Below are positions 1-64,000 of a stretch of 64,000 bases of DNA, in pieces. Source of the DNA: Micromonospora sp. WMMA1363 (GTDB lineage Bacteria; Actinomycetota; Actinomycetes; Mycobacteriales; Micromonosporaceae); the NCBI RefSeq assembly GCF_030345795.1, contig NZ_JAUALB010000001.1, forward strand, positions 310,001-374,000, in the 5' to 3' direction. Numbering within the stretch: the stretch's first letter is position 1; every line of letters begins with the position of its first letter. A model generated the notes under the pieces. That model was not told the origin of the DNA. It worked only from the letters and a program-made list of their open reading frames with translations, and searched no databases. The translations under genes were made by a program, and so were the position numbers.

Positions 1-40
1 CGACAGGCACAGACCGTGGGGGGCGGTCGGGCGAGCGGGC

Positions 41-952
41 TCAGGACGACCCGCGGTACCCCCCCGTGGCCGCTGGTGTACCCAGCTGCCAGCGGAGGCG
101 CGCCTCGCGTAGCCGGGCGATCATCTCCGGCCAGCCCGGCGGGCGGTAGCCGGTGGCCGCGGCAAGAGCGTCGGCCGACAGCGACCGGTCGCAGACGAAG
201 CCGTCGAACGGAACGATCTCGCCGGTCCAGGCGTACTCCGCCGCGATGAGGCGGAGCAGGTCGAACTTTGGTATCGGGCTCGCCGCCACGTGGTACAGGC
301 CGGCGAGGTCCGTGCGCGGCAGTACCACGGTGCGCAGCAGCCAGGCGATCTCGACCGTCGTCACCCCGCTGTAGATCGCCTTGGTGTAGCCCCGCACCAC
401 CGCCGACTGCGTGAGGAACCAGTCGACCAGGGACCGGTTCGACGTGAGTTCGTGACCGATGATGGACGTCCTGAGCGTCAGCGCTCCGCCGTAGGTGGCC
501 TCGCCCAGCAACTTCGACCGACCGTACAGGTCCGTTGGGTCGGCCGGGTCGGTCTCCTGGTAGTTGCCGCGGTCACCGGAGAACACACAGTCCGTGCTGA
601 CCTGGATCAGACGGGCACCGACCTGGTCGCATTCGCGGAGGAGCACGTGGGGGAACAGGGCGTTCAGCGACACCGTCTGGACGGCGTCCTGGACCTCCGG
701 GCGCTGCTTGACGACCCCCACGCAGTTGACCACCGCGTCCGGCCGGACGCGGTGCAGCAGACGCCGGATCCCGTCCGCGTCCAGCGCGTCCACGCCGGTG
801 GTTATCCGGCCGGCCAGGTCGGCCGGGAAGAGTGTGGCCACATTCGGTACCCGCGCCGCCCCGCGGACGTCGACCGCGAGGTCGCGGGCGAGCTCCCGGA
901 TCAGGGTGTGGCCCAGCATCCCGGTGGCACCGAGGACGAGAACGCGGATCAT
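41..952 (-). CDS. RmlD-like NAD(P)-dependent nucleotide-sugar reductase (WbvR/WbjC role)
   Basis: A 303-residue extended SDR protein. It shows the Rossmann motif GATGMLG at residues 8-14, STDCVFSG at 119-126 and the catalytic YGRSK (YxxxK) at 143-147. In the L-FucNAc and L-QuiNAc pathways such a reductase acts on the 4-keto product of the dehydratase/5-epimerase, which is encoded two genes upstream. FnlB/WbjC/CapF enzymes carry an extra C-terminal cupin domain; this protein ends at normal RmlD length and has none, so it resembles WbvR of the L-QuiNAc route. Its ATG overlaps the stop of the glycosyltransferase gene as ATGA (949-952), which indicates translational coupling in one operon. A dTDP-rhamnose reductase role is possible, but no other rml gene is visible. 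The family call is secure; the substrate is inferred from neighbours. Confidence 0.85.
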   Translation of the reverse strand: MIRVLVLGATGMLGHTLIRELARDLAVDVRGAARVPNVATLFPADLAGRITTGVDALDADGIRRLLHRVRPDAVVNCVGVVKQRPEVQDAVQTVSLNALFPHVLLRECDQVGARLIQVSTDCVFSGDRGNYQETDPADPTDLYGRSKLLGEATYGGALTLRTSIIGHELTSNRSLVDWFLTQSAVVRGYTKAIYSGVTTVEIAWLLRTVVLPRTDLAGLYHVAASPIPKFDLLRLIAAEYAWTGEIVPFDGFVCDRSLSADALAAATGYRPPGWPEMIARLREARLRWQLGTPAATGGYRGSS

Positions 953-2264
953 CCTGTCTCCTTGTCTCGGCGGGTGGGCGCGCCAGGTCGCCGTCCGGCC
1001 CTGGCCAGCAGGTCGGCGAGAACCTGTGCGTTGATCGCCTCGCTCATGTGCAGCAGGTAGTGGTGCCGGCCGGCGTCGCCCATGGTCCGCAGTCCGTCCG
1101 CCGGCGTCGCCCGTGCCCGCCGGACGACCGCCGCCAGGCCGGCGGGATCGCCCGGCGGAGCGGCGAGGCCGGCCCCGGCGCTCGTCACGATCCGGGCCGC
1201 GTCGCCGGGTGCGCAGACGAGGGCGGGTCGGCCGCAGGCGAGGATCGCCTGGACCTTGCCCGGCAGGGTGATGTGGAACAGCGGTTCGTCGGCCAGACAG
1301 ACCAGTTGGAGGTCCGCCGCCGCCATGGCGGCCGCGATGCGGTCCGGGCCGATCTGGTCGACGAAGTGCACGGTCGGCAGCCGTCGAGTGAGCGCCCGCT
1401 CCCGCAGCAAGGGCCGCTGGACTCCGTCGCCGACCAGCACCAGATGCACGTCCGGCAGGTCCCGCAGGTGCTCCATGGCCTCGACGGCGACGTCCAGTCG
1501 CTGCGCGACGCCGAGGTTGCCGGCGTACATGACGACGAAGTCGTCCCGGCTGAGGCCGAGCCGCGCGCGGAACACCGGGTCCGGCTCGGTCGGCTGCATC
1601 ATCTTCTCGTCGGCCCAGTTGTAGACCACCGACACCTTTTCCGCGGGTACCCCCCGCGCCACCAGCGTCTCCCGCAGCCCGGGGAGGGGACGGTGACGTG
1701 GTCGGCCCACCGGTACGCCTGGTCGGTGAACCGTCCCAGGGTCCCCTGGGCGAGGCGACGGCCCGGCCGGCCGGTGAGGAAGCCCGTGGCGAAGACCGAG
1801 TCGGGCCACAAATCCATCGCCATGAGCACGTACGGGGTGCCCCAGCGGATTCGTGCGGCCATCGCCGCGGTGGCGGCGGTGACGGGGGAGCCGTAGACCA
1901 GTGCCACGTCGGCGGCGCGCAGCAGCGGGCGGCCGAGAGCGGTGGACGAGGCGGCCCAGGTCAGGTAGTTGGCGGCGCGGCGGAGCGCTGAACGATCGTG
2001 GCTCGGGTACAACGGGGACCGCAACACCCGGAGGCCGTCCTGACTCTCCACGTACCTGCGGTGCGCCCGGTAGCCGGGGTGGACGATGCCGGTCGGGTAG
2101 TTGGGCACCCCCGTCAACACGTCCACGTCGAAGCCGTATCCCCGCAGGCAACGGGCGATGCCCAGGGGTATTCCGGTGGGCTCCGGGGGGAACCACTGGC
2201 TGACCAGTGCCACCCGTCGGCCGCTCACGGGTGCCCGGCGGCCCGGACGCGCCACGGCGCTCAC
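949..2264 (-). pseudogene. GT4 glycosyltransferase, WbuB-like, interrupted by a one-base frameshift
   Basis: Two overlapping reading frames together give a full-length GT4 protein of about 438 residues. The N-terminal half starts MSAVARPG with the acceptor-domain motif SQWFPPEPTG and runs to about 1680. The C-terminal half continues in another frame from RETLVARGVPAEKVSVVYNW and contains the donor-domain features MYAGNLG, LVLVGDG and PGKVQAILACGRP. Adding one C or G in the cccgggg run near 1678-1684 joins them as SPGLRETL. The GTG start (2264-2262) overlaps the stop of the upstream dehydratase as GTGA. WbuB-type enzymes add L-FucNAc or L-QuiNAc as second sugar to a lipid-linked amino sugar, which fits this locus. 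The frameshift is either real inactivation or a sequence error; the latter seems likelier because both halves look undecayed. Confidence 0.8.
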
Positions 2265-3310
2265 GCGGGCGTGGCGACGGTCGGCGCGGCAAACCCGTCG
2301 AGGTGCGCGCGCACCTCGGGCAGGGTCCGCAGCAACTCCATGACCTCGGCGACGTCCAGGCGCCGGGCGTTGTGCGAGTGGTAGTCGACCCGGTGGTCGC
2401 GGTTGGTGTCCCCCTCCTCGAAGTAGAGGGCGTAGTTCAGGTCACGGCTGTCGACGGGTACCCGCAGGAAGTCGCCGAGGTCCTCGGCCCGGGCCAGGTC
2501 CTCCCGGCTGGCCAGGGTCTCGTAGAGCTTCTCGCCGTGTCGGATCCCCAACACGTCGAACTTCGCCGGCACCCCGAACAGGTTGCACAGCGCCGTGGCC
2601 AGGTCCCCGATCGTGCAGGCGTCCGCCTTGCGGATGAACACGTCGCCCGGCTGGCCGTGATGGAAGGCGTGCTCGACCAGTTCGACCGACTGCTCCAGGG
2701 ACATCAGGAAGCGGGTCATGGTCGGCTCGGTCACGGTGAGCGGCACTCCGTGACCGATCTGTTCGATGAACAGCGGGATGACGGATCCCCGGGAGTACAT
2801 GACGTTGCCGTAGCGGACGCAGCAGACCCGGGTCCGGGCACCCGGGTTGTTGCGAGCGTGCGCCTGGGCGACCTTTTCCATCAGGGCCTTGGTCATCCCC
2901 ATCGCGTTCACCGGGTAGACCGCCTTGTCGGTGCTGAGTAGCACCAGGGCCTCGACACCGTTGCGCTCGCAGGCGTCCACCACGTTGGCGCTGCCCAGCA
3001 CGTTGGTCCGGACCGCCTCGAGGGGAAAGAACTCGCACGAGGGTACCTGTTTGAGCGCGGCGGCGTGGAACACGTATTCGACGCCGCGGCACGCCTTCAC
3101 GGTGCTGTCGTGGTCGCGGACGTCACCGACGTAGTACCGGACCCGATCGTCCCGCAGCCGGTGGCGCATCGTGTCCTGTTTGGACTCGTCCCGGCTGAGG
3201 ACGCGTACCTCGGCGGCTCCGGCGTCGAGCAGGCGGGAAACCATCGTCTGGCCGAACGAGCCGGTCCCGCCGGTGATCATGAAGCGTCGGCCCGATAGCG
3301 AGGACGTCAC
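2261..3310 (-). CDS. UDP-GlcNAc 4,6-dehydratase/5-epimerase, FnlA/WbjB/CapE family
   Basis: A 349-residue short soluble member of the CapD/polysaccharide-biosynthesis SDR family. GGTGSFG (14-20) binds NADP; STDKAVYP (126-133) with MGMTK (137-141) forms the characteristic active site in which Met replaces the usual SDR Tyr. The family converts UDP-GlcNAc by 4,6-dehydration and 5-epimerisation to UDP-2-acetamido-2,6-dideoxy-L-arabino-4-hexulose, the first step to UDP-L-FucNAc or UDP-L-QuiNAc. It has no N-terminal membrane segments, unlike the PglF-type enzyme at 4729-6588. The GTG start is preceded by GGAGGAG four bases upstream. It is the first gene of a three-gene minus-strand operon (dehydratase, GT4, reductase). 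The divergent C2-epimerase supplies the last enzyme of the pathway. Confidence 0.9.
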   Translation of the reverse strand: MTSSLSGRRFMITGGTGSFGQTMVSRLLDAGAAEVRVLSRDESKQDTMRHRLRDDRVRYYVGDVRDHDSTVKACRGVEYVFHAAALKQVPSCEFFPLEAVRTNVLGSANVVDACERNGVEALVLLSTDKAVYPVNAMGMTKALMEKVAQAHARNNPGARTRVCCVRYGNVMYSRGSVIPLFIEQIGHGVPLTVTEPTMTRFLMSLEQSVELVEHAFHHGQPGDVFIRKADACTIGDLATALCNLFGVPAKFDVLGIRHGEKLYETLASREDLARAEDLGDFLRVPVDSRDLNYALYFEEGDTNRDHRVDYHSHNARRLDVAEVMELLRTLPEVRAHLDGFAAPTVATPA

Positions 3311-3543
3311 ATCTCCTCCAGTAATCCCCCGTACCGGTCACGGGAGTCGCGGTCGCGTTGTAAAGGACACTACTGCCAAAGAACGAAGCAACAGCAATAA
3401 AAGAGTCAAAGAGAACTAACCTCGTAAAACCGGAAGGTTGTCGCTTTGGGGTGGCCACGACCAGCGTGTACCCGAGGTCGTTTGGTTCAACGATCGACAG
3501 TTGCCGGCGGAAGCGGAGTCGGCTCGACGGAAGGCACACCCTC
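3311..3543. promoter_or_regulatory. AT-rich divergent promoter region between the two L-amino-sugar transcription units
   Basis: This 233-bp gap separates the minus-strand dehydratase operon from the plus-strand epimerase. About 3355-3430 is strikingly AT-rich for this genome, with runs such as caataaaagagtcaaaga. Divergent promoters are expected here, but no -35/-10 pair is clear enough to place. Confidence 0.5.
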
Positions 3544-4668
3544 ATGACCCGCGTGATGACGGTGGTGGGCACCCGGCCGGAGATCATCCGGCTCTCCCGG
3601 GTGATCGCCCGGCTGGACGAGGCGGTGGACCACGTGTTGGTTCACACAGGACAGAACTGGGACAGCTCGCTGTCCGACATCTTCTTCACGCAGCTGCGGA
3701 TCCGCGAGCCAGACCGGTTCCTCCGCGTCGATACCTCGTCCCTCGGCCGGGTGCTGGGTGGCGTGCTGGTGGGAGTGGAGAACGCGATCGCCGAGCTTCG
3801 GCCGGACGCCCTGCTCGTCCTCGGCGACACCAACAGCTGCATCGCGGCGCTGATGGCCCGGCGGATGCGGGTGCCCGTCTACCACATGGAGGCGGGTAAC
3901 CGCTGCTTCGACCTCAACGTCCCGGAGGAGACGAATCGTCGGCTGGTCGACCACGTCGCCGACTTCAACCTGGTCTACACCGAGCACGCCCGGCGCAACC
4001 TGCTGGCCGAGGGGCTGCACCCGCGGCGGATCCTGCACACCGGCTCGCCGATGCGCGAGGTGCTGGAACACTACCGGGCGGGCATCGCCGCCTCGACTGT
4101 CCTCCGTCAGCTGGAACTCAGGCCCGGCCACTACTTCCTGGTCAGTGCGCACCGGGAGGAGAACGTGGACCGCCCGGACCGGCTTGCGCGGCTGCTGGAC
4201 TGCCTGCAGGCGGTCCGCGATCGCTGGGGGTTCCCAGTGCTCGTCTCGACGCACCCGCGGACCCGTAAGCGGCTGGAGGCGCTGGCTCCGAACACTACGG
4301 TGCTCGACGGCATCGCCTTCCACGAACCGTTCGGCCTGCTCGACTACGTGCACCTTCAGACACGGGCATACTGCACGCTCTCGGACAGCGGCACGATCAG
4401 CGAGGAGGCGGCGATCCTGGGCTTCGCCGCCGTGACGCTACGCGAGTCGATCGAGCGGCCGGAGGCGTTGGACGCGGGCGGCATCGTCATGACCGGCCTC
4501 GACCCGCAGGGTGTGGTGGAGGCGGTCCAGGTAACCGTCGACCAGGTCGCTGCCCACGGGGTGCCGTGCCCGGCCGACTACCGGGTCCCGGACACCTCCC
4601 GGCGGGTGCTCGACTTCATCCTGTCCACCGTGCGGCGACATCACGACTGGGCAGGCGTCCGCCGCTGA
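3544..4668 (+). CDS. UDP-N-acetyl-hexosamine C2-epimerase, WecB-like (WbjD/FnlC/WbvD role)
   Basis: A 374-residue protein of the non-hydrolysing UDP-GlcNAc 2-epimerase family. Typical motifs are VVGTRPEIIRLS near the N-terminus, HTGQNWD, GDTNSCIAALMARR, HMEAGNR, VPEETNRRLVDH, SAHREENVD and SDSGTISEEA. The ATG at 3544 is preferred over the longer frame from 3451 because it begins exactly at the family N-terminus and follows ACGGAAGG. WbjD/FnlC/WbvD members epimerise UDP-2-acetamido-2,6-dideoxy-L-talose or L-mannose at C2, giving UDP-L-FucNAc or UDP-L-QuiNAc. The divergent dehydratase and reductase point to this role rather than ordinary UDP-ManNAc synthesis. A WecB function cannot be excluded from sequence alone. 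Confidence 0.88.
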   Translation: MTRVMTVVGTRPEIIRLSRVIARLDEAVDHVLVHTGQNWDSSLSDIFFTQLRIREPDRFLRVDTSSLGRVLGGVLVGVENAIAELRPDALLVLGDTNSCIAALMARRMRVPVYHMEAGNRCFDLNVPEETNRRLVDHVADFNLVYTEHARRNLLAEGLHPRRILHTGSPMREVLEHYRAGIAASTVLRQLELRPGHYFLVSAHREENVDRPDRLARLLDCLQAVRDRWGFPVLVSTHPRTRKRLEALAPNTTVLDGIAFHEPFGLLDYVHLQTRAYCTLSDSGTISEEAAILGFAAVTLRESIERPEALDAGGIVMTGLDPQGVVEAVQVTVDQVAAHGVPCPADYRVPDTSRRVLDFILSTVRRHHDWAGVRR

Positions 4669-4678
4669 TTCCGGTGAC

Positions 4679-4720
4679 CGGAGCGGGCCGGCGACCCACG
4701 GAGGTCGCCGGCCCGCTCCG
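4679..4720. terminator. Bidirectional hairpin between convergent epimerase and PglF-like genes
   Basis: A perfect 18-bp inverted repeat (4679-4696 with 4703-4720) and a 6-nt loop lie between two convergent stop codons (4668 and 4729). There is no T tract, as is common for actinomycete terminator-like hairpins. Confidence 0.75.
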
Positions 4721-4728
4721 TGCTGACG

Positions 4729-6588
4729 TCACCGGGAGAGTGGCACCTGGACCACGGGTCGCACCGACGGGGCGCACAGCTGCGCGAGCTGGGCCACGAT
4801 CTTGTCCGGATCGGCGTACGGGTCCAGACCACTGACCTCCAGTGGATCCAGTACCGGCACCGTGACGTGGGAGATCAGTGGATGCAGCGGGCGGTCGTCC
4901 ACCTCGCCGGCGCCGAACAGGTCCTCGTGCAGCTTCTCACCGGGCCGTAGTCCGGTGTAGACGACCGGCACTGTGCTGGCCGCCTGCTCGGCCAGTTGGC
5001 GGGCCAGGTCGGCGATGCGTACCGGCTCACCCATGTCGAGCACCAGCGCCTCCCCGTCCCGGCCGATCTCAGCGGCCTGGAGCACCAGGTGCACCGCCTC
5101 CTGGACGGTCATCAGATAGCGGGTGACCTCGGGGTGCGTGACGGTCAGCGGGCGACCGGCCTCGATCTGCCGCTGGAACGCGGTGACCACCGAGCCGCGG
5201 CTGCTCAGGACGTTGCCGAACCGGACGCTGAGGAAGGTGCCGGGGAAGCGGTGCGCGGCGTGCGCGGTGAGCCGCTCGGTGATCCGCTTCGAGTAGCCGA
5301 GGACGCTGACCGGGGCAGCGGCCTTGTCGGTGGAGATGTTGACGAACTTGGCGACGTCCCGGCACGCGTCCAGCACGCTGAGAGTGCCCCACACATTCGT
5401 CAGCACGGCCTCGCCCGGATGGCGCTGCAGGAGCGTGAGGTGCTTCAGGGCCGCGGCGTGGAAGATGACGTCCGGTCGGCGCTCCCGGACGATCCGCCGG
5501 ATGCGCTCGTCGTCGCGGAGGTCGGCGAGGATCAGCTCGGGCCCGTCGAGCAGGGCCCGCCCGTTCAGTGACATCTGGAGGGCGTGCAGGGCCGACTCGT
5601 CACGGTCGAGCATCATCAGCTCGCCCGGGTCGGCCTTCATGACCTGCCGGCACAGCTCCGACCCGATGGACCCGCCCGCGCCGGTGACCAGCACCCGCCG
5701 GCCGGTCAGGCCGTTGCCGCTCAGCGGTAGCTCGCCGACCACCTGGCGGCGGCCGAGCAGGTCGCTGATCTGCACGTCCCGCACGTCGGTCACGGTGATC
5801 CGGTGATCGACCAGGTCCCGGACCGGTGGCAGTATCTTGAACGCGGCGCCGGTCCGCAGGGTGGCCTCACGGATCTGCCGGATCAGCTTGGCGTCGGCGT
5901 TGGCGACCGAGAAGATCAGCGTGGTGGCGCCGGTACGGCGGACCGCCTCGGCAATGTCCCGCCGGCTGCCGAGCACGCGCACTCCGCCGACGCGCAGGTT
6001 GCGCTTGTCGGGATCGTCGTCGAGCGCGCCGACCGGCAGGTACCGGCTACGGGGGTCGCCGAGCATCGCCCGCAGCAGGCCCTGGCCGGCGTCGCCGAGG
6101 CCGAACAGCAGCACCGGCGTCGAGGAGCGGACGTCGGGACGCATCGCGAGGTCGCGACGGTGCCGGTAGGCGAACCGGGCCGCGAGCATGAACAGCAGGG
6201 CCAGCGCGCCACCGACCAGCGGGGTGCTGACCGGGACCGGCCGGTCGGGCGAGGGCAGCAGGGCGACCAGCAGGACGCCCGACGTGGTGGTGGCGGTGCC
6301 GGCCAGCCCCTGCACCTCCTGGAGAGTCCCGAGCGGGTGCCGGCCCGAGTGGAGCCGGCGGACCGCGGCCACGACCACGTACATCAGCGCGGCGATGCCA
6401 CCGGCGGTGGCCGCCCGGCCCAGCTGACCCGGAGGCGGGTGGAACTCGTACCGCGCCCAGACGGCGGCGACGAAGCCGCCGATCCAGGCGGCGGTGTCGG
6501 TCGCGAGGAATCCCAGGGCGCGGCGGCGAGCCCGGGCCCGGCGGGATCTCTGGGCGACGCGTTCAGCGGTTCCGGTGTCCAGCGGCAT
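4729..6588 (-). CDS. Membrane-bound UDP-GlcNAc 4,6-dehydratase, PglF/WbpM/FlaA1-like
   Basis: About 619 residues with three parts: N-terminal hydrophobic segments (four predicted membrane helices, roughly residues 20-150), a nucleotide-binding domain with FGLGDAGQGLL, and a C-terminal SDR domain with VTGAGGSIGSEL and STDKAAAP. The PglF family converts UDP-GlcNAc to UDP-4-keto-6-deoxy-GlcNAc at the membrane. The position usually held by Met in MxxxK is Leu here (VLGYSK), a conservative change. The start at 6588 is chosen over 6642 because GGGAG lies seven bases upstream, whereas 6642 has no ribosome site. It follows the PglD-like gene by 144 bases, so it may be in the same operon or have its own promoter. 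It is the first enzyme of the proposed bacillosamine route. Confidence 0.88.
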   Translation of the reverse strand: MPLDTGTAERVAQRSRRARARRRALGFLATDTAAWIGGFVAAVWARYEFHPPPGQLGRAATAGGIAALMYVVVAAVRRLHSGRHPLGTLQEVQGLAGTATTTSGVLLVALLPSPDRPVPVSTPLVGGALALLFMLAARFAYRHRRDLAMRPDVRSSTPVLLFGLGDAGQGLLRAMLGDPRSRYLPVGALDDDPDKRNLRVGGVRVLGSRRDIAEAVRRTGATTLIFSVANADAKLIRQIREATLRTGAAFKILPPVRDLVDHRITVTDVRDVQISDLLGRRQVVGELPLSGNGLTGRRVLVTGAGGSIGSELCRQVMKADPGELMMLDRDESALHALQMSLNGRALLDGPELILADLRDDERIRRIVRERRPDVIFHAAALKHLTLLQRHPGEAVLTNVWGTLSVLDACRDVAKFVNISTDKAAAPVSVLGYSKRITERLTAHAAHRFPGTFLSVRFGNVLSSRGSVVTAFQRQIEAGRPLTVTHPEVTRYLMTVQEAVHLVLQAAEIGRDGEALVLDMGEPVRIADLARQLAEQAASTVPVVYTGLRPGEKLHEDLFGAGEVDDRPLHPLISHVTVPVLDPLEVSGLDPYADPDKIVAQLAQLCAPSVRPVVQVPLSR

Positions 6589-6732
6589 ATCTGACTCCCG
6601 TTTCCGACCGCTTCCACCCGAGGGGTAGAAGGAGTGCGACATTTGTCGTTGTTACAGCGTCGAGCGCGACGTTCGGACGTTCTGCCGTCAGACGCGCTCC
6701 GTTCAGCCGCGCAGGCCGCCGGCGGGGACCGG

Positions 6733-7371
6733 TCAGCGTGCGGGGACCCCCTTGACCACCACGCCGTCCGGCACGTCGCGCACCACGCAGGCGCCTGCCC
6801 CGACGGTGCTGTCCCGCCCGATTCGGCGACCCTGCAACACCGCCGCCGTGGTGCCCACCAGCACGCCCTCCGCCAGGTGGCAGTCGCCGGAGACCGCGGC
6901 CAGCGGGTTGACCGAGACGAAGTCGGCGAGCACGCAGTCGTGGCCGACGGTGGCATTCTGGTTGAGGTGAACGTGCCGACCCAGCGTGACGTTGGTGGTG
7001 ACCCGGGAGCCCGGGAACGCAACGAATCCTGGTCCGTACCGGGTGTCCGGGTCGACCGTGGCGTCCGGGTGGATCAGGCTCGCGGCGGGCGTACGGTACG
7101 GCTCGACCCGCTCGGCGACCGCGCGGCGCACCCGTGGGTCCCCGATCCCGACGACGTGGTGGGTGTCCGGCGGTGCGTCGCGCAGCCAGGCGAGCCCTCC
7201 CAGATACGGCACGTCCAGACGGTGCGCCCGCTTGAGGTTCTCCTCGGTGGGGCGGTCGTCGACGAACCCGGCCAGGTGCCAGCGGGGTCCGCCGGCGGTG
7301 ACCACCGCGCGGGCGATGGTCAGCACCTCCCGGCCATGGCCGCCACAGCCCACGATCACCAGCGGTGTCAC
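6733..7371 (-). CDS. PglD/NeuD-like sugar O/N-acetyltransferase
   Basis: A 212-residue left-handed beta-helix acetyltransferase. It begins TPLVIVGCGGHGRE, the sugar-nucleotide binding N-domain of PglD, and continues with hexapeptide repeats including HPDATVDPDT, NQNATVGHDC (catalytic His) and VVKGVPAR at the end. The GTG start at 7371-7369 overlaps the aminotransferase stop as GTGA; the longer upstream frame to 7557 reads through the aminotransferase in another frame and is rejected. PglD acetylates the 4-amino group of the aminotransferase product, giving UDP-N,N'-diacetylbacillosamine. Membership in the NeuD/PglD/perosamine-acetyltransferase family is clear; the bacillosamine substrate is inferred from neighbours. 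Confidence 0.88.
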   Translation of the reverse strand: MTPLVIVGCGGHGREVLTIARAVVTAGGPRWHLAGFVDDRPTEENLKRAHRLDVPYLGGLAWLRDAPPDTHHVVGIGDPRVRRAVAERVEPYRTPAASLIHPDATVDPDTRYGPGFVAFPGSRVTTNVTLGRHVHLNQNATVGHDCVLADFVSVNPLAAVSGDCHLAEGVLVGTTAAVLQGRRIGRDSTVGAGACVVRDVPDGVVVKGVPAR

Positions 7372-8515
7372 GCGGAGGACGCTCCGGTCCGGATGGTCAG
7401 GAACTCGTCGATCGCACCGAGTACGGCACCGAACTGGCGCTCGGTGAGCGCGCTGCCGCTGGGCAGCGTCAGCCCCCGGGCGAACAGGTCGTCGGCGGCG
7501 CCGCTGAGCAGGCTCTCCGAGCCGGTGTACGCGGGCTGCCGGTGCATCGGCTGCCACACCGGACGCGTCTCGATGTGCCGGGCGGTGAGGTGGGCGGCCA
7601 GGTCTGCTGCCCGCCAGCCGGAGCGCTCCGGGTGGACCCGGATGACGGTGAGCCAGCAGTTCGACGTGGGGTCGTCCGCGCCGAGCAGGTCGACGCCGGG
7701 CACCGGGGCGAAGAGTTTCGCGTACCGGTCCCGTAGTTGGCGACGTCGGCTGATCATTCCGTCCAGCCGAACCAGCTGGGCCCGGCCGAGTGCGGCCAAC
7801 AGGTTGCTGAGCCGGTAGTTGAAACCGGTCTCCCGGTGCTCGTAGTGCACCGTGGGCTCGCGCGCCTGGGCGGCCAGGTGCCGGGCCCGGTCCAGCAGTG
7901 CCAGGTCGTCGGAGACGAGCATCCCGCCGCCCGAGGTGGTCATGATCTTGTTGCCGTTGAAGGACAGCGCGCCGACCCGGCCGAACGAACCCGCGGCCCG
8001 ACCGCGGTGTGCGGCGCCGAGCGCCTCGGCGGCGTCCTCCACCACGGGGACGTCGGCGTCCGCGCAGAGGGGCAGCAGAGCCGTGTAGTCCACACAGCTG
8101 CCGAACATGTCCACCGGGACCACCGCGCCCACCCGGTCACCCCGGCGTGCAGCCGGTGCAGCAGCTCGCCGACGAGGGCGACGTCGACGTTGCCGGTACG
8201 CGGATCGCAGTCCACGAAGACCGGGCGGGCGCCCGTGTAGCGGACCGCGTTCGCGGTCGCCACGAAGGTCAGCGTGGGGACGATCACCACGTCCTCGGGA
8301 CCGACGCCCACTCCGAGCAGGGCCAGGTGCAGCGCCGCGGTGCCCGAGCTGACCGCCACCGCCCCGTCCGTGCCGACGCGGGCGGCGACCTCGCGTTCGA
8401 AGGCCTCCAGATCCGGACCGGCGGGCGCGACCCAGCCGGAGCGCAGGGCGGCGACGAGGTACGACTCCTCCAGCGGCCCGACGTCGGGCGGGGAGAGGTG
8501 CACGGTGCGCGTCAT
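7368..8515 (-). pseudogene. DegT/DnrJ/EryC1 aminotransferase, PglE-like, interrupted by a one-base frameshift
   Basis: Two frames jointly encode a complete PLP-dependent sugar aminotransferase of about 382 residues. The N-terminal part (8515 to about 8140) has SGWVAPAGPDLEAFE and SSGTAALHLALLGVG. The C-terminal part (about 8140-7368) has PVDMFG, VVEDAAEALGA and the PLP-lysine motif FNGNKIMTTSGGG. One missing C or G near 8136-8141 (accggg on the coding strand) separates them; restoring it gives GVTRVGAVVPVDM. Its ATG overlaps the sugar-transferase stop and its stop overlaps the PglD-like start, so the operon is otherwise intact. PglE aminates UDP-4-keto-6-deoxy-GlcNAc. If the frameshift is real, bacillosamine synthesis is broken at this step; sequence error is the simpler reading. 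Confidence 0.85.
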
Positions 8516-9315
8516 CGCCGTCCGCCCTGCCGTACCGTCACACGTGGGGTGGTCGCCCCGGCGATCCGGGTCTGCGGCAGCGGTCCCTCGCTGGGGTCGA
8601 CCGGCAGCGCCACGCCGTCGACGACCAGTGCGGTCTGTGTCGCCGCTTCAGTCGGCGGCATCGGACCGGGTGGCGTACCGAGAAATGCCGGAGCGGTGGC
8701 GACACCGGCAGCCGAGATCCCCTCCCGGTGCAGCACGGTACGAACCGTCGCGGCGAGGATCGACACGTCCATCCGGAGGGTGCGGGTATCGACGTACTCC
8801 ACGTCCAGGTCGAACTTCTCCTTCCAGCTCAGCTGGTTGCGACCGTGGACCTGGGCGAGACCGGTGACCCCCGGCCGTACCTCGTGCCGACGGGCCTGCC
8901 GCGTCGAGTAGCGGGGCAGGTATTCGGGCAGCAACGGCCGGGGGCCGACGAGACTCATGTCGCCGCGTAGCACGTTCCAGAGCGTGGGCAGCTCGTCCAG
9001 GCTGGTGGAGCGCAACCAGCGGCCCAGGGGTGTCAGCCGGTCGGCGTCGCTGACCAGGCCGCGGCGGAGGTCCGGCGGGCGCATGGTCCGGAACTTGACC
9101 AGCTCGAACGGCTCGCCGTGACGACCGGAGCGGCACTGGCGGAACAGCGCGGGGCGGCCCAGGCCCGCGGCGACGAGCAGCGCGACGGCCACCATCACCG
9201 GCGCCAGCAGCACGATCAGGAGAAGCGCCACGACGAGGTCGAGCACTCGCTTCCCCCGATCCGGACGTGTCGACCGGGGTGGCCTCTCCGGTGTCACCAC
9301 AGCATGGACCGGCAC
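8512..9315 (-). CDS. Initiating phosphoglycosyl transferase, PglC-like bacterial sugar transferase
   Basis: A 267-residue monotopic sugar transferase. One membrane segment (about 23-50) is followed by the family motifs FRQCRSG, VKFRTM, the catalytic Asp-Glu in SLDELPTLWN, GDMSLVGPRPL and VRPGVTGLAQVHGRNQ. PglC members transfer phospho-diNAcBac from UDP to undecaprenyl phosphate, starting glycan assembly at the inner membrane face. About 65 C-terminal residues after the core are extra, Pro/Ala-rich and of unknown role. The GTG start is supported by GGGAGG nine bases upstream. It is the first gene of the operon and overlaps the PglE-like gene by four bases. The exact sugar (diNAcBac, QuiNAc, FucNAc) is inferred from the linked genes. 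Confidence 0.88.
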   Translation of the reverse strand: MPVHAVVTPERPPRSTRPDRGKRVLDLVVALLLIVLLAPVMVAVALLVAAGLGRPALFRQCRSGRHGEPFELVKFRTMRPPDLRRGLVSDADRLTPLGRWLRSTSLDELPTLWNVLRGDMSLVGPRPLLPEYLPRYSTRQARRHEVRPGVTGLAQVHGRNQLSWKEKFDLDVEYVDTRTLRMDVSILAATVRTVLHREGISAAGVATAPAFLGTPPGPMPPTEAATQTALVVDGVALPVDPSEGPLPQTRIAGATTPRVTVRQGGRR

Positions 9316-9676
9316 CGTTCCAACCTCCCAGCTAAGCGGTCATACAGCCCAAAGGGGTTGTATCAGGCATGGGCGTGAGGGATGACGCAAACAGGCACAC
9401 TCACCCCGTCGGAACAACCGCCCGGCTGGACGAGAGGACACGGGTGCCGATCGCATCCCCGCAGGTCGATCCCACGGAGGAGGTGGTTTGCCGGAGCGCG
9501 GCGTCCGTCCCGGCGCGTACGCCGGGCCCGGCCGGGCCGGGATCAGCGGGGCCTGTTCGGGCCCGGCGCGGTCGAACGGCCGGCGGAATCGAACAGCCGG
9601 CGGGGTTGAACAGCCCGGCGGGGTCGAACAGCCCGGCGGGGTCGAACAGGTGGCCGACCGGGGCGCTTCGGTCGGC
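9316..9676. other. 361-bp gene-poor interval upstream of the pgl-like operon
   Basis: No convincing gene is seen. The part next to 9316 carries the ribosome site of the sugar transferase and has AT-richer patches (9330-9400), so the operon promoter probably lies here. The right part holds the 18-bp tandem repeat at 9581-9650. Open frames across it are low-complexity readings of the repeat. Confidence 0.5.
9581..9650. repeat. 18-bp tandem repeat, about four copies
   Basis: The unit cggcggggtcgaacagcc occurs as imperfect copies at 9581-9597, 9598-9615, 9616-9633 and 9634-9650. It lies downstream of the minus-strand gene at 9677-10138. In one frame it would read as a Gly-Val-Glu-Gln-Pro-Gly repeat, but no good gene contains it. 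Confidence 0.8.
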
Positions 9677-10138
9677 TCAGGTCGGCGGTGCGGCGGACCC
9701 GGTGCCGGTACCCGGGGCGCCCTCGGTCAGCCGCCGGTCCAGCAGCGTCCGCAACGGCACGGACTGGCCGTCGCGCCCACCGGCGCCGACCACCAGGGGC
9801 GCAGGGCTGGGCTGCGGGGCGGCCCCGAACAGCCGGGCCCGCAGGCCGCCAGGCACGGTCAGCAGGTGAAACCGGCCGTCGGCGTCGACCGCCCGGGTCC
9901 GTGCCCGGTCCACGTACCAGCCGCGTAGCCGCGTCCGGTAGCTTGCCCGCCCGTCGTACGAGCGCGCGGTCAGGCGCTCGGTCGGCAGCCCGCGCCGCCG
10001 AGCCTCGGCGACGAACCGGACCACCAGCTCCGCCGCCTCCGCCTGCTCGGCCGCCCGCCGCCGCTCCTCGGCCGCCGCGTGCGCGGCCACCGCGTGCCGT
10101 CGTCGTTCCCGCCAGTCCAGGCCGTCCTCCGCACCCAC
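9677..10138 (-). CDS. Hypothetical protein with charged N-terminal coiled coil
   Basis: A 153-residue unrecognised protein. The N-terminal third (about 8-50) is Arg/Glu/Ala-rich and probably a helical coiled coil; the middle has RSYDGRASYRTRLRGWYVDRAR, basic and aromatic; the C-terminus is Pro/Ala-rich. No membrane segment or known catalytic motif is visible. It starts with GTG and lies 210 bases downstream of tex on the same strand. Codon bias matches its neighbours, which supports a real gene. The function is unknown. Confidence 0.6.
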   Translation of the reverse strand: MGAEDGLDWRERRRHAVAAHAAAEERRRAAEQAEAAELVVRFVAEARRRGLPTERLTARSYDGRASYRTRLRGWYVDRARTRAVDADGRFHLLTVPGGLRARLFGAAPQPSPAPLVVGAGGRDGQSVPLRTLLDRRLTEGAPGTGTGSAAPPT

Positions 10139-10348
10139 GACAGCGACGGTACGCCCGACGCCATCCCGCCCCGGAGCCGTTCGCCCGCAGCGGCCCGAAC
10201 CCGAGCCGGTGGCGAAGCCGGCCAGGGTACCCGGCGCGGATCGCTCGACCGCCTGCGCGGCCCTACCCCGCGACCAGGCCCCGGGACCAGCCGGGCGGAG
10301 ATGCGGTCGACACGGTCACGATGGCTGTGGTGGCGTCCAGCGCGCCGG

Positions 10349-12730
10349 TCAGGCCAGGCCGGCTCGGCGCAGCGCGTCCGCCATCGCGCTGTTGGCCGGG
10401 GCCGCGCCGCCGCGCCCCTGTCGCGGCTGCCGTTCCTGTCGCGGCTGCCGTCCCTGCCGTTCCTGTCGCGGCTGCCCGCCGCGGCCACCCGGCCCGCCGC
10501 GTTCGCGGTGGCTGCCGTCCGCGCCGCCCCGGCGCGCCGCGTCGGCGTCGTCGTCCAGCCGTAGGGTCAGCGAGATTCGCTTGCGGGGCACGTCGACGTC
10601 GAGCACCTTCACCGTCACCACGTCACCGGACTTGACCACCTCGCGCGGGTCCCGGACGAAGGTGCGCGACATCGCCGACACGTGCACCAGGCCATCCTGG
10701 TGCACACCGACGTCCACGAACGCGCCGAACGCCGCCACGTTGGTGACGACGCCCTCCAGGACCATGCCGGGCGTCAGGTCGGCGATGGTCTCCACGCCCT
10801 CGACGAACGTCGCGGTGCGAAACTCCGGGCGGGGATCCCGTCCGGGCTTCTCCAACTCGGCGAGGATGTCGGTGACGGTCGGCAGGCCGAACGTGTCGTC
10901 GACGAAGTCGGTGGCCCGCAGGCCGCGTAGGATCGCGCTCCGCCCGATGACGGACTGCAGGTCCTGACCGGTGGCGGCGAGGATCCGCCGCACCACCGGG
11001 TACGCCTCCGGGTGCACGCTGGACGAGTCCAGCGGATCCTCCCCGCCGGGGATGCGCAGGAAGCCCGCGCACTGCTCGAATGCCTTCGGCCCGAGCCGGG
11101 CCACCTTCCGCAGATCGGCGCGGGTGTGGAACGGCCCGTTGGCGTCCCGGTGCAGCACGATGTTCTCCGCCAGCCCGGCGCCGATTCCGGAGACCCGGGT
11201 CAGCAATGGCGCGGAGGCGGTGTTCACGTCGACACCGACGGCGTTGACGCAGTCCTCGACGACCGCGTCGAGCGACCGGGAGAGCTTCACCTCGGACAGG
11301 TCGTGCTGGTACTGCCCGACACCGATCGACCGCGGGTCGATCTTGACCAGCTCGGCAAGTGGGTCCTGCAGACGGCGGGCGATGGAGACCGCGCCGCGCA
11401 GCGACACGTCCAGGCCGGGCAGCTCCTGCGCCGCGTACGCGGACGCGGAGTAGACGGAGGCGCCGGCCTCGGAGACGACGATCTTGGTGAGGTTCAGCTG
11501 CGGATGACGCTTGATCAGGTCACCGGCGAGTCGGTCGGTCTCCCGGCTCGCGGTGCCGTTACCGATCGCCACCAGCTCCACCCGGTGCGCGGCGGCCAGC
11601 CTCGCCAGGGTCTCGACCGACGCGTCCCACTGCCGGCGCGGCTCGTGCGGGTAGATGGTGTCGGTGGCGACCACCTTGCCGGTGGCGTCGGCGACGGCGA
11701 CCTTCACCCCGGTGCGTAGGCCCGGGTCCAGACCCATGGTGGGCCGGGCACCGGCCGGGGCGGCGAGGAGCAGGTCGCGCAGGTTGGTGGCGAAGACCCG
11801 GACGGCCTCCTCCTCGGCGGTCTGCCACAGTCGCATCCGCAGGTCCGCGCCGAGGTGGATGAGGATCCGGGTGCGCCAGGCCCAGCGGACCGTGTCGGCC
11901 AGCCACCGGTCGGCCGGGCGGCCCTGGTCGGCGATCCCGAAGCGGCCGGCGACCATCGCCTCGTACCGGGTCGGCCCGGTGACTGTCGCGTCGGGATCAG
12001 CCTCCGGCTCCGGGTCCATCGCCAGGTCGAGCACACCTTCCTTCTCGCCCCGGAACATGGCGAGGATCCGGTGCGACGGCAGCTTCGGGTACGGCTCGGC
12101 GACGTCGAAGTAGTCGGCGAACTTGGCGCCGGCGGTCTCCTGACCCTCGCGTACCCGGGACACGAGCCGGCCCCGCGACCACATCTGCTCGCGCAGCGTG
12201 CCGATCAGGTCGGCGTCCTCGGCGAACCGCTCGATGAGGATGGCTCGCGCGCCGTCCAGCGCGGCAGCCGCGTCGGCGACCCCTCGGTCCGGGTCGACGA
12301 ACCCGGCGGCCGTCTCGCGCGGGTCGCGCGTCGGGTCGCCGAACAGCGCGTCGGCGAGCGGTTCCAGACCGGCCTCACGGGCGATCTGTGCCCGGGTCCG
12401 CCGCTTCGGCTTGTACGGCAGGTAGATGTCCTCCAGGCGGGACTTCGAGTCCGCCGCCATGACCTGCGCTTCCAGAGCCTCGTCGAGCTTGCCCTGGCCG
12501 CGAATCGACTCCAGCACGGCCGCTCGCCGCTCGTCCAGCTCGCGCAGGTAGCGCAGCCGCTCCTCGAGCGTGCGCAGCTGGGTGTCGTCGAGCAGGCCAG
12601 TGGCCTCCTTGCGGTAGCGGGCGATGAACGGCACGGTGGCGCCACCGTCGAGCAGCTCCACGGCCGCGCGTACCTGGCGCTCGGCGACGCCGAGTTCCTC
12701 GGCGATCCGCTGATGAACAGAGAGGGTCAC
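10349..12730 (-). CDS. tex: Tex family RNA-binding transcription accessory protein
   Basis: A protein of about 793 residues with Tex architecture: an N-terminal helical domain ([23 protein letters not shown]), an RNase H-like YqgF domain ([15 protein letters not shown]), helix-hairpin-helix motifs ([26 protein letters not shown]) and a C-terminal S1 domain ([27 protein letters not shown]). After the S1 domain is an Arg/Gly/Gln-rich tail of about 60 residues. Tex binds nucleic acid and influences transcription, and is toxin-regulating in some pathogens. The GTG at 12730 gives the usual MTLSVHQR N-terminus and is preferred to 12769, which adds a poorly conserved extension. It diverges from the dGTPase-like gene with under 65 bases between starts. 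Confidence 0.93.
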
Positions 12731-12792
12731 GATCTCGATCCGCCTTCGGGAGTGGTTTCCGTCGTGCATTCTGCCGCGCTAGCGTGGCGATC

Positions 12793-14304
12793 ATGGAACC
12801 AGCTGCGGAGCCCCGGGCGCGGCGGCTCTTCGGCGGCAGCGCACGGGCGTTGGGTGACCTGGCGGCGAGCCCGTTCCGGGCCGACCGGGACCGCATCGTC
12901 GGCTCGCCCTTCTTCGCCCGTCTGAACGGGGTGACCCAGGTGGTCAGCCCCGGTGGCTCGGGGCTGCTGGTACACAACCGGCTCACCCACAGCCTCAAGG
13001 TAGCGCAGGTGGCCCGGGCGATCGCCGAACGGCTCACCGCCGACGATCGGCACCGCGACCTGCTGGCGGAACTGGGCGGCTGCGACCCGGACGTGGTCGA
13101 GGCCGCGGCGCTCGCCCACGACCTCGGCCATCCGCCGTTCGGGCACCTCGGGGAGCGGGTGCTGGACCGGCTGGCGCGCCAGCGGCTCGGGCTCGCCGAC
13201 GGGTTCGAGGGCAACGCCCAGTCGTACCGGATCGTCACCTCCACCGAGATCCGCGGCGCGGCGACCACCGGCCTGGACCTCACCGCGGCGGTGCGGGCGG
13301 CCATGCTCAAGTACCCGTGGACCCGGCTGGACGATCCCGACCCGCACCCGCGGTTGCTCGACCCGGCCCCGCGCGGCGCCGCCCCGCCGCCGGACGACCT
13401 GGCCAGCGGGTCGACGAAGTTCGGGGCGTACCGCACGGAGGTGGACGACCTGCGCCAGGCGCGGGAGCCGTTCGCCGGGCGGATCGCCGACTGGCAGCAG
13501 ACCGTCGAGGCGTCCGTGATGGACACCGCCGACGACATCGCATACGCGATCCACGACGTGGAGGACTTCTATCGGGTCGGGGTGCTCCAGCAGGGTACGG
13601 TCGCCGCCGAGCTGACCGCGTGGCAGCGGGAGAGCGGTCACCTGCGGGCGATCACCGACGCGGCCCTGGCCACGGCGGCCCGCCGGCCCGGCGCCGCGAT
13701 CGAGCGACTACGCCGCCAGCTGCACCGCAAGGACGCGTGGATCGCCGCCGACGACGCGTTCGCCGCCGCCGTGGAGCACGTCCGCGAGGAACTGGTGGAC
13801 GGCCTGCTCGCCGTGCCGTTCGACGGATCCATCGAGGCAGAGCAGTACGTGGCCCGGTTCTCCGCCCGCTGGACCACCCGTCTGGTCGACGCGATCACCG
13901 TGGTGGGGACGCCGTCGGTGCGCTCCGGGCACGTGCTGCTCGCCCCGGCACAGTGGCACGAGGTACAGGTACTCAAGTTCGTCCACCACCGGTTCGTGCT
14001 GGCCCGACCCGACCTGGCGCTGCACCAGCGCGGCCAGGCACGACTGCTCGGCACCCTGGTCGAGGCGCTGCTGGACTGGCTGCTCGATCCGGAGGAGGAG
14101 TCACGGCTGCCGCGTCGCCTGCATGACCTGGTCGAACTGGCCGAGGCGGAGCTGCACCCGCGGACGCCGGACCGGCTCGGCCAGGCCCGGGGCCGCGCGA
14201 TCATCGACTTTGTCGCGCAGCTCACCGACGGACAGGCGGTCGCGATGCTCGACTCGCTCTCCGGCCGCTCCGGCGCGCTCTGGACCGATGCCTTCGTCCT
14301 CTGA
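12793..14304 (+). CDS. dGTP triphosphohydrolase-like HD-domain protein
   Basis: A 503-residue member of the dGTPase-like family. The metal-binding HD motif is HDLGHPPFGHLGERVL, with the earlier His in NRLTHSLKVAQVAR and a later Asp in MDTADDIAYAIHDVEDF. These proteins hydrolyse dGTP or other dNTPs to the nucleoside and triphosphate and help balance nucleotide pools; several members are hydrolases of uncertain substrate. The ATG at 12793 is chosen; a GTG at 12784 in the same frame is equally possible because neither has a good ribosome site. It diverges from tex. Confidence 0.88.
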   Translation: MEPAAEPRARRLFGGSARALGDLAASPFRADRDRIVGSPFFARLNGVTQVVSPGGSGLLVHNRLTHSLKVAQVARAIAERLTADDRHRDLLAELGGCDPDVVEAAALAHDLGHPPFGHLGERVLDRLARQRLGLADGFEGNAQSYRIVTSTEIRGAATTGLDLTAAVRAAMLKYPWTRLDDPDPHPRLLDPAPRGAAPPPDDLASGSTKFGAYRTEVDDLRQAREPFAGRIADWQQTVEASVMDTADDIAYAIHDVEDFYRVGVLQQGTVAAELTAWQRESGHLRAITDAALATAARRPGAAIERLRRQLHRKDAWIAADDAFAAAVEHVREELVDGLLAVPFDGSIEAEQYVARFSARWTTRLVDAITVVGTPSVRSGHVLLAPAQWHEVQVLKFVHHRFVLARPDLALHQRGQARLLGTLVEALLDWLLDPEEESRLPRRLHDLVELAEAELHPRTPDRLGQARGRAIIDFVAQLTDGQAVAMLDSLSGRSGALWTDAFVL

Positions 14305-14379
14305 GGTGGCCCACGCGGCGGCCCTTCCGTGACGAGGCCGTGCGGGTCGGAGCGCGTCGGGTAGCTGTTACCAGTCGGG

Positions 14380-15516
14380 TCAGGCGATGGCCTGCCACCA
14401 GCCGTCCACCGGTGGCGGCTCGTCGACCACCACCCGCTCGCCCGGCCGCGGGACCGCCAGCCGCACGTCCCGGGACTTCGCCTCGGCCCAGAGCCGGTCG
14501 ACCGGCTCGGACCAGTCGTGCAGGGCGAGGTTGAAGGTCGCCCAGTGCACCGGGATCAGCAGGCCGCCCCGCAGGTCCAGGTGGGCGGCGACGGCCTCCT
14601 CCGGGAACATGTGGATGCTCGGCCAGGCCCGGTCGTACGCGCCGATCTGCATCAGCGTCACGTCGAACGGCCCGTACCCTGCACCGATCGCCGCATACCC
14701 GGTGAAGTAGCCGGAGTCGCCGGTGTAGAAGACGCTGCGGTGTGCGCCAGCGATCACCCAGGAACTCCAGAGCGTCCCGTCGCGGCGCAGACCACGGCCG
14801 GAGAAGTGCTGTGCCGGCGTGGCGGTGAGTGTCAGGTCACCCAGGTGGTGGCTCTCCGACCAATCCAGCTCAATGATCCGGTCGGCCGGCACGCCCCAGC
14901 GGTCCAGGTGGGCACCGACACCCAGCGGGACGACGAACGGGACGTTCTGCCGGTCAGTCAGTTCACGTACGGTTGCCAGGTCGAGGTGGTCGTAGTGGTC
15001 GTGGGAGATCAGGATCGCGTCGAGCGGCGGTAGTTCGTCGAGGCGGATCGGCGGCTCGTGTAGCCGCTTCGGGCCGACCCGGGCCGACGGGGAGCACCGC
15101 TGACTCCACACCGGGTCGAGCAGCACGCGCTGCCCCTCGATCTCGATCAGCGCGGACGCGTGGCCGTACCAGACGATGCTCAGCTCCCGGGCCGTGTCGA
15201 CGGCGGGCGGGTCGGCTGGCCGTAGGAGCGGCACCGCCATCGTGGGGTGGCGCTTCTGCTTGCCGAAGAACAGCTCGCGGACGAGGTCGCGGTCCATGTT
15301 TCCGGTCGGCAAACGGCTGCTCGCCGGGTTGTGGAAGGAGCCGTCACGAAACTGTGGCGAGCGCGCGGCGCGTTCGGCCCGGGTGCTGGTCAACCGGCCG
15401 CCAAGGGCCAGCGGCACGTCCCGGACCGCCCCGGCCAGTCCCGCGAGCGCGGCCAGCCCGACCGCCGTGCCCGTCCGCCGTCCGGGGGACCGGTCCCCAC
15501 GTCTTGCTGGTGCCAC
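14380..15516 (-). CDS. MBL-fold metal-dependent hydrolase, NAPE-PLD/UlaG-like
   Basis: A 378-residue metallo-beta-lactamase-fold protein. The zinc motif is SHDHYDHLD, preceded by IVWYGHASALIEIEGQRVLLDPVWS as in NAPE-PLD-like and UlaG-like families, and followed by TPAQHFSGRG, YTGDSGY and IPVHWATF. The N-terminal 40 residues contain a hydrophobic Ala/Gly/Leu stretch after an Arg cluster, so it may be exported or membrane-anchored. The physiological substrate is unknown; N-acyl-phosphatidylethanolamine or a lactone are possibilities known in the family. It starts with GTG and diverges from the malic enzyme gene. Confidence 0.85.
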   Translation of the reverse strand: MAPARRGDRSPGRRTGTAVGLAALAGLAGAVRDVPLALGGRLTSTRAERAARSPQFRDGSFHNPASSRLPTGNMDRDLVRELFFGKQKRHPTMAVPLLRPADPPAVDTARELSIVWYGHASALIEIEGQRVLLDPVWSQRCSPSARVGPKRLHEPPIRLDELPPLDAILISHDHYDHLDLATVRELTDRQNVPFVVPLGVGAHLDRWGVPADRIIELDWSESHHLGDLTLTATPAQHFSGRGLRRDGTLWSSWVIAGAHRSVFYTGDSGYFTGYAAIGAGYGPFDVTLMQIGAYDRAWPSIHMFPEEAVAAHLDLRGGLLIPVHWATFNLALHDWSEPVDRLWAEAKSRDVRLAVPRPGERVVVDEPPPVDGWWQAIA

Positions 15517-15655
15517 CGCCGCCGTCCCTCCGCCGATCTTCGACGCACAGGTTACCCCCGGGGAAGGCCGGTCCTTCCGCTCATGTCCGCCAGTTTGCCC
15601 CGCCTCGGTCAGGGAAACACGCGGTGCCAGTCATCCACGACTCGAGGGGCGCCAG

Positions 15656-17383
15656 ATGGCGAGTAGGAAGAGCGCGCCGGTCCGCGAGCGCGCGTTCCGG
15701 CGGTCCGGTGACGGCTACGTCACGACGGCACGCGGTGACGCGATCTTGCAGACGCCGTTCCTCAACAAGGGGACGGCGTTCCCGCTCGCCGAGCGGGTGG
15801 CGCTGGGGCTCGAGGGGCTGCTGCCCGCGGCGGTTTCGAGCCTGGAGAGTCAGGCCGACCGTGAGTACCGGCACCTGTGCGAGCAGCCGACCGACCTGCA
15901 CAAGAACCGCTACCTGCAATCGCTGAGCGACCGCAACGCGGTGCTGTACCACCGCGTGCTCGCCGACCATCTGACCGAGTTGCTCCCGATCGTGTACGAC
16001 CCGACCGTGGGGTTGGCGATCAAGGGGTACAGCCACCAGTACCGTCGGCAACTCGGGTTGCACCTGTCGATCGACGCGCCGGAGCGGATCGAGCAGGCGG
16101 TCGACAACCTGGGGCTCGGACCGGACGACGTCGACCTGATCGTGGCCTCCGATGCCGAGCAGATCCTCGGCATCGGCGACTGGGGAGCCGGCGGCAGCGC
16201 CATCGCCGCGGGCAAGCTCTCCGTCTACACCGCGGCGGCCGGCATCGACCCGGCCCGGGTGATCCCGGTGTCGCTCGATGTCGGCACGGACAACGAATGG
16301 CTGCTGAACGATCCGGCGTATCTGGGCAACCGGCACAGCCGGGCCCGAGGAGATCGCTATGACCACTTCATCGACGCCTATGTCACCACCATGACCAGGC
16401 TCTTTCCCCACGCGGTGCTGCACTGGGAGGACTTCGGCCCCAGCAACGCCCGGCGGATCCTGGAGCGCTACCGTGACCGCGCCTGTTCCTTCAACGACGA
16501 CATGCAGGGCACCGGCGCGATCGTGCTGGCGACCGTGCTCAACGCCGTGCGGGTGACCGACACGCCGATGCGGGAGCAGCGGGTGGTGATCTTCGGGGCT
16601 GGCACGGCGGGAATCGGGATCGCTGACCAGCTTCGCGAGGCAATGGTCCGCGACGGAGTCGACCGGGACGTCGCGACGCGGCGATTCTGGTGCGTGGACA
16701 AGCAGGGCCTGCTCACCGATGACATGCGCGATCTACGGGACTTCCAGGTCCCCTACGCCCGACCGACGGCGGAGGTCGCCAACTGGCGGCGGGACCCGGC
16801 CGGAATCGGCCTGGAGGAGGTTGTCGCCCAGGTCCGGCCGACCATACTGGTGGGCACCTCCACCGCGCCCGGCGCCTTCACCGAGAGGATCGTCCGGGTG
16901 ATGGCCGCGCACGTGGCACGGCCGGTCATCCTGCCGTTGTCCAATCCGACCGAGCGGATCGAGGCCATGCCCGACCAGCTCGTCCGCTGGACCGACGGCC
17001 GGGCGCTGGTCGCGTCCGGGATCCCGGTACCCGCGGTGACCTACGACGGCGTCCTGCACACCATCGGAGAGGCCAACAACGCGCTGCTGTACCCCGGTCT
17101 GGGGCTCGGCGTGATCGTCGCGAGGGCCCGCCGGATCAGCGACGGGATCTTCGAGGCCGCCGCCACGGCGGTCGCCGGCATGGTCGACGTCGGCGACCGC
17201 GGCACGCCGCTGCTCCCGCCGGTGCAGAACCTGCGCGCCACGTCGGCCGCGGTCGCGGTCGCCGTGGCCAGACGCGCCGAGGAAGAGGGGCTGGCGCAGG
17301 TGGCGCTGACGGACCCCGTCCAGCAGGTGCAGGACGCCATGTGGCAGCCCACCTACCGGCCGGTCAGAGCCGCTGCCCCGTGA
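15656..17383 (+). CDS. NAD-dependent malic enzyme (SfcA/MaeA type)
   Basis: A 575-residue protein of the large malic-enzyme class. It has NKGTAFPLAER, LYHRVLADH, PIVYDPTVG, VASDAEQILGIGDWG, SLDVGTDNEWLLNDP and EDFGPSNARRILERY, then a Rossmann domain with IFGAGTAGIGIADQ and ends with GTSTAPGAF, LPLSNPTERIE and GEANNALLYPGLGLG. It decarboxylates malate to pyruvate with reduction of NAD(P). The open frame extends upstream to 15176, but the ATG at 15656 follows GAGGGG at good spacing and matches the family start. It lies next to the succinate dehydrogenase operon, with which it converges. The cofactor preference is inferred from class length. Confidence 0.93.
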   Translation: MASRKSAPVRERAFRRSGDGYVTTARGDAILQTPFLNKGTAFPLAERVALGLEGLLPAAVSSLESQADREYRHLCEQPTDLHKNRYLQSLSDRNAVLYHRVLADHLTELLPIVYDPTVGLAIKGYSHQYRRQLGLHLSIDAPERIEQAVDNLGLGPDDVDLIVASDAEQILGIGDWGAGGSAIAAGKLSVYTAAAGIDPARVIPVSLDVGTDNEWLLNDPAYLGNRHSRARGDRYDHFIDAYVTTMTRLFPHAVLHWEDFGPSNARRILERYRDRACSFNDDMQGTGAIVLATVLNAVRVTDTPMREQRVVIFGAGTAGIGIADQLREAMVRDGVDRDVATRRFWCVDKQGLLTDDMRDLRDFQVPYARPTAEVANWRRDPAGIGLEEVVAQVRPTILVGTSTAPGAFTERIVRVMAAHVARPVILPLSNPTERIEAMPDQLVRWTDGRALVASGIPVPAVTYDGVLHTIGEANNALLYPGLGLGVIVARARRISDGIFEAAATAVAGMVDVGDRGTPLLPPVQNLRATSAAVAVAVARRAEEEGLAQVALTDPVQQVQDAMWQPTYRPVRAAAP

Positions 17384-17437
17384 CAGCCGGCCGGAGCCCA
17401 TGGAGCATCCGACGCCGACGTCCAGGCACCCCCAGGC

Positions 17438-17473
17438 CGCCCGGCCCGCCGTGCCGGCGCGGCGGGCCGGGCG
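17438..17473. terminator. Hairpin between convergent malic enzyme and sdhB genes
   Basis: A perfect 14-bp inverted repeat (17438-17451 and 17460-17473) with an 8-nt loop ends directly against the sdhB stop at 17474. It could serve both strands. No T tract. Confidence 0.6.
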
Positions 17474-18234
17474 TCACGAACCGGGGATGGTGTCGCCGTG
17501 CCTCGTCGTGGCGGTGAGGTAGTCGCGGTTGAGGCGGCCGATGGTGTTCAGCGGGATGCCCTTCGGGCAGACCACCGTGCACTCGCCGGTGTTGGTGCAG
17601 CCGCCGAAGCCGGCCTCGTCGTGCGCGTCCACCATGCCGACCACCCGGGTGTGCCGCTCCGGCTGGCCCTGCGGCAGCAGCGAGAGCTGGGTGACCTTGG
17701 CGGCGGTGAAGAGCATGCCGGAGCCGTTCGGGCAGGCCGCTACGCAGGCGCCGCAGCCGATACAGGCGGCGGCCTCGAAGGCGGCGTCCGCGTCGGCCTT
17801 GGCGACCGGTACGGAGTGCGCCTCCGGGGCGCTGCCGGTCGGTGCGGTGATGAAGCCGCCCGCAGCGATGATCCGGTCGAACGCGTTCCGGCTGACCACC
17901 AGGTCCTTGACGACCGGGAAGGCCCGGGCCCGCCACGGCTCGATGTCGATGGTGTCACCGTCGGAGAACTGCCGCATGTGCAACTGGCAGGCGGTGGTGC
18001 CGCGCTGCGGGCCGTGCGCGTTGCCGTTGATCATCATGCCGCAGGCGCCGCAGATGCCCTCCCGGCAGTCGTGGTCGAACGCCACCGGCTCCTCGCCGGC
18101 GAGGATCAGCCGCTCGTTGAGCACGTCGAGCATCTCCAGGAACGACATGTCCGGGGAGACGTCGTCGACCTGGTAGGTCACCATGCGACCCTTGTCCTGA
18201 GGGCCCTTCTGGCGCCAGATGCGCAGGGTCAGGT

Positions 18235-18238
<4 letters not shown>
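17474..18238 (-). CDS. sdhB: Succinate dehydrogenase/fumarate reductase iron-sulfur subunit
   Basis: A 254-residue iron-sulfur protein. The plant-type [2Fe-2S] site is [12 protein letters not shown] with a later Cys in GTTACQL; the second domain has [14 protein letters not shown] for [4Fe-4S] and [14 protein letters not shown] for the remaining cluster. It passes electrons from the flavoprotein to the cytochrome b subunit. The GTG at 18238-18236 overlaps the sdhA stop as GTGA; the longer frame to 18442 is a reading of sdhA in another frame. It is the last gene of sdhCAB. The sequence type matches the single-cytochrome-b complexes that reduce menaquinone, as expected for actinobacteria. Confidence 0.95.
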
Positions 18239-20172
<1,934 letters not shown>

Positions 20173-20174
20173 GG

Positions 20175-20864
20175 TCAGGACACCAATCCGGTGAGTACGG
20201 CGAACGGGACCACGAGATAGCCAGCGCTGAGGACGACAGCGCAGACCAGTGCGACGTTCCGTGCCCGGCGCTCACCCCGCGGGGTCTGCTGGCCGAGGCT
20301 GCGTAGCGCGCTGAAGACGCCGTGCCGCAGGTGAAAGCCGACGGTGACGACGGCCAGGGTGTAGAAGAGCGTGACGTACCAGCGTTCGGGCGCGAAGTCG
20401 GCGACCACGTTGGCGTACGGGCGGTGCGGGTCACCGACCGGGTTCAGGGTGCCGGTGGTCAGGTCCAGGATGTGGTAGATCACGAAGAGTAGGATGATCA
20501 CTCCACCCCAGCGCATCGTGCGGGCGGCGTAGCTGCCCTGGATCTTGTTGCGGTGTGCGTACCGGACGGGACGGGCCGCCCGGGCGCGCAGGGCGAGCGT
20601 GGTGGCGGCCCAGATGTGGGCGACCACGGACACCAGCAGCGCCGTGCGCATGATCCACAGGAACCAGGCGCCGGGTAGCAGCGGGTCGCCGATCTCCCGC
20701 AGCCACTCCGCGTAGTGGTTGAACGACGACGCGCCCGTGAAGACCTTGAGGTTGCCGAGCATGTGCGCGACGAGGAACAGCACCAGGGTGATGCCCGTCA
20801 CCGCCATGACGACCTTGAGGCCGACGCTGGAGCGGATGGGCGACCGAGTTCTCGTGACTACCAC
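20175..20864 (-). CDS. sdhC: Succinate dehydrogenase cytochrome b subunit, single five-helix type
   Basis: About 229 residues with five hydrophobic segments and His residues in or near them ([31 protein letters not shown]) suited to bind two hemes. One protein replaces separate SdhC and SdhD, the type B arrangement found with menaquinone. The GTG at 20864 gives the start [16 protein letters not shown]; an in-frame ATG at 20930 would add 22 residues but lies inside the divergent regulator's promoter, so the shorter form is preferred with moderate certainty. It is the first gene of sdhCAB and diverges from a LysR regulator. Confidence 0.9.
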
Positions 20865-20884
20865 AGGCCCGACGCTATGAGTAG

Positions 20885-20937
20885 TTTGATCAGTCGTCCA
20901 ATGCATCAAACCCGCAGTCTTGATAGCCATAAGCTAT
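20885..20937. promoter_or_regulatory. Candidate LysR operator cluster between sdhC and lysR
   Basis: Three TTGAT/ATCAA half-sites occur in the divergent gap: TTTGAT at 20885-20890, ATCAAA at 20905-20910 and TTGAT at 20920-20924. They form two inverted pairs (spacers 14 and 10). A further 5-bp inverted repeat, atagc at 20923-20927 with gctat at 20933-20937, sits just before the regulator start at 20942. This layout fits LysR-type recognition and activation sites. Confidence 0.55.
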
Positions 20938-20941
20938 TTAG

Positions 20942-21874
20942 ATGCAACTCCATCAGCTCCGGTACTTCGTCGCGGTCGCGGAACTACGACATTTCACCCA
21001 AGCGGCCGATGTGGTCGGCATTTCCCAGCCCTCGTTGAGTAAGCAAATTCACGCCCTGGAGGCCGGCCTGGGGGCGCCGCTCTTCGAGCGGGTAAGGGGA
21101 AAGATCGGGCTCACCGCGGCGGGCGAGGTGCTGTTGCCGTTGGCCAAGCGGATTCTCGCCGACGTGGACACCGCCAGCCGCGAGGTGCAGGAGTTGGTGG
21201 GACTGCGGCGGGGACGGGTCCGCCTCGGTGCCACCCCCAGCCTGGCCACCTCGCTCGCCCCGCCGGTGCTGCGTCGCTTCCGCGACGCCCACCCCACCGT
21301 CGACCTGCGGGTGGAGGAGGGCGGCTCCCAGGACCTGGTACGTGACCTGCTCCGGGGCGACCTCGACCTGGCGTTGATCATCGCGCCGGGACAGGGTGTC
21401 GACCCGACGCTGCGCGTCGACGCGATCCTGACCGAGAGCCTGGTCGTCGCCAGCGTCGATCCGCTGCCCGACGCGTCCCCGACCGACCAGGTCCGCGTCA
21501 CGGACCTGCGCGACCAGCCGCTGGTGATGTTCCGCGAGGGCTACGACCTGCGCGACGCCACCCTCCAGGCGTGCCGGGACGCCGGTTTCGAGCCCCGGAT
21601 CTCCGTTGACGGCGGCGAGATGGACGCCGTGCTGAGCTTCGTCGAGGCCGGGCTGGGCGTCGCCCTGGTGCCTGGCAGCGTCGTCACCCGCCGGCCCGGC
21701 ATCCACGTCACCCGCCTCGCCCCGCCCGGCGTCCGCCGCACGATCGCGGTCGCCCGCCGCCGCGACGTGGTCCCCACCCACGCCGGCCGCGAACTCCGCC
21801 GTATCCTCCTCGAGTTCGTCCAGGAGGCGACCATTACCGCGGACCTCCCACCCGGCGTGGAACCGCTGACCTGA
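20942..21874 (+). CDS. LysR family transcriptional regulator
   Basis: A 310-residue protein with an N-terminal winged helix-turn-helix (MQLHQLRYFVAVAELRHF, AADVVGISQPSLSKQIHALE, residues 1-60) and a periplasmic-binding-protein-like effector domain (about 90-300, with RVRLGATPSLATSLAPPVL and EAGLGVALVPGS). Such regulators usually bind the shared promoter of a divergent target; here that is sdhCAB, so control of succinate dehydrogenase is likely but inferred. The effector is unknown. Confidence 0.92.
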   Translation: MQLHQLRYFVAVAELRHFTQAADVVGISQPSLSKQIHALEAGLGAPLFERVRGKIGLTAAGEVLLPLAKRILADVDTASREVQELVGLRRGRVRLGATPSLATSLAPPVLRRFRDAHPTVDLRVEEGGSQDLVRDLLRGDLDLALIIAPGQGVDPTLRVDAILTESLVVASVDPLPDASPTDQVRVTDLRDQPLVMFREGYDLRDATLQACRDAGFEPRISVDGGEMDAVLSFVEAGLGVALVPGSVVTRRPGIHVTRLAPPGVRRTIAVARRRDVVPTHAGRELRRILLEFVQEATITADLPPGVEPLT

Positions 21875-22066
21875 CAGCCCACGCGAGTCGGACGTCCGAT
21901 TGGGTCGACCGGCAGGGCGGGTCGACCGGATCTCGCCGGCCTGCGACGGGCCTGACGACGACCGGCGGCGTTGGCGGTTCGCTCGCTGCCCGCCGCCGTT
22001 CCGTCCAGCACCGCTCCCGGTAGCTCGAGCGCTCGTAGGCGATCGCGCGTCGTCGTAGAGCGACGG

Positions 22067-25000
22067 TCAGCCCGCCTCGGCATCGTCCATCGCCCGGTAG
22101 ATGCGCTGTTCGCTCACCGGGTAGGGGGTGCCGAGCGCCTGGGCGAAGACGTTCACCCGTAGCTCCTCGACCATCCAGCGAATCTGCCGGACGGCCGGCG
22201 ACCGCCGCTTCGCCGGCGGCAGGGCGGCCAACAGGTCGTCGTACTCCTTGCGCACGACGGCGATCCGATCCTGCTGCTGCTTGTCCCGGGCGGGATTGCC
22301 GGGCAGCCGGTCCAGCCGACGCTCGATCGCGGTCAGGTAGCGCAGCAGGTCGGGTAGGCGGGCGTAGCCGGTCTCGGTGATGAAGCCGGCGTGCACGAGC
22401 CCGGTGAGCTGCCCCCGGACGTCGGCCAGGGCGGCCACCACCGCGAGATTCCGGGTCGCGCCCAGCCGCTGCTCGATGGCGTACGCGGCGGAGAGCACCT
22501 TTCGGACCCGGTCCATCACCTCGACGACGGTGTCCACCAGCCCGGCGCGGACGCTTTCCCGCAGTGCCGCGAAGCCCTCGGCGTCCCAGGCCGGGCCACC
22601 CGCCTCGGCGACGAGCCGGTCGATGGCGGCGCCGGCAGCGTCCTCGATCAGCGCCGGCACCCCGCCGTGCGGGTTGCGGCTGAGCGCCAGCTTCGCCTCG
22701 TTGCTCAGCCGCCCCTGCAGGAACTTCGCCGGGGACGCCCCGGTGAGCCGGAGCAGCCGGCGGGTGCCCGCCCAGTGGGCGGCCTCCTGTTCGGCGGGGG
22801 AGTCGAACACCTTCACCCCGACGGTGGCGCCCTCGTCCACCAGCGCCGGGTACGCGGTCACCGCGTACCCGGCACGCACCTGCTCGATGGTGCGGGAGAG
22901 GGCGCCGATGGTCCACTCCCGCAGCCCGGTGCGTGCCACGTCCGGGGCGGCGGCGGCCACCACCTGGCGTACCTCCGCCGTGAGGCGGTGTTGCAGGGCC
23001 GGCAGGTCCTTGCCCTCGGCGACCGGCTTGTCGTCGTCGCCGAGCACCCGGAAGGTGACCCGCAGGTGCGGCGGCAGCTTCGCGACGTCCCAGGCGTCCC
23101 GGGGTACGGTCACCCCGGTCATCCGGCGCAGCTGCCGGGTGAGCGCGTCCAGCAACGGCTCCTCGCCGGCGGGCATCGCCGCGAGCGCGGCCCGCGCGTA
23201 GTCCGGCACCGGCACGAAGTTGCGCCGGATCGCCTTGGGCAGCGAGCGGATGAGCGCGACGACGAGATCCTCCCGCAGTCCCGGCACCTGCCAGTCGAAG
23301 CTCTCCGCCGGCACCTGGTTGAGCAGTGGCAGTGGAATGTCCACCGTCACGCCGTCGGTGGGTGTCCCCGGGTCGAACGCGTAGGTCAGCGGCAGACTCA
23401 CCCCGTCGGCCCGCCACTCGTCCGGGTAGTCGGTCCCGTCCACCGCTCCCCGGCCGGCGTTGACCAGCAGCTCGCGGGTGAAGGTCAGCAGGTCAGGCCG
23501 TTGCCGGCGTTCCTTCTTCCACCACGCGTCGAAGTGTCGCCCGGAGACCACGTCGGCCGGGATCCGCTCGTCGTAGAACTGGAAGATCGTCTCGTCGTCG
23601 ACCAGGATGTCCCGCCGCCGTGCCCGGTTCTCCAGCTCCGCGACGTCGGCGAGCAGCCGCTGGTTGCCTGTCCAGAACTGGTGGTGGGTCTGCCAGTCGC
23701 CCTCGACCAGGGCGTGCCGGATGAACAGCTCCCGGCTCAACGCCGGATCGATCCGACCGAAGTTGACCTTGCGAGAGGTGACGATCGGGATGCCGTAGAG
23801 CGTCACCTTCTCGTATGCCATGACCGCCGCCTGCCGCTTCTCCCAGTGCGGCTCGCTGTAGCTGCGCTTCACCAGGTGCTGGGCGAGTGGCTCGACCCAC
23901 TCCGGCTCGATCCGGCCGTTGACCCGCCCCCAGAGCCGGGTGGTCTCCACCAGCTCGGCGGCCATCACCCAGCGCGGCGGCTTCCTGAACAGCGCCGACC
24001 CGGGAAAGAGCCCGAACTTGGCCCCCCGCGCCCCCAGGTACTCGTGCTTCTGCGGGTCCTTCAGCCCGACGTGGGACAGCAGCCCGGCCAGCAGGGACTG
24101 GTGCACCTTCGGGACGTCGACCTCCTCCGGCAGGTCTCCGCCGGCGCCGCGCGGACCGCCGCTGTCCGGCGCGGTCTCCGCCGGCCCACGCCGGCCGTCG
24201 CCCGCCTCCCGGGTGCGTAGCACCTGGCGGAGTTGACTCACGATGTCCTGCCACTCGCGAACGCGCAGGTAGTTCAGGTACTCGGCCTTGCACATCCGCC
24301 GGAACGCGCTCGACGACAGGGTGCGCTGCTGCTCCCGCAGAAACCGCCACAGGTTGAGGTAGGCGGCGAAGTCCGACTCCTTGTCGGCGAAGCGGGCATG
24401 CGCCTGGTCGGCCTGGGCCTGCTTGTCGGCGGGCCGCTCGCGCGGATCCTGGATCGACAGCGCCGCCGCGATCACGACCACCTCGGTGGCGCACCCGTTG
24501 TGCTCGCCTTCGAGCACCATCCGGGCCAGCCGCGGGTCCACCGGTAGCTGGGCCAGCCGCCGGCCGAGCGGGGTCAGCCGCTTCGCCGGATCGGTCTCGC
24601 TCGGGTCCAGGGCACCCAACTCGTGCAACAGGTGCACGCCGTCGGTGACGGTGCGCCGGTCGGGCGGGTCGATGAACGGGAACGCGGCGATGTCCCCGAG
24701 CCCGATCGCGGTCATCTGGAGGATGACCGACGCGAGGTTGGTACGCAGGATCTCCGGGTCGGTGAACTCCGGCCGGGACAGGAAGTCCGGCTCGTCGTAG
24801 AGCCGGATACAGATGCCGTCCGAGGTGCGCCCGCAGCGTCCCGTGCGCTGGTTGGCCGACGCCTGGGAGACCGGCTCGATGGGCAGCCGCTGCACCTTGA
24901 GTCGGTTCGAGTAGCGGGAGATGCGAGCGGTGCCGGGGTCCACCACGTACGCGATCCCCGGCACGGTGAGCGAGGTCTCCGCGACGTTGGTGGCGAGCAC

Positions 25001-26101
25001 CACCCGGCGCCCGGCGTGCGGGGCGAAGACGCGGTGCTGCTCGGCGGTGGAGAGCCGGGCGTACAGCGGGAGGATCTCGGTGCCCTGCAGGCCGCGCTTC
25101 TGCTGCACCAGCTTGCCGAGCGCCTCGGCGGTGTCCCGGATCTCCCGCTCGCCGGAGAGGAAGACCAGGACGTCGCCGGGCCCCTCGGCGGCCAGTTCCT
25201 CCACCGCGTCGCCGATCGCCTGGATCTGGTCGCGGACGTTCTCCTCGTCCGTCTCGTCCGCTGCCTCGGACTCGGTCACCTCGACCAGCGGCCGGTACCG
25301 TACCTGCACCGGGTAGGTCCGGCCGGACACCTCGACGACCGGGGCGGGGTTGCCCTCGGCGTCGGCGAAGTGCTTCGCGAACCGGTCGGTCTCGATGGTC
25401 GCCGAGGTGATGACGACCTTGAGGTCGGGGCGGCGGGGCAGGAGCTGCTTGAGGTAGCCGAGGATGAAGTCGATGTTGAGGCTGCGCTCGTGCGCCTCGT
25501 CGACGATGATCGTGTCGTACTGGCGCAGCATCCGGTCGTTCTGCAACTCGGCGAGCAGAATGCCGTCGGTCATCAGCTTGACCAGGCTCCGGTCGCTCAC
25601 CTGGTCGGTGAAGCGCACCTTGTAGCCGACCACGTCGCCCAGCGCGGTGCCCAGCTCCTCGGCGATCCGGTCGGCGACGGTCCGCGCGGCCAGCCGGCGG
25701 GGCTGGGTGTGCCCGATCAGGCCGTTGACGCCGCGGCCCAGCTCCAGGCAGATCTTGGGTAGCTGGGTGGTCTTGCCGGAGCCGGTCTCGCCGGCGACGA
25801 TCACCACCTGGTGGTCGCGGATGGCCGCGGCGATGTCCTCCCGACGTTCGCTGACCGGCAGGACAGCCGGGTAGGTGATCGTCGGTACGGCTGCCTTCCG
25901 GCTCGCCAGCCGCGCCTCGGCCCGGGCCACGTCCGCGGCGATCTCGGTCAGCGCCGACTCCCGGCGCTGCGGGTCGCGCAGTCTCCGGATGCCGTCCAAC
26001 CGCCGCTGGAGGCGGCGCTGGTCGCGGAACATCAGCGGCCGTAGGCGGCGGTACAGCTCGCGAGTGGGATCGGGTGCGGCGGAGGCGGCTTCGTTCTGCA
26101 T
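22067..26101 (-). CDS. hrpA: ATP-dependent DEAH-box RNA helicase HrpA
   Basis: A 1344-residue protein, close to the E. coli HrpA length. The helicase core has GETGSGKTTQLPKI (motif I, about 114-127), DEAHERS (II), TSATIET (III), LSGEREIRDT, LATNVAETSLTVPGI (V) and QRTGRCGRT (VI). It continues with HA2/OB-fold and the long C-terminal DUF3418 region typical of HrpA. HrpA unwinds RNA and acts in mRNA processing and in rescue of stalled ribosomes in E. coli. It begins with ATG at 26101 and converges with the LysR gene. Confidence 0.95.
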   Translation of the reverse strand: MQNEAASAAPDPTRELYRRLRPLMFRDQRRLQRRLDGIRRLRDPQRRESALTEIAADVARAEARLASRKAAVPTITYPAVLPVSERREDIAAAIRDHQVVIVAGETGSGKTTQLPKICLELGRGVNGLIGHTQPRRLAARTVADRIAEELGTALGDVVGYKVRFTDQVSDRSLVKLMTDGILLAELQNDRMLRQYDTIIVDEAHERSLNIDFILGYLKQLLPRRPDLKVVITSATIETDRFAKHFADAEGNPAPVVEVSGRTYPVQVRYRPLVEVTESEAADETDEENVRDQIQAIGDAVEELAAEGPGDVLVFLSGEREIRDTAEALGKLVQQKRGLQGTEILPLYARLSTAEQHRVFAPHAGRRVVLATNVAETSLTVPGIAYVVDPGTARISRYSNRLKVQRLPIEPVSQASANQRTGRCGRTSDGICIRLYDEPDFLSRPEFTDPEILRTNLASVILQMTAIGLGDIAAFPFIDPPDRRTVTDGVHLLHELGALDPSETDPAKRLTPLGRRLAQLPVDPRLARMVLEGEHNGCATEVVVIAAALSIQDPRERPADKQAQADQAHARFADKESDFAAYLNLWRFLREQQRTLSSSAFRRMCKAEYLNYLRVREWQDIVSQLRQVLRTREAGDGRRGPAETAPDSGGPRGAGGDLPEEVDVPKVHQSLLAGLLSHVGLKDPQKHEYLGARGAKFGLFPGSALFRKPPRWVMAAELVETTRLWGRVNGRIEPEWVEPLAQHLVKRSYSEPHWEKRQAAVMAYEKVTLYGIPIVTSRKVNFGRIDPALSRELFIRHALVEGDWQTHHQFWTGNQRLLADVAELENRARRRDILVDDETIFQFYDERIPADVVSGRHFDAWWKKERRQRPDLLTFTRELLVNAGRGAVDGTDYPDEWRADGVSLPLTYAFDPGTPTDGVTVDIPLPLLNQVPAESFDWQVPGLREDLVVALIRSLPKAIRRNFVPVPDYARAALAAMPAGEEPLLDALTRQLRRMTGVTVPRDAWDVAKLPPHLRVTFRVLGDDDKPVAEGKDLPALQHRLTAEVRQVVAAAAPDVARTGLREWTIGALSRTIEQVRAGYAVTAYPALVDEGATVGVKVFDSPAEQEAAHWAGTRRLLRLTGASPAKFLQGRLSNEAKLALSRNPHGGVPALIEDAAGAAIDRLVAEAGGPAWDAEGFAALRESVRAGLVDTVVEVMDRVRKVLSAAYAIEQRLGATRNLAVVAALADVRGQLTGLVHAGFITETGYARLPDLLRYLTAIERRLDRLPGNPARDKQQQDRIAVVRKEYDDLLAALPPAKRRSPAVRQIRWMVEELRVNVFAQALGTPYPVSEQRIYRAMDDAEAG

Positions 26102-26302
26102 GTCGCCGCCAAGGATAGGCAGACGGACGGTCGTGTGCCCCCGGAGTTACCGCCCGCCTGGATGTCGACCCTAGCGCCCGCGCCGGGAGCAGGTAGGGCT
26201 CCCTGTGAGCTGTCGCACTGTCATTTTGCGTCCAGAACGTCAGTCTGTATGGTGGTCGTCGAGGCGGGCTGATGGGGCCCGCAGTGTATGGAGGTTTGGT
26301 CA

Positions 26303-26998
26303 ATGTCCAAGGTTCTCTTCGTGGTGACCGGCGCCGAGTACTGGGAGCTGGCCGACGGCACCAAGCACCCCACCGGTGTGTGGGCCGAGGAGGTTGTGGT
26401 CCCCCACGAGACGTTCACCAGTGCGGGTCACGAGGTCGTCGTCGCCACCCCGGGCGGCGTCGTCCCGCAGGTGGACAAGCGCAGCCTGCTGCCCGAGTAC
26501 ACCGGCGGGCAGGAGGGGGCGGCCCGGATGGTCGAGGCTGTCGCCGGCGTCGAGGAGCTTCGCAAGCCGATCCGGCTGGAGGATGTCGACCTCGACGACT
26601 ACGCGGCCGTCTACTACCCGGGTGGCCACGGGCCGATGGAGGACCTGGCGGTCGACCAGAACTCGGGCCGGCTGCTCGTGACCGCCATGCGGACGGACAA
26701 GCCGCTCGGCATCGTCTGCCACGGCCCGGCGGCGATGCTCGCCGCGGTGACCGAGGGCGGCGTCAACGTGTTCGCCGGGCGCCGGGTCACCGGTTTCACC
26801 AACGTGGAAGAGGCCCAGGCCGGCTTCGGCGACAAGGCCAGATGGTTGCTCCAGGACCGCCTGGTCGAACTCGGTGCGCAGTTCCAGGAGGGCACGGCGT
26901 GGGCGCCGAACGTGGTCGTCGACGGCAACCTGGTCACCGGGCAGAACCCGGCCTCCTCCGCGCAGGCCGCCGTGGAGTTGCTGCGTAAACTGGCCTGA
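26303..26998 (+). CDS. DJ-1/PfpI family type 1 glutamine-amidotransferase-like protein
   Basis: A 231-residue protein of the Hsp31-like DJ-1/PfpI branch. The nucleophile elbow is IVCHGPAAML, with KHPTGVWAEE and YYPGGHGPMEDL forming the rest of the pocket. Family members act as glyoxalase III, deglycase-like or stress chaperone enzymes. The ATG at 26303 follows GGAGG at 26290-26294; an upstream ATG at 26288 lies on that ribosome site and is rejected. The TetR gene begins one base after its stop, so the two are cotranscribed. Confidence 0.88.
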   Translation: MSKVLFVVTGAEYWELADGTKHPTGVWAEEVVVPHETFTSAGHEVVVATPGGVVPQVDKRSLLPEYTGGQEGAARMVEAVAGVEELRKPIRLEDVDLDDYAAVYYPGGHGPMEDLAVDQNSGRLLVTAMRTDKPLGIVCHGPAAMLAAVTEGGVNVFAGRRVTGFTNVEEAQAGFGDKARWLLQDRLVELGAQFQEGTAWAPNVVVDGNLVTGQNPASSAQAAVELLRKLA

Positions 26999-26999
26999 C

Positions 27000-27533
27000 A
27001 TGTCCAACGACCGGCTCTCCGACGTCCTCGACGCCACCTACACCTGCCTGACCAGGTACGGCGTGCGGCGGACGACGATGGACGACATCGCCGCCGCGAT
27101 GGGCGTGTCCCGGTCGGCTGTCTACCAGTACGTCCGCAGCAAGGACGACGCGTTCCGGCAACTCGCCGGGCGCCTGCACACCCGGGCGTTGGCCCGCGCC
27201 CGGGAGGCTGCCGGCCAGGACGTCCCCTATGCCGTGCGCATTCGGGGTGTCCTGGCCGCCAAGCTCGAGCTGTCACTCCAACTGATCGGCGACTCGCCGC
27301 ACACCGCCGAGCTCATGGACAGCAAGGCCCGTCTGTTCGGTGAGATCTGCACCGAATTCACCAACGAACTGCGGACGCTGCTCGCAGACCTGTTCGCCGA
27401 GGCCGGTGCAGCGGATGCGGCCGAGGCGGCCGAGATCTGCATCGCCCTGGTATCCGGCCTGGAAACGGCGCCCGACAGCCGGCACCTGCTGGAACGCGCC
27501 GCTGACGCGCTCGTCCCCGGCCTGCTGCGCTGA
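27000..27533 (+). CDS. TetR family transcriptional regulator
   Basis: A 177-residue regulator. The N-terminal helix-turn-helix is TTMDDIAAAMGVSRSAVYQYVRSKDDAF in the region 24-50, followed by an all-helical ligand domain. The ATG at 27000-27002 lies one base past the stop of the DJ-1-like gene, so the frame reaching back to 26874 is a read-through of that gene. An MFS exporter follows on the same strand after 208 bases that hold three palindromic GC repeats. Control of the exporter and the stress gene is plausible; the ligand is unknown. Confidence 0.88.
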   Translation: MSNDRLSDVLDATYTCLTRYGVRRTTMDDIAAAMGVSRSAVYQYVRSKDDAFRQLAGRLHTRALARAREAAGQDVPYAVRIRGVLAAKLELSLQLIGDSPHTAELMDSKARLFGEICTEFTNELRTLLADLFAEAGAADAAEAAEICIALVSGLETAPDSRHLLERAADALVPGLLR

Positions 27534-27569
27534 TCCCCTCCTGATCTCCGGGACCCGGGGCGGGGCTGA

Positions 27570-27643
27570 CGCCCGGGCGGGCGGCGCCCGCAACCGCCCG
27601 GGCGGGCGGCGCCCGCAACCGCCCGGGCGGGTGGCGCCCGCAC
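27570..27643. repeat. Three 25-bp tandem GC-only repeats containing palindromes
   Basis: Copies at 27570-27594, 27595-27619 and about 27620-27643 share the core cgcccgggcgggcggcgccc. Each copy contains the palindrome CGCCCGGGCG and can fold by itself. They lie between the TetR gene and the MFS gene, about 100 bases before the MFS ribosome site. They could be a terminator array, an operator array or a simple repeat. Confidence 0.8.
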
Positions 27644-27741
27644 GCCGTTGCTGGACAAATCCGCCGCGCCCCCGCGCACGTTCCGACCGGCAGCACGCGT
27701 GCCAGGCCGGCCGTACCGCCGCGGGCGAAAGGAGATATGCC

Positions 27742-29037
27742 ATGACCACGACCGTTCCACCCGCACCGGCTGCCGGCGTCGGCGTAGCCCAACCGGTGCG
27801 GCGCCGGTTCGGGTTGCCAGCGGGCGCGGCGCTCCTCTTCCTCGCCTCGATCATCGTGTCGTTCCTGGCGGCCTCCAGCGCGCCGACACCGCTGTACGAC
27901 GTCTACGCGTCCAGTTGGGGCTTCTCCGCGTTGACCACGACGATCGTCTTCGGCGGGTACGCCTTGGCCGTCCTGGCGGCGCTGCTCGTCTTCGGCCGAG
28001 TCTCCGACCATCTCGGCCGGCGGCCGGTCCTCCTGGCAGCGCTGGCGGGACAGGCGGTCGCGATGTTGATATTCGCCACCGCCGGTGGCGTTGCCGCGCT
28101 GCTGACCGCCCGCATCGTTCAGGGCCTCTCGGCGGGCGCCGCGTTGGGTGCCGTCGGCGCTGGCATGGTCGACATCGATCGGGCCCGCGGAGCCACCGCC
28201 AACGCGGTCGCCCCCGCCGCCGGCACGGCCACCGGTGCCCTGGCCTCAGCCCTGACCGTCCAGTACCTGCCGGCGCCCACCCAACTGGTCTACTACCTGC
28301 TGCTGGCACTCTTCGTCCTCCAGGCGGGCGGTGTGGTCCTGCTCGCGGAAACCGCACGGCCCACGCCGGGAGCGCTGGCCAGCCTGGTTCCGCACCTGGC
28401 CCTGCCGCGCCGGCTGCGTCGCCCCGTCGCGATCGTCACACCCGCGCTGCTCGCGGTGTGGGCGTTCGCCGGATTTCACGGCTCGCTCGGCCCCGCCCTC
28501 ACCAAGAGCCTGGTTCGTTCGACCTCGGCCGGCTACGGCGGACTCAGCCTGTTCCTGTTCATGGCGGTCGCGGCGGCATCGGTCTTCCTCCTGCGTGCCG
28601 TACCTGCCCGCACCGTGCTCCACGTGTCGCTGCTCGCGTTGATCGCCGCAGTCGGCGTCTCCCTCGTGTCGATCGGCACCGGCGCGGTCGCGGGTTTCCT
28701 CCTCGGCAGCGCGGTGGCCGGCGTCGGGTTCGGTGGCGGGCTGAACGGCAGCGTCCGGCTGGTCGTGCCACTCGCCGGGCCGCACGAGCGGGCCGGGATC
28801 CTCTCGCTGCTGTACGCCGTGTCGTACCTCGGCATGGGCGTACCCGTCGTGGTCGGCGGACTACTCGTCGAGCACGGCGGCGGCCTGCTCGCCACGAGCC
28901 TGGGGTACGGGATCGCCGTCATCGTCCTCGCCGCCGCAGCGCTGGCCGGACTCGTGGCCGCACCGGCCCGGCCAGCGCCGGCCCGGTGCGGCGTCGCCCC
29001 TGGCGCCACACATCGATCACGATCGATGAGCGGCTAG
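27742..29037 (+). CDS. MFS transporter, drug-efflux type
   Basis: A 431-residue membrane protein with about 12 hydrophobic segments. The MFS motif A is GRVSDHLGRRPVLL between helices 2 and 3; ARIVQGLSAGAALG resembles the family helix-4 motif. It probably exports a small hydrophobic compound. The ATG at 27742 follows a strong AAAGGAGA ribosome site, so the frame extending back to 27340 through the regulator region is rejected. The TetR regulator just upstream is its likely controller. Its stop overlaps the stop of the convergent YciI gene by four bases. Confidence 0.88.
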   Translation: MTTTVPPAPAAGVGVAQPVRRRFGLPAGAALLFLASIIVSFLAASSAPTPLYDVYASSWGFSALTTTIVFGGYALAVLAALLVFGRVSDHLGRRPVLLAALAGQAVAMLIFATAGGVAALLTARIVQGLSAGAALGAVGAGMVDIDRARGATANAVAPAAGTATGALASALTVQYLPAPTQLVYYLLLALFVLQAGGVVLLAETARPTPGALASLVPHLALPRRLRRPVAIVTPALLAVWAFAGFHGSLGPALTKSLVRSTSAGYGGLSLFLFMAVAAASVFLLRAVPARTVLHVSLLALIAAVGVSLVSIGTGAVAGFLLGSAVAGVGFGGGLNGSVRLVVPLAGPHERAGILSLLYAVSYLGMGVPVVVGGLLVEHGGGLLATSLGYGIAVIVLAAAALAGLVAAPARPAPARCGVAPGATHRSRSMSG

Positions 29038-29393
29038 TCGCCGGCCGCCGCCTCGAGCATCGAGCGGGGGACTGGGACGCTCTCGAACCGGATGATCCCC
29101 TCCGGAACCATCCAGCTCATCACCTGGACGGCCAGCCGACCGGCCCGGACCGCCGGGTCGTTGGCGTACAGCTCACGGGCCTCGACCGGCGAGATGGAGA
29201 GCACCACGAAGCCGCGCAGGCGCTCGTCGTCGGCGTCCACGAACGGCCCGGCCGCGAGGACGAGGCCTTGCTCCACCAGCCCGGCCTGGTGCGCCAGGTG
29301 GGCGTCCTGCAGCCGGTCGAGCGCGTCCTGCGGCAGCTCCGGCGCGTCCGGCGGACGGACCAGAAGCACGACCGTGTGCTGGTCGAATTGCAT
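29034..29393 (-). CDS. YciI family protein
   Basis: A 119-residue small alpha/beta protein with the YCII-related domain. The features are TVVLLVRPPDAPELPQDAL, HLAHQAGLVEQGLVLAAGPF and RGFVVLSISPVEARELYANDPAVRAG, which match the ferredoxin-like YciI fold with its conserved His and Asp. Biochemical roles in the family are mostly unknown. Its stop overlaps the MFS stop; upstream lies a strong hairpin that separates it from the next minus-strand gene. Confidence 0.85.
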   Translation of the reverse strand: MQFDQHTVVLLVRPPDAPELPQDALDRLQDAHLAHQAGLVEQGLVLAAGPFVDADDERLRGFVVLSISPVEARELYANDPAVRAGRLAVQVMSWMVPEGIIRFESVPVPRSMLEAAAGD

Positions 29394-29478
29394 CCTCTGA
29401 GGTTACGGCGTGCCGGCCCGCGGTTCAGCCGCTACCGTCGGCCGTCGGCCAGGCGCCCTCCGCTGGATCTGCTGCTGT

Positions 29479-29553
29479 TTCCCGGAAGGAACTGGATCTG
29501 TTGTGTCACAGAAGGAGTGGCCATCGAGCCTCGATGGCCACTCCTTCCGGGAA
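29479..29553. terminator. Nested inverted repeats upstream of the YciI gene
   Basis: A near-perfect palindrome pairs 29511-29528 with 29530-29547 (18 bp around one base). A second, competing pair joins ttcccggaagg at 29479-29489 with its complement at 29543-29553. The structure lies past the stop of the gene at 29583-30220 and before the YciI start. It probably terminates the upstream gene; the two exclusive folds could act as an attenuator. Confidence 0.6.
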
Positions 29554-29582
29554 CCGTGCACGCTCGCTGATGGCGGTGGGTG

Positions 29583-30220
29583 TTAGGCGGCGGTGGTCCA
29601 GAGGGACTGGAAGGCTGCGGCCTCGCCAGCCAGCCAGCGTTCGATCTCCTCCGGTTTCGCGCCGACCGGCATCTGGTGGGCCCGACCGCGCCGCACGTCG
29701 ACCAGGACCGGCTCGGCGTGCGGCAGGACCGCCGGGCCATCAGGTGCAGGGTGGCCAGCACCGCCTCGTCGCTGGGCGGCGCCTCGTCGAAGTGCAGGCG
29801 GACCGCCTCGGCGCGGCCGTCGGAGTGGCGCACGCCGAAGTGGGGGTTGATCTTCACCGGTAGGTCGCCCAGCACAGCGAGCGCGTCGCGTGTCTGGGCC
29901 AGGTCGACCGACCGCGGCTCGCCGAGGGCGCGCAGCCAGGCCGTGGCTCCCGGCGCGAGCGCCTGGTACAGCGGGCGCCAGCGGGGCTTGACCGTGTTGA
30001 CCACCTGTTCGAGGTGGGTGCCCTCGGTGTGGAAGGCGATGTCGGCCTTGAGCGCCCTGACGAACTGGCCGTGCGGGTTGAAACCGGAGCGGCTGGCCCG
30101 CTGCCGGCGCAGGCCGCCGACGAAGGTGGCCTTGGTCGGTCCGGTGCGGGCCACGTACCGGGTGAAGCCGAGAAGCGTGGCGTAGGGGGCGAGTGGGGTG
30201 GCGGAGGTGGGCGTGCTCAC
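29583..30220 (-). pseudogene. Unrecognised conserved-looking protein with a one-base frameshift
   Basis: About 212 residues in two frames. The first frame runs from the start to LHLMA near 29737 and the second continues PAVLPHAEPVLVDVRRG to the TAA at 29583. One missing C in gccc(c)gg on the coding strand joins them as LMAPAVLPHAEP. I do not recognise the family; the protein has no membrane segment and includes GFTRYVARTGPTKATFVGGL, FNPHGQFVRALKADI and KINPHFGVRH. The GTG at 30220 is preferred, because GGGAGG abuts the ATG at 30226 directly but lies six bases from the GTG. Codon bias stays normal on both sides of the break, which suggests a recent indel or sequence error. Confidence 0.6.
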
Positions 30221-30226
30221 GGACAT

Positions 30227-30584
30227 CCTCCCAGGTCAACTGCTCTATTAGTACATACATTCTAATCGACGGTGCTGACATTTCCAGGTGCTTGGTGCCC
30301 CCACCGCCGTCACCGGCCCAGCTGTCCGGGATGTCCCGGTGGGCTGTCGACGGTGACCGCCATGACCATGCCTCGTCCCTCGACCGGTCGATCGGCCGTT
30401 ATTTGTATGGCTCTGTCTTCTTCGTGCACCATCTTCGGTTTCATGTCGTGATGGGTGGGGTACCCGCTTAACCCGCGGTGTGGCTGCTACCGCCTGCCTG
30501 GTAGCCGAGGAGCGGCCACCTGCGTCTCTGCCCGGGGTTGGTTGGTTCCTCGTCCGTGACGGGGTTGAGGACACCGAGACCACG
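30227..30584. other. 358-bp interval with promoter-like AT-rich stretch
   Basis: No gene is supported. The left end (30240-30262) is unusually AT-rich (ctattagtacatacattct) and probably carries the promoter of the minus-strand gene. The region 30390-30450 is also AT-richer, and may hold the promoter of the plus-strand beta-helix-like gene. Confidence 0.45.
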
Positions 30585-31494
30585 ATGACGACCCATCAGG
30601 AACACATTCACGAGCCGGACCGCCCCATCGCGGTCCGCACGAAGCCGCAGCGGCGGTGGTGGTGGGCCGCCGGGGTGGCTGGGGTGACCGGCCTGGCCCT
30701 CACCGGCGCCGGCGTCGCCTACGCCGCGCTTGGCGCCAGCCCCCGGACCGGCTGGCCCGCCCGCACCGCCGCCCTGCTCGCCGGCGACCAGCCCGGCGAA
30801 CCCACCCGGGCCGACGCCCCCAGCGACCGCCGCGACGACCGCACAGGCGCCGGCAACGCGGAGACGAGCACAACAACAAGAAGGGGAAAGGGAAGAAGGA
30901 GAAGCGGAAGGGCAAGCCGGTCCCGTGCGACCCGGACAAGCTGATCGCCGCGATCACCCTCGCCAACGCCCGCGGCGGCGCCGACCTCGACCTCGCCGGG
31001 GACTGCACCTACACCCACCTCACCCCGCAGAACGGCGCCGGCCTCCCCGCGATCACCACCCCCGTCACCCTCAACGGCAAGAACACCACCATCACCCGCG
31101 CCGCCGCAGCCCCCTCTTCCGCATCATCGCCGTCGACACCGGCGGCCGACTCACCCGTGACCGTGACCGTGGCCGTGGTGGACAGCACCATCAGGAACAA
31201 CACTGCCGGCGGCGTCGGCGGCGGCCTCTCGAACTCGGGCGAGACGGTGCTGCAACGCACGAAGGTCACCGGCAACCAGGCGGGGAGCCAGGGCGGCGGC
31301 ATCCACAATGCCGCCGCCGGCACGCTCACCCTCTTCTCCACCGCGATCGTCAAGAACACCGCCGTCGCCGCCAACGGCGGTGGGGGCATCTTCAACGTGG
31401 CGGGCGGCACGGTGAACCTGAACACCGCCACCGGCACCACCGTCATCAAGAACCGCCCCAACAACTGCGTCAACGTCCCCGCTGCACCGGATAG
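30585..31494 (+). pseudogene. Membrane-anchored right-handed beta-helix-like surface protein, multiply frameshifted
   Basis: Four single-base changes separate the pieces of what appears to be one gene of about 300 residues. The first part starts MTTHQEHIHEPDRP and has a signal or anchor helix (WWWAAGVAGVTGLALTGAG); near 30863 it shifts to a Lys-rich linker and KPVPCDPDKLIAAITLANARGG. Near 31107 it shifts to PLFRIIAVDTGGRL, near 31152 back to VTVTVAVVDSTIRNN followed by beta-helix-like repeats (GGGLSNSG, GGGIHNAAAG, GGGIFNVAGG). Near 31485 a last shift gives the ending NCVNVPGCTG and a TAG at 31494, just before a terminator hairpin. Three shifts need one added base and one needs one removed. 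It may be an eroding gene or poor sequence. Confidence 0.6.
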
Positions 31495-31521
31495 CAACCC
31501 GAACGCAGCACCCACAACGAC

Positions 31522-31567
31522 GAGGGGTTCCGCCCCGCCACCCACCGGCGACGGGGCGGAACCCCTC
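31522..31567 (+). terminator. Terminator-like hairpin after the beta-helix-like gene
   Basis: A perfect 15-bp inverted repeat pairs 31522-31536 with 31553-31567 around a 16-nt loop. It begins 27 bases after the reconstructed TAG stop at 31494, which supports that stop over the longer uninterrupted frame ending at 31636. Confidence 0.7.
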
Positions 31568-31685
31568 CACCCGTCCCCCGACATCCGCCGGGCCGGACAC
31601 CAAGCTGTCGCGCGAGGACGGGCCTTGACCCCCTGATCCTGCACACGGGCTCTATGCGGCCCGGGTGCGCCGGGTATCTTGCGGA

Positions 31686-32348
31686 TCAGTCGTCCCTGTC
31701 GACGGTGAGGCTGGCGGCGGTCAGCGACAGGTGTCGTTCGAGCAGTGCGGACGCCGTGTCCGCGTCCCGGGCCAGCGCCGCCTCCTCCAGTTGGCGGTGT
31801 TCGCCGATGAAGTCACGATCGGGAGCGCGATCAGCCGCCCAGTTCCGGGCGAGCTCGCTGGCGAGCCACAGCCGGTCGAACGTCGCCAGCAGCACCGCGT
31901 TCCCGCTGCCCTCCAGCAGTGCGCGGTGGAAGTCGCGGTGCGCGCGTGACCACTCCGGGTTGACGCGCCGGCCGTCGCCGGGTTCGTACCCGGGCGTGCG
32001 CGCGAGTCGGTGATGGGCGGCGCGTACGCGTGCCTCCCAGTCCAGGTCGCCGTGTGCGATCGCCAGCCGCAGGGTCGCCGGTTCGATTGTGCGGCGGGCC
32101 TCGGCGAGGTCCTGCCAGCGCTGGTCGGACCGGGTGGGTACGGCGAAGCCGCGGTTGGCGAGCCGGTCGGCGAGCCCGTCGCCGACCAGGCGCACCAGCG
32201 CCTCCCGCACCACCGCGAGGCTCACGCCGTGTGCTCCGGCCAGTTCCTGCGGCTTGAGCGGTTCGCCGGGTGCGTAGTCGCCGCGCAGGATCGCCTCCCG
32301 CAGGGTGGTGTAGATCCGCCCGGAGAGCATCTGTTTCGCCTCAGCCAT
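31686..32348 (-). CDS. GntR/FadR family transcriptional regulator
   Basis: A 220-residue regulator. The N-terminal winged helix is seen in LSGRIYTTLREAILRGDYAPGEPL and LAGAHGVSLAVVREAL; the C-terminal all-helical FCD domain has ARRTIEPATLRLA, EWSRAHRDFHRALLEG and IGEHRQLEEAALARD with metal-binding-type His residues. The ATG at 32348 is chosen because upstream residues read into the divergent promoter. It diverges from a PEBP-type gene with a perfect palindrome between them, so it probably regulates both. The effector is unknown. Confidence 0.88.
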   Translation of the reverse strand: MAEAKQMLSGRIYTTLREAILRGDYAPGEPLKPQELAGAHGVSLAVVREALVRLVGDGLADRLANRGFAVPTRSDQRWQDLAEARRTIEPATLRLAIAHGDLDWEARVRAAHHRLARTPGYEPGDGRRVNPEWSRAHRDFHRALLEGSGNAVLLATFDRLWLASELARNWAADRAPDRDFIGEHRQLEEAALARDADTASALLERHLSLTAASLTVDRDD

Positions 32349-32367
32349 GACCAGCATCGTAGACCAT

Positions 32368-32402
32368 TTGACAGATAATCGATTTTCAGTGCTAAAATCG
32401 AT
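32368..32402 (+). promoter_or_regulatory. Promoter and palindromic operator upstream of the PEBP gene
   Basis: TTGACA at 32368-32373 and TAAAAT at 32393-32398 form a candidate -35/-10 pair with a rather long 19-base spacer. Overlapping it, ATCGATTTT at 32378-32386 is repeated inverted as AAAATCGAT at 32394-32402 with a 7-base loop. A regulator dimer here, probably the divergent GntR protein, would block the promoter. Confidence 0.6.
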
Positions 32403-32433
32403 AACGTCAGCTCGTCTGGAAGGATCACCTCTC

Positions 32434-32967
32434 GTGAACGACCCGTTCGCCCGCCTGCCCGAGGCGGAAACCTTCACGGTCACCAGCAGCACCGTCACGG
32501 ACGGCGCCTCGTTCGGCGCCGCGCAGATGTCCGGGATCTTCGGCGTGCCCGGCGGCAAGGACATCTCGCCGCAGCTGTCCTGGGCCGGCGCCCCCGAGGG
32601 CACCAAGAGCTACGCCGTCACCGTCTACGACCCGGACGCCCCCACCGGCTCCGGCTTCTGGCACTGGGCGGTCGCCGACATCCCCGCCGCCGTCACCAGC
32701 CTCCCGGAGGGTGCGGGCGACGACACCGGCACCGGCCTCCCCGACGGAGCGTTTCAGCTGCCCAACGACGCCCGCGTCGCCCGCTTCATCGGCGCCGCCC
32801 CACCCGCCGGTCACGGCCCGCACCGGTACGTGATGGTCGTCCACGCGCTCGACGTCGAGTCCATCGGTGTGGCGGCGGACGCGACACCGGCGGTCCTCGG
32901 CTTCACCATCGCCAGCCACATCCTGGCCCGTGCGGTCCTGACCGCCATCGCCGAGAACCCGGCCTGA
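32434..32967 (+). CDS. YbhB/YbcL family PEBP (Raf kinase inhibitor-like) protein
   Basis: A 177-residue phosphatidylethanolamine-binding-like protein. Ligand-pocket motifs are ISPQLSWAGAPEGTKSYAVTVYDPDAPTG in the central region, FWHWAVADIP and PPAGHGPHRYVMVVHALD. Bacterial members are of uncertain function. The GTG start at 32434 is supported by GGAAGGA nine bases upstream; the open frame back to 32347 crosses the promoter. The divergent GntR regulator is its likely controller. Confidence 0.9.
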   Translation: MNDPFARLPEAETFTVTSSTVTDGASFGAAQMSGIFGVPGGKDISPQLSWAGAPEGTKSYAVTVYDPDAPTGSGFWHWAVADIPAAVTSLPEGAGDDTGTGLPDGAFQLPNDARVARFIGAAPPAGHGPHRYVMVVHALDVESIGVAADATPAVLGFTIASHILARAVLTAIAENPA

Positions 32968-32988
32968 CCCAGCGTCGCTGGGACAAAC

Positions 32989-33040
32989 CGCGGAGTAGGT
33001 CCGGACGACCCGCCTTGGCGGCGTCCGGACCTACTCCGCG
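32989..33040. terminator. Long perfect hairpin between PEBP and DUF3516 helicase genes
   Basis: A perfect 19-bp inverted repeat (32989-33007 and 33022-33040) with a 14-base loop lies between the convergent ends of the PEBP gene (32967) and the helicase gene (33124). It has no T tract and should act on both strands. Confidence 0.75.
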
Positions 33041-33123
33041 AGTCACCGGCCAGCCGCTTGGCGCCTCGCAATCCCGCTCCGGAGGTGGCAGCCGGACACC
33101 TCGGACGGTCCTGTCGGCGGATG

Positions 33124-35628
33124 TCAGAGCTGGCCCACGCCGGTGATCCGGACGGCTGCGGCGCCCGCCTCGTCGGAGGCGGCGAGGTCGACCTCGCCGC
33201 TGATGCCCCAGTCGTGGTCGCCTTCGGGGTCGTCCAGAATCTGCCGGACGGCCCACCGCTCCCGACCCTGGTCGATCATGAGTAGTGCGGGCCCGCGGGC
33301 GTCCGGGCCGGTGCCGATCGAGTCGTACGAGTCGAAGTACGGCTCCAACGCGTCCGCCCACGCGTCCGCGTCCCAGCCGGTCCCGGCGTCGAGTTCCCCG
33401 AGTAGATCCCAGCGGCGCAGGGCCGCCAGCTCGACCCGGCGGAACAGGGCGTTGCGCACCAGCACCCGGAACGCCCGCGTGTTGCGGGTGACCGCCGCCG
33501 GCCGGTCGTCCAGCGACGCGGCGACCTCCTCGACGTCGGACGGGTTGCGCAGCCGCTCCCATTCGTCGATGAGGCTGGAGTCGACCTGGCGGACCAGCTC
33601 ACCCAGCCATTCGATGAGATCGACAAGTTCCTCGGTCTTGGCGTCCTCGGGGACGGTCTGCCGCAGCGTCTTGTACGCGTCGGCGAGATATCGCAGCACC
33701 AGCCCCTCGGACCGAGACAGCCCGTAGAACTGCACGTACTCGGTGAAGGTCATCGCCCGCTCGTACATGTCCCGGACCACGGACTTGGGGGAGAGCTGGT
33801 GGTCGGCGACCCACGGGTGGCCCTGCCGGTACATCTCGTACGCGCTCTCCAGCAGTTCGGCCAGCGGCCGGGGCCAGGTCACCTCGTCGAGCAGTTCGAG
33901 CCGGGCCTCGTACTCGATACCCTCGGCCTTCATCGCGGCGACCGCCTCGCCACGGGCCTTGAACTGCTGTGCGGAGAGCACCTGGCGGGGGTCGTCGAGG
34001 ATCGACTCGATCACGCTGAGCACGTCGAGGGCGTATGCCGGCGACTCCCGGTCCAGCAGCTCGATCGCGGCCAGGGCGAGCGGTGACAGCGGCTGGTTGA
34101 GCGCGAAGTCGAGCTGGAGGTCGACGGTGAGCCGGACCCGCCGCCCGGTCTCGTCCGGCTCGGGCAGTTCCTCGACCACACCACCCGCCCGCAGCGCGCG
34201 GTAGATCGCGATGGCCCGGCGGATGTGCCGGCGCTGGGCGGCGAGGTCCTCGTGGTTGTCGGTGAGCAGGTGACGCATCGCCGCGAACGCGTCGCCGGGG
34301 CGCCCGATGACGTTGAGCAGCATCGAGTGACTGACCTGGAAGCTGGAGGTCAACGGCTCGGGCTCGGCCTCGACCAGGCGCTGGAAGGTCGGCTCGCCCC
34401 AGCCGATCGACCCCTCCGGTGGCTTCTTCTTGACCACCTTGCGGCGCTTCTTCGGGTCGTCGCCCGCCTTGGCGAGGGCCTTGGTGTTCTCGATGACGTG
34501 CTCGGGGGCCTGCACGACGACCCGGCCGAGGGTGTCGAAACCGGCCCGCCCGGCCCGCCCGGCGATCTGGTGGAACTCGCGGGCCTTGAGCAGCCGGGTC
34601 CGGGTGCCGTCGTACTTCGACAGGCCGGTGAAGAGGACGGTGCGGATCGGCACGTTGATGCCGACACCGAGGGTGTCCGTACCGCAGATGACCTTGAGGA
34701 GTCCGGCCTGGGCGAGCGTCTCCACCAGGCGGCGGTACTTGGGCAGCATCCCGGCGTGGTGCACGCCGATGCCGTGCCGGACCAGCCGGGACAGGGTCTT
34801 GCCGAAGCCGGAGGTGAACCGGAAGCTCCCGATCGCGGTCGCGATCATGTCCTTCTCCGCGCGCGTACAGACGTTCACGCTCATCAGCGCCTGGGCGCGT
34901 TCCAGCGCGGCGGCCTGGGTGAAGTGCACGACGTAGACCGGCGCCTGCTTGGTCTCCAGCAACTCCTCCAGTGTCTCGTGTAGCGGCGTCATCGCGTACG
35001 AGAAGAGCAGCGGGACGGGTCGTTCGGCCGAGCGGACGACGGCGGTCGGCCGGCCGGTACGCCGGGTCAGGTCGTCGACGAAGCGGGTGGTGTCGCCCAG
35101 CGTGGCGGACATCAGGACGAACTGGGCCTGCGGCAGCTCGATCAGTGGTACCTGCCAGGCCCAACCCCGGTCCGGCTCGGCGTAGAAGTGGAACTCGTCC
35201 ATGACCACCTGGCCGACGTCGGCGCGGGCGCCCTCCCGCAGCGAGAGGTTGGCCAGGATCTCCGCGGTGCAGCAGATGATCGGGGCATCCGGGTTGACGC
35301 TGGCGTCGCCGGTGAGCATGCCGACGTTCTCGGCGCCGAAGACCTCGCACAGCGCGAAGAACTTCTCCGACACCAGGGCCTTGATCGGCGCGGTGTAGAA
35401 GGTTGTCCGGTCGTCGGCCAGGGCGGCGAAGTGGGCCGCGATCGCCACCAGGCTCTTGCCGGATCCGGTCGGCGTATTCATGATCAAATTCGCGCCGGAT
35501 ACGATCTCGATGACCGCCTCTTCCTGGTGGGGGTAGAGGTCGAGGTCGCGCGCGGACGCCCAGCCGGCGAACGCGTCGAAGAGGGTGTCGGGGTTGGCGC
35601 TGGCCGGCAGCGCGGCGGTGAGTGTCAT
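33124..35628 (-). CDS. DExH-box helicase with C-terminal DUF3516
   Basis: An 834-residue superfamily 2 helicase. Motif I is NTPTGSGKS (about 51-59), motif II is MDEFHFYA, motif III is MSATLGD, later HHAGMLPKYRR, GTDTLGVGINVP and HQIAGRAGRAG. A Lys-rich insert (DPKKRRKVVKKK) follows the core, then about 400 residues of the DUF3516 region found in actinobacterial members. The helicase resembles the Ski2-like class, so RNA is a plausible substrate, but the function is untested here. A single ATG start at 35628 fits. Confidence 0.9.
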   Translation of the reverse strand: MTLTAALPASANPDTLFDAFAGWASARDLDLYPHQEEAVIEIVSGANLIMNTPTGSGKSLVAIAAHFAALADDRTTFYTAPIKALVSEKFFALCEVFGAENVGMLTGDASVNPDAPIICCTAEILANLSLREGARADVGQVVMDEFHFYAEPDRGWAWQVPLIELPQAQFVLMSATLGDTTRFVDDLTRRTGRPTAVVRSAERPVPLLFSYAMTPLHETLEELLETKQAPVYVVHFTQAAALERAQALMSVNVCTRAEKDMIATAIGSFRFTSGFGKTLSRLVRHGIGVHHAGMLPKYRRLVETLAQAGLLKVICGTDTLGVGINVPIRTVLFTGLSKYDGTRTRLLKAREFHQIAGRAGRAGFDTLGRVVVQAPEHVIENTKALAKAGDDPKKRRKVVKKKPPEGSIGWGEPTFQRLVEAEPEPLTSSFQVSHSMLLNVIGRPGDAFAAMRHLLTDNHEDLAAQRRHIRRAIAIYRALRAGGVVEELPEPDETGRRVRLTVDLQLDFALNQPLSPLALAAIELLDRESPAYALDVLSVIESILDDPRQVLSAQQFKARGEAVAAMKAEGIEYEARLELLDEVTWPRPLAELLESAYEMYRQGHPWVADHQLSPKSVVRDMYERAMTFTEYVQFYGLSRSEGLVLRYLADAYKTLRQTVPEDAKTEELVDLIEWLGELVRQVDSSLIDEWERLRNPSDVEEVAASLDDRPAAVTRNTRAFRVLVRNALFRRVELAALRRWDLLGELDAGTGWDADAWADALEPYFDSYDSIGTGPDARGPALLMIDQGRERWAVRQILDDPEGDHDWGISGEVDLAASDEAGAAAVRITGVGQL

Positions 35629-35783
35629 GGCGCGTCCATGGTGCCTGGACCCTGGCCCGGTGCGCCAACCGGGGCGGCGCCGGCGTTGCCCGCCCCCTCA
35701 CCTCGCCGGCGTCAGGGCGGAGTCTCCCGGATCGTCACCGGCCTGCGACGGGCCAGGAGACACCCTGGGCGGAACCTCTCCGC

Positions 35784-36485
35784 TCACCGGCGGTGGTAGA
35801 TCAGGTCGGCGATCGGGCGGCCGGCTGTCAACGCGCGGCGCTCGAACTTCGTCACCGGGCGGTGCGCGGGGCGTGGCGCGAAGCCGGAGTGGGCGTTCAC
35901 CAGTCCCGGATCGGCGTCCAGGGTCTGCCGCATCGCCTCGGCGTACTCGGCCCAGTCGGTCGCGCAGTGCAGTCTGCCGCCGGGCCCCAGCCGGGAGCGC
36001 AGCAGAGCCACGTGGGGCGGCTGGATGATCCGCCGCTTGTGGTGCCGTGCCTTCGGCCACGGATCGGGGAAGAACACGTGCACCGCGTCCAGCGAACCTT
36101 CGGGCAGGCCGGCGACCAGGTCCAACGCGTCCCCTCGGGCCACCCGGACGTTCTCCAACCCGTGCTGGGAGATCAGGTCGAGGAGGTTCGCGATTCCAGG
36201 CGTGTGCACCTCGACCGCCAGATAGTCTCGACCCGGGTCGGCGGCTGCCATCGCCGCGGTGGTGTCGCCCATCCCGGAACCGATCTCCAGCACCAGCGGG
36301 GCCCGGCGCGGGAACAAGACGACCGGGTCCACCGGCGTGCCGGGCACGTCCGGGACGGTCAGGCCGTGCACCGGCCAGAGCCGCTCCAGCGCCGTGGTCT
36401 GCCGCGCGGTCATCCGGCCGCGACGCGGGTGGAAGGTCCGGATGCCGCGCACGGGAACGGTGGTGGGGAAGTCGGTGGTGGTCAC
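35784..36485 (-). CDS. trmB: tRNA (guanine-N7-)-methyltransferase
   Basis: A 233-residue SAM-dependent methyltransferase that modifies G46 of tRNA. The SAM site is LVLEIGSGMGDTT, followed by VEVHTPGIANLL and the family signature FFPDPWPKARHHKRR, then GRLHCATDWAEYAE. The GTG at 36485-36483 gives the start VTTTDFPTTVPVRG. The longer frame back to 37037 runs antisense through the neighbouring secreted-protein gene and is rejected. Confidence 0.93.
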   Translation of the reverse strand: MTTTDFPTTVPVRGIRTFHPRRGRMTARQTTALERLWPVHGLTVPDVPGTPVDPVVLFPRRAPLVLEIGSGMGDTTAAMAAADPGRDYLAVEVHTPGIANLLDLISQHGLENVRVARGDALDLVAGLPEGSLDAVHVFFPDPWPKARHHKRRIIQPPHVALLRSRLGPGGRLHCATDWAEYAEAMRQTLDADPGLVNAHSGFAPRPAHRPVTKFERRALTAGRPIADLIYHRR

Positions 36486-36615
36486 AACGGTCCGAGCGTA
36501 CGCGAGGACCGCCGCGGATCGGATGTGATGTACGACGGGGACGGGTGGATCGACTCGACCCGTACCGCAGACCGGGCGTCGGTAGACGCCCGGCTCGACG
36601 CGCCGGGAGGGGGCA

Positions 36616-37260
36616 GTGGTGGCGACGATCCGCGGTGGCCTGGCACTGTCGATCGCGGCGGCGATCGCCGGCCCGCTGCTCGCCGCCGCGCCGGCGACGG
36701 CTGTGGGTCTCCCGCCCACCGCCCTGGCCCGCGCCGCGCCGCCGGCGGCCCGCCCGCTCGCGGGCTCGCCGGCCGTCCAGACGGCACCCGAGCGCGTGGT
36801 GCCGGTCGCGGCGCCTGTGCCGTCCGGCCCACCCCAACCGCAGCCACCGAGCGTCTTCGTCGAGGTGAGCCCCAGCACGGTGGAACCCGGCTTCCTGGTC
36901 GGCATCCGGGCGAGCTGCCGGGACAACTCGATCGCCGCGGTGGTCTGGTCCGACGCGTTCGGACGCGTGCAGGTGGAGCCGCAGCGCGGGTTGCTGACCG
37001 CGACTCCGCAGGTGCGGGAGCGCACCCTGCCCGGCAACTACCGGGTCAAGCTGGAGTGCCGGGATGGCGCCACCGCCTCGACGATGCTCCAGGTGGTGCG
37101 GTCGGTCCGACCCAGTCGCGGCCCGGCCACCGGGTTCGGCGGCGCCGCCGGTGAGGTCGCCGGCGGCTTGCTTCTGCCGGGCGGGGTCGCGCTGGTCGTG
37201 ACCGGCCTGGTGGTGTGGACCGTGTCCGCCCGTCGCCCGCGCCGTGCCGCCCGACGCTGA
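36616..37260 (+). CDS. Secreted membrane-anchored protein partner of class F sortase
   Basis: A 214-residue unrecognised protein. It has an N-terminal signal peptide (LALSIAAAIAGPLLAAAPATA), a Pro/Ala-rich stretch, a compact domain with Cys in RASCRDN and LECRDG that may form a disulfide, and a C-terminal hydrophobic helix followed by RRPRRAARR. This tripartite end resembles a sorting signal, but no LPXTG motif is visible. The GTG start follows GGGAGG. The class F sortase begins nine bases after its stop, so they are cotranscribed and probably work together at the cell surface. Confidence 0.8.
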   Translation: MVATIRGGLALSIAAAIAGPLLAAAPATAVGLPPTALARAAPPAARPLAGSPAVQTAPERVVPVAAPVPSGPPQPQPPSVFVEVSPSTVEPGFLVGIRASCRDNSIAAVVWSDAFGRVQVEPQRGLLTATPQVRERTLPGNYRVKLECRDGATASTMLQVVRSVRPSRGPATGFGGAAGEVAGGLLLPGGVALVVTGLVVWTVSARRPRRAARR

Positions 37261-37269
37261 GCCGCCCCC

Positions 37270-37929
37270 ATGGCCACGTCACGCGCCTCCCGGCCGGCCG
37301 CCCGCGCGGCTCGCCGCTCACCGTGGTCGGTCCCGCTGGCCGTGGTGCTGGTGCTGGTCGGGGTGTTCGCGACCGGAGCCGGGCTCGGGCGCACCGTCGG
37401 CCCGCTGGACTGGACCCCGACGGCCACCGCCGACCGGCCGGCCCGGAGCGCGCGGGGTGGCCTGGTCGCCAGCCGCCCGGTGCGCCTCGCGGTGCCCGCC
37501 ATCGAGGTGTCGGCACCGGTCGAGCCGGTGGGCCAGGCCCGGGACGGTTCGATCGCCGTACCGCCGCTGGAACGCGTCGAGGAGACCGGCTGGTACGACC
37601 ACGGCCCCACCCCGGGGGAGCCGGGTTTCGCCGTCATCGTCGGTCACGTCGACACCAAGAGCGGCCCGTCGGTGTTCTACGACCTGCACAGGCTGCGTCC
37701 GGGAGACACCATCGAGGTGACCCGCGCCGACCACACGGTGGTGGTGTTCCAGGTGGACTCGGTGGAGCGCTTTCCGAAGGACCAGCTCCCCGCCGACCGG
37801 GTCTACGGTGCCGATGGGCCGCCGCGACTGCGCCTGATCACCTGCGGCGGCGACTGGGTGGGCGGGCGCACCGGTTACGCCGACAACGTGATCGCCTTCG
37901 CCACGATGACCACCTCCCATATTCCGTGA
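37270..37929 (+). CDS. Class F sortase
   Basis: A 219-residue sortase. It has an N-terminal signal-anchor helix (about 20-40) and the catalytic domain with His in VIVGHVDTK, Cys in RLITCGGDW and Arg in GRTGYADNVIAF. Class F sortases are transpeptidases typical of actinobacteria; their substrates are poorly known. The upstream gene encodes a secreted protein with a C-terminal membrane helix and is the obvious partner. Confidence 0.92.
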   Translation: MATSRASRPAARAARRSPWSVPLAVVLVLVGVFATGAGLGRTVGPLDWTPTATADRPARSARGGLVASRPVRLAVPAIEVSAPVEPVGQARDGSIAVPPLERVEETGWYDHGPTPGEPGFAVIVGHVDTKSGPSVFYDLHRLRPGDTIEVTRADHTVVVFQVDSVERFPKDQLPADRVYGADGPPRLRLITCGGDWVGGRTGYADNVIAFATMTTSHIP

Positions 37930-38241
37930 AATTGCCGCCCGAGAATGTGGGGCAGGCGGGACGGACTGGACCCGAACCCGGCAAGTCAACACCACGATTT
38001 GTTAGGCTGGGACAGCGCCAACAAGGTCACTTTGTTCGCACTGGGTGACCGGCGCCGAAGGCATATTTCCCGAGCGGTGCAAGAAGCGGTCAGATGCGAC
38101 CGAGTCATGGCTCGGTCGGCCGCGATAACCGGGATGGCACAGCGAAGTCGGTGCGGTTCTCGTCGGCGAGTGTCGCCCGGCCGCGTCGCCGACGGCAAGT
38201 CAGGTCCGCACGGTTCTCGTCATGTCCGATTGGAGCCCTGC
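37930..38241 (+). other. 312-bp leader upstream of ahcY
   Basis: No gene is seen. A 7-bp hairpin gaccgag/ctcggtc lies at 38098-38104 and 38111-38117, and the 11-mer cggttctcgtc is repeated at 38154-38164 and 38211-38221. An untranslated leader is likely. I could not fit the known S-adenosylhomocysteine riboswitch consensus to it. Confidence 0.4.
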
Positions 38242-39738
38242 ATGGTGCGCGAGCCTCCGCCGACCGCCGGCGCAACCGCCGATTGCTGGCCGGAGGTGCT
38301 CAGTGGGGATGACTACGCGGTCGCGGATCTGTCGCTTGCGGAGTTCGGGCGTAAGGAGATCCGGCTTGCCGAGCACGAGATGCCGGGGCTGATGGCGATT
38401 CGCGTCGAGCATGGGCGGGCTCGGCCGTTGGCCGGTGCGCGGATCACCGGGTCGTTGCACATGACGGTGCAGGCGGCGGTGCTCGTCGAGACGTTGGTGG
38501 CGTTGGGCGCGCGGGTCCGCTGGGCGTCTGCCAACGTGCTGTCCACGCAGGATCACGCGGCCGCGGCGGTGGTGGTGGGTCCGCGGGGCACGCCGGAGGA
38601 GCCGGCGGGTGTGCCGGTGTTCGCGTGGAAGGGCGAGTCGCTGGAAGACTACTGGTGGTGCATGGGCAGGGCCCTCTCCTCGCCGGATGGGCAGGGCCCG
38701 AACATGATCGTGGACGATGGCGGTGAGGCGACCCTGCTGGTACACAAGGGGGCTGAATTCGAAAGAGCGGGCATGGTGCCTCCGGCGGAGTCCGCTGATT
38801 CCGAGGATTATCGCGTGCTCCTCGAGCTGCTGCGACGTTCGCTCGCGGCGGACGCTACGAAGTGGACGCGGGTGGCGGCGGGAATTCGGGGTGTGACGGA
38901 GCAGACGACAATTTCCGCCCAGCGTTTGTACGAAATGCACCGCGCGGGCGAGTTGCTGTTCCCGGCGATCAACATCAGTGATTCGGTGACGATGGGGCAC
39001 GTGGACCGCAGATACGGCACTCGACACTCGTTGATCGACGGCCTCAACCGGGCCACCGATACGCTTGTCGGCGGCAAGACGGCGGTGGTCCTTGGTTATG
39101 GCGATGTGGGTAAGGGCTGTGTAGCGGCGCTGCGGGGGCAGGGCGCGCGGATTGTGGTGACGGAGGTGGATCCGATCTGCGCGTTACAGGCGGCAATGGA
39201 CGGATATCAGGTGACTACCCTTGACGACGTGATAGACCAGGCCGACCTCTTCATCACCGCAACCGGCAGTCGCGGTGTGATAACGGTCGACCACTTGGCG
39301 CGGATGAAGCATCAGGCCATCGTGGGCAATATCGGCGACTTCGACGTCGAGATCGATGTGGCCGGTCTGGCGAGACGTGCCGACGTACGGCGGAGAAACA
39401 TCAAGCCGCAGGTGGACCTGTGGTGTTTCGACGACGGGCACGCGGTCATCGTGTTGTCGGCGGGGCGCCTGTTGAATCTCGGTAACGCCACCGGGCATCC
39501 CAGCTTCGTGATGTCGGTCGCCTTCGTCAACCAGGTGCTCGCACAGGTGGAGTTGTTCGCCAGAATCGATCGGTACCAGGTCGGCGTGTACCGGCTACCC
39601 AAGCGCCTCGACGAGAATGCGGCCCGGCTACACCTCGACGCGCTCGGCGCCGCGCTCACGACCCTTACCCGCGACCAGGCCGAATACCTCGGCGTTCCCC
39701 GGGAGGGTCCGTTCAAGCCCGACCACTACCGCTACTGA
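38242..39738 (+). CDS. ahcY: Adenosylhomocysteinase
   Basis: A 498-residue S-adenosylhomocysteine hydrolase that splits SAH to adenosine and homocysteine and keeps methylation running. Motifs are [75 protein letters not shown] (NAD), [10 protein letters not shown] and the C-terminal KPDHYRY. The ATG at 38242 follows GGAG. Sequence near [12 protein letters not shown] and [11 protein letters not shown] departs from the usual form, and codon use contains more A/T than neighbours, so this may be a second, divergent copy. Nothing else for the methyl cycle is nearby. Confidence 0.93.
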
Positions 39739-39905
39739 CCGCTACTACGTGATCTCCGCGAGGGCGCGGGCTGCGTACCTCTCGCCGGTACCTGCAGCCG
39801 CGTCCGCCAACGGGGACCACGGGCGGGCTCGGCGCGATGGCGTCGGTCTTCACGACCGCCTCACCAGCCGGGCCGGTCGACCCTGCCGCAGGCGCTGGCA
39901 CCTGC

Positions 39906-40703
39906 TCAGAACGATTCCACGGCCGGGACCAGATCGGCGTCGACGACGATCGGGGCGTGGTCGGAGGGTCCCTTGCCCTTGCGGGCCTCCCGGTCCACGT
40001 ACGCCGAGCGGACCGTACGGGCGAACGGTGCCGAGGCGTACACCAGGTCGATCCGCATGCCCTTGTTCTGGTGGAACATCCCGGCGCGGTAGTCCCAGTA
40101 GGTGAACGGGTGGGGGCCCTTCATCGGAGTCGGCACCACGTCGGCCAGGCCCAGGTCGCGCAGCGCCGCGAGGGCGGCCCGCTCGGCCGGGGTGACGTGC
40201 GTGGATTGGGTGAACAGCGCCGGATCCCACACGTCGGCGTCGGTGGGGGCGACGTTGAAGTCGCCGCAGACCGCCACCGGCAGCCCGCCGGTCAGCTCGA
40301 CCTCCAGCGCGTCCCGTAGCGCGGCGAGCCAGGCCAGCTTGTACGCGTAGTGCGGGTCGTCCGGCGTCCGACCGTTCGGCACGTACACCGACCAGACCCG
40401 CAGCCGGCCGCAGGTGGCGGCGAGAGCACGGGCCTCCGGGTCGGGGAAGCCCGGCTCGGCGGGAAAACCGACGGTGACGTCGGCCAGGCCGACGCGGGAC
40501 AGGATGGCGACCCCGTTCCACCGGCCGTCGCTGTGGCTGGCCACCGTGTAGCCCAGTTCGCCGACCTCGGTGACCGGGAACGCGCCGTCCGGGCACTTGG
40601 TCTCCTGCAGGCAGACGACGTCAGGCTTCGTGCCGTCCAGCCAGTCGAGCAGCCGGGGCAGGCGGGCCTTCACGGAATTGACGTTCCACGTCGCCAGGCG
40701 CAT
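39906..40703 (-). CDS. xth: Exodeoxyribonuclease III
   Basis: A 265-residue AP endonuclease/exonuclease of the ExoIII family. Active-site motifs are TWNVNSVKARLP, VCLQETK, YVPNGR, CGDFNVAP, RIDLVYAS and GPSDHAPIV. It repairs abasic sites and trims 3' ends of DNA. The ATG at 40703 starts at MRLATWNVNS, the family N-terminus; the longer frame to 41255 runs over the PAC2 gene. It lies downstream of the PAC2-family gene on the same strand. Confidence 0.92.
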   Translation of the reverse strand: MRLATWNVNSVKARLPRLLDWLDGTKPDVVCLQETKCPDGAFPVTEVGELGYTVASHSDGRWNGVAILSRVGLADVTVGFPAEPGFPDPEARALAATCGRLRVWSVYVPNGRTPDDPHYAYKLAWLAALRDALEVELTGGLPVAVCGDFNVAPTDADVWDPALFTQSTHVTPAERAALAALRDLGLADVVPTPMKGPHPFTYWDYRAGMFHQNKGMRIDLVYASAPFARTVRSAYVDREARKGKGPSDHAPIVVDADLVPAVESF

Positions 40704-40830
40704 GCCTCCAGCCTGCCTGATCCGTCGCCGGTCCGCCGCCCGGCCAGGCGCGTGTCGCACCGGGCCAGGCCGGTGCTGACGGGGTCCGTCGCCCCTACGC
40801 GAGGCGTCGACCGGGGCCGTACCTCGTGCC

Positions 40831-41751
40831 TCAGCTGCCGGGCGTGTCGTTGGGTCGGGTCTGTTCGGCGAGGAAGCGCTCCAACTCGGCTCCGAGTTCC
40901 TCGGCGGTGGGCAGTGCGCCGGTCTCGGGGGCGAGTAGGCTCTTCTCGCCGCGCCCACGGGCGAACGCGTCGTACTGTTCCTCGAGGGACTGGACCAGCG
41001 CGGACGCGTCGTCGGTCTGGGCGACCTGCCGGTCGATCTCGACGCGGACCACCTCGGCGGCGGACCGCAGGCTGTCGCGGGGCAGGAGTAGCCCGGTGCT
41101 GCGGCTGACCGAGGTGAGCAGCACCTCGGCCGCCGCCGGGTACTCGGTCTGTGCCACGTAGTGCGGCACGTGTGCGGCGAAGCCCAGCGCGTCCCGGCGC
41201 TGCTCGCCGAGGCGGTACTCGAGCAGGTGGCCCACGCTGCCCGGCACCTGTACACGCTGCAGCCAGGGCTCGTATCCGACGATGAGGTCGTGCCGGGTGG
41301 CGTGCGCGGTGACGCCGGTGGGTCGGGTGTGCGGCACCGCCATCGGGATGGCGTTCAGCCCGACGGTGAGCCGGACGTCCAACCGCGCGGCGAGGCCGGC
41401 CACGGCCGCCACGAAACGCTCCCACTGCAAGTCCGGCTCCGGGCCGGTGAGCAGCAGGAACGGGGTCTCATCGTCGTCGTGGAGCAGGTGCAGCTCCAGG
41501 GCCGGCGCGTCGTACGACTCCCAGTGGTCCTCGACGAAGGTCATCACCGGTCGGCGCGACCGGTAGTCGAAGAGCTGGTCGAGGTCGAACCGGGCGATTG
41601 GCCGCGCCTCGAGCGACGTGAGCAGCTGCTCCCGGGCCAGCCGGGTGGCGTTGCCGGCGTCGACGAAGCCGGACAGCGCCTGGATCAGGACAGGCTGACC
41701 GAGGTCGGGCAGATCGTCGGTGAGTTCGTAGAGCTCGTGTGGATCGAGCAC
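40831..41751 (-). CDS. PAC2 family protein
   Basis: A 306-residue protein with the PAC2 (proteasome assembly chaperone 2-like) domain. The core has VLIQALSGFVDAGNATRLAREQLL, FDYRSRRPVMTFVEDHW, LLLTGPEPDLQW and PTGVTAHATRHDLI. The bacterial function is not established. The GTG at 41751 is preceded by GGGAGG nine bases upstream and gives the usual MLDPHELYEL start, so upstream extensions to 42939 are rejected. Confidence 0.88.
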   Translation of the reverse strand: MLDPHELYELTDDLPDLGQPVLIQALSGFVDAGNATRLAREQLLTSLEARPIARFDLDQLFDYRSRRPVMTFVEDHWESYDAPALELHLLHDDDETPFLLLTGPEPDLQWERFVAAVAGLAARLDVRLTVGLNAIPMAVPHTRPTGVTAHATRHDLIVGYEPWLQRVQVPGSVGHLLEYRLGEQRRDALGFAAHVPHYVAQTEYPAAAEVLLTSVSRSTGLLLPRDSLRSAAEVVRVEIDRQVAQTDDASALVQSLEEQYDAFARGRGEKSLLAPETGALPTAEELGAELERFLAEQTRPNDTPGS

Positions 41752-42060
41752 CGGTGCGGACCTCCCTGGGGCGTGCCGACGGGGCGCCGTTCGAGGACGG
41801 TACCCGGTTGCTGGAACGTACCCGCCATCCCGATCCATTCCTGCGCGACCCTCCCCGGGGCCCGGCCGGCGGATTCCACCGCCCGGCGGACTGAGCGGCC
41901 AGCGGATGCGGGTGTCCGCCCAGCGGACGAGGCGGTGAGCATGGCGGACCTCGGCGGGTGCGCCGGCGGCCACGGTGGACGTTGCTCGCCGCGTCCGCTG
42001 GGCGCAGACGTTGCCGCTGCAAGGTACACATGAAGACAGGTAGCCCGACAGGAGGACGAG
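41752..42060. other. 309-bp interval upstream of PAC2 and the 47-residue protein
   Basis: No further gene is supported. It must hold the promoter of the minus-strand PAC2 gene and of the plus-strand small gene at 42061. Repeated gcggat/gcggac words occur around 41890-41940. Confidence 0.4.
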
Positions 42061-42204
42061 ATGTCTCTCACGCACCGGATCGGCGCGTTTCTGCGCTCGC
42101 CCAGGGGACAGCGGTTGGTCGAGCGGGGGCGCCGGGAGCTGGCCAAGACGTCCACCCAGCGAAAGCTGAAGGGTTTGGCGACCAGGCTCCAGCATCGTCG
42201 CTAA
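42061..42204 (+). CDS. Small basic protein of 47 residues
   Basis: A short frame starting MSLTHRIGAFLRSPRGQR and ending LQHRR, followed by TAA. The ribosome site ACAGGAGGACGAG places GGAGG about six bases before the ATG, one of the best in this window. The protein is strongly basic (many Arg and Lys), with no membrane segment, and could bind nucleic acid or act as a membrane-surface peptide. An EcsC-family gene begins 43 bases downstream and may be cotranscribed. I do not recognise a family. Confidence 0.65.
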   Translation: MSLTHRIGAFLRSPRGQRLVERGRRELAKTSTQRKLKGLATRLQHRR

Positions 42205-42247
42205 CCTTCGTCGTCGCACCTCAGGCCAGGCCACCCCGGAGGCCTTT

Positions 42248-43015
42248 GTGACAGATGCCACCCCCGCTGACGGCCAGCCCGTCGTCCCACCGCCGCAGTC
42301 ACCGGCCCCGCCGTCCGGCGCCGCCGGAGCGCCGACCGGTGTTCCGGAGGCCCCGCCGGCCGGGCTCTGGGACCGGATGCGGGAGGACCCGCAGTACGCT
42401 CCGGAGCACCTCGCCCTGGAGGCGGTGCGCCGGCTCGGTCCGGAGGCGGCGCAGTGGGCGGAGCAGGTCCGGGCCCAACAGCCCGAGGTGTCCGCCGAGG
42501 TCCTGGCCGAGCGGGCCGTCCGCACGTTTGTCAACCACGCGCGACTCTCTGGTGCGGTCTCCGGTGCGGCGGGCCTGCCCGGCGCCGTGATCGACGTGGG
42601 CGTGCTGGCCTGGACGCAGGCCCGGATGGTGCTGCACATCGCCGCCGCCCACGGGGTGGACGCCACGCACGTCGACCGCGCGACCGACCTGCTGGTCCTG
42701 CAGAAGGTGCACAAGGCGGCCCAGAGCGCTCGGCTCGCGCTCGGCGTGGCCGCCGGTCGGGAACGCGCTGGAGCGCTCTTCGGCCACGGCGGGCAGGCCC
42801 CGCGCGGCCGCGCGATGGTGCAACTGGGCGTTCGGCTGGCTCGGATGGCCGGTGTGCGGGCCGCGAAGCGGATGTTCGCCAAGGTGATCCCCGGGGCGGC
42901 CGTCATCCTCGGCACCTGGGCAAACTCCTCGGCCACCAAGGATCTCGCGGCGCGGTCCCGGGCGCTGTACCGCCAGCACGGCGGGGGCGGGCTGCCGGCG
43001 CAGCGGCCCGGGTGA
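42248..43015 (+). CDS. EcsC family protein
   Basis: A 255-residue protein. After a Pro-rich N-terminus of about 40 residues, the EcsC-like region shows AVSGAAGLPGAVIDVGVLAWTQARMVLHIAAAHG, a helical membrane-associating segment, and a C-terminal Gly/Ala-rich segment (KVIPGAAVILGTWANSSATKDLAARSRALYR). EcsC proteins are of unknown function and often occur with ABC transporter genes, which are absent here. The GTG start follows GGAGG at five bases. It converges on the GDSL lipoprotein gene. Confidence 0.8.
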   Translation: MTDATPADGQPVVPPPQSPAPPSGAAGAPTGVPEAPPAGLWDRMREDPQYAPEHLALEAVRRLGPEAAQWAEQVRAQQPEVSAEVLAERAVRTFVNHARLSGAVSGAAGLPGAVIDVGVLAWTQARMVLHIAAAHGVDATHVDRATDLLVLQKVHKAAQSARLALGVAAGRERAGALFGHGGQAPRGRAMVQLGVRLARMAGVRAAKRMFAKVIPGAAVILGTWANSSATKDLAARSRALYRQHGGGGLPAQRPG

Positions 43016-43024
43016 GCCGGGCCG

Positions 43025-43870
43025 TCAGGTAGCCCGACCCCATGCCCGCCAGGTCACCTCGGCCAGCTTGTCCTGCCCGGCGGCGTTGGGGTGGAACGAG
43101 TCGAGCGGGTTCACCAGGTCGAGCGTGAAGCGCACCCGGTGGGCGGCGCCCCCGTCGTAGCGGCAACGGGAGCCGTAGGCCCGGCACGCGGCGGCGAGCT
43201 GGCCGTTGTAGGCGTCGATTCGCTTCCGCACGGTGTCCCGGCGGGCCTGGTCCAGTGGGTCGGTCGAGGTCGGGTTGGCCAGCAGGGCGGGGCAGACGCC
43301 CCGACGCCACGCCCGCACCGCCCGCTCGTTGGTGTGCCCGACCTCCCACAGCCGGTACAAGTCCGGGATGCTGACCACGAGTACGCGGGCTTTCGGGCGC
43401 TTCGTCCGGAGGACTCGCAGCCCGCGGTCGACGTCGGTGCGGAACTGCTTCACCGGTGTCATCGCCTCCACGCCGCCCCGGCAGGCGTCGTTGGCGCCGA
43501 TGAGCACGGTCACCCGCTCCGGCTTGTCGCGGACCGCCCGCTCGGCCTGCCCGGCGAGCGCCTCCGCGCGGGCCCCCGGCCGGGCGTGGTTGTACGCCCG
43601 ACCGCGCACCGCGGAGTCCTGGTCGAGCAACCGCCGGTAGTGGCTGTCCACCCGCAGGCTGTTGCCGGTGGACCAGGAGTTGCGCTGGCACGAGGTGAGT
43701 ACCAGGCAGGAACCGAAGCCGGTGGTGATCGAGTCGCCCAGGGCGGCGATCCCGCCCGCCCCGGCCGCCGCGGACCGGGTGGGTCGTGGTGTCGCGTCGT
43801 CCCCGCTCTCGCAGGCGAGCGCTACCAGCGCGAGCAGGCAGGCGGCGGTGGCGACCCAGCGTCGAGGCAT
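43025..43870 (-). CDS. SGNH/GDSL-family secreted lipoprotein hydrolase
   Basis: A 281-residue protein with a lipoprotein signal peptide ending LVALAC (Cys at about 20). The SGNH blocks are ALGDSITTG (block I with catalytic Ser), GANDAC (block III) and DSFHPNAAGQ (block V, Asp and His). It is predicted to be an outer-face esterase or lipase attached to the membrane; the substrate is unknown. Six or more Cys residues after the signal suggest disulfides. The ATG start follows the arginine-containing signal. Confidence 0.88.
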   Translation of the reverse strand: MPRRWVATAACLLALVALACESGDDATPRPTRSAAAGAGGIAALGDSITTGFGSCLVLTSCQRNSWSTGNSLRVDSHYRRLLDQDSAVRGRAYNHARPGARAEALAGQAERAVRDKPERVTVLIGANDACRGGVEAMTPVKQFRTDVDRGLRVLRTKRPKARVLVVSIPDLYRLWEVGHTNERAVRAWRRGVCPALLANPTSTDPLDQARRDTVRKRIDAYNGQLAAACRAYGSRCRYDGGAAHRVRFTLDLVNPLDSFHPNAAGQDKLAEVTWRAWGRAT

Positions 43871-43980
43871 GACTTCCCCAGTCGACCGAGCGGAGAGCGA
43901 CAGCTCAGTAACTCTATGCGTGGGGCGCTAAGCTCCCCCGGTGCTGTCGAGTATGTGGCACAGTTTTGCCGCTGCCCGAC

Positions 43981-44580
43981 TCAACGTGGTAGACGGCGGG
44001 GTGCTCGCTGGCCATGCAGCCACCAGCCGAGCGCCCGGGTGATCCGGGGCAGCACCAGGTACGTCATCAGCGGTGTCAGCGCCAGCGTCATGATCAGTAC
44101 GCGGGCCGCCAGCGGAACACCCGGGATGAATCGACTGGTCAGCAGCGTCGCGGTGAGGCTGAGCGGGAAGAACGCCACCCAGATCGTCACGGCCTGCTTC
44201 CACCGTGGCGGCGACGGCGGCGGGATCGTGGGCTCCGTGCTGACCGGCTCGACGGTCTGCTCCCGCGGCGGGTCGAACCAGCCCTCGATCCCCGTCCGCC
44301 GCTCGATTCGGGTGTGCTCGACGATGCCCTGCGCGGACGCCAGCCACCAGTGCCGCTGCGGCGACTCCTCCCAGCGGCGCAGGGTCTCGTGGTCGGAGAA
44401 CCGGTAGAGCATGTGCCACTCGCCGGAGTCCGGTGCGCTGCGGACCCACCCGGCCCCGAGGAACCCGGGAAAGACCTCGGCGAGTGCGGTACCGGCGCGC
44501 ATCCACGCCACCATCTCGGCGGTCCGGGCGGGGTCTGCGCGCCGCGCGATCGCGACGGTCACCGGCATGGTGTTGGTCAT
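43981..44580 (-). CDS. Antibiotic biosynthesis monooxygenase-like domain with C-terminal membrane helices
   Basis: A 199-residue protein. The N-terminal ABM-like ferredoxin fold (about 1-110) has EMVAWMRAGTALAEVFPGFLGAGW and WHMLYRFSDHETLRRWEES; a Pro/Glu-rich linker leads to two hydrophobic helices. This fusion is found in proteins of unknown role. The ATG at 44580 is chosen among three nearby, because GGAGGG lies seven bases before it but only one before the ATG at 44586. It diverges from a small membrane-protein gene. Confidence 0.75.
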   Translation of the reverse strand: MTNTMPVTVAIARRADPARTAEMVAWMRAGTALAEVFPGFLGAGWVRSAPDSGEWHMLYRFSDHETLRRWEESPQRHWWLASAQGIVEHTRIERRTGIEGWFDPPREQTVEPVSTEPTIPPPSPPRWKQAVTIWVAFFPLSLTATLLTSRFIPGVPLAARVLIMTLALTPLMTYLVLPRITRALGWWLHGQRAPRRLPR

Positions 44581-44752
44581 GGTCATGCCCTCCATGCTCC
44601 CCGCCCGAGCCGGGATCGGCCGGCTCACGAGAGGTGGGTGTAACGCAACCCACCGGATGGTGACGCGACCCGTCGGATTACCCCGGGCAGGGCGGGATAC
44701 CCGACGGACCGCCGCCGGGTTAACCGCTCCGTGGGGCGGGTAGGTCGGGGTA

Positions 44753-45016
44753 ATGACGAGATCGCAGCCTAGGCGTGCCCGCGGCACCGTCGGCCACGCC
44801 TACAGCGCGCTCAATCTCCGCCTCGTACTCGCTGCCTTCGGCCTGGTCACCATGACCGTCTTCGCCGTGCTGGCGTTCCGGGCCGACGTGGTCTGGCTGG
44901 GCGTGTTCTGCACGATCTTCGTGGTGGTCGCCGTGGTCGATATCGTGATCATCCAGCGCCGTCGCGCCGCGCGTCGCCGGGAGGAGCCGGGTGCGCGGCA
45001 CTCGCTGTTCGAGTGA
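44753..45016 (+). CDS. Small membrane protein, DUF6343-like
   Basis: An 87-residue protein with a basic N-terminus, two adjoining hydrophobic stretches (LRLVLAAFGLVTMTVFAVLAF and VVWLGVFCTIFVVVAVVDIVIIQ) and a basic C-terminus (RRRAARRREE). The pattern SALNLRLVLAAFGLV recalls actinobacterial DUF6343 proteins; this is a tentative match. It ends 12 bases before the succinate-semialdehyde dehydrogenase start. Confidence 0.65.
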   Translation: MTRSQPRRARGTVGHAYSALNLRLVLAAFGLVTMTVFAVLAFRADVVWLGVFCTIFVVVAVVDIVIIQRRRAARRREEPGARHSLFE

Positions 45017-45028
45017 CAGGAGTACGAC

Positions 45029-46444
45029 ATGCCCATCGCCACCATCAATCCCGCCACCGGGCAGACGCTCAAGTCCTACGACGCGCTGTCGGTCGAGCAG
45101 GTCGACGCCGCGATCGAGCGGGCGGACCACGCGTACCGGCAGCTGCGCGACACCACCGTCGCGCAGCGCGGCCGCTGGCTCGTCGCGACCGCCGACCTGC
45201 TGGAGGCCGAGCGCGACGAGACCGCCCGCCTGATGACCACCGAGATGGGCAAGACGTACGCCGCCGCGCGGGCCGAGGTGACCAAGTGCGCCACCGCCTG
45301 CCGCTTCTACGCGGCGAAGGCGCCCGAGTTCCTCGCCGACGAGCCCGCCGACGCGGCAGCCGTCAAGGCCGCCCGGGCGTTCGTCCGATACCAGCCGATC
45401 GGTCCGGTGCTCGCGGTGATGCCCTGGAACTTCCCGCTCTGGCAGGTGTTCCGCTTCGCCGCGCCGGCGCTGATGGCCGGCAACACCGGCCTGCTCAAGC
45501 ATGCCTCCAACGTGCCGCAAACCGCCCTGCGGCTGGCGGACCTGTTCCGTCGCGCCGGCTTCCCCGACGCAGCGTTCACCACGCTGCTGGTCGGCTCCGA
45601 CGCGGTGGACGGGATCCTCAGCGACCCCCGGGTGCGGGCCGCCACGCTGACCGGCAGCGAGCGGGCCGGGCGATCGATCGCCCAGATCGCCGGCCGAGAG
45701 CTGAAGAAGACCGTGCTGGAACTCGGCGGCAGCGACCCGTTCGTGGTGATGCCCTCGGCCGACCTGGACCGGGCCGCCGCGGTGGCCACCACCGCCCGCT
45801 GCCAGAACAACGGCCAGTCCTGCATCGCCGCGAAACGCTTCATCGTGCATACCGAGGTGTTCGACGCCTTCGCCGAGCGGTTCGCGGCGCGCATGTCCGC
45901 GCTGCGACTGGGTGATCCGATGGACGAGGCCACCGACGTGGGACCGCTGGCCAGCGAGGGCGGCCGGGGCGAGATCGACGCCCAGGTCCGGGACGCGGTC
46001 GACCAGGGCGCCACGATTCTGTGTGGCGGTGAGCAGCCGGCCGGGGAGGGCTGGTACTACCCGCCCACCGTCGTCACCGACCTCACGCCGGAGATGCGGA
46101 TGTGGACCGAGGAGGTCTTCGGCCCGGTCGCCGGGCTGTACCGCGTGTCGTCGTACGACGAGGCGATCGAGGTGGCCAACGGCACCGCGTTCGGGCTCGG
46201 CTCCAACGCGTGGACCCGGGAACCGCAGGAGCAGGAGCGCTTCGCCACCGACCTGGACGCGGGAAACGTCTTCGTCAACGGCATGACCACATCCTTCCCG
46301 GAGCTGCCGTTCGGCGGCGTGAAGAACTCCGGGTACGGGCGGGAGCTGTCCGCCCTGGGCATGCGGGAGTTCTGCAACACCAAGACCGTGTGGGTCGGCG
46401 GTGACGGCGGCGGCGCCGCGTCGGCCGGCGCGCACGCCGAGTGA
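45029..46444 (+). CDS. NAD(P)-dependent succinate-semialdehyde dehydrogenase
   Basis: A 471-residue aldehyde dehydrogenase. It has PWNFPLWQVFRFAAPALMAG, LTGSERAGR, the catalytic Glu in LELGGSDPF and catalytic Cys in NNGQSCIAAKRF, and EEVFGPV with PFGGVKNSGYGREL near the end. The short form and sequence resemble mycobacterial GabD1-type enzymes that oxidise succinate semialdehyde to succinate. The ATG follows GACAGGAG with good spacing. It could link 4-aminobutyrate or 2-oxoglutarate metabolism to the succinate dehydrogenase elsewhere in this window. Confidence 0.9.
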   Translation: MPIATINPATGQTLKSYDALSVEQVDAAIERADHAYRQLRDTTVAQRGRWLVATADLLEAERDETARLMTTEMGKTYAAARAEVTKCATACRFYAAKAPEFLADEPADAAAVKAARAFVRYQPIGPVLAVMPWNFPLWQVFRFAAPALMAGNTGLLKHASNVPQTALRLADLFRRAGFPDAAFTTLLVGSDAVDGILSDPRVRAATLTGSERAGRSIAQIAGRELKKTVLELGGSDPFVVMPSADLDRAAAVATTARCQNNGQSCIAAKRFIVHTEVFDAFAERFAARMSALRLGDPMDEATDVGPLASEGGRGEIDAQVRDAVDQGATILCGGEQPAGEGWYYPPTVVTDLTPEMRMWTEEVFGPVAGLYRVSSYDEAIEVANGTAFGLGSNAWTREPQEQERFATDLDAGNVFVNGMTTSFPELPFGGVKNSGYGRELSALGMREFCNTKTVWVGGDGGGAASAGAHAE

Positions 46445-46550
46445 GCTGTCCGAGGAGCGGGCCGGTCGCGCGCCGTGAGATCGCCGCGTCGCGCATGGCG
46501 TCCTGACCCGCTAGAGACAACCGCACCCTCGGCCTGGCAGGCTGCCTCCC

Positions 46551-47276
46551 ATGACCCTGAAGCTGCGTTCGTTCGGCACGAGCGACCGTGGGCTGATCCG
46601 CAGCGGGAATCAGGACGCCCGCTACGCCGGCACCTGGCTCGTGGCTGTCGCCGACGGCATGGGCGGAATGGCCGCCGGTGACGTGGCCAGCTCCATCGCG
46701 ATCGACTCCATCGCCCCGCTGGATGTGGCGACCCCGGAGGACGCGCTGGTCGCCGCGTTACAGGGCGGCATCCAGGTGACCACCACCCGGATCCGGCAGG
46801 CCGTCCGCGAGGACTCGGAGCGGCAGGGCATGGGGACGACGCTGACCGCGCTGCTCTTCGCCCGGACGGGGAGCTGCCTGGCGCTGGCTCACGTCGGCGA
46901 CTCGCGGGCGTACCTGTTCCGCGAGGGCGTGCTCAAACAGATCACCCGGGACGACACCTTCGTGCAGATGCTCGTCGACCAGGGGGTCATCACGCCCGAC
47001 CAGGCGAGCAGCCATCCCCGCCGCGCCGTCGTCACCCAGGCGTTGCAGGGCGCGGAGGTTTCCCCCTCCTATGCCACGATGCTGCCCTGGGCCGGTGACC
47101 GCTGGCTGCTCTGCAGCGACGGCCTGTCCAACGTGGTCCGCCCGGAAACCCTCGCCGAGGTGCTCGCCGAGTACCGCGACCGGGCCGACTGCGCCCGGAA
47201 GTTGATCGACCTGGCACTGCGCGCGGGCGGCCCGGACAACGTCACCGTGATTGTCGCCGACGTGGTGGAGGAGTAG
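46551..47276 (+). CDS. PP2C-type serine/threonine protein phosphatase
   Basis: A 241-residue PP2C phosphatase of the Stp/PrpC group. Metal-binding motifs are ADGMGGMAAG, MGTTLTALLF, HVGDSRAYLFR, LCSDGLSNVV and GGPDNVTVIVADV. It probably reverses phosphorylation by Ser/Thr kinases, none of which is nearby. Its stop is followed after four bases by the convergent hrpB stop. Confidence 0.9.
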   Translation: MTLKLRSFGTSDRGLIRSGNQDARYAGTWLVAVADGMGGMAAGDVASSIAIDSIAPLDVATPEDALVAALQGGIQVTTTRIRQAVREDSERQGMGTTLTALLFARTGSCLALAHVGDSRAYLFREGVLKQITRDDTFVQMLVDQGVITPDQASSHPRRAVVTQALQGAEVSPSYATMLPWAGDRWLLCSDGLSNVVRPETLAEVLAEYRDRADCARKLIDLALRAGGPDNVTVIVADVVEE

Positions 47277-47280
47277 CCGT

Positions 47281-49929
47281 TCAGCGGCGGCGGCGGCGCG
47301 GCGTGGCGCGTCGGGTTGGCTCGGCCGTGGTCGGGTCCTCCGGCCAGGGGTGCCGCGGGTAGCGTCCCCGCAGCTCCGCCCGGACCTGCGGGTAACCCGA
47401 CCGCCAGAACGAATCCAGGTCGCCGGTGACCGCGACCGGCCGCCCAGCCGGGGAGAGCAGATGCAGAAGGACGGGCACCCGGCCGCCGGCGATCCGTGGT
47501 GTCGCCCGCCAGCCGAACGTCTCCTGGAGCTTCACCGCGAGCACCGGCGTGGTCGGATCCGCGTAGTCGACCCGAATCCGTGATCCGCTCGGCACGGCGA
47601 TGCGCTCGGGCACCAACTCGTCGACGCGGGCGGCGAGCGGTCCCGGCAGAAGCCGGCGCAGCGCGGCGGCGACGTCGGTGCGGGCGAGGTCGGTGCGGCG
47701 GCGGGCGGCGGCCAGCTCCGGCCCGAGCCAGGCTGGCGCCGCGGCGAGCAGCGCCTCGTCACCCACGTCGGGCCAGTCGTCGCCGAGCGCGGCGCGGCAG
47801 AACGCCAGCCGCTCCCGCAGTGATCGCGCCGCCGGGGTCCAGGTCAGCAGGTCCAAACCGGTCCGGCGCAGCCCGTCCAGCAGAGCGGCCGCCAGCTCCG
47901 CCGGGTCGGGACGGGCCAGTGGACGCCCGACCAGATCCAGGGCGCCCAACCGGACCACCTCGCGGGCCACCACGTCCGTTCCGGACCACGCCACCTCACG
48001 CGTCGTGGCGAGTAGCGGCCCGGCCGCCTCCCGGGCGGTCGTCTCGTCCACCGGGGTGGCCAGTCGGATCCGTGCGGCGGGGGCTCCGGGGGAGCGGTCA
48101 GCCACCGCGACCGCCAGCCACGCCGACCCGGCCAGCGCCGACCCGGGCGCCAGCTCCGCGGCCGTCCCGCCGGTCATCAGATACGCCGAGCCGCCCGGCC
48201 GCCGCGCTCGGGCCAGCCGTTCCGGGTACGCGAGACCGGCCACCAGCCCGGCCGCGAGGTCATCCGGCAGGTGGTCCTCGGGGCGCCCTGCGGCCCCCGT
48301 TGCGTCGCTGTCCCGCCCGACGGGCTTGCGGACCGTGCCGGTCACCACACCGTGCGTGTGGGTGGTCGGGCCCGGGTCCCCCGGTGGCAGGGCGGTGCGC
48401 AACCGGCGTACCTCGGCCCGCCAGCGGGCGCTGGCGGCGGGATCGGTGTCGGCGCGGAGCCGCCGCCAGACAGCGCTCAGGTCGTCGTCGGGACCGGCGA
48501 CGCCTTCCTCGGCGAGCAACGCCACGATCTCGGCTGCCCGGTCCCGGCCCACCCGGGCCGCGCCGTCCAGCAGGGCACGGGCCAGTCGCGGGTGGGCGCC
48601 GGCGGCGGCGATCGCCCGGCCCCGGTCGGTGACGTGGCCGTCCGCGTCGAGCGCGCCGAGCGTGGCGAGGGTGTCGCGGGCCACCGCGAGAGCGGCCGCC
48701 GGCGGGGGGTCGGGCAACGCGAGCCCCCGGCCGTCCGGTGCGCCCCAGGCGGCGAGGTCGAGGGCGAACCCGGTCAGGTCGGCCGTGGCGATCTCCGGCT
48801 CCGGCTGCGCGGCCAGCCGTTCGTGGGCCGCCGCCGACCAGCAGCGGTACACGTGGCCGGGGGCCTCCCGTCCCGCGCGTCCGGCGCGCTGGGTGGCGGC
48901 GGCCCGGGACACCGGCACGGTGACCAGCGCGCCCAGCCCGCGGGCCAGGTCCAGCCGGGCGACCCGGGCCAGCCCGGCGTCGACCACCACCCGCACGCCC
49001 GGCACGGTGAGGCTGCTCTCCGCGATCGCGGTGGCCAGCACCACCCGCCGCCGCGTGGCGGCTGCTGCGGGTCCGGGCGCGGCCACTTCGGGCCGAGACG
49101 GTCGGGGCCGCAGCACGGTGTCCTGGTCGGCCGCCCGCTGTCGGCCGTGCAGTGTCCGGATGGCCACCTCGGTGTGCAGATCGGCGAGGCGGCGCGCCAC
49201 GGTGGCGATCTCACCCGCCCCGGGCAGGAAGACCAGCAGATCGCCGTCGCGCTCGCGTAACGCCCGGCGGACCGTGGCCGCGACGTGATCGAGTAGCGCC
49301 GGGTCGACCCGGCCGGCGCCGGGTGGGGCAACCGGCCGGGGCGGCGGCGCCCAGACCCGGGTCACCGGGTGCAGGGCCGAGTCGGCCCGCACGACCGGTG
49401 CGGGTGTGTCGCCACCGAGCAACGCGGCGACCCGATCCGCGTCAGGGGTCGCCGACATGCCGAGCAGCCACAGGTCGGGACGGAGCGCGGCCCGCGACTC
49501 CACCGCGAAGGCGAGTGCCAGGTCACCGTCGAGCTGCCGCTCGTGGATCTCGTCGAGGAGGACGGCACCGGTGCCGGGCAGCTCCGGGTCGCGCTGCAGC
49601 CGGCGGACCAGCAGGCCGGTCGTGACCACCTCCACCCGCGTGCGCGGACCGGCGCGCCGGTCGCCGCGGACCGCGTACCCGATCCGTTCGCCCACCCGTT
49701 CGCCCAGCAACGCTGCCATCCGGTGGGCGGCGGCGCGTGCCGCGACCCGGCGCGGCTGTGCCACCAGCACCCGCCCGGCCACGTCGTCGGCCACGGCGAG
49801 CGGCACCAGGGTGGTCTTGCCGGTGCCGGGCGGGGCCACCAGCACCCCGGTGCCGGTGGACCGCAGCGCCGCGACGAGCGCCGGCAGCGCCGACCGGACC
49901 GGCAGGTCGAGGTGAACGTCGGAGAGCAC
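47281..49929 (-). CDS. hrpB: ATP-dependent helicase HrpB
   Basis: An 882-residue DExH helicase of HrpB type. Motif I is APPGTGKTT, followed by AQPRRVAARAAA, GYAVRGDRR, LLDEIHERQLDGD (II), MSATPD (III), LATAIAESSLTVPGV (V) and TQRAGRAGRE (VI), and the C-terminal HrpB domain with RDSFWRSGYPQVRAELRGRYP-like end. The GTG at 49929 gives the family start VLSDVHLDLPVRSALPALV; the frame back to 50154 covers the DUF397 gene and is rejected. The biological role of HrpB is poorly known. Confidence 0.92.
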   Translation of the reverse strand: MLSDVHLDLPVRSALPALVAALRSTGTGVLVAPPGTGKTTLVPLAVADDVAGRVLVAQPRRVAARAAAHRMAALLGERVGERIGYAVRGDRRAGPRTRVEVVTTGLLVRRLQRDPELPGTGAVLLDEIHERQLDGDLALAFAVESRAALRPDLWLLGMSATPDADRVAALLGGDTPAPVVRADSALHPVTRVWAPPPRPVAPPGAGRVDPALLDHVAATVRRALRERDGDLLVFLPGAGEIATVARRLADLHTEVAIRTLHGRQRAADQDTVLRPRPSRPEVAAPGPAAAATRRRVVLATAIAESSLTVPGVRVVVDAGLARVARLDLARGLGALVTVPVSRAAATQRAGRAGREAPGHVYRCWSAAAHERLAAQPEPEIATADLTGFALDLAAWGAPDGRGLALPDPPPAAALAVARDTLATLGALDADGHVTDRGRAIAAAGAHPRLARALLDGAARVGRDRAAEIVALLAEEGVAGPDDDLSAVWRRLRADTDPAASARWRAEVRRLRTALPPGDPGPTTHTHGVVTGTVRKPVGRDSDATGAAGRPEDHLPDDLAAGLVAGLAYPERLARARRPGGSAYLMTGGTAAELAPGSALAGSAWLAVAVADRSPGAPAARIRLATPVDETTAREAAGPLLATTREVAWSGTDVVAREVVRLGALDLVGRPLARPDPAELAAALLDGLRRTGLDLLTWTPAARSLRERLAFCRAALGDDWPDVGDEALLAAAPAWLGPELAAARRRTDLARTDVAAALRRLLPGPLAARVDELVPERIAVPSGSRIRVDYADPTTPVLAVKLQETFGWRATPRIAGGRVPVLLHLLSPAGRPVAVTGDLDSFWRSGYPQVRAELRGRYPRHPWPEDPTTAEPTRRATPRRRRR

Positions 49930-50002
49930 GCCGGAGAGTCTTCCACCGTCGGTGGCGGGCGATCGGGCCGGTTCCCGGCAGCCGCGCCCGATGGAACCGG
50001 TG

Positions 50003-50197
50003 CTAGTCGGCGCGTACCCCGTCGATCCCGGACACGAAGGTCCGCCAGGCCGGCAGCGGAAACGCCAGCACCGGCCCCCGCCGGTCCTTGCTGTCCCGGA
50101 CCGCGATCCGACCGTCCACCCTGGCCACCTCGACGCAGTTGCCGTTGCCCACACTGCGGCTGCTGATGCGCCAGTTCCCCCCGTTGTGCGCGGTCAT
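50003..50197 (-). CDS. DUF397 protein paired with HTH-DUF5753 regulator
   Basis: A 64-residue DUF397 protein: NWRISSRSVGNGNCVEVARVDGRIAVRDSKD then PAWRTFVSGI. DUF397 proteins of actinobacteria lie beside XRE-type HTH-DUF5753 regulators, as here with 41 bases between genes, and the pair is thought to act together in development or antibiotic control (WhiJ-like systems). How they work chemically is unknown. Confidence 0.88.
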   Translation of the reverse strand: MTAHNGGNWRISSRSVGNGNCVEVARVDGRIAVRDSKDRRGPVLAFPLPAWRTFVSGIDGVRAD

Positions 50198-50238
50198 CGC
50201 GGTACCTCTCGTCTGTCCCGGCGCGCCGCGTCAGACGG

Positions 50239-51081
50239 TCACGCAAAGTTACGAGAAGCCTCCGTCAAGCGTGCGTGAGACGCCTCCGGACCGAGCGCCA
50301 ACCGGCGCAGCTCCTCGTGCACCAGGCTATACCCGGTGACGTGTCCCGCCTCCTCCAGCGCCAGCCCTGTCGTGAGGTTTTCCAGGTAGACGACGGCGGC
50401 GTCGGCCACATCGGCGAACGTCAGAATCACGTACGGCACGTTCATCGCGGGGTGTCCGCCGGCCGGGAACGGCAGTACCTGAATCGTTACGTTCGGTAGT
50501 TGAGCTGCCTTGGCGATGTGCGCCAACTGATCGGCCATCACCGCGCGACCGCCGACCGGTCGGCAGAGCACCGCCTCGTTGAGAACCACTGACAGCTCCA
50601 CCGGGCCGTCGCGGTGCAGCACCTCCTGCCGGCGCAGGCGCGCGGCGACCTTGCGTTCGATACCCTCCTCGCCGGCGGTGCGCCGGAAGACCTCCCGCGC
50701 GTACGCCTCGGTCTGGAGCAGGCCGGGTACCGCCTCCGCCTCGTACGTGCGCAGGGTCGCCGCCTCCGCCTCCAGTCCGACGTAGAACTCGAACCACTCC
50801 GGTAGCACGTCGCTGTAGTTCTGCCACCAGCCGCGCTGCTGGGCGTCGCGGGCGATGTCGATCAGCGCCTCGGCGTCCACGCCGGTCACCTGGTAGAGGG
50901 CCAGCGCGGCGCGTACGTCCCGCGGCTTGATGCCGATCTGTGCGTTCTCGATGCGGGACAGGTTGCTCTTGGACATGTCCAACTGCCGGGCGGCGACATC
51001 CAGGGTCATCCCCGCTCGCTCCCGTAGGTGGCGGAGTTCCCGGGCGATACGGCGGCGGCGGACGGTCGGGCTCGCGGTCAC
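50239..51081 (-). CDS. XRE-type HTH regulator with DUF5753
   Basis: A 280-residue protein. The N-terminal HTH is LRHLRERAGMTLDVAARQL and MSKSNLSRIENAQIGIKP (about 17-55). DUF5753 (about 95-270) has EAEAVPGLLQTEAYAR, LRRQEVLHRDGP, VLNEAVLCRPVGG and FPAGGHPAMNVPYVIL. It resembles WhiJ-type regulators of actinomycetes. The DUF397 gene follows on the same strand. A GPP34 gene diverges. Confidence 0.9.
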   Translation of the reverse strand: MTASPTVRRRRIARELRHLRERAGMTLDVAARQLDMSKSNLSRIENAQIGIKPRDVRAALALYQVTGVDAEALIDIARDAQQRGWWQNYSDVLPEWFEFYVGLEAEAATLRTYEAEAVPGLLQTEAYAREVFRRTAGEEGIERKVAARLRRQEVLHRDGPVELSVVLNEAVLCRPVGGRAVMADQLAHIAKAAQLPNVTIQVLPFPAGGHPAMNVPYVILTFADVADAAVVYLENLTTGLALEEAGHVTGYSLVHEELRRLALGPEASHARLTEASRNFA

Positions 51082-51222
51082 CCTCCGAGTCTGTCATGAC
51101 GAGAATCCGCAGGTCGCATGGATACGGAGTGCAACCGCTGAAAGTGGGAGTTGCGTTGCAGATTCGCTCGGTGCATCCTTGCCCGGTCGCGATCACTGTG
51201 GACGACGTGTTCGGGAGGCCGG

Positions 51223-51852
51223 TTGCTCATCGCCGACGAGTTCTTCCTGATCGCCCACAACGACATCCGGGGCAAGGCGAAGCTGCATCCGGCGGCGACC
51301 GGCCTCGGGCTCGCCGGTGGCCTCCTCGGCGAACTCGTCCTGTATGGACATGTCACCGTCTCCGACGGCCTGGTCACGATCGTCGATCGTCGACCACCGG
51401 TGGATGCGCTCGCCCACACGGTGCTCGACCAACTGATCGGCGAGCCCCGGCACCAGTCGGCCCGGACCTGGCTGAGCTTCCTCGCCCAGACCGCGACGGC
51501 CGCCGTGGGGGAGCGGTTGGCCCGGGCGGGGGTCCTGCGGCGTCAGGAGGGTCGCCGCCTGCTGCGCACCACCGTGAGCTACGTCCCGATCGACCCGAAC
51601 ACGGCCGCCTGGCCGGCCACCCGAATGCGGGTGCTCCTGGAGCGGTCGGAACCCCCGCCGACCCTCTCCGACGCGCTGCTGCTCGGCCTCATCGCCGCGG
51701 CCGGGCTGAGCCGGGAGGTGCTCTGGACGGCCGCCCCCGGCGCCCACCACCGGCTCGCCGGTCTGGTGGCCGCCCTGCCCCCGCCGCTGAAGGAACTGGT
51801 CGTGCACACCGAGGCCGCCGTCGGGGCCGCGGTGCTGCGCGGCGCCCCGTGA
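51223..51852 (+). CDS. GPP34 (GOLPH3-like) family protein
   Basis: A 209-residue protein of the GPP34 family. It starts LLIADEFFLIAHNDIRGKAK, with GLLGELVLYGHVTV and ERLARAGVLRRQEG later. The eukaryotic relative binds phosphatidylinositol 4-phosphate at the Golgi; actinobacterial members are unstudied. The TTG at 51223 is chosen because it gives the family N-terminus and has GGGAGG four bases upstream; the longer frame to 51151 has no support. It precedes the APC permease by 43 bases. Confidence 0.82.
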   Translation: MLIADEFFLIAHNDIRGKAKLHPAATGLGLAGGLLGELVLYGHVTVSDGLVTIVDRRPPVDALAHTVLDQLIGEPRHQSARTWLSFLAQTATAAVGERLARAGVLRRQEGRRLLRTTVSYVPIDPNTAAWPATRMRVLLERSEPPPTLSDALLLGLIAAAGLSREVLWTAAPGAHHRLAGLVAALPPPLKELVVHTEAAVGAAVLRGAP

Positions 51853-51895
51853 CCCCGGCACCCCCCCCGCATCCCCTCGCTGAACCGGAGCGCGC

Positions 51896-53416
51896 ATGTC
51901 CTCGACAGCAACGATCGAACGACCGAGCAACGTCTCCGAAGCGCTGGCCCGTGGCCGGCTCGGCGTACCATCGGTGATCTTCTTTGTCCTCTCCGCCGCC
52001 GCTCCGCTGACCGTCGTGGCGGGCGTGGTGACCACCGGCTACGGCGTCGTCGGCGTCCTCGGCATCCCGCTGGCGTTCCTGGCGGTGGCCGCGGTGCTCG
52101 CTCTCTTCTCCGTCGGCTACGTGGCGATGGCCCGCCGGTTGGCCAACGCCGGCGCCTTCTACGCCTACGTGTCCCGCGGGCTGGGCCGGCCGGCCGGCGT
52201 CGGTGCCGCCTGGGTGGCACTGATCGCGTACAACGCCCTCCAGGTGGGGTTGTACGGTGCCATCGGCGCGGCCGCGGCGCCGGTGCTGGACCGGCTCTTC
52301 GGTGTGGCCGTGCACTGGTGGTTGGTGGCGCTGGTCGCCTGGGTGATCGTCGCCGTGCTCGGACTGCTGCGGGTCGACATCAACGGTCTGGTCCTCGCCG
52401 CGCTGCTGGTCGCCGAGATCGCGGTGATCCTCGTGTTCGACCTCGGCCAGCTCGGCAACCCCGCCGACGGGCAGGTCAGCCTCGCCGCGTTCGCGCCCGA
52501 CAACCTCTTCGTCCCGGGAGTCGGCGCGGTACTGGTCCTGGCGATCCTCGGTTTCGTCGGCTTCGAGTCCAGTGTCGTATTCAGCGAGGAGAGCAAGGAC
52601 CCGCGGCGGACGGTGCCGCTGGCTACCTACCTCTCCATCGCGATCATCGCCGTCGTCTACGCGCTCTCCTCCTGGACCATGACCGTGGCGGTCGGGCCGG
52701 ACCGGATCGTCGAGCAGGCCGGTGAGCAGAGCGTCGGGCTGATCTTCAGCCTGGCGGGCGAGCATCTCGGCAGCACCGTTGTCGCCATCGGCGAGGCGCT
52801 GTTCCTGACCTCCGTACTGGCCGCGATGATCTCGTTCCACAACACCACCGCCCGGTACACGTTCGCCCTCGGCCGGGAGCGGGTGCTGCCGGCGGTCTTC
52901 GGGCGGACGTCGCCGCTCACCGGCGCGCCGCGGGCGGCGTCGATCGCGCAGAGCACGCTCGGCCTGGTGGTGATCCTGCTCTACGCGGTCAACGGTTGGG
53001 ACCCGATCGTCCAGCTCTTCTATTGGTGCGGTACCAGTGGCGGCTTCGGCGTGCTGCTGCTGATCGCCACCACGGCGGTAGCGGTGATCGCCTATTTCGC
53101 CCGCAGCGGCACCGAGGAGACGCTGTGGCGCCGTACGGTCGCGCCGGGCCTCGCGGCGCTGGCGTTGGTCGGTATCGTCACCCTGGCGGTGGTCAACTTC
53201 GCCGATCTGCTCGGCGTGGCGCCGGACTCCACCCTGCGCTGGGCGATCCCGGTTGCCTATCCGGTGGCCGCGCTGGTGGGTGTGGTCTGGGCGCTGGTGC
53301 TGCGGGCGAGCCGGCCCGACACGTACGCCCGGATCGGCCTCGGCGCGCAGAGCGCGGCGGTGGGCGTGGTCCCCGAGTTCTCGTTGGCCGCCGAGCGGGC
53401 GGAGACGCGCCGGTGA
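51896..53416 (+). CDS. APC family amino acid/amine permease
   Basis: A 506-residue membrane protein with about 12 hydrophobic segments. The first helix region has FFVLSAAAPLTVVAGVVTTGYG, typical of APC permeases, and FVGFESSVVFSEESKDPRRTVPLATY carries the family motif after helix 6. It imports or exchanges amino acids or amines; the substrate is unknown. Its stop overlaps the GTG of the GNAT gene as GTGA, so the two are coupled. Confidence 0.88.
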   Translation: MSSTATIERPSNVSEALARGRLGVPSVIFFVLSAAAPLTVVAGVVTTGYGVVGVLGIPLAFLAVAAVLALFSVGYVAMARRLANAGAFYAYVSRGLGRPAGVGAAWVALIAYNALQVGLYGAIGAAAAPVLDRLFGVAVHWWLVALVAWVIVAVLGLLRVDINGLVLAALLVAEIAVILVFDLGQLGNPADGQVSLAAFAPDNLFVPGVGAVLVLAILGFVGFESSVVFSEESKDPRRTVPLATYLSIAIIAVVYALSSWTMTVAVGPDRIVEQAGEQSVGLIFSLAGEHLGSTVVAIGEALFLTSVLAAMISFHNTTARYTFALGRERVLPAVFGRTSPLTGAPRAASIAQSTLGLVVILLYAVNGWDPIVQLFYWCGTSGGFGVLLLIATTAVAVIAYFARSGTEETLWRRTVAPGLAALALVGIVTLAVVNFADLLGVAPDSTLRWAIPVAYPVAALVGVVWALVLRASRPDTYARIGLGAQSAAVGVVPEFSLAAERAETRR

Positions 53417-54000
53417 GCGACGTCGCGGTCGAGCGCCTGGGTCCGGCGGAGACCCGGCTGGTCGCCGAGCGGATCGCCCAGGCGTTCCTGGTGCTCGACG
53501 CACCGCGCTGGCTCGTGCCGGACGAGGGTGGCCGGGAGACGGTGCTGGCGGGACAGTTCGAGATCCTGGTCGACCACGCGATGCGGCATGGCCTGGTGCT
53601 CGGCACCGCAGAGCGGGCCGGCGTCGCCGTCTGGTTTCCCTCGGTCGGTGATTCGGTGCCGTCCCCGAAGGACTACGACCGCCGGCTCGCCGCGGCGTGC
53701 GGCGAGTGGACCGAGCGGTTCGCCCACCTTGACGAGCTGTTCGCCAAGAACCATCCGCACCCGGACCACCACCATCTGGCATTTCTCGCCGTCCGGCCGG
53801 ACCGGCAGGGCCAGGGGGTGGGCAGCACACTGCTGCGGCACCACCACGACTGGCTGGATGCCAACGGGATGCCGGGCTACCTGGAGGCCGCGAGCGAAAC
53901 CGGCCGCGATCTGTACGCGCGGCACGGCTACCAGGTCCACGAGCCGTTCCGGCTGCCCGACGGCACCCCGTTCTGGCCGATGTGGCGCGATCCCCGCTGA
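53413..54000 (+). CDS. GNAT family N-acetyltransferase
   Basis: A 195-residue acetyltransferase. The acetyl-CoA site is LAVRPDRQGQGVGSTLLRHHHDWLD, followed by GYLEAASETGRDLYARHGY. The GTG at 53413 overlaps the permease stop, so it is translated with the permease and may modify its substrate; this is inference. A terminator hairpin follows. Confidence 0.88.
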   Translation: MSDVAVERLGPAETRLVAERIAQAFLVLDAPRWLVPDEGGRETVLAGQFEILVDHAMRHGLVLGTAERAGVAVWFPSVGDSVPSPKDYDRRLAAACGEWTERFAHLDELFAKNHPHPDHHHLAFLAVRPDRQGQGVGSTLLRHHHDWLDANGMPGYLEAASETGRDLYARHGYQVHEPFRLPDGTPFWPMWRDPR

Positions 54001-54007
54001 GGAGCAG

Positions 54008-54055
54008 GGAAAGACCCTTCCGCCACCGTTCCTTGGGTGGTGGAAGGGTCTTTCC
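54008..54055. terminator. Hairpin between GNAT and sigma factor genes
   Basis: A 20-bp inverted repeat with one mismatch pairs 54008-54027 with 54036-54055 around 8 bases. It lies between convergent gene ends (54000 and 54122) and can work on both strands. Confidence 0.75.
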
Positions 54056-54121
54056 ACAATCGGTGGGTCCGGACTCCACGGTGGCCAGGGCTCCCCGCCC
54101 CAGGCCGTTGTCACCGCCGAC

Positions 54122-54949
54122 TCAGTACGTGCCGGCCAGTTGCCCGCGCAGCTTGGCCAGCGCCCGGGACAGCAGTCGGGACACGTGCATCTGGGAGACA
54201 CCGATCTGCTCGGCGATCTGCGACTGGGTCAGGCTGCCAGAGAAGCGCAGCGTGAGGATTTTCTGCTCGCGCTCGTCCAGGGTGGCGAGCGCGGGGCCGA
54301 GCGCGACCCGCAGCTCCGCCAGCTCGTACTCGTCGTCCTCGCGGCCGAGCAGGTCGCCCAGTTCGGTGGCCCGGTCGCCGTCGCCGGCGGGGGTGGACAG
54401 CGACACCGCGTTGTAGGCGCGGGCACCTTCGAGCCCCTCCAGGACCTCTTCCTCGGTGATGTCGAGGTGGGCGGCGATGTCGTTGACCGTCGGCGACCGG
54501 CCGAGGGTCTGCACCAGTGAGCTGTTGGCGTCGGAGATGGCCAGCCGTAGCTCCTGGAGGCGGCGGGGGACCCGGATGTCCCAGGTGCGGTCGCGGAAGT
54601 GCCGCTTGAGCTCACCGATGATCGTGGGGATCGCGTATCGGGCGAAGTCGACGCCGCGGGACGGGTCGAACTTGTCGATTGCCTTGATCAGCCCGACGGC
54701 GGCGGTCTGGCTCAGGTCGTCGGTGGGCTCCCCGCGACCGCTGTAGCGCTGCGCGAGGTGGTTGGCGAGCGGCAGCCAGGCCTCGATGGCCCGGTCGCGC
54801 AGCGCGGCGCGGGATGGGTGGTTGGCCGGCAGGGCGGCCATCGCGTCGAGCACCTCGGCGGAGCTGTCGGTGAGTGCCCGCGGGGCGAGCGTCTCGGTGG
54901 TGGCCGGCGCGGCCTTCGTCGCGTGGTCGCTGATCGCTGGCGCGGTCAT
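54122..54949 (-). CDS. RNA polymerase sigma factor, SigB/SigF/SigG family
   Basis: A 275-residue alternative sigma factor. Region 2 has LANHLAQRYSGRGEPTDDLSQTAAVGLIKAIDKFDPSRGVDFARYAIPTI; region 3 has IRVPRRLQELR; region 4 has LDEREQKILTLRFSGSLTQSQIAEQIGVSQMHVSRLLSRAL in the C-terminus. These factors direct stress or sporulation genes in actinomycetes and are usually held by an anti-sigma factor. The ATG at 54949 has GGGAGG seven bases upstream, preferred to 54967. The SpoIIE-type phosphatase at the window end could be part of such a pathway, but is not linked. Confidence 0.92.
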   Translation of the reverse strand: MTAPAISDHATKAAPATTETLAPRALTDSSAEVLDAMAALPANHPSRAALRDRAIEAWLPLANHLAQRYSGRGEPTDDLSQTAAVGLIKAIDKFDPSRGVDFARYAIPTIIGELKRHFRDRTWDIRVPRRLQELRLAISDANSSLVQTLGRSPTVNDIAAHLDITEEEVLEGLEGARAYNAVSLSTPAGDGDRATELGDLLGREDDEYELAELRVALGPALATLDEREQKILTLRFSGSLTQSQIAEQIGVSQMHVSRLLSRALAKLRGQLAGTY

Positions 54950-55326
54950 GGATGGTCCTCCCTGCACCTCGTCCGCGGATTAGTACGTGACGCCGTTGGT
55001 TTAGCTTCAGATGTCCGTTCGGAAGTCACCCTAGCCTGATCGTCTCCTCGGAATCTAGCTGAACGGCTGATGTACTTAACGGACTCTAAACGTTAAAACG
55101 CCCTACAAGTTACATGACGGGCTCCTGCTGTGGGCTTACTCGTCGTTCCGGGCATCCGGTGCTCGCCACCCATGCGTCGACGCCGGCCGGCTGATCGGGT
55201 GCCGGGAACCGTCAGGCGGTCGTCCGCAGCTCAGGCGACCGACCACCGGTGTCGACTTTCCGTCGTTGTCCCGTCGACGGGACCAGCCTTAGCGTCGCGG
55301 ATGACAACAGTCGCACCGGAGGCATC
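54950..55326. other. 377-bp divergent promoter interval between sigma factor and ADC-like gene
   Basis: No gene is seen. The stretch 54980-55125 is AT-richer (tacttaacggactctaaacg, acgttaaaacgccctacaag), consistent with the sigma-factor promoter on the minus strand. No clear match to a SigF-type promoter could be assigned by eye. Confidence 0.45.
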
Positions 55327-56079
55327 GTGCTGGACCCATCCGCTCCCCAGCTCGTGGTGAACAGCCGCACGCTCTACTTCAGCTGGCTCCCGGCGGATCC
55401 CGACGCGGTGTCGGCGCTGGTCCCCGCCGGGCTGCGGCCCCGCCCGGACCGGCAGGTCTTCATGAACCAGTACGTCGTCGACGACGCGAGCCAGACCTCC
55501 GGCTTCGGGGCATACTCACTGACCTACCTCGGGGTCTCGCTGGTCGGGGTGGACGCGCCCGGTGGGGAGAGCCCGGGCGGCTGGTGGACCCACTACGTCG
55601 CCTCCAGCGACCGAGTCCGGGAGTACGCGGCGGCCCGGGGTGCGCCAGCCGGACGCGGGCGGACCACCATCGGCAGCGACGGCGGGTTCCTGGTGGCCGA
55701 GACCGAGATCGACGGCGTTCCGGTGATCCGGGCGCGCTGCGAGGTCGGCGACGCCGGCCGGACGGTCAGTAGCGGGCACCACCGCTACTTCACCGCCCGC
55801 GGCGGGCGGCTCCTCAACGCCGTCTACCCGTACGTCGCCGAGCCGGTCACCCCGTTCGTCATCGAGTCGGTGGAGTTCTTGGCGCCGGCACATCCGATCT
55901 ACGCGCTGCGCCCGGAGAATCCGCTCACCATCGCGTTCGGCTTCTACGCGCCACGCGCTTCGTTCGCCTACCCCGGTGGGTTGACCGAACACCGCGCCGA
56001 CGCCGAGCTGGTCGGAGCGGGCGCAGCTCACCAGGTACCGGCGCGTCGGGCCGCCAGCGGCCTGCCGTCCGGGTCGTAG
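55327..56079 (+). CDS. Acetoacetate decarboxylase-like family protein
   Basis: A 250-residue protein resembling the acetoacetate decarboxylase superfamily. It has WLPADPDAVSALVPAGLRPRPDRQVFMNQYVVDD, SLTYLGVSLVGVD, GGFLVAETEIDGVPVIRARCEVGD and RYFTARGG. The active-site Lys of true decarboxylases could not be located, so activity is uncertain. The GTG at 55327 follows GGAGG. Its last 52 bases overlap the end of the convergent phospholipase D-like gene, which is unusual; an indel near the end is possible. Confidence 0.6.
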   Translation: MLDPSAPQLVVNSRTLYFSWLPADPDAVSALVPAGLRPRPDRQVFMNQYVVDDASQTSGFGAYSLTYLGVSLVGVDAPGGESPGGWWTHYVASSDRVREYAAARGAPAGRGRTTIGSDGGFLVAETEIDGVPVIRARCEVGDAGRTVSSGHHRYFTARGGRLLNAVYPYVAEPVTPFVIESVEFLAPAHPIYALRPENPLTIAFGFYAPRASFAYPGGLTEHRADAELVGAGAAHQVPARRAASGLPSGS

Positions 56080-57620
56080 GCCAGCCGGTACAACGGCAGC
56101 GCCCAGGCCCGGGTGTACCACGGCAGCAGCGGCCCGGGCCGGTACGGCCGGAGCCGCCCCGGCGGACGGGGACCGGCTTGACCCCCGTCGTACCACCGCT
56201 GTAGCGCGTCCGCGGCGGCCGTGACGGCGTTGACGGCGTCCGTGGGATCGAGCAGATCGGCGTCCTCGCCACCGTCCGGGTCCCGGTCGAGGTGCTCCCG
56301 GAGCAGCCGCAGGCGTAGTTCCCGGGCGAAGACCCGGGCCCCGTCGCCGATGCCGGCCGGGTCCACCGGGTCCCGCCGGTCGCGGGTGTCGTCGACCACC
56401 GCGCAGGACAGCTCGCTGTCGTAGGTCCAGGAGCGGAGGTTGAGGTTGTCGCTGCCGACGGTGGCCCAGACGTCGTCCACGACGCAGATCTTGGCGTGGA
56501 CGTACACCGGGATCCCGGCGTGGTTCTCCACGTCGAAGACGTGGAGCCGGCCCGGCGCGGTCCGGGTCAACAGCGACAGGGCCCTTTCCTGGCCGATCAG
56601 GTTGGGCGGCAGCGACAGCCGGCTGTCGTTGCCGGGATGGCGGGGCATCACGGCGATCATGTGCAGGCGCGGGTTCGCGCGCAGGGACCGTGCGAAGACG
56701 TCCGCCACCTCGGACGACCAGAGGAACGGGTTCTCCAGGTAGATGAGCCGGCGGGCCCTTCGCAGCGCCTTCAGGTAGCCCCGGGCCACCGTACGCTCGC
56801 CGGCCGGGGCGAACGGGTAGCGGGGTCGCCTCCTGGGATAGGTCCGCAGGACCTGGATGTGATGGGGACCGCAGGCCGGCGGGGGCGGAGGCTGGTCGGG
56901 CAGCGGGTTCGGGCGTAGGTCCGCGTGGAAAAGCCGGTCGCGCAGATACGCGAGGGGTCTCGCCGAGTCCAACGGCGCCCGGTCGGCCCACCGCTCCCGG
57001 AACACGCCGTCGAGTACCCCGACCACCGGCCCGCGGAGCGCCAGCTGCGAGTCGTGCCAGGGCGGGCGCTCGCCGTACCGCCTGGACATGCGTACCGCCT
57101 GCGGATCGCCGTGATGCTCGGCGCCGTCCCGACGGCTGTGGCACAGGTCGATGCCGCCGGCGAACGCGATGTCGCGTTCCGGGCAACGGGGGTGCCGCAG
57201 CACCACGAGCTTCTGGTGGTGTGAGCCACCGCGGCGGACCCGCTGGTCGAGCAGCACCTGGCCGCCGGCGTCGTCGACCTCCTCGCTGAGGTTGCGGTTC
57301 TCCTCCTCGCTGAAGGTGAGTACGTCGAGGTGCGAGCGCCAGATCAGCCCCTTGACCACCGCGCCGCGCCGGGCGGCCCGGGCGAACAACCGGCACACCG
57401 GCGGGCCGTCGGGCCGCATCCGTTCGTCGGGATCGCCCCGCCAGTCGAAGAAGAAGAGGTGGTCACCGGGCTCCAGGGCCTCCACCTCCCGTGCCAGCCG
57501 GTCGAAGTAGGCCGCACCGTGAATCAGGGGCTCGGCGAGGTTTCCGCTGGTCCAGACGGGTAATTCTGACCTCGGATTGCCGCGTTCGGCTGCGGAGAGA
57601 AGCCACTCGTGGGGTACCAC
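56028..57620 (-). CDS. Phospholipase D-like protein with two HKD regions
   Basis: A 530-residue PLD-superfamily protein. The first HKD-type region is SHHQKLVVLRHP followed by IAFAGGIDLCHS; its Asp position is Arg. The second is canonical: VHAKICVVDDVWATVGSDNLNLRSW. The domain layout resembles cardiolipin synthase/phosphatidyltransferase and actinobacterial PLD-like proteins; no membrane helices are clear. The GTG at 57620 follows GAAGGGG and gives VVPHEWLLSAAERG; the open frame further upstream has poor composition. It diverges from a 42-residue membrane-protein gene. Confidence 0.82.
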   Translation of the reverse strand: MVPHEWLLSAAERGNPRSELPVWTSGNLAEPLIHGAAYFDRLAREVEALEPGDHLFFFDWRGDPDERMRPDGPPVCRLFARAARRGAVVKGLIWRSHLDVLTFSEEENRNLSEEVDDAGGQVLLDQRVRRGGSHHQKLVVLRHPRCPERDIAFAGGIDLCHSRRDGAEHHGDPQAVRMSRRYGERPPWHDSQLALRGPVVGVLDGVFRERWADRAPLDSARPLAYLRDRLFHADLRPNPLPDQPPPPPACGPHHIQVLRTYPRRRPRYPFAPAGERTVARGYLKALRRARRLIYLENPFLWSSEVADVFARSLRANPRLHMIAVMPRHPGNDSRLSLPPNLIGQERALSLLTRTAPGRLHVFDVENHAGIPVYVHAKICVVDDVWATVGSDNLNLRSWTYDSELSCAVVDDTRDRRDPVDPAGIGDGARVFARELRLRLLREHLDRDPDGGEDADLLDPTDAVNAVTAAADALQRWYDGGQAGPRPPGRLRPYRPGPLLPWYTRAWALPLYRLAYDPDGRPLAARRAGTW

Positions 57621-57747
57621 ATTCCCACCCCTTCCGAGTCGAACGAGTCGGTGGACCCCGCCGAGGGCACGGCCAACCGGCACCACCGGCGGGTCGACCC
57701 ACGGCATACCCAAACGATCCTGTACCGAACACCGAGGAGGCCACAGC

Positions 57748-57876
57748 ATGCACGGCGAGACGACGAACTCCGTGACCGAGTACCGCGAGCAGGCGGTGGA
57801 GGGGGAACGGGGAGCGCTGGTGGCCGTGCTGGTGATGGTGATCCTCGGAGTGGCCGGCATCTTCGTCGTGTCCTGA
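57748..57876 (+). CDS. Small single-helix membrane protein of 42 residues
   Basis: A short frame starting MHGETTNSVTEYREQAVEG, then a single hydrophobic helix (ALVAVLVMVILGVAGIFVV). The strong site GAGGAGG lies eight bases before the ATG at 57748. It could be a stress-related or regulatory micropeptide; no family is recognised. It diverges from the phospholipase D-like gene. Confidence 0.65.
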   Translation: MHGETTNSVTEYREQAVEGERGALVAVLVMVILGVAGIFVVS

Positions 57877-58043
57877 CGGCCGACGTGGCGGTGGGCACCG
57901 GAATCGGCCCGGCGCGCCCACCGCGGTCTCATCGGCTGGGCGGTGCGTCTCGTCGCATCCGGGGCCAGGCAGGCGTCGCTCACACCCAGGGTCGGGCGAG
58001 GCGTTGAAGCCGGCACGCCGGCAGGGCCAGCAGGAGACGACAC

Positions 58044-58076
58044 GGCCCCGCTCTCCCGGGGCGGGAGAGCGGGGCC
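58044..58076. terminator. Hairpin after small membrane protein and hypothetical gene
   Basis: A perfect 14-bp inverted repeat (58044-58057 and 58063-58076) with a 5-base loop. It lies between the end of the small plus-strand gene (57876) and the end of the minus-strand gene at 58165. Confidence 0.7.
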
Positions 58077-58164
58077 ACGTGCTGTTACGTCGTGGGCTGG
58101 CCGGAGCCGGGGCAGGTTCCCCGGCTGCCTATCGCCTGATGCGGCGGGCAGGAACCGCCGGGGC

Positions 58165-58683
58165 TTACACCGACGCGGACTCCGCAGGCGGAGCACTGAG
58201 ATTGAGGTGCCATGACTGGACTCCCTGCGGGATCTGGTAGTCCGGATAGGGGTCTGTCTCGGGCTCGGGCCTATCCCCGGACGCCGCCGTGCCTCGCAGG
58301 TAGATCACCGAGCCATCGCGGGCCGTGAGCCGGATCGCGGCAGCGACCGGCACCTCCACGCCAGGCTGACGGCACAGCTCCCACGAGGTGAAGACCTCGG
58401 GTTGGGCGGTGTCAAGGAGTTGCTGCGCGAGCACGAGGATTCGAGCAGCCCGCCACTTCGGGGGCAGCGGCTCGGTGGGCAGCGGCGCCGGCGTGGCGTC
58501 CCGCGGCGGCACGGCGGCCCACAGCATGGCGAATGACCCGACCTGATGGCCAACCTTGATCCCTGTGGGCGACTGGCCGCCCGGCTGGGTGTCCGAACCA
58601 TACCGCGACACCGACACGATGTCGGGGTGCTCGGCCACCCGGAGGATCGCCTCCATCACGTCCAGTGCCTGGGATACCTGCAC
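58165..58683 (-). CDS. Hypothetical protein
   Basis: A 172-residue soluble protein that I do not recognise. It reads VSQALDVMEAILRVAEHPDIVSVSRYGSD at the start, FAMLWAAVPPRD in the middle and RLTARDGSVIYLRGTAASG near the end, with no membrane segment. The GTG at 58683 is favoured by CAGGAG seven bases upstream. The two short minus-strand genes upstream (58856-59304) may be in the same transcription unit, though a 172-base gap separates them. Confidence 0.6.
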   Translation of the reverse strand: MQVSQALDVMEAILRVAEHPDIVSVSRYGSDTQPGGQSPTGIKVGHQVGSFAMLWAAVPPRDATPAPLPTEPLPPKWRAARILVLAQQLLDTAQPEVFTSWELCRQPGVEVPVAAAIRLTARDGSVIYLRGTAASGDRPEPETDPYPDYQIPQGVQSWHLNLSAPPAESASV

Positions 58684-58855
58684 GGCGCTCTCCTGACCTG
58701 TTGAGGGATCGTGGCAGCTCACGAGCCGGGCCAGTCTACCGGCGGATCGGCGGGGCGCGGCGGTGACGCATCGTTGCTTCCTTTCGTTGGCCGGCCGTCG
58801 GGTGCGGCCGGTCGCCACCACCGGTCGACCGTCACCGGCCCCGGCCGCCCGTCCG

Positions 58856-59083
58856 TCACCGCACAACCCGGATCACGATGGCGGCAACAACGATCACCAC
58901 CACGACCGTCGCCAGCACCTTCTGCTTGGCCGTGACGGGTAGGGGCTGCGGGGATGTGTCTGCGGGCAGTGCGGCTGGGCGCACCCGGTCACCGTCCGGC
59001 ACCGGGGGTGCGCCATGCGGATCGGGGTAGGCGCGCACATCGGCGGGGTCAAGGTCATCGGCGGGACTCAGGTCATCGGCCAT
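58856..59083 (-). CDS. Small C-terminally membrane-anchored protein
   Basis: A 75-residue protein: an acidic Asp/Pro-rich N-terminal half (MADDLSPADDLDPADVRAYP) and a C-terminal helix of Val/Ile/Ala (VLATVVVVIVVAAIVIRVVR) that should anchor it in the membrane. Its ATG at 59083 shares one base with the stop of the upstream 73-residue gene, so the two are coupled. No family is recognised. Confidence 0.55.
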   Translation of the reverse strand: MADDLSPADDLDPADVRAYPDPHGAPPVPDGDRVRPAALPADTSPQPLPVTAKQKVLATVVVVIVVAAIVIRVVR

Positions 59084-59304
59084 CACAGCGCCCGCAGTCC
59101 CGCTACCAGAGCCGCCAGGACGGCATCGTCGAGCTGCGGCGGACAGACCACGCGGGCCCGGCCGACAGCACGCCCGCCGGCCAGCAACCGCTCCAACGCC
59201 CCTTCGGACACCCGAGAGTTCGCCGCCCGGCGACAAGGATCGATCAAGGTAACCAACGCCACCCGGCGCTGTCGTTGCGGTAGCCGCACTACGGCTGTCG
59301 GCAT
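59083..59304 (-). CDS. Small hypothetical protein of 73 residues
   Basis: A short basic protein starting MPTAVVRLPQRQRRVALVTL and ending LDDAVLAALVAGLRAL. GGGAG lies eight bases before the ATG at 59304. It is translationally coupled to the small membrane protein downstream and diverges from an HTH-DUF5753 gene. The function is unknown. Confidence 0.55.
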   Translation of the reverse strand: MPTAVVRLPQRQRRVALVTLIDPCRRAANSRVSEGALERLLAGGRAVGRARVVCPPQLDDAVLAALVAGLRAL

Positions 59305-59333
59305 GGCTGCACTCCCAATTGGTGGACGTGGAG

Positions 59334-59373
59334 GGGGCCGCCCCCGTTCGCACCCCTGGACGGGGGCGGCCCC
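59334..59373. repeat. GC-rich hairpin in the divergent gap before the HTH-DUF5753 gene
   Basis: A perfect 14-bp inverted repeat (59334-59347 and 59360-59373) with a 12-base loop lies 30 bases upstream of the minus-strand gene start at 59304. It sits in a region expected to hold promoters, so a regulatory role is possible. Confidence 0.55.
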
Positions 59374-59482
59374 GACAGCGCGACCGGCGGGGTTCGGGTC
59401 CCTCGGCCGACTCACGCCGTCCTATGGGGATCAGTTTGGTATGCCCTGCTGGACACTCAAACCGCGTAGAAATATGGTCGAC

Positions 59483-59499
59483 AGACGTATAGAACGTCT
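59483..59499. promoter_or_regulatory. Candidate operator palindrome before the HTH-DUF5753 gene
   Basis: AGACGT at 59483-59488 is repeated inverted as ACGTCT at 59494-59499 within an AT-rich stretch (59440-59505) just before the ribosome site and GTG at 59512. It is a plausible autoregulatory site for the HTH protein. Confidence 0.45.
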
Positions 59500-59511
59500 A
59501 ATGGAGGACTC

Positions 59512-60279
59512 GTGAACGATGCGCTTCGGCAGGCACTGAGCGAGACCGGCTACACGACCGAATCCCTGGCAGAGGAAGTAGGGGTCGACCCGAAGACAGT
59601 TGCCCGCTGGCTCGGTGAAGGGCGAATCCCGCACCCCCGCCACCGAGCGGCAGCGGCGGCCGCCCTCGGCCGGGACGTGGCGGACATATGGGCGGACACT
59701 TCGAGACGTCGTGATCCCGTCTGGTTCCGCCCGTGGCAGGAGATCGAGCGTGACGCCGTGTCGCTGCGGTCCTATGAGTCCGTCGTATTGCCGGGTTTGT
59801 TGCAGACCGAGGCGTACGCTCGCGCGGTGCTGTCCGGTGGCGGCCTGCGCGGAGATGCGGACGTCGACCGGCTGCTGGCTGCTCGACTCGCCCGCCAGGG
59901 CATCCTCACCAGCGATGATCCGCCTCAGCTCACCGCCGTGGTGGACGAGTCTGCGCTACGCCGACCGGTCGGCGGCCGGGAGACCATGCGGGAGCAGTTG
60001 CACGCCCTGACGGCGGCCTGCAAGGCTCCGCACGTCCGGGTGCACGTCGTGCCCTCCACGGTCGGCGCGTACGCCGGGCTGAACGGACCGTTCGTCATAG
60101 CGACCAGTGACGACCACCGGGTGGCCGGCTACCTGGACAATCAATTACAAGGGCAGGTGGTTAGCGACCCGGCCGACCTGGCGGCGATACTGGCAGCGTG
60201 GGAGAACGTGCGAGGCGAGGCGCTGTCCCACTGGCAATCAGTCGACCTCCTCACGGAAGTAGCAGAATCATGGACCTGA
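59512..60279 (+). CDS. HTH regulator with DUF5753, second copy
   Basis: A 255-residue regulator. The HTH is at the very N-terminus (ALSETGYTTESLAEEVGVDPKTVARWLGEG), then DUF5753 with ESVVLPGLLQTEAYARAVL, RLARQGIL, VVDESALRRPVGG and VPSTVGAYAGLNGPFVI. The GTG at 59512 follows GGAGG. The DUF397 gene begins within its last codons. It differs from the first copy (50239-51081) in having a shorter, different HTH. Confidence 0.88.
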   Translation: MNDALRQALSETGYTTESLAEEVGVDPKTVARWLGEGRIPHPRHRAAAAAALGRDVADIWADTSRRRDPVWFRPWQEIERDAVSLRSYESVVLPGLLQTEAYARAVLSGGGLRGDADVDRLLAARLARQGILTSDDPPQLTAVVDESALRRPVGGRETMREQLHALTAACKAPHVRVHVVPSTVGAYAGLNGPFVIATSDDHRVAGYLDNQLQGQVVSDPADLAAILAAWENVRGEALSHWQSVDLLTEVAESWT

Positions 60280-60461
60280 CCGGCGCACGGTGGCGCAAGA
60301 GCACACGCAGTAGCGGCAACGGCGGCAACTGCGTCGAAGTCGCCGACAACCTCCCCGGCGTCGTGGGCCTCCGGGACTCGAAGGACCCGACCGGTCCGGC
60401 GTTGGTGTTCGGCCCGGCGGCATGGCAGGCGTTCGTCGCCCAGGTCGCCGGGCGCGGCTGA
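60270..60461 (+). CDS. DUF397 protein, second copy
   Basis: A 63-residue DUF397 protein: MDLTGARWRKSTRSSGNGGN then CVEVADNLPGVVGLRDSKD and PAAWQAFVAQVAG. It overlaps the HTH-DUF5753 gene by ten bases, so the two are translated together. A terminator follows at 60476-60510. Confidence 0.88.
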   Translation: MDLTGARWRKSTRSSGNGGNCVEVADNLPGVVGLRDSKDPTGPALVFGPAAWQAFVAQVAGRG

Positions 60462-60475
60462 CCTACCGACCCCGG

Positions 60476-60510
60476 AGAGCGCCCCGAACCCCTGCGGCTC
60501 GGGGCGCTCT
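60476..60510 (+). terminator. Terminator-like hairpin after the DUF397 gene
   Basis: A perfect 12-bp inverted repeat pairs 60476-60487 with 60499-60510 around 11 bases, starting 15 bases after the DUF397 stop. Confidence 0.7.
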
Positions 60511-60697
60511 GCTGCGAACAGCGGGGAAACCGTTCAGTAGTCGTCCGGGGACGACAGGGGTAGGACGAGCACAGTGTCGACGGTGATAGCGGGTATCGCA
60601 GGCTCCCTACCGGTCGCTGGGAGTCCGCGTCGTTCCCGCTTTCCGGCAAAGGACCGCCGGTAGTGCAGATTTAATCGGTAGGCGGTCGGCGGACGGG

Positions 60698-61243
60698 ATG
60701 CCAGACTGGCCCGTCGTGGAGACCTTGGAACTGACCGCCCGAGGGCTGGTGCTGCGCCCGTGGTGCTCGCAGGATGCGCCCGCGGTGTTCGACGCCCTCC
60801 GGGAGCCTGAGATTGCTCGCTGGAACCCGCAGGGGGACATCCCCGACCTCGCTGCCGCCCGGGAGTGGATCCGGCGGCGGGCGGACCCGTCCACCGGTGT
60901 GTCGTACGCGGTGACCGACGGGACCGGACTGCTCGGTTCGGTGTCGCTGCGCCGGATGGGCGCCGACTATGCCACGATCGGCTACTGGACGGTGGCGGCG
61001 GCGCGGGGCCGGGGCGTGGCGACCCGCGCGGTGGCGCGGCTGGCGGAGTGGGGCTTCGCCGAGGACGGGTTGCACCGAATCGAGCTGTGTCATGCGGTGG
61101 CCAATGCCGCCTCCTGCCGGGTTGCCCAGCGTGCCGGGTTCACGCTGGAGGGCACGTTGCGGGAGTCGTACCGGTTCGGGGACGGCCACCGCCACGACGA
61201 GCACCTGCACGCCCGCCTCGCCACCGACCCGCGACCCGCCTGA
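60698..61243 (+). CDS. GNAT family N-acetyltransferase, RimJ/RimL type
   Basis: A 181-residue acetyltransferase of the RimJ/RimL-like class. The region ARGLVLRPWCSQDAPAVFDAL begins the fold; TIGYWTVAAARGRGVATRAVARLAEW is the acetyl-CoA site; LHRIELCHAVANAASCRVAQRAGFTLEGTLRES is the typical C-terminal segment. The substrate is unknown. A long perfect palindrome follows its stop. Confidence 0.88.
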   Translation: MPDWPVVETLELTARGLVLRPWCSQDAPAVFDALREPEIARWNPQGDIPDLAAAREWIRRRADPSTGVSYAVTDGTGLLGSVSLRRMGADYATIGYWTVAAARGRGVATRAVARLAEWGFAEDGLHRIELCHAVANAASCRVAQRAGFTLEGTLRESYRFGDGHRHDEHLHARLATDPRPA

Positions 61244-61252
61244 GAGCGCCCG

Positions 61253-61290
61253 GACGCGCATCCGGCCGCCGCGGCGGCCGGATGCGCGTC
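61253..61290. terminator. Perfect 38-bp palindrome between GNAT and stress-protein genes
   Basis: Positions 61253-61290 are fully self-complementary (arms 61253-61270 and 61273-61290 with a palindromic GC centre). It lies between two convergent stops (61243 and 61309) and is a bidirectional terminator candidate. Confidence 0.75.
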
Positions 61291-61308
61291 CTCGTGCCGC
61301 GCGGGTCG

Positions 61309-61896
61309 TCAGCCGCGCTGGTGCTCGGGTGCCTGCAGGTGCAGGCGGCCCAGGAGCTGACGGGCCTGCTCGGCGTACTGCTGGTCGACGATGACCGCGT
61401 ACTGGCCGGCGCGCAGGGAGCTGGCGGAGGTGAAGTCCCGCCGACCACCGGTCATCCCGTGCGCGACCGCGCCGAACACGGCGCCCCAGATGGCGCCGAT
61501 CACCAGACCGGCGAGGACCACGGCGAACCAGTTGCCGGCCGTGAAGATGGCGAAGAGCAATCCGATGAACAGACCGAACCAGGCACCAGAACCGGCGCCG
61601 ACCAGGGCCGCCCGCCCGGTCGTCATCCGGCCGAGGACCGTCTCGACCAGGGTGAGGTTCGTGCCGACGATAGCGGTGTGTTCCACCGGGAACCGGTTGT
61701 CGGCCAGGTAGTCGACGACGCGCTGCGCGGACGGATAGTCCGGGTACGACCCGATGGTCACGGTGGGCGGACCCATCCCCGGCGCGTTGCCGTCGCCGCT
61801 CGGTGGCGAGGGGTGACCCGCAGGGCCGGACGGAAGGGTGTCGCGGCCGGGCATCCCGGGGCGCCAGGCCGAGGTCGGACTCGACGGTGTGGTCAT
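61309..61896 (-). CDS. General stress protein 17M-like domain membrane protein
   Basis: A 195-residue protein. An N-terminal Pro/Gly-rich stretch (about 1-45) leads to the GSP17M/YflT-like domain (TIGSYPDYPSAQRVVDYLADNRFPVEHTAIVG), two Gly/Ala-rich hydrophobic helices (AWFGLFIGLLFAIFTAGNWFAVVLAGLVIGAIWGAVFGAVAHG region) and an end domain with GQYAVIVDQQYAEQARQLL. Such proteins are linked to general stress responses. Regulation by an alternative sigma factor is plausible but not shown. Confidence 0.82.
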   Translation of the reverse strand: MTTPSSPTSAWRPGMPGRDTLPSGPAGHPSPPSGDGNAPGMGPPTVTIGSYPDYPSAQRVVDYLADNRFPVEHTAIVGTNLTLVETVLGRMTTGRAALVGAGSGAWFGLFIGLLFAIFTAGNWFAVVLAGLVIGAIWGAVFGAVAHGMTGGRRDFTSASSLRAGQYAVIVDQQYAEQARQLLGRLHLQAPEHQRG

Positions 61897-62060
61897 GAGC
61901 CTCCTCCTTCGTCAATCACACACGTTCCCGTTCGGCCCGGTCCCGTAACACAGGCGGCGTCGGGCGTTGCGAGACGCTGGGCGCCGGGGCCCGGTGCTGC
62001 CACCCGGATGTTGAGAAGGGGCGTTCCGCTACCCGCCGCGGGCCGGCTCGGCGCCGCCCG

Positions 62061-64000
62061 TCACCGACCGGGGAGAAGGATCTCGAACCACACCGTCGAG
62101 CCGCGGAGGGTCGGGTCGGTGCCCCACGCGTCGGTCAGCTCCTCGATCAGCCCGAGCCCTCGGCCCCGGCTGCTCAACGTGTCGGTCTGTGCCCGGGTGA
62201 CGGTGCCCCGGGTGCCCGAGTCGGCGACGGACACGAGCAGCCGTTCCGCGCTGAGGTCGATCTCGATCCGGGCGGCGGTGCCGGCGTGCAGCAGCGCGTT
62301 GGTGGTCAGCTCGCTCGTGCAGAGCACCGCCGCACCGATGATCGACTCCGTCACCCGCCACTCGGTGAGCTGCGCCGTCAGCCAGTGACGTACGCGGCTC
62401 GGCGCGGTCGGTTCCGCCGGTACTTCCATGCACGCCGACCGGCTGGGCCGCAGCGCGTGCTCCACGGCCAGCACGGCGACGTCGTCCTCGGTAGCGCCGG
62501 GCACCGCGGCGGTCGCCACCGCGCAGAGTGCGCGTGGATCACCGCTGCCGGCCCCGGCCACCGCTGTGGCCAGCCTCGCCAGGCCAGCGCCCAGCCCCTG
62601 CCGGCGCCGCTCCACCACGCCGTCGCTGAACAGCAGCAGCGTTTCGCCGGGCGAGAACCGGACGGTGGTGGACGTCGGTCGGCTGCCCAGACCCAGCGGG
62701 GCGCCGGCGGTCAGGTCGGCGTACTCGGCGGATGGCTCTCCGCCGGGGCTCCGGCGGATCAGCGGCGCGGGATGGCCGGCGCTGGCGAGGGTGAGCCGAT
62801 GCCGCTCGGCGTCGATCACCCCCAGGACCACGGTGACGAACAGTTCGTGCGTGTCACCTTCGGCTCCCAGACTGGTGACCAGCCCGTCGAGCCCGGCGAG
62901 CACGGCATCCGGACGTGGGTCGGCCAGGGCCAGGGCGCGCAGTGCCGCCCGCACCTGCCCCATCCGGGCAGCCGCCTGCACGTCATGCCCCGCGACATCG
63001 CCGAGGACGACGGCCAACTCGCCGGCGGGCAGCTGGAACGCGTCGTAGAAGTCCCCACCGGCGGCGTTCCCGTCCACCCCCGCGTCGTACCGGGCGGCGA
63101 TCCGCAGCCGAGGCAGATCCGGCAAATGGGCTGGAAGCATGCTGCGCTGGAGAAGCTGGGCGGTGCCGTGCTGGGTCTCGAACCGGCGGGCCCGTTCGGC
63201 GGCCTGCCCGACCAGCTCCGCGACGGCGTGCAGCAACGCGTGTTCGGCGGCCGACCAGGCGTGGGCGGCCTGATGCCCGACGGTCAGGCCGCCGCGGACG
63301 ACGCAGCCGCGCAGCGGTACCGCGGCCAGCGCCCGGATCTTCTGGTCGTGGCGGTCCACCGCCACCTCCCGCAGCGGCTCCCCGTCCTCGACGAAGCGCG
63401 ATGCCCCGTTGCGGGCCGCCGCCACCACCGGCGTCGCCGAGTCCGCCGGGAAGCGCCGCCACAGCGGCGGTAGCCGTTCGTCGGCCTCGTCGATCAGCTC
63501 ACCCCGGAGCCGGCGGACCATTCGCCACCCGCCGCCGCCCTCGTCGACAGCGAACGACACCCGGTCCGCGTCGACGGAGGCGAGCACGTGGCGCAGGGCG
63601 ACCCGTGCCACGTCGTCCAGCGTGAGCGTGCCCGCGAGCGCCGCGGCGAGCTCGCTCAGGTTCTGCAACTGCCGGGTGACGTGGGTGGTCTCGGCGGCGA
63701 CGGTGAGCACGCCGGCGATCCGGCCCTGGCTGTCTCGGACGGCCGAGCATCCCCGGGTGAACACGGCGTGCTCCACCGCGCCCGAGCGGCGGCGCAGCGG
63801 CAGGGTGGTCTCCTTCTCCAGGAACGGCTCACCCGTGCGGTAGGTGCGCTCGAGGGCGTCCCCGACACCAGGCATCCGCCAGATCTCCGGGAACACCTCG
63901 GCGGCCGGGCAGCCGATCGCGCCCGGATGCCGGTCACCGATGAGGTCGGCGTAGCCCTCGTTGTACAGCAGCAGGAACTCGTCACCCAGGGCGAGTGCCA
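62061..64000 (-). CDS. PAS-GAF-SpoIIE phosphatase with C-terminal HATPase, 5' end outside window
   Basis: At least 645 residues, open to the window end. The visible part begins in a PAS domain (ALALGDEFLLLYNEGYADL), followed by a second PAS-like stretch, a GAF domain (about 120-270), a PP2C-type SpoIIE phosphatase domain (AGGDFYDAF, LGDVAGHD, SAGHPAPL, FSDGVVE) and an anti-sigma-like HATPase with SELTTNALLHAG and GRGLGLIEELTDAWG. Such proteins sense signals and regulate anti-sigma-factor antagonists and sigma factors; in actinomycetes they control SigB/SigF-type factors. The start lies beyond 64000. Confidence 0.9.
   Translation of the reverse strand, partial: ALALGDEFLLLYNEGYADLIGDRHPGAIGCPAAEVFPEIWRMPGVGDALERTYRTGEPFLEKETTLPLRRRSGAVEHAVFTRGCSAVRDSQGRIAGVLTVAAETTHVTRQLQNLSELAAALAGTLTLDDVARVALRHVLASVDADRVSFAVDEGGGGWRMVRRLRGELIDEADERLPPLWRRFPADSATPVVAAARNGASRFVEDGEPLREVAVDRHDQKIRALAAVPLRGCVVRGGLTVGHQAAHAWSAAEHALLHAVAELVGQAAERARRFETQHGTAQLLQRSMLPAHLPDLPRLRIAARYDAGVDGNAAGGDFYDAFQLPAGELAVVLGDVAGHDVQAAARMGQVRAALRALALADPRPDAVLAGLDGLVTSLGAEGDTHELFVTVVLGVIDAERHRLTLASAGHPAPLIRRSPGGEPSAEYADLTAGAPLGLGSRPTSTTVRFSPGETLLLFSDGVVERRRQGLGAGLARLATAVAGAGSGDPRALCAVATAAVPGATEDDVAVLAVEHALRPSRSACMEVPAEPTAPSRVRHWLTAQLTEWRVTESIIGAAVLCTSELTTNALLHAGTAARIEIDLSAERLLVSVADSGTRGTVTRAQTDTLSSRGRGLGLIEELTDAWGTDPTLRGSTVWFEILLPGR

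What the first reader, a model, noticed from the sequence alone, without database searches (positions are those of the whole stretch)
41..9315. Actinomycete glycan locus with two unusual amino-sugar pathways
The locus encodes all four Pgl-like steps for diNAcBac (PglF, PglE, PglD, PglC types) and a three-enzyme L-FucNAc/L-QuiNAc route (dehydratase/5-epimerase, reductase, C2-epimerase) plus a WbuB-like transferase. Family knowledge: PglC loads a UDP amino sugar onto undecaprenyl phosphate; WbuB adds the L-sugar next. Together they predict a lipid-linked L-FucNAc or L-QuiNAc-diNAcBac disaccharide, a start typical of proteobacterial O-antigens or glycoproteins and unexpected in an actinomycete. 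The cluster probably continues left of the window.
Basis: partly seen in the sequence, partly recalled or inferred. Interest (0 to 1): 0.72.

Follow-up and report, generated by a model that had tools for sequence, protein, structure and literature searches.

The report
Switchable surface-sugar gene cluster in Micromonospora
A soil bacterium carries genes that probably build a surface polysaccharide from two rare sugars, and related species seem to swap the genes for the second sugar at the same chromosomal spot, much as capsule types are swapped in other bacteria.

Summary
The gene list is largely right. The window is from a Micromonospora genome. Comparison with solved enzymes supports PglF, PglE, PglD and PglC types, plus a CapE-like dehydratase/5-epimerase and a CapG-like C2-epimerase. 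Two corrections: the reductase is RmlD-like without the CapF/FnlB cupin, pointing to UDP-L-QuiNAc rather than L-FucNAc; and here the PglE-type and WbuB-like genes are each split by a frame change (one open frame in 50 of 50 and 18 of 18 relatives tested), possibly sequence error.

Just left of the window lie Wzx, Wzy and another GT4 gene, so this looks like a Wzx/Wzy surface-polysaccharide locus; no STT3 or NeuB was found in the genome.

It is not unexpected in this group: of 160 Micromonospora genomes, 106 carry the CapE-like gene and 95 the PglD type. Of 112 CapE-like copies, 34 lie beside the RmlD-like reductase, 74 beside a CapF-type reductase, none beside both, four beside neither. Trees and a sharp breakpoint suggest that the second-sugar cassette is exchanged between species at one site, between tex and NAD-kinase/pgm/glg genes, while the diNAcBac genes stay: a serotype-like locus. 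All chemistry is inferred, not shown.

The parts
41..952 (-). RmlD-like 4-keto reductase, 303 aa, no cupin domain; predicted UDP-L-RhaNAc former on the UDP-L-QuiNAc route (QnlA/WbvR type)
   Evidence: PF04321 93 bits, TIGR01214 87.8 bits, below its cut-off of 224; nearest solved proteins are RmlD-type and MAT2B; present in 34 of 160 genus genomes at E <= 1e-75
949..2264 (-). WcaI/WbuB-type GT4 glycosyltransferase, split by a frame change near 1670-1690 in this assembly
   Evidence: two overlapping frames 1599-2264 and 949-2292 match the N and C parts of NF007640; one frame in 18 of 18 relatives
2261..3310 (-). CapE/FnlA-type UDP-GlcNAc 4,6-dehydratase/5-epimerase
   Evidence: 4j2o 398 bits and CapE 3vvb 398 bits against 205 for 2gn4; PF08485 C-terminal domain; TIGR04130 424 bits, below its cut-off of 730
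3532..4668 (+). CapG/FnlC-type non-hydrolysing C2-epimerase, on the opposite strand
   Evidence: 4hwg 349 bits, CapG 7ya2 346 bits, WecB 1vgv 122 bits; TIGR00236 224.8 bits over cut-off
4729..6591 (-). PglF-type membrane-domain UDP-GlcNAc 4,6-dehydratase, 620 aa
   Evidence: 5bju (WlaL = PglF) 214 bits best match; PF02719 308 bits
6733..7371 (-). PglD/NeuD-type sugar N-acetyltransferase
   Evidence: TIGR03570 194.8 bits over cut-off; PF17836; best solved match 4m98 pilin glycosylation protein 96 bits, VioB 93
7368..8515 (-). PglE/LegC-type aminotransferase, split by a frame change near 8132-8144 in this assembly
   Evidence: frames 7940-8515 and 7368-8132 match the N and C parts of TIGR04181 and PF01041; one frame in 50 of 50 relatives
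8512..9315 (-). PglC-type phosphoglycosyl transferase (Bac_transf), 267 aa
   Evidence: PF02397 203 bits; 8g1n/8e37 diNAcBac-1-P transferase 186 bits against WbaP-type 113

Best explanation
This is the larger part of a Wzx/Wzy-type surface-polysaccharide locus of a Micromonospora. PglF, PglE and PglD types turn UDP-GlcNAc into UDP-diNAcBac, which the PglC-type enzyme loads as a phosphosugar onto undecaprenyl phosphate. The CapE-like, RmlD-like and CapG-like enzymes turn UDP-GlcNAc into UDP-L-QuiNAc, which the WbuB-type GT4 adds next. A further GT4 (left of the window) adds at least one more sugar; Wzx flips the unit and Wzy polymerises it; attachment to the wall, if any, would be by LCP proteins coded elsewhere. 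Across Micromonospora the locus has a recurrent chromosomal place, and the half that holds the CapE type, the reductase, the GT and the Wzx/Wzy genes is exchanged between an L-QuiNAc type (RmlD-like reductase) and an L-FucNAc type (CapF reductase), as in serotype switching. Shown here: gene classes, position, pairing pattern, trees and one breakpoint. Inferred: every chemical step, and that the product is a polymer.
Confidence: 0.7

Rival explanations
1. Same locus, but the second sugar is L-FucNAc (or the first reader's open choice of either).
For: CapE- and CapG-like enzymes are those of the L-FucNAc route in S. aureus, and 75 of 160 genus genomes have the CapF route.
Against: This genome has no CapF-type match at E <= 1e-75; its reductase is RmlD-like with no PF14667, and its CapE-type and GT genes group with the RmlD-type loci.
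Confidence: 0.15
2. The diNAcBac genes serve another end product (legionaminic acid, or N-glycosylation of proteins by a PglB-type enzyme) and only share the address with the polysaccharide genes.
For: PglE type matches the LegC family best in NCBIfam; genome-wide co-occurrence of the two pathways is at chance.
Against: No NeuB and no STT3 match in the genome (the searches rang in 9 and 4 of 14 control genomes); the C2-epimerase is of the non-hydrolysing type; the PglC-type gene overlaps the PglE-type gene and the next gene of the operon; when both pathways occur in a genome they lie within 20 kb in 63 of 66.
Confidence: 0.12
3. The cluster is decaying in this strain: the split PglE-type and GT4 genes are true losses and no product is made.
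For: Two of eight genes are split. A frame-plot count gave no clear excess of breaks in this genome over a control genome (7 against 5 per 200 kb), so a generally poor assembly is not proven.
Against: Other genes in the neighbourhood are also split against M. thermarum, glgE among them: 4 of 58 testable ORFs, against no independent case in the reverse test of 57; the other six genes of the cluster are open. One of the four may be a different start only.
Confidence: 0.25

Closest known systems
Flavobacterium psychrophilum O-polysaccharide cluster (PMC6519341, passages read)
   Same: PglF/PglE/PglD-type genes, a PglC homologue (WfpB), fnlABC, a WbuB homologue (WfpA) adding the L-sugar to a Qui2NAc4N residue, Wzx/Wzy assembly
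   Different: Gram-negative O-antigen; 4-N-acyl group not acetyl; L-FucNAc with FnlB, not an RmlD-like reductase; third sugar L-Rha
UDP-L-QuiNAc cassettes fnlA-qnlA-qnlB of Plesiomonas/E. coli O-antigen clusters (PMC6467956, passages read)
   Same: dehydratase/5-epimerase + dTDP-4-dehydrorhamnose-reductase-type reductase + C2-epimerase
   Different: host group; the epimerase here lies on the opposite strand and groups in part with the L-FucNAc type
Staphylococcus aureus CapE/CapF/CapG (UDP-L-FucNAc)
   Same: CapE- and CapG-like proteins here; relatives have all three at the same locus
   Different: the window lacks CapF and has an RmlD-like reductase instead
Campylobacter/Neisseria Pgl pathway
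   Same: PglF, PglE, PglD and PglC types
   Different: no STT3-type PglB in the genome; Wzx/Wzy genes instead
Moumouvirus australiensis glycan cluster (PMC10117803, passages read)
   Same: proposed to hold both a UDP-diNAcBac and a UDP-L-QuiNAc pathway
   Different: a giant virus; no lipid-linked Wzx/Wzy system claimed in the passages seen
imp cluster of Actinoplanes missouriensis (PMC12691653, passages read)
   Same: a proposed Wzx/Wzy polysaccharide cluster in the same family, shown by mutants to be needed for the sporangium matrix
   Different: gene content as described there: GT4/GT2, ImpC, ImpE; no diNAcBac or L-QuiNAc genes named in the passages seen

Membership tests
CapE/FnlA-type UDP-GlcNAc 4,6-dehydratase/5-epimerase | closer to CapE-type than to PseB/FlaA1-type enzymes, with PF08485 C-terminal domain | tested here: met
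   398 against 205 bits; PF08485 65.6 bits
NCBIfam FnlA equivalog TIGR04130 | score over the curated cut-off | tested here: not met
   424 bits against 730, so 'FnlA' in the strict sense is not claimed
CapF/FnlB L-FucNAc-route reductase | SDR domain plus C-terminal cupin PF14667, about 370 aa | tested here: not met
   303 aa, no PF14667; no CapF-type match in this genome at E <= 1e-75
RmlD-like UDP-L-QuiNAc-route reductase (QnlA/WbvR) | RmlD-family reductase beside a CapE-type gene | tested here: met
   PF04321; within 4 kb of the CapE type in 34 of 112 copies. No reference QnlA or WbvR sequence could be compared
RmlD equivalog TIGR01214 (dTDP-4-dehydrorhamnose reductase) | score over the curated cut-off | tested here: not met
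   87.8 against 224 bits
CapG/FnlC C2-epimerase | closer to CapG than to WecB | tested here: met
   346 against 122 bits
PglF | membrane domain plus dehydratase closest to PglF | tested here: met
   5bju 214 bits, next other type 142 bits
PglE/LegC aminotransferase | closest to PglE among solved sugar aminotransferases | tested here: met
   C-terminal piece: 1o61 163 and 4ztc 160 bits, PseC-type 2fn6 53 bits; that 1o61/4ztc are C. jejuni PglE is recalled
PglD acetyltransferase | closest to diNAcBac acetyltransferases rather than VioB/PerB | tested here: inconclusive
   4m98 96, VioB 93, PerB 81, C. jejuni-type PglD 49 bits
PglC small phosphoglycosyl transferase | short Bac_transf closest to PglC | tested here: met
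   267 aa; 186 against 113 bits for the WbaP type
PglC | UDP-diNAcBac as donor | not testable with these tools
   needs an assay
Wzx/Wzy-dependent polysaccharide locus | flippase and polymerase in the cluster | tested here: met
   the polymerase has no Pfam hit of its own and a weak fold match
PglB/STT3 N-glycosylation system | STT3 oligosaccharyltransferase in the genome | tested here: not met
   no PF02516 match at E <= 0.001 in a 99.98% complete genome
Legionaminic/sialic acid pathway | NeuB-type synthase | tested here: not met
   no PF03102 match

The most novel reading that the evidence does not exclude
Micromonospora species carry a serotype-like surface-polysaccharide locus at a recurrent chromosomal site, in which a diNAcBac starter half stays with the species while the second-sugar half switches by horizontal exchange between an L-QuiNAc and an L-FucNAc form, probably under pressure from phages or glycan-binding rivals.
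Probability: 0.45. Interest if true: 0.65.

Novelty: new member of a known kind. Interest (0 to 1): 0.5.

Why it matters
Surface glycans of Micromonospora, a major antibiotic-producing group, are poorly described in the papers I could search. The locus predicts two rare sugars that can be sought chemically, and the switch between two reductase types offers a natural test of which enzyme sets L-QuiNAc against L-FucNAc. It would bring O-antigen-like or capsule-like typing to a soil actinomycete. The pressure that drives the exchange is speculation.

Tried and rejected
Frame-plot count of breaks: this genome 4 in the 64 kb window, 1 in 40 kb to its left and 7 in a 200 kb sample; control genome G002 5 in 200 kb; relatives 13 in 379 kb and 22 in 991 kb. 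The method is noisy, so it neither supports nor excludes sequence error; the homology test does better, but did not itself flag the GT4 break, whose M. thermarum ORF was probably dropped by my composition filter.

Considered and dropped: pseudaminic acid (CapE type far above PseB type; PseC-type match weak); legionaminic acid and N-glycosylation; strict coupling of the two pathways. A recombined epimerase (window and M. thermarum among L-FucNAc-type rows) is only suggested: the relevant fork has 92/93 support and the starred branches do not exclude one origin.

Structure: one AF2 model (the polymerase). Foldseek alone gave no significant PDB match.

Literature: (one search failed on a term). 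None of the listed titles or abstract beginnings describes this Micromonospora locus, but most listed papers were not opened and the library holds open-licence papers only. One search returned unrelated papers, because WbvR is also an institute's abbreviation. Papers seen: passages of PMC7725333, PMC6519341, PMC6467956, PMC10117803, PMC12691653 and PMC13293333.

The genus and family counts use strict E-value limits (CapE 1e-110, reductases 1e-75, PglD 1e-50), so weaker copies are missed. The family sample was drawn from a larger group and includes many of the same Micromonospora genomes. Trees used named loci only and left out rows with partial hits.

Full report
Origin. The window is G000:C1:310001-374000 of a 6.48 Mb genome with 20 contigs.

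Check of the genes. Eight genes lie at 41-9315. Profile scans give RmlD-like, WcaI-type GT4, FnlA/PseB-type, WecB-type, PglF-type, NeuD/PglD-type, LegC/PglE-type and Bac_transf. Against solved proteins the best matches are: 4j2o and CapE, 398 bits each, against 205 for the FlaA1/PseB type; 4hwg 349 and CapG 346 against WecB 122; 1o61 and 4ztc for the C-terminal piece of the aminotransferase; 4m98 96, with VioB at 93; WlaL/PglF 5bju 214 (PMC7725333, passage, names 5BJU as PglF); and diNAcBac-1-P transferase 186 against 113 for the WbaP type. The acetyltransferase substrate stays open on sequence alone. The CapE-like protein does not reach NCBIfam's FnlA cut-off.

Two corrections. First, the reductase is a 303-residue RmlD-family protein without PF14667. 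In relatives the corresponding gene is often a 375-residue Cap5F-like protein with PF14667. In published O-antigen clusters FnlA + QnlA (described as a dTDP-4-dehydrorhamnose reductase) + QnlB is assigned UDP-L-QuiNAc, and FnlABC UDP-L-FucNAc (PMC6467956, passages). So L-QuiNAc is the better prediction here. Second, the GT4 and PglE-type genes are each split by a frame change. In relatives both are single frames: 50 of 50 and 18 of 18 testable among 52 loci. Against M. thermarum, 4 of 58 testable ORFs are split in this genome, including glgE and a gene near 29,732, and one of the four may be only a different start; the reverse test (57 ORFs) flagged two, both explained by this genome's own splits. 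Sequence error is my favoured reading, but a frame-plot comparison with another genome showed no clear excess.

How common. Of 160 genus genomes the PglD type (E <= 1e-50) is in 95, the CapE type (E <= 1e-110) in 106, the RmlD-type reductase (E <= 1e-75) in 34 and the CapF type in 75. In a 300-genome family sample the CapE type is in 110 genomes and 13 of 44 genera. PglD and CapE types occur together in 66 of 160 genomes, as chance predicts (62.9); where both occur they lie within 20 kb in 63. So these are two modules that share an address, not one obligate pathway.

Two types. Of 112 CapE-type copies, 34 lie within 4 kb of the RmlD-type reductase, 74 of CapF, none of both and 4 of neither. 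One genome, G148, has both types at separate places. Identity to the window's CapE type is 77-100% in the first group and 65-75% in the second. The GT4 follows: 70-80% (N part) in 7 RmlD-type loci against 42-52% in the 10 of 13 CapF-type loci in which both parts were found.

Exchange. In a 21-row CapE-type tree each type is one side of a well supported branch (99/99). In trees of the neighbouring PglF type and of Tex (15 rows each) the types are mixed, with at least three changes forced by starred branches. Two species, L051 (RmlD type) and L052 (CapF type), are collinear at 91.7% for 13.9 kb up to the 5' end of the epimerase gene; beyond it only the CapE-type gene is recognisable, inverted and 73.5% identical. 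L048 and L056 show the same pattern at lower identity. Tex was seen on one side in 6 of 13 genomes laid out, and NAD kinase and/or pgm-glgC-glgA on the other in 10 of 13; in the rest the fetched stretches did not show them. This looks like a capsule-type locus with a constant diNAcBac half and a variable half.

Mechanism. Most likely: UDP-diNAcBac, then lipid-linked diNAcBac by the PglC type, then L-QuiNAc by the WbuB type, then at least one more sugar by the third GT, flipping by Wzx and polymerisation by Wzy. The same order, with L-FucNAc and a 4-N-acyl variant, is proposed for Flavobacterium psychrophilum (PMC6519341, passages). Wzx/Wzy glycans have a demonstrated role in the same family: mutants of the imp cluster of Actinoplanes missouriensis lose or distort the sporangium matrix (PMC12691653, passages). 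No chemical step was tested here.

Verdict. A new member of a known kind (Wzx/Wzy polysaccharide locus), with an interesting population pattern.

Noticed in passing
L004:4618-6794 (about 13.2-15.4 kb left of the window): glgE is split by a frame change against an intact copy in M. thermarum.
   Followed up: partly
window 29435-30281: A gene on the minus strand is split near 29732 against M. thermarum; the two NCBIfam-scanned pieces had no family match.
   Followed up: partly
G173:C2:109117-110854 (M. thermarum contig): A second PglF-like gene between NAD kinase and pgm, not found at that place in the window's genome.
   Followed up: no
L156-L157 (G148): This 5.1 Mb genome holds both L-sugar types, the CapF one lying beyond the glg genes.
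   Followed up: no
G000:C1:4313914-4330178: A long Bac_transf protein (530 aa open frame) lies about 15 kb from two LCP genes, perhaps another cell-wall glycopolymer locus.
   Followed up: no
G000:C1:606416-607042: A second, 38% identical NeuD/PglD-type acetyltransferase.
   Followed up: no
window 37270-37929: A class F sortase (NF033748, 204 bits).
   Followed up: no
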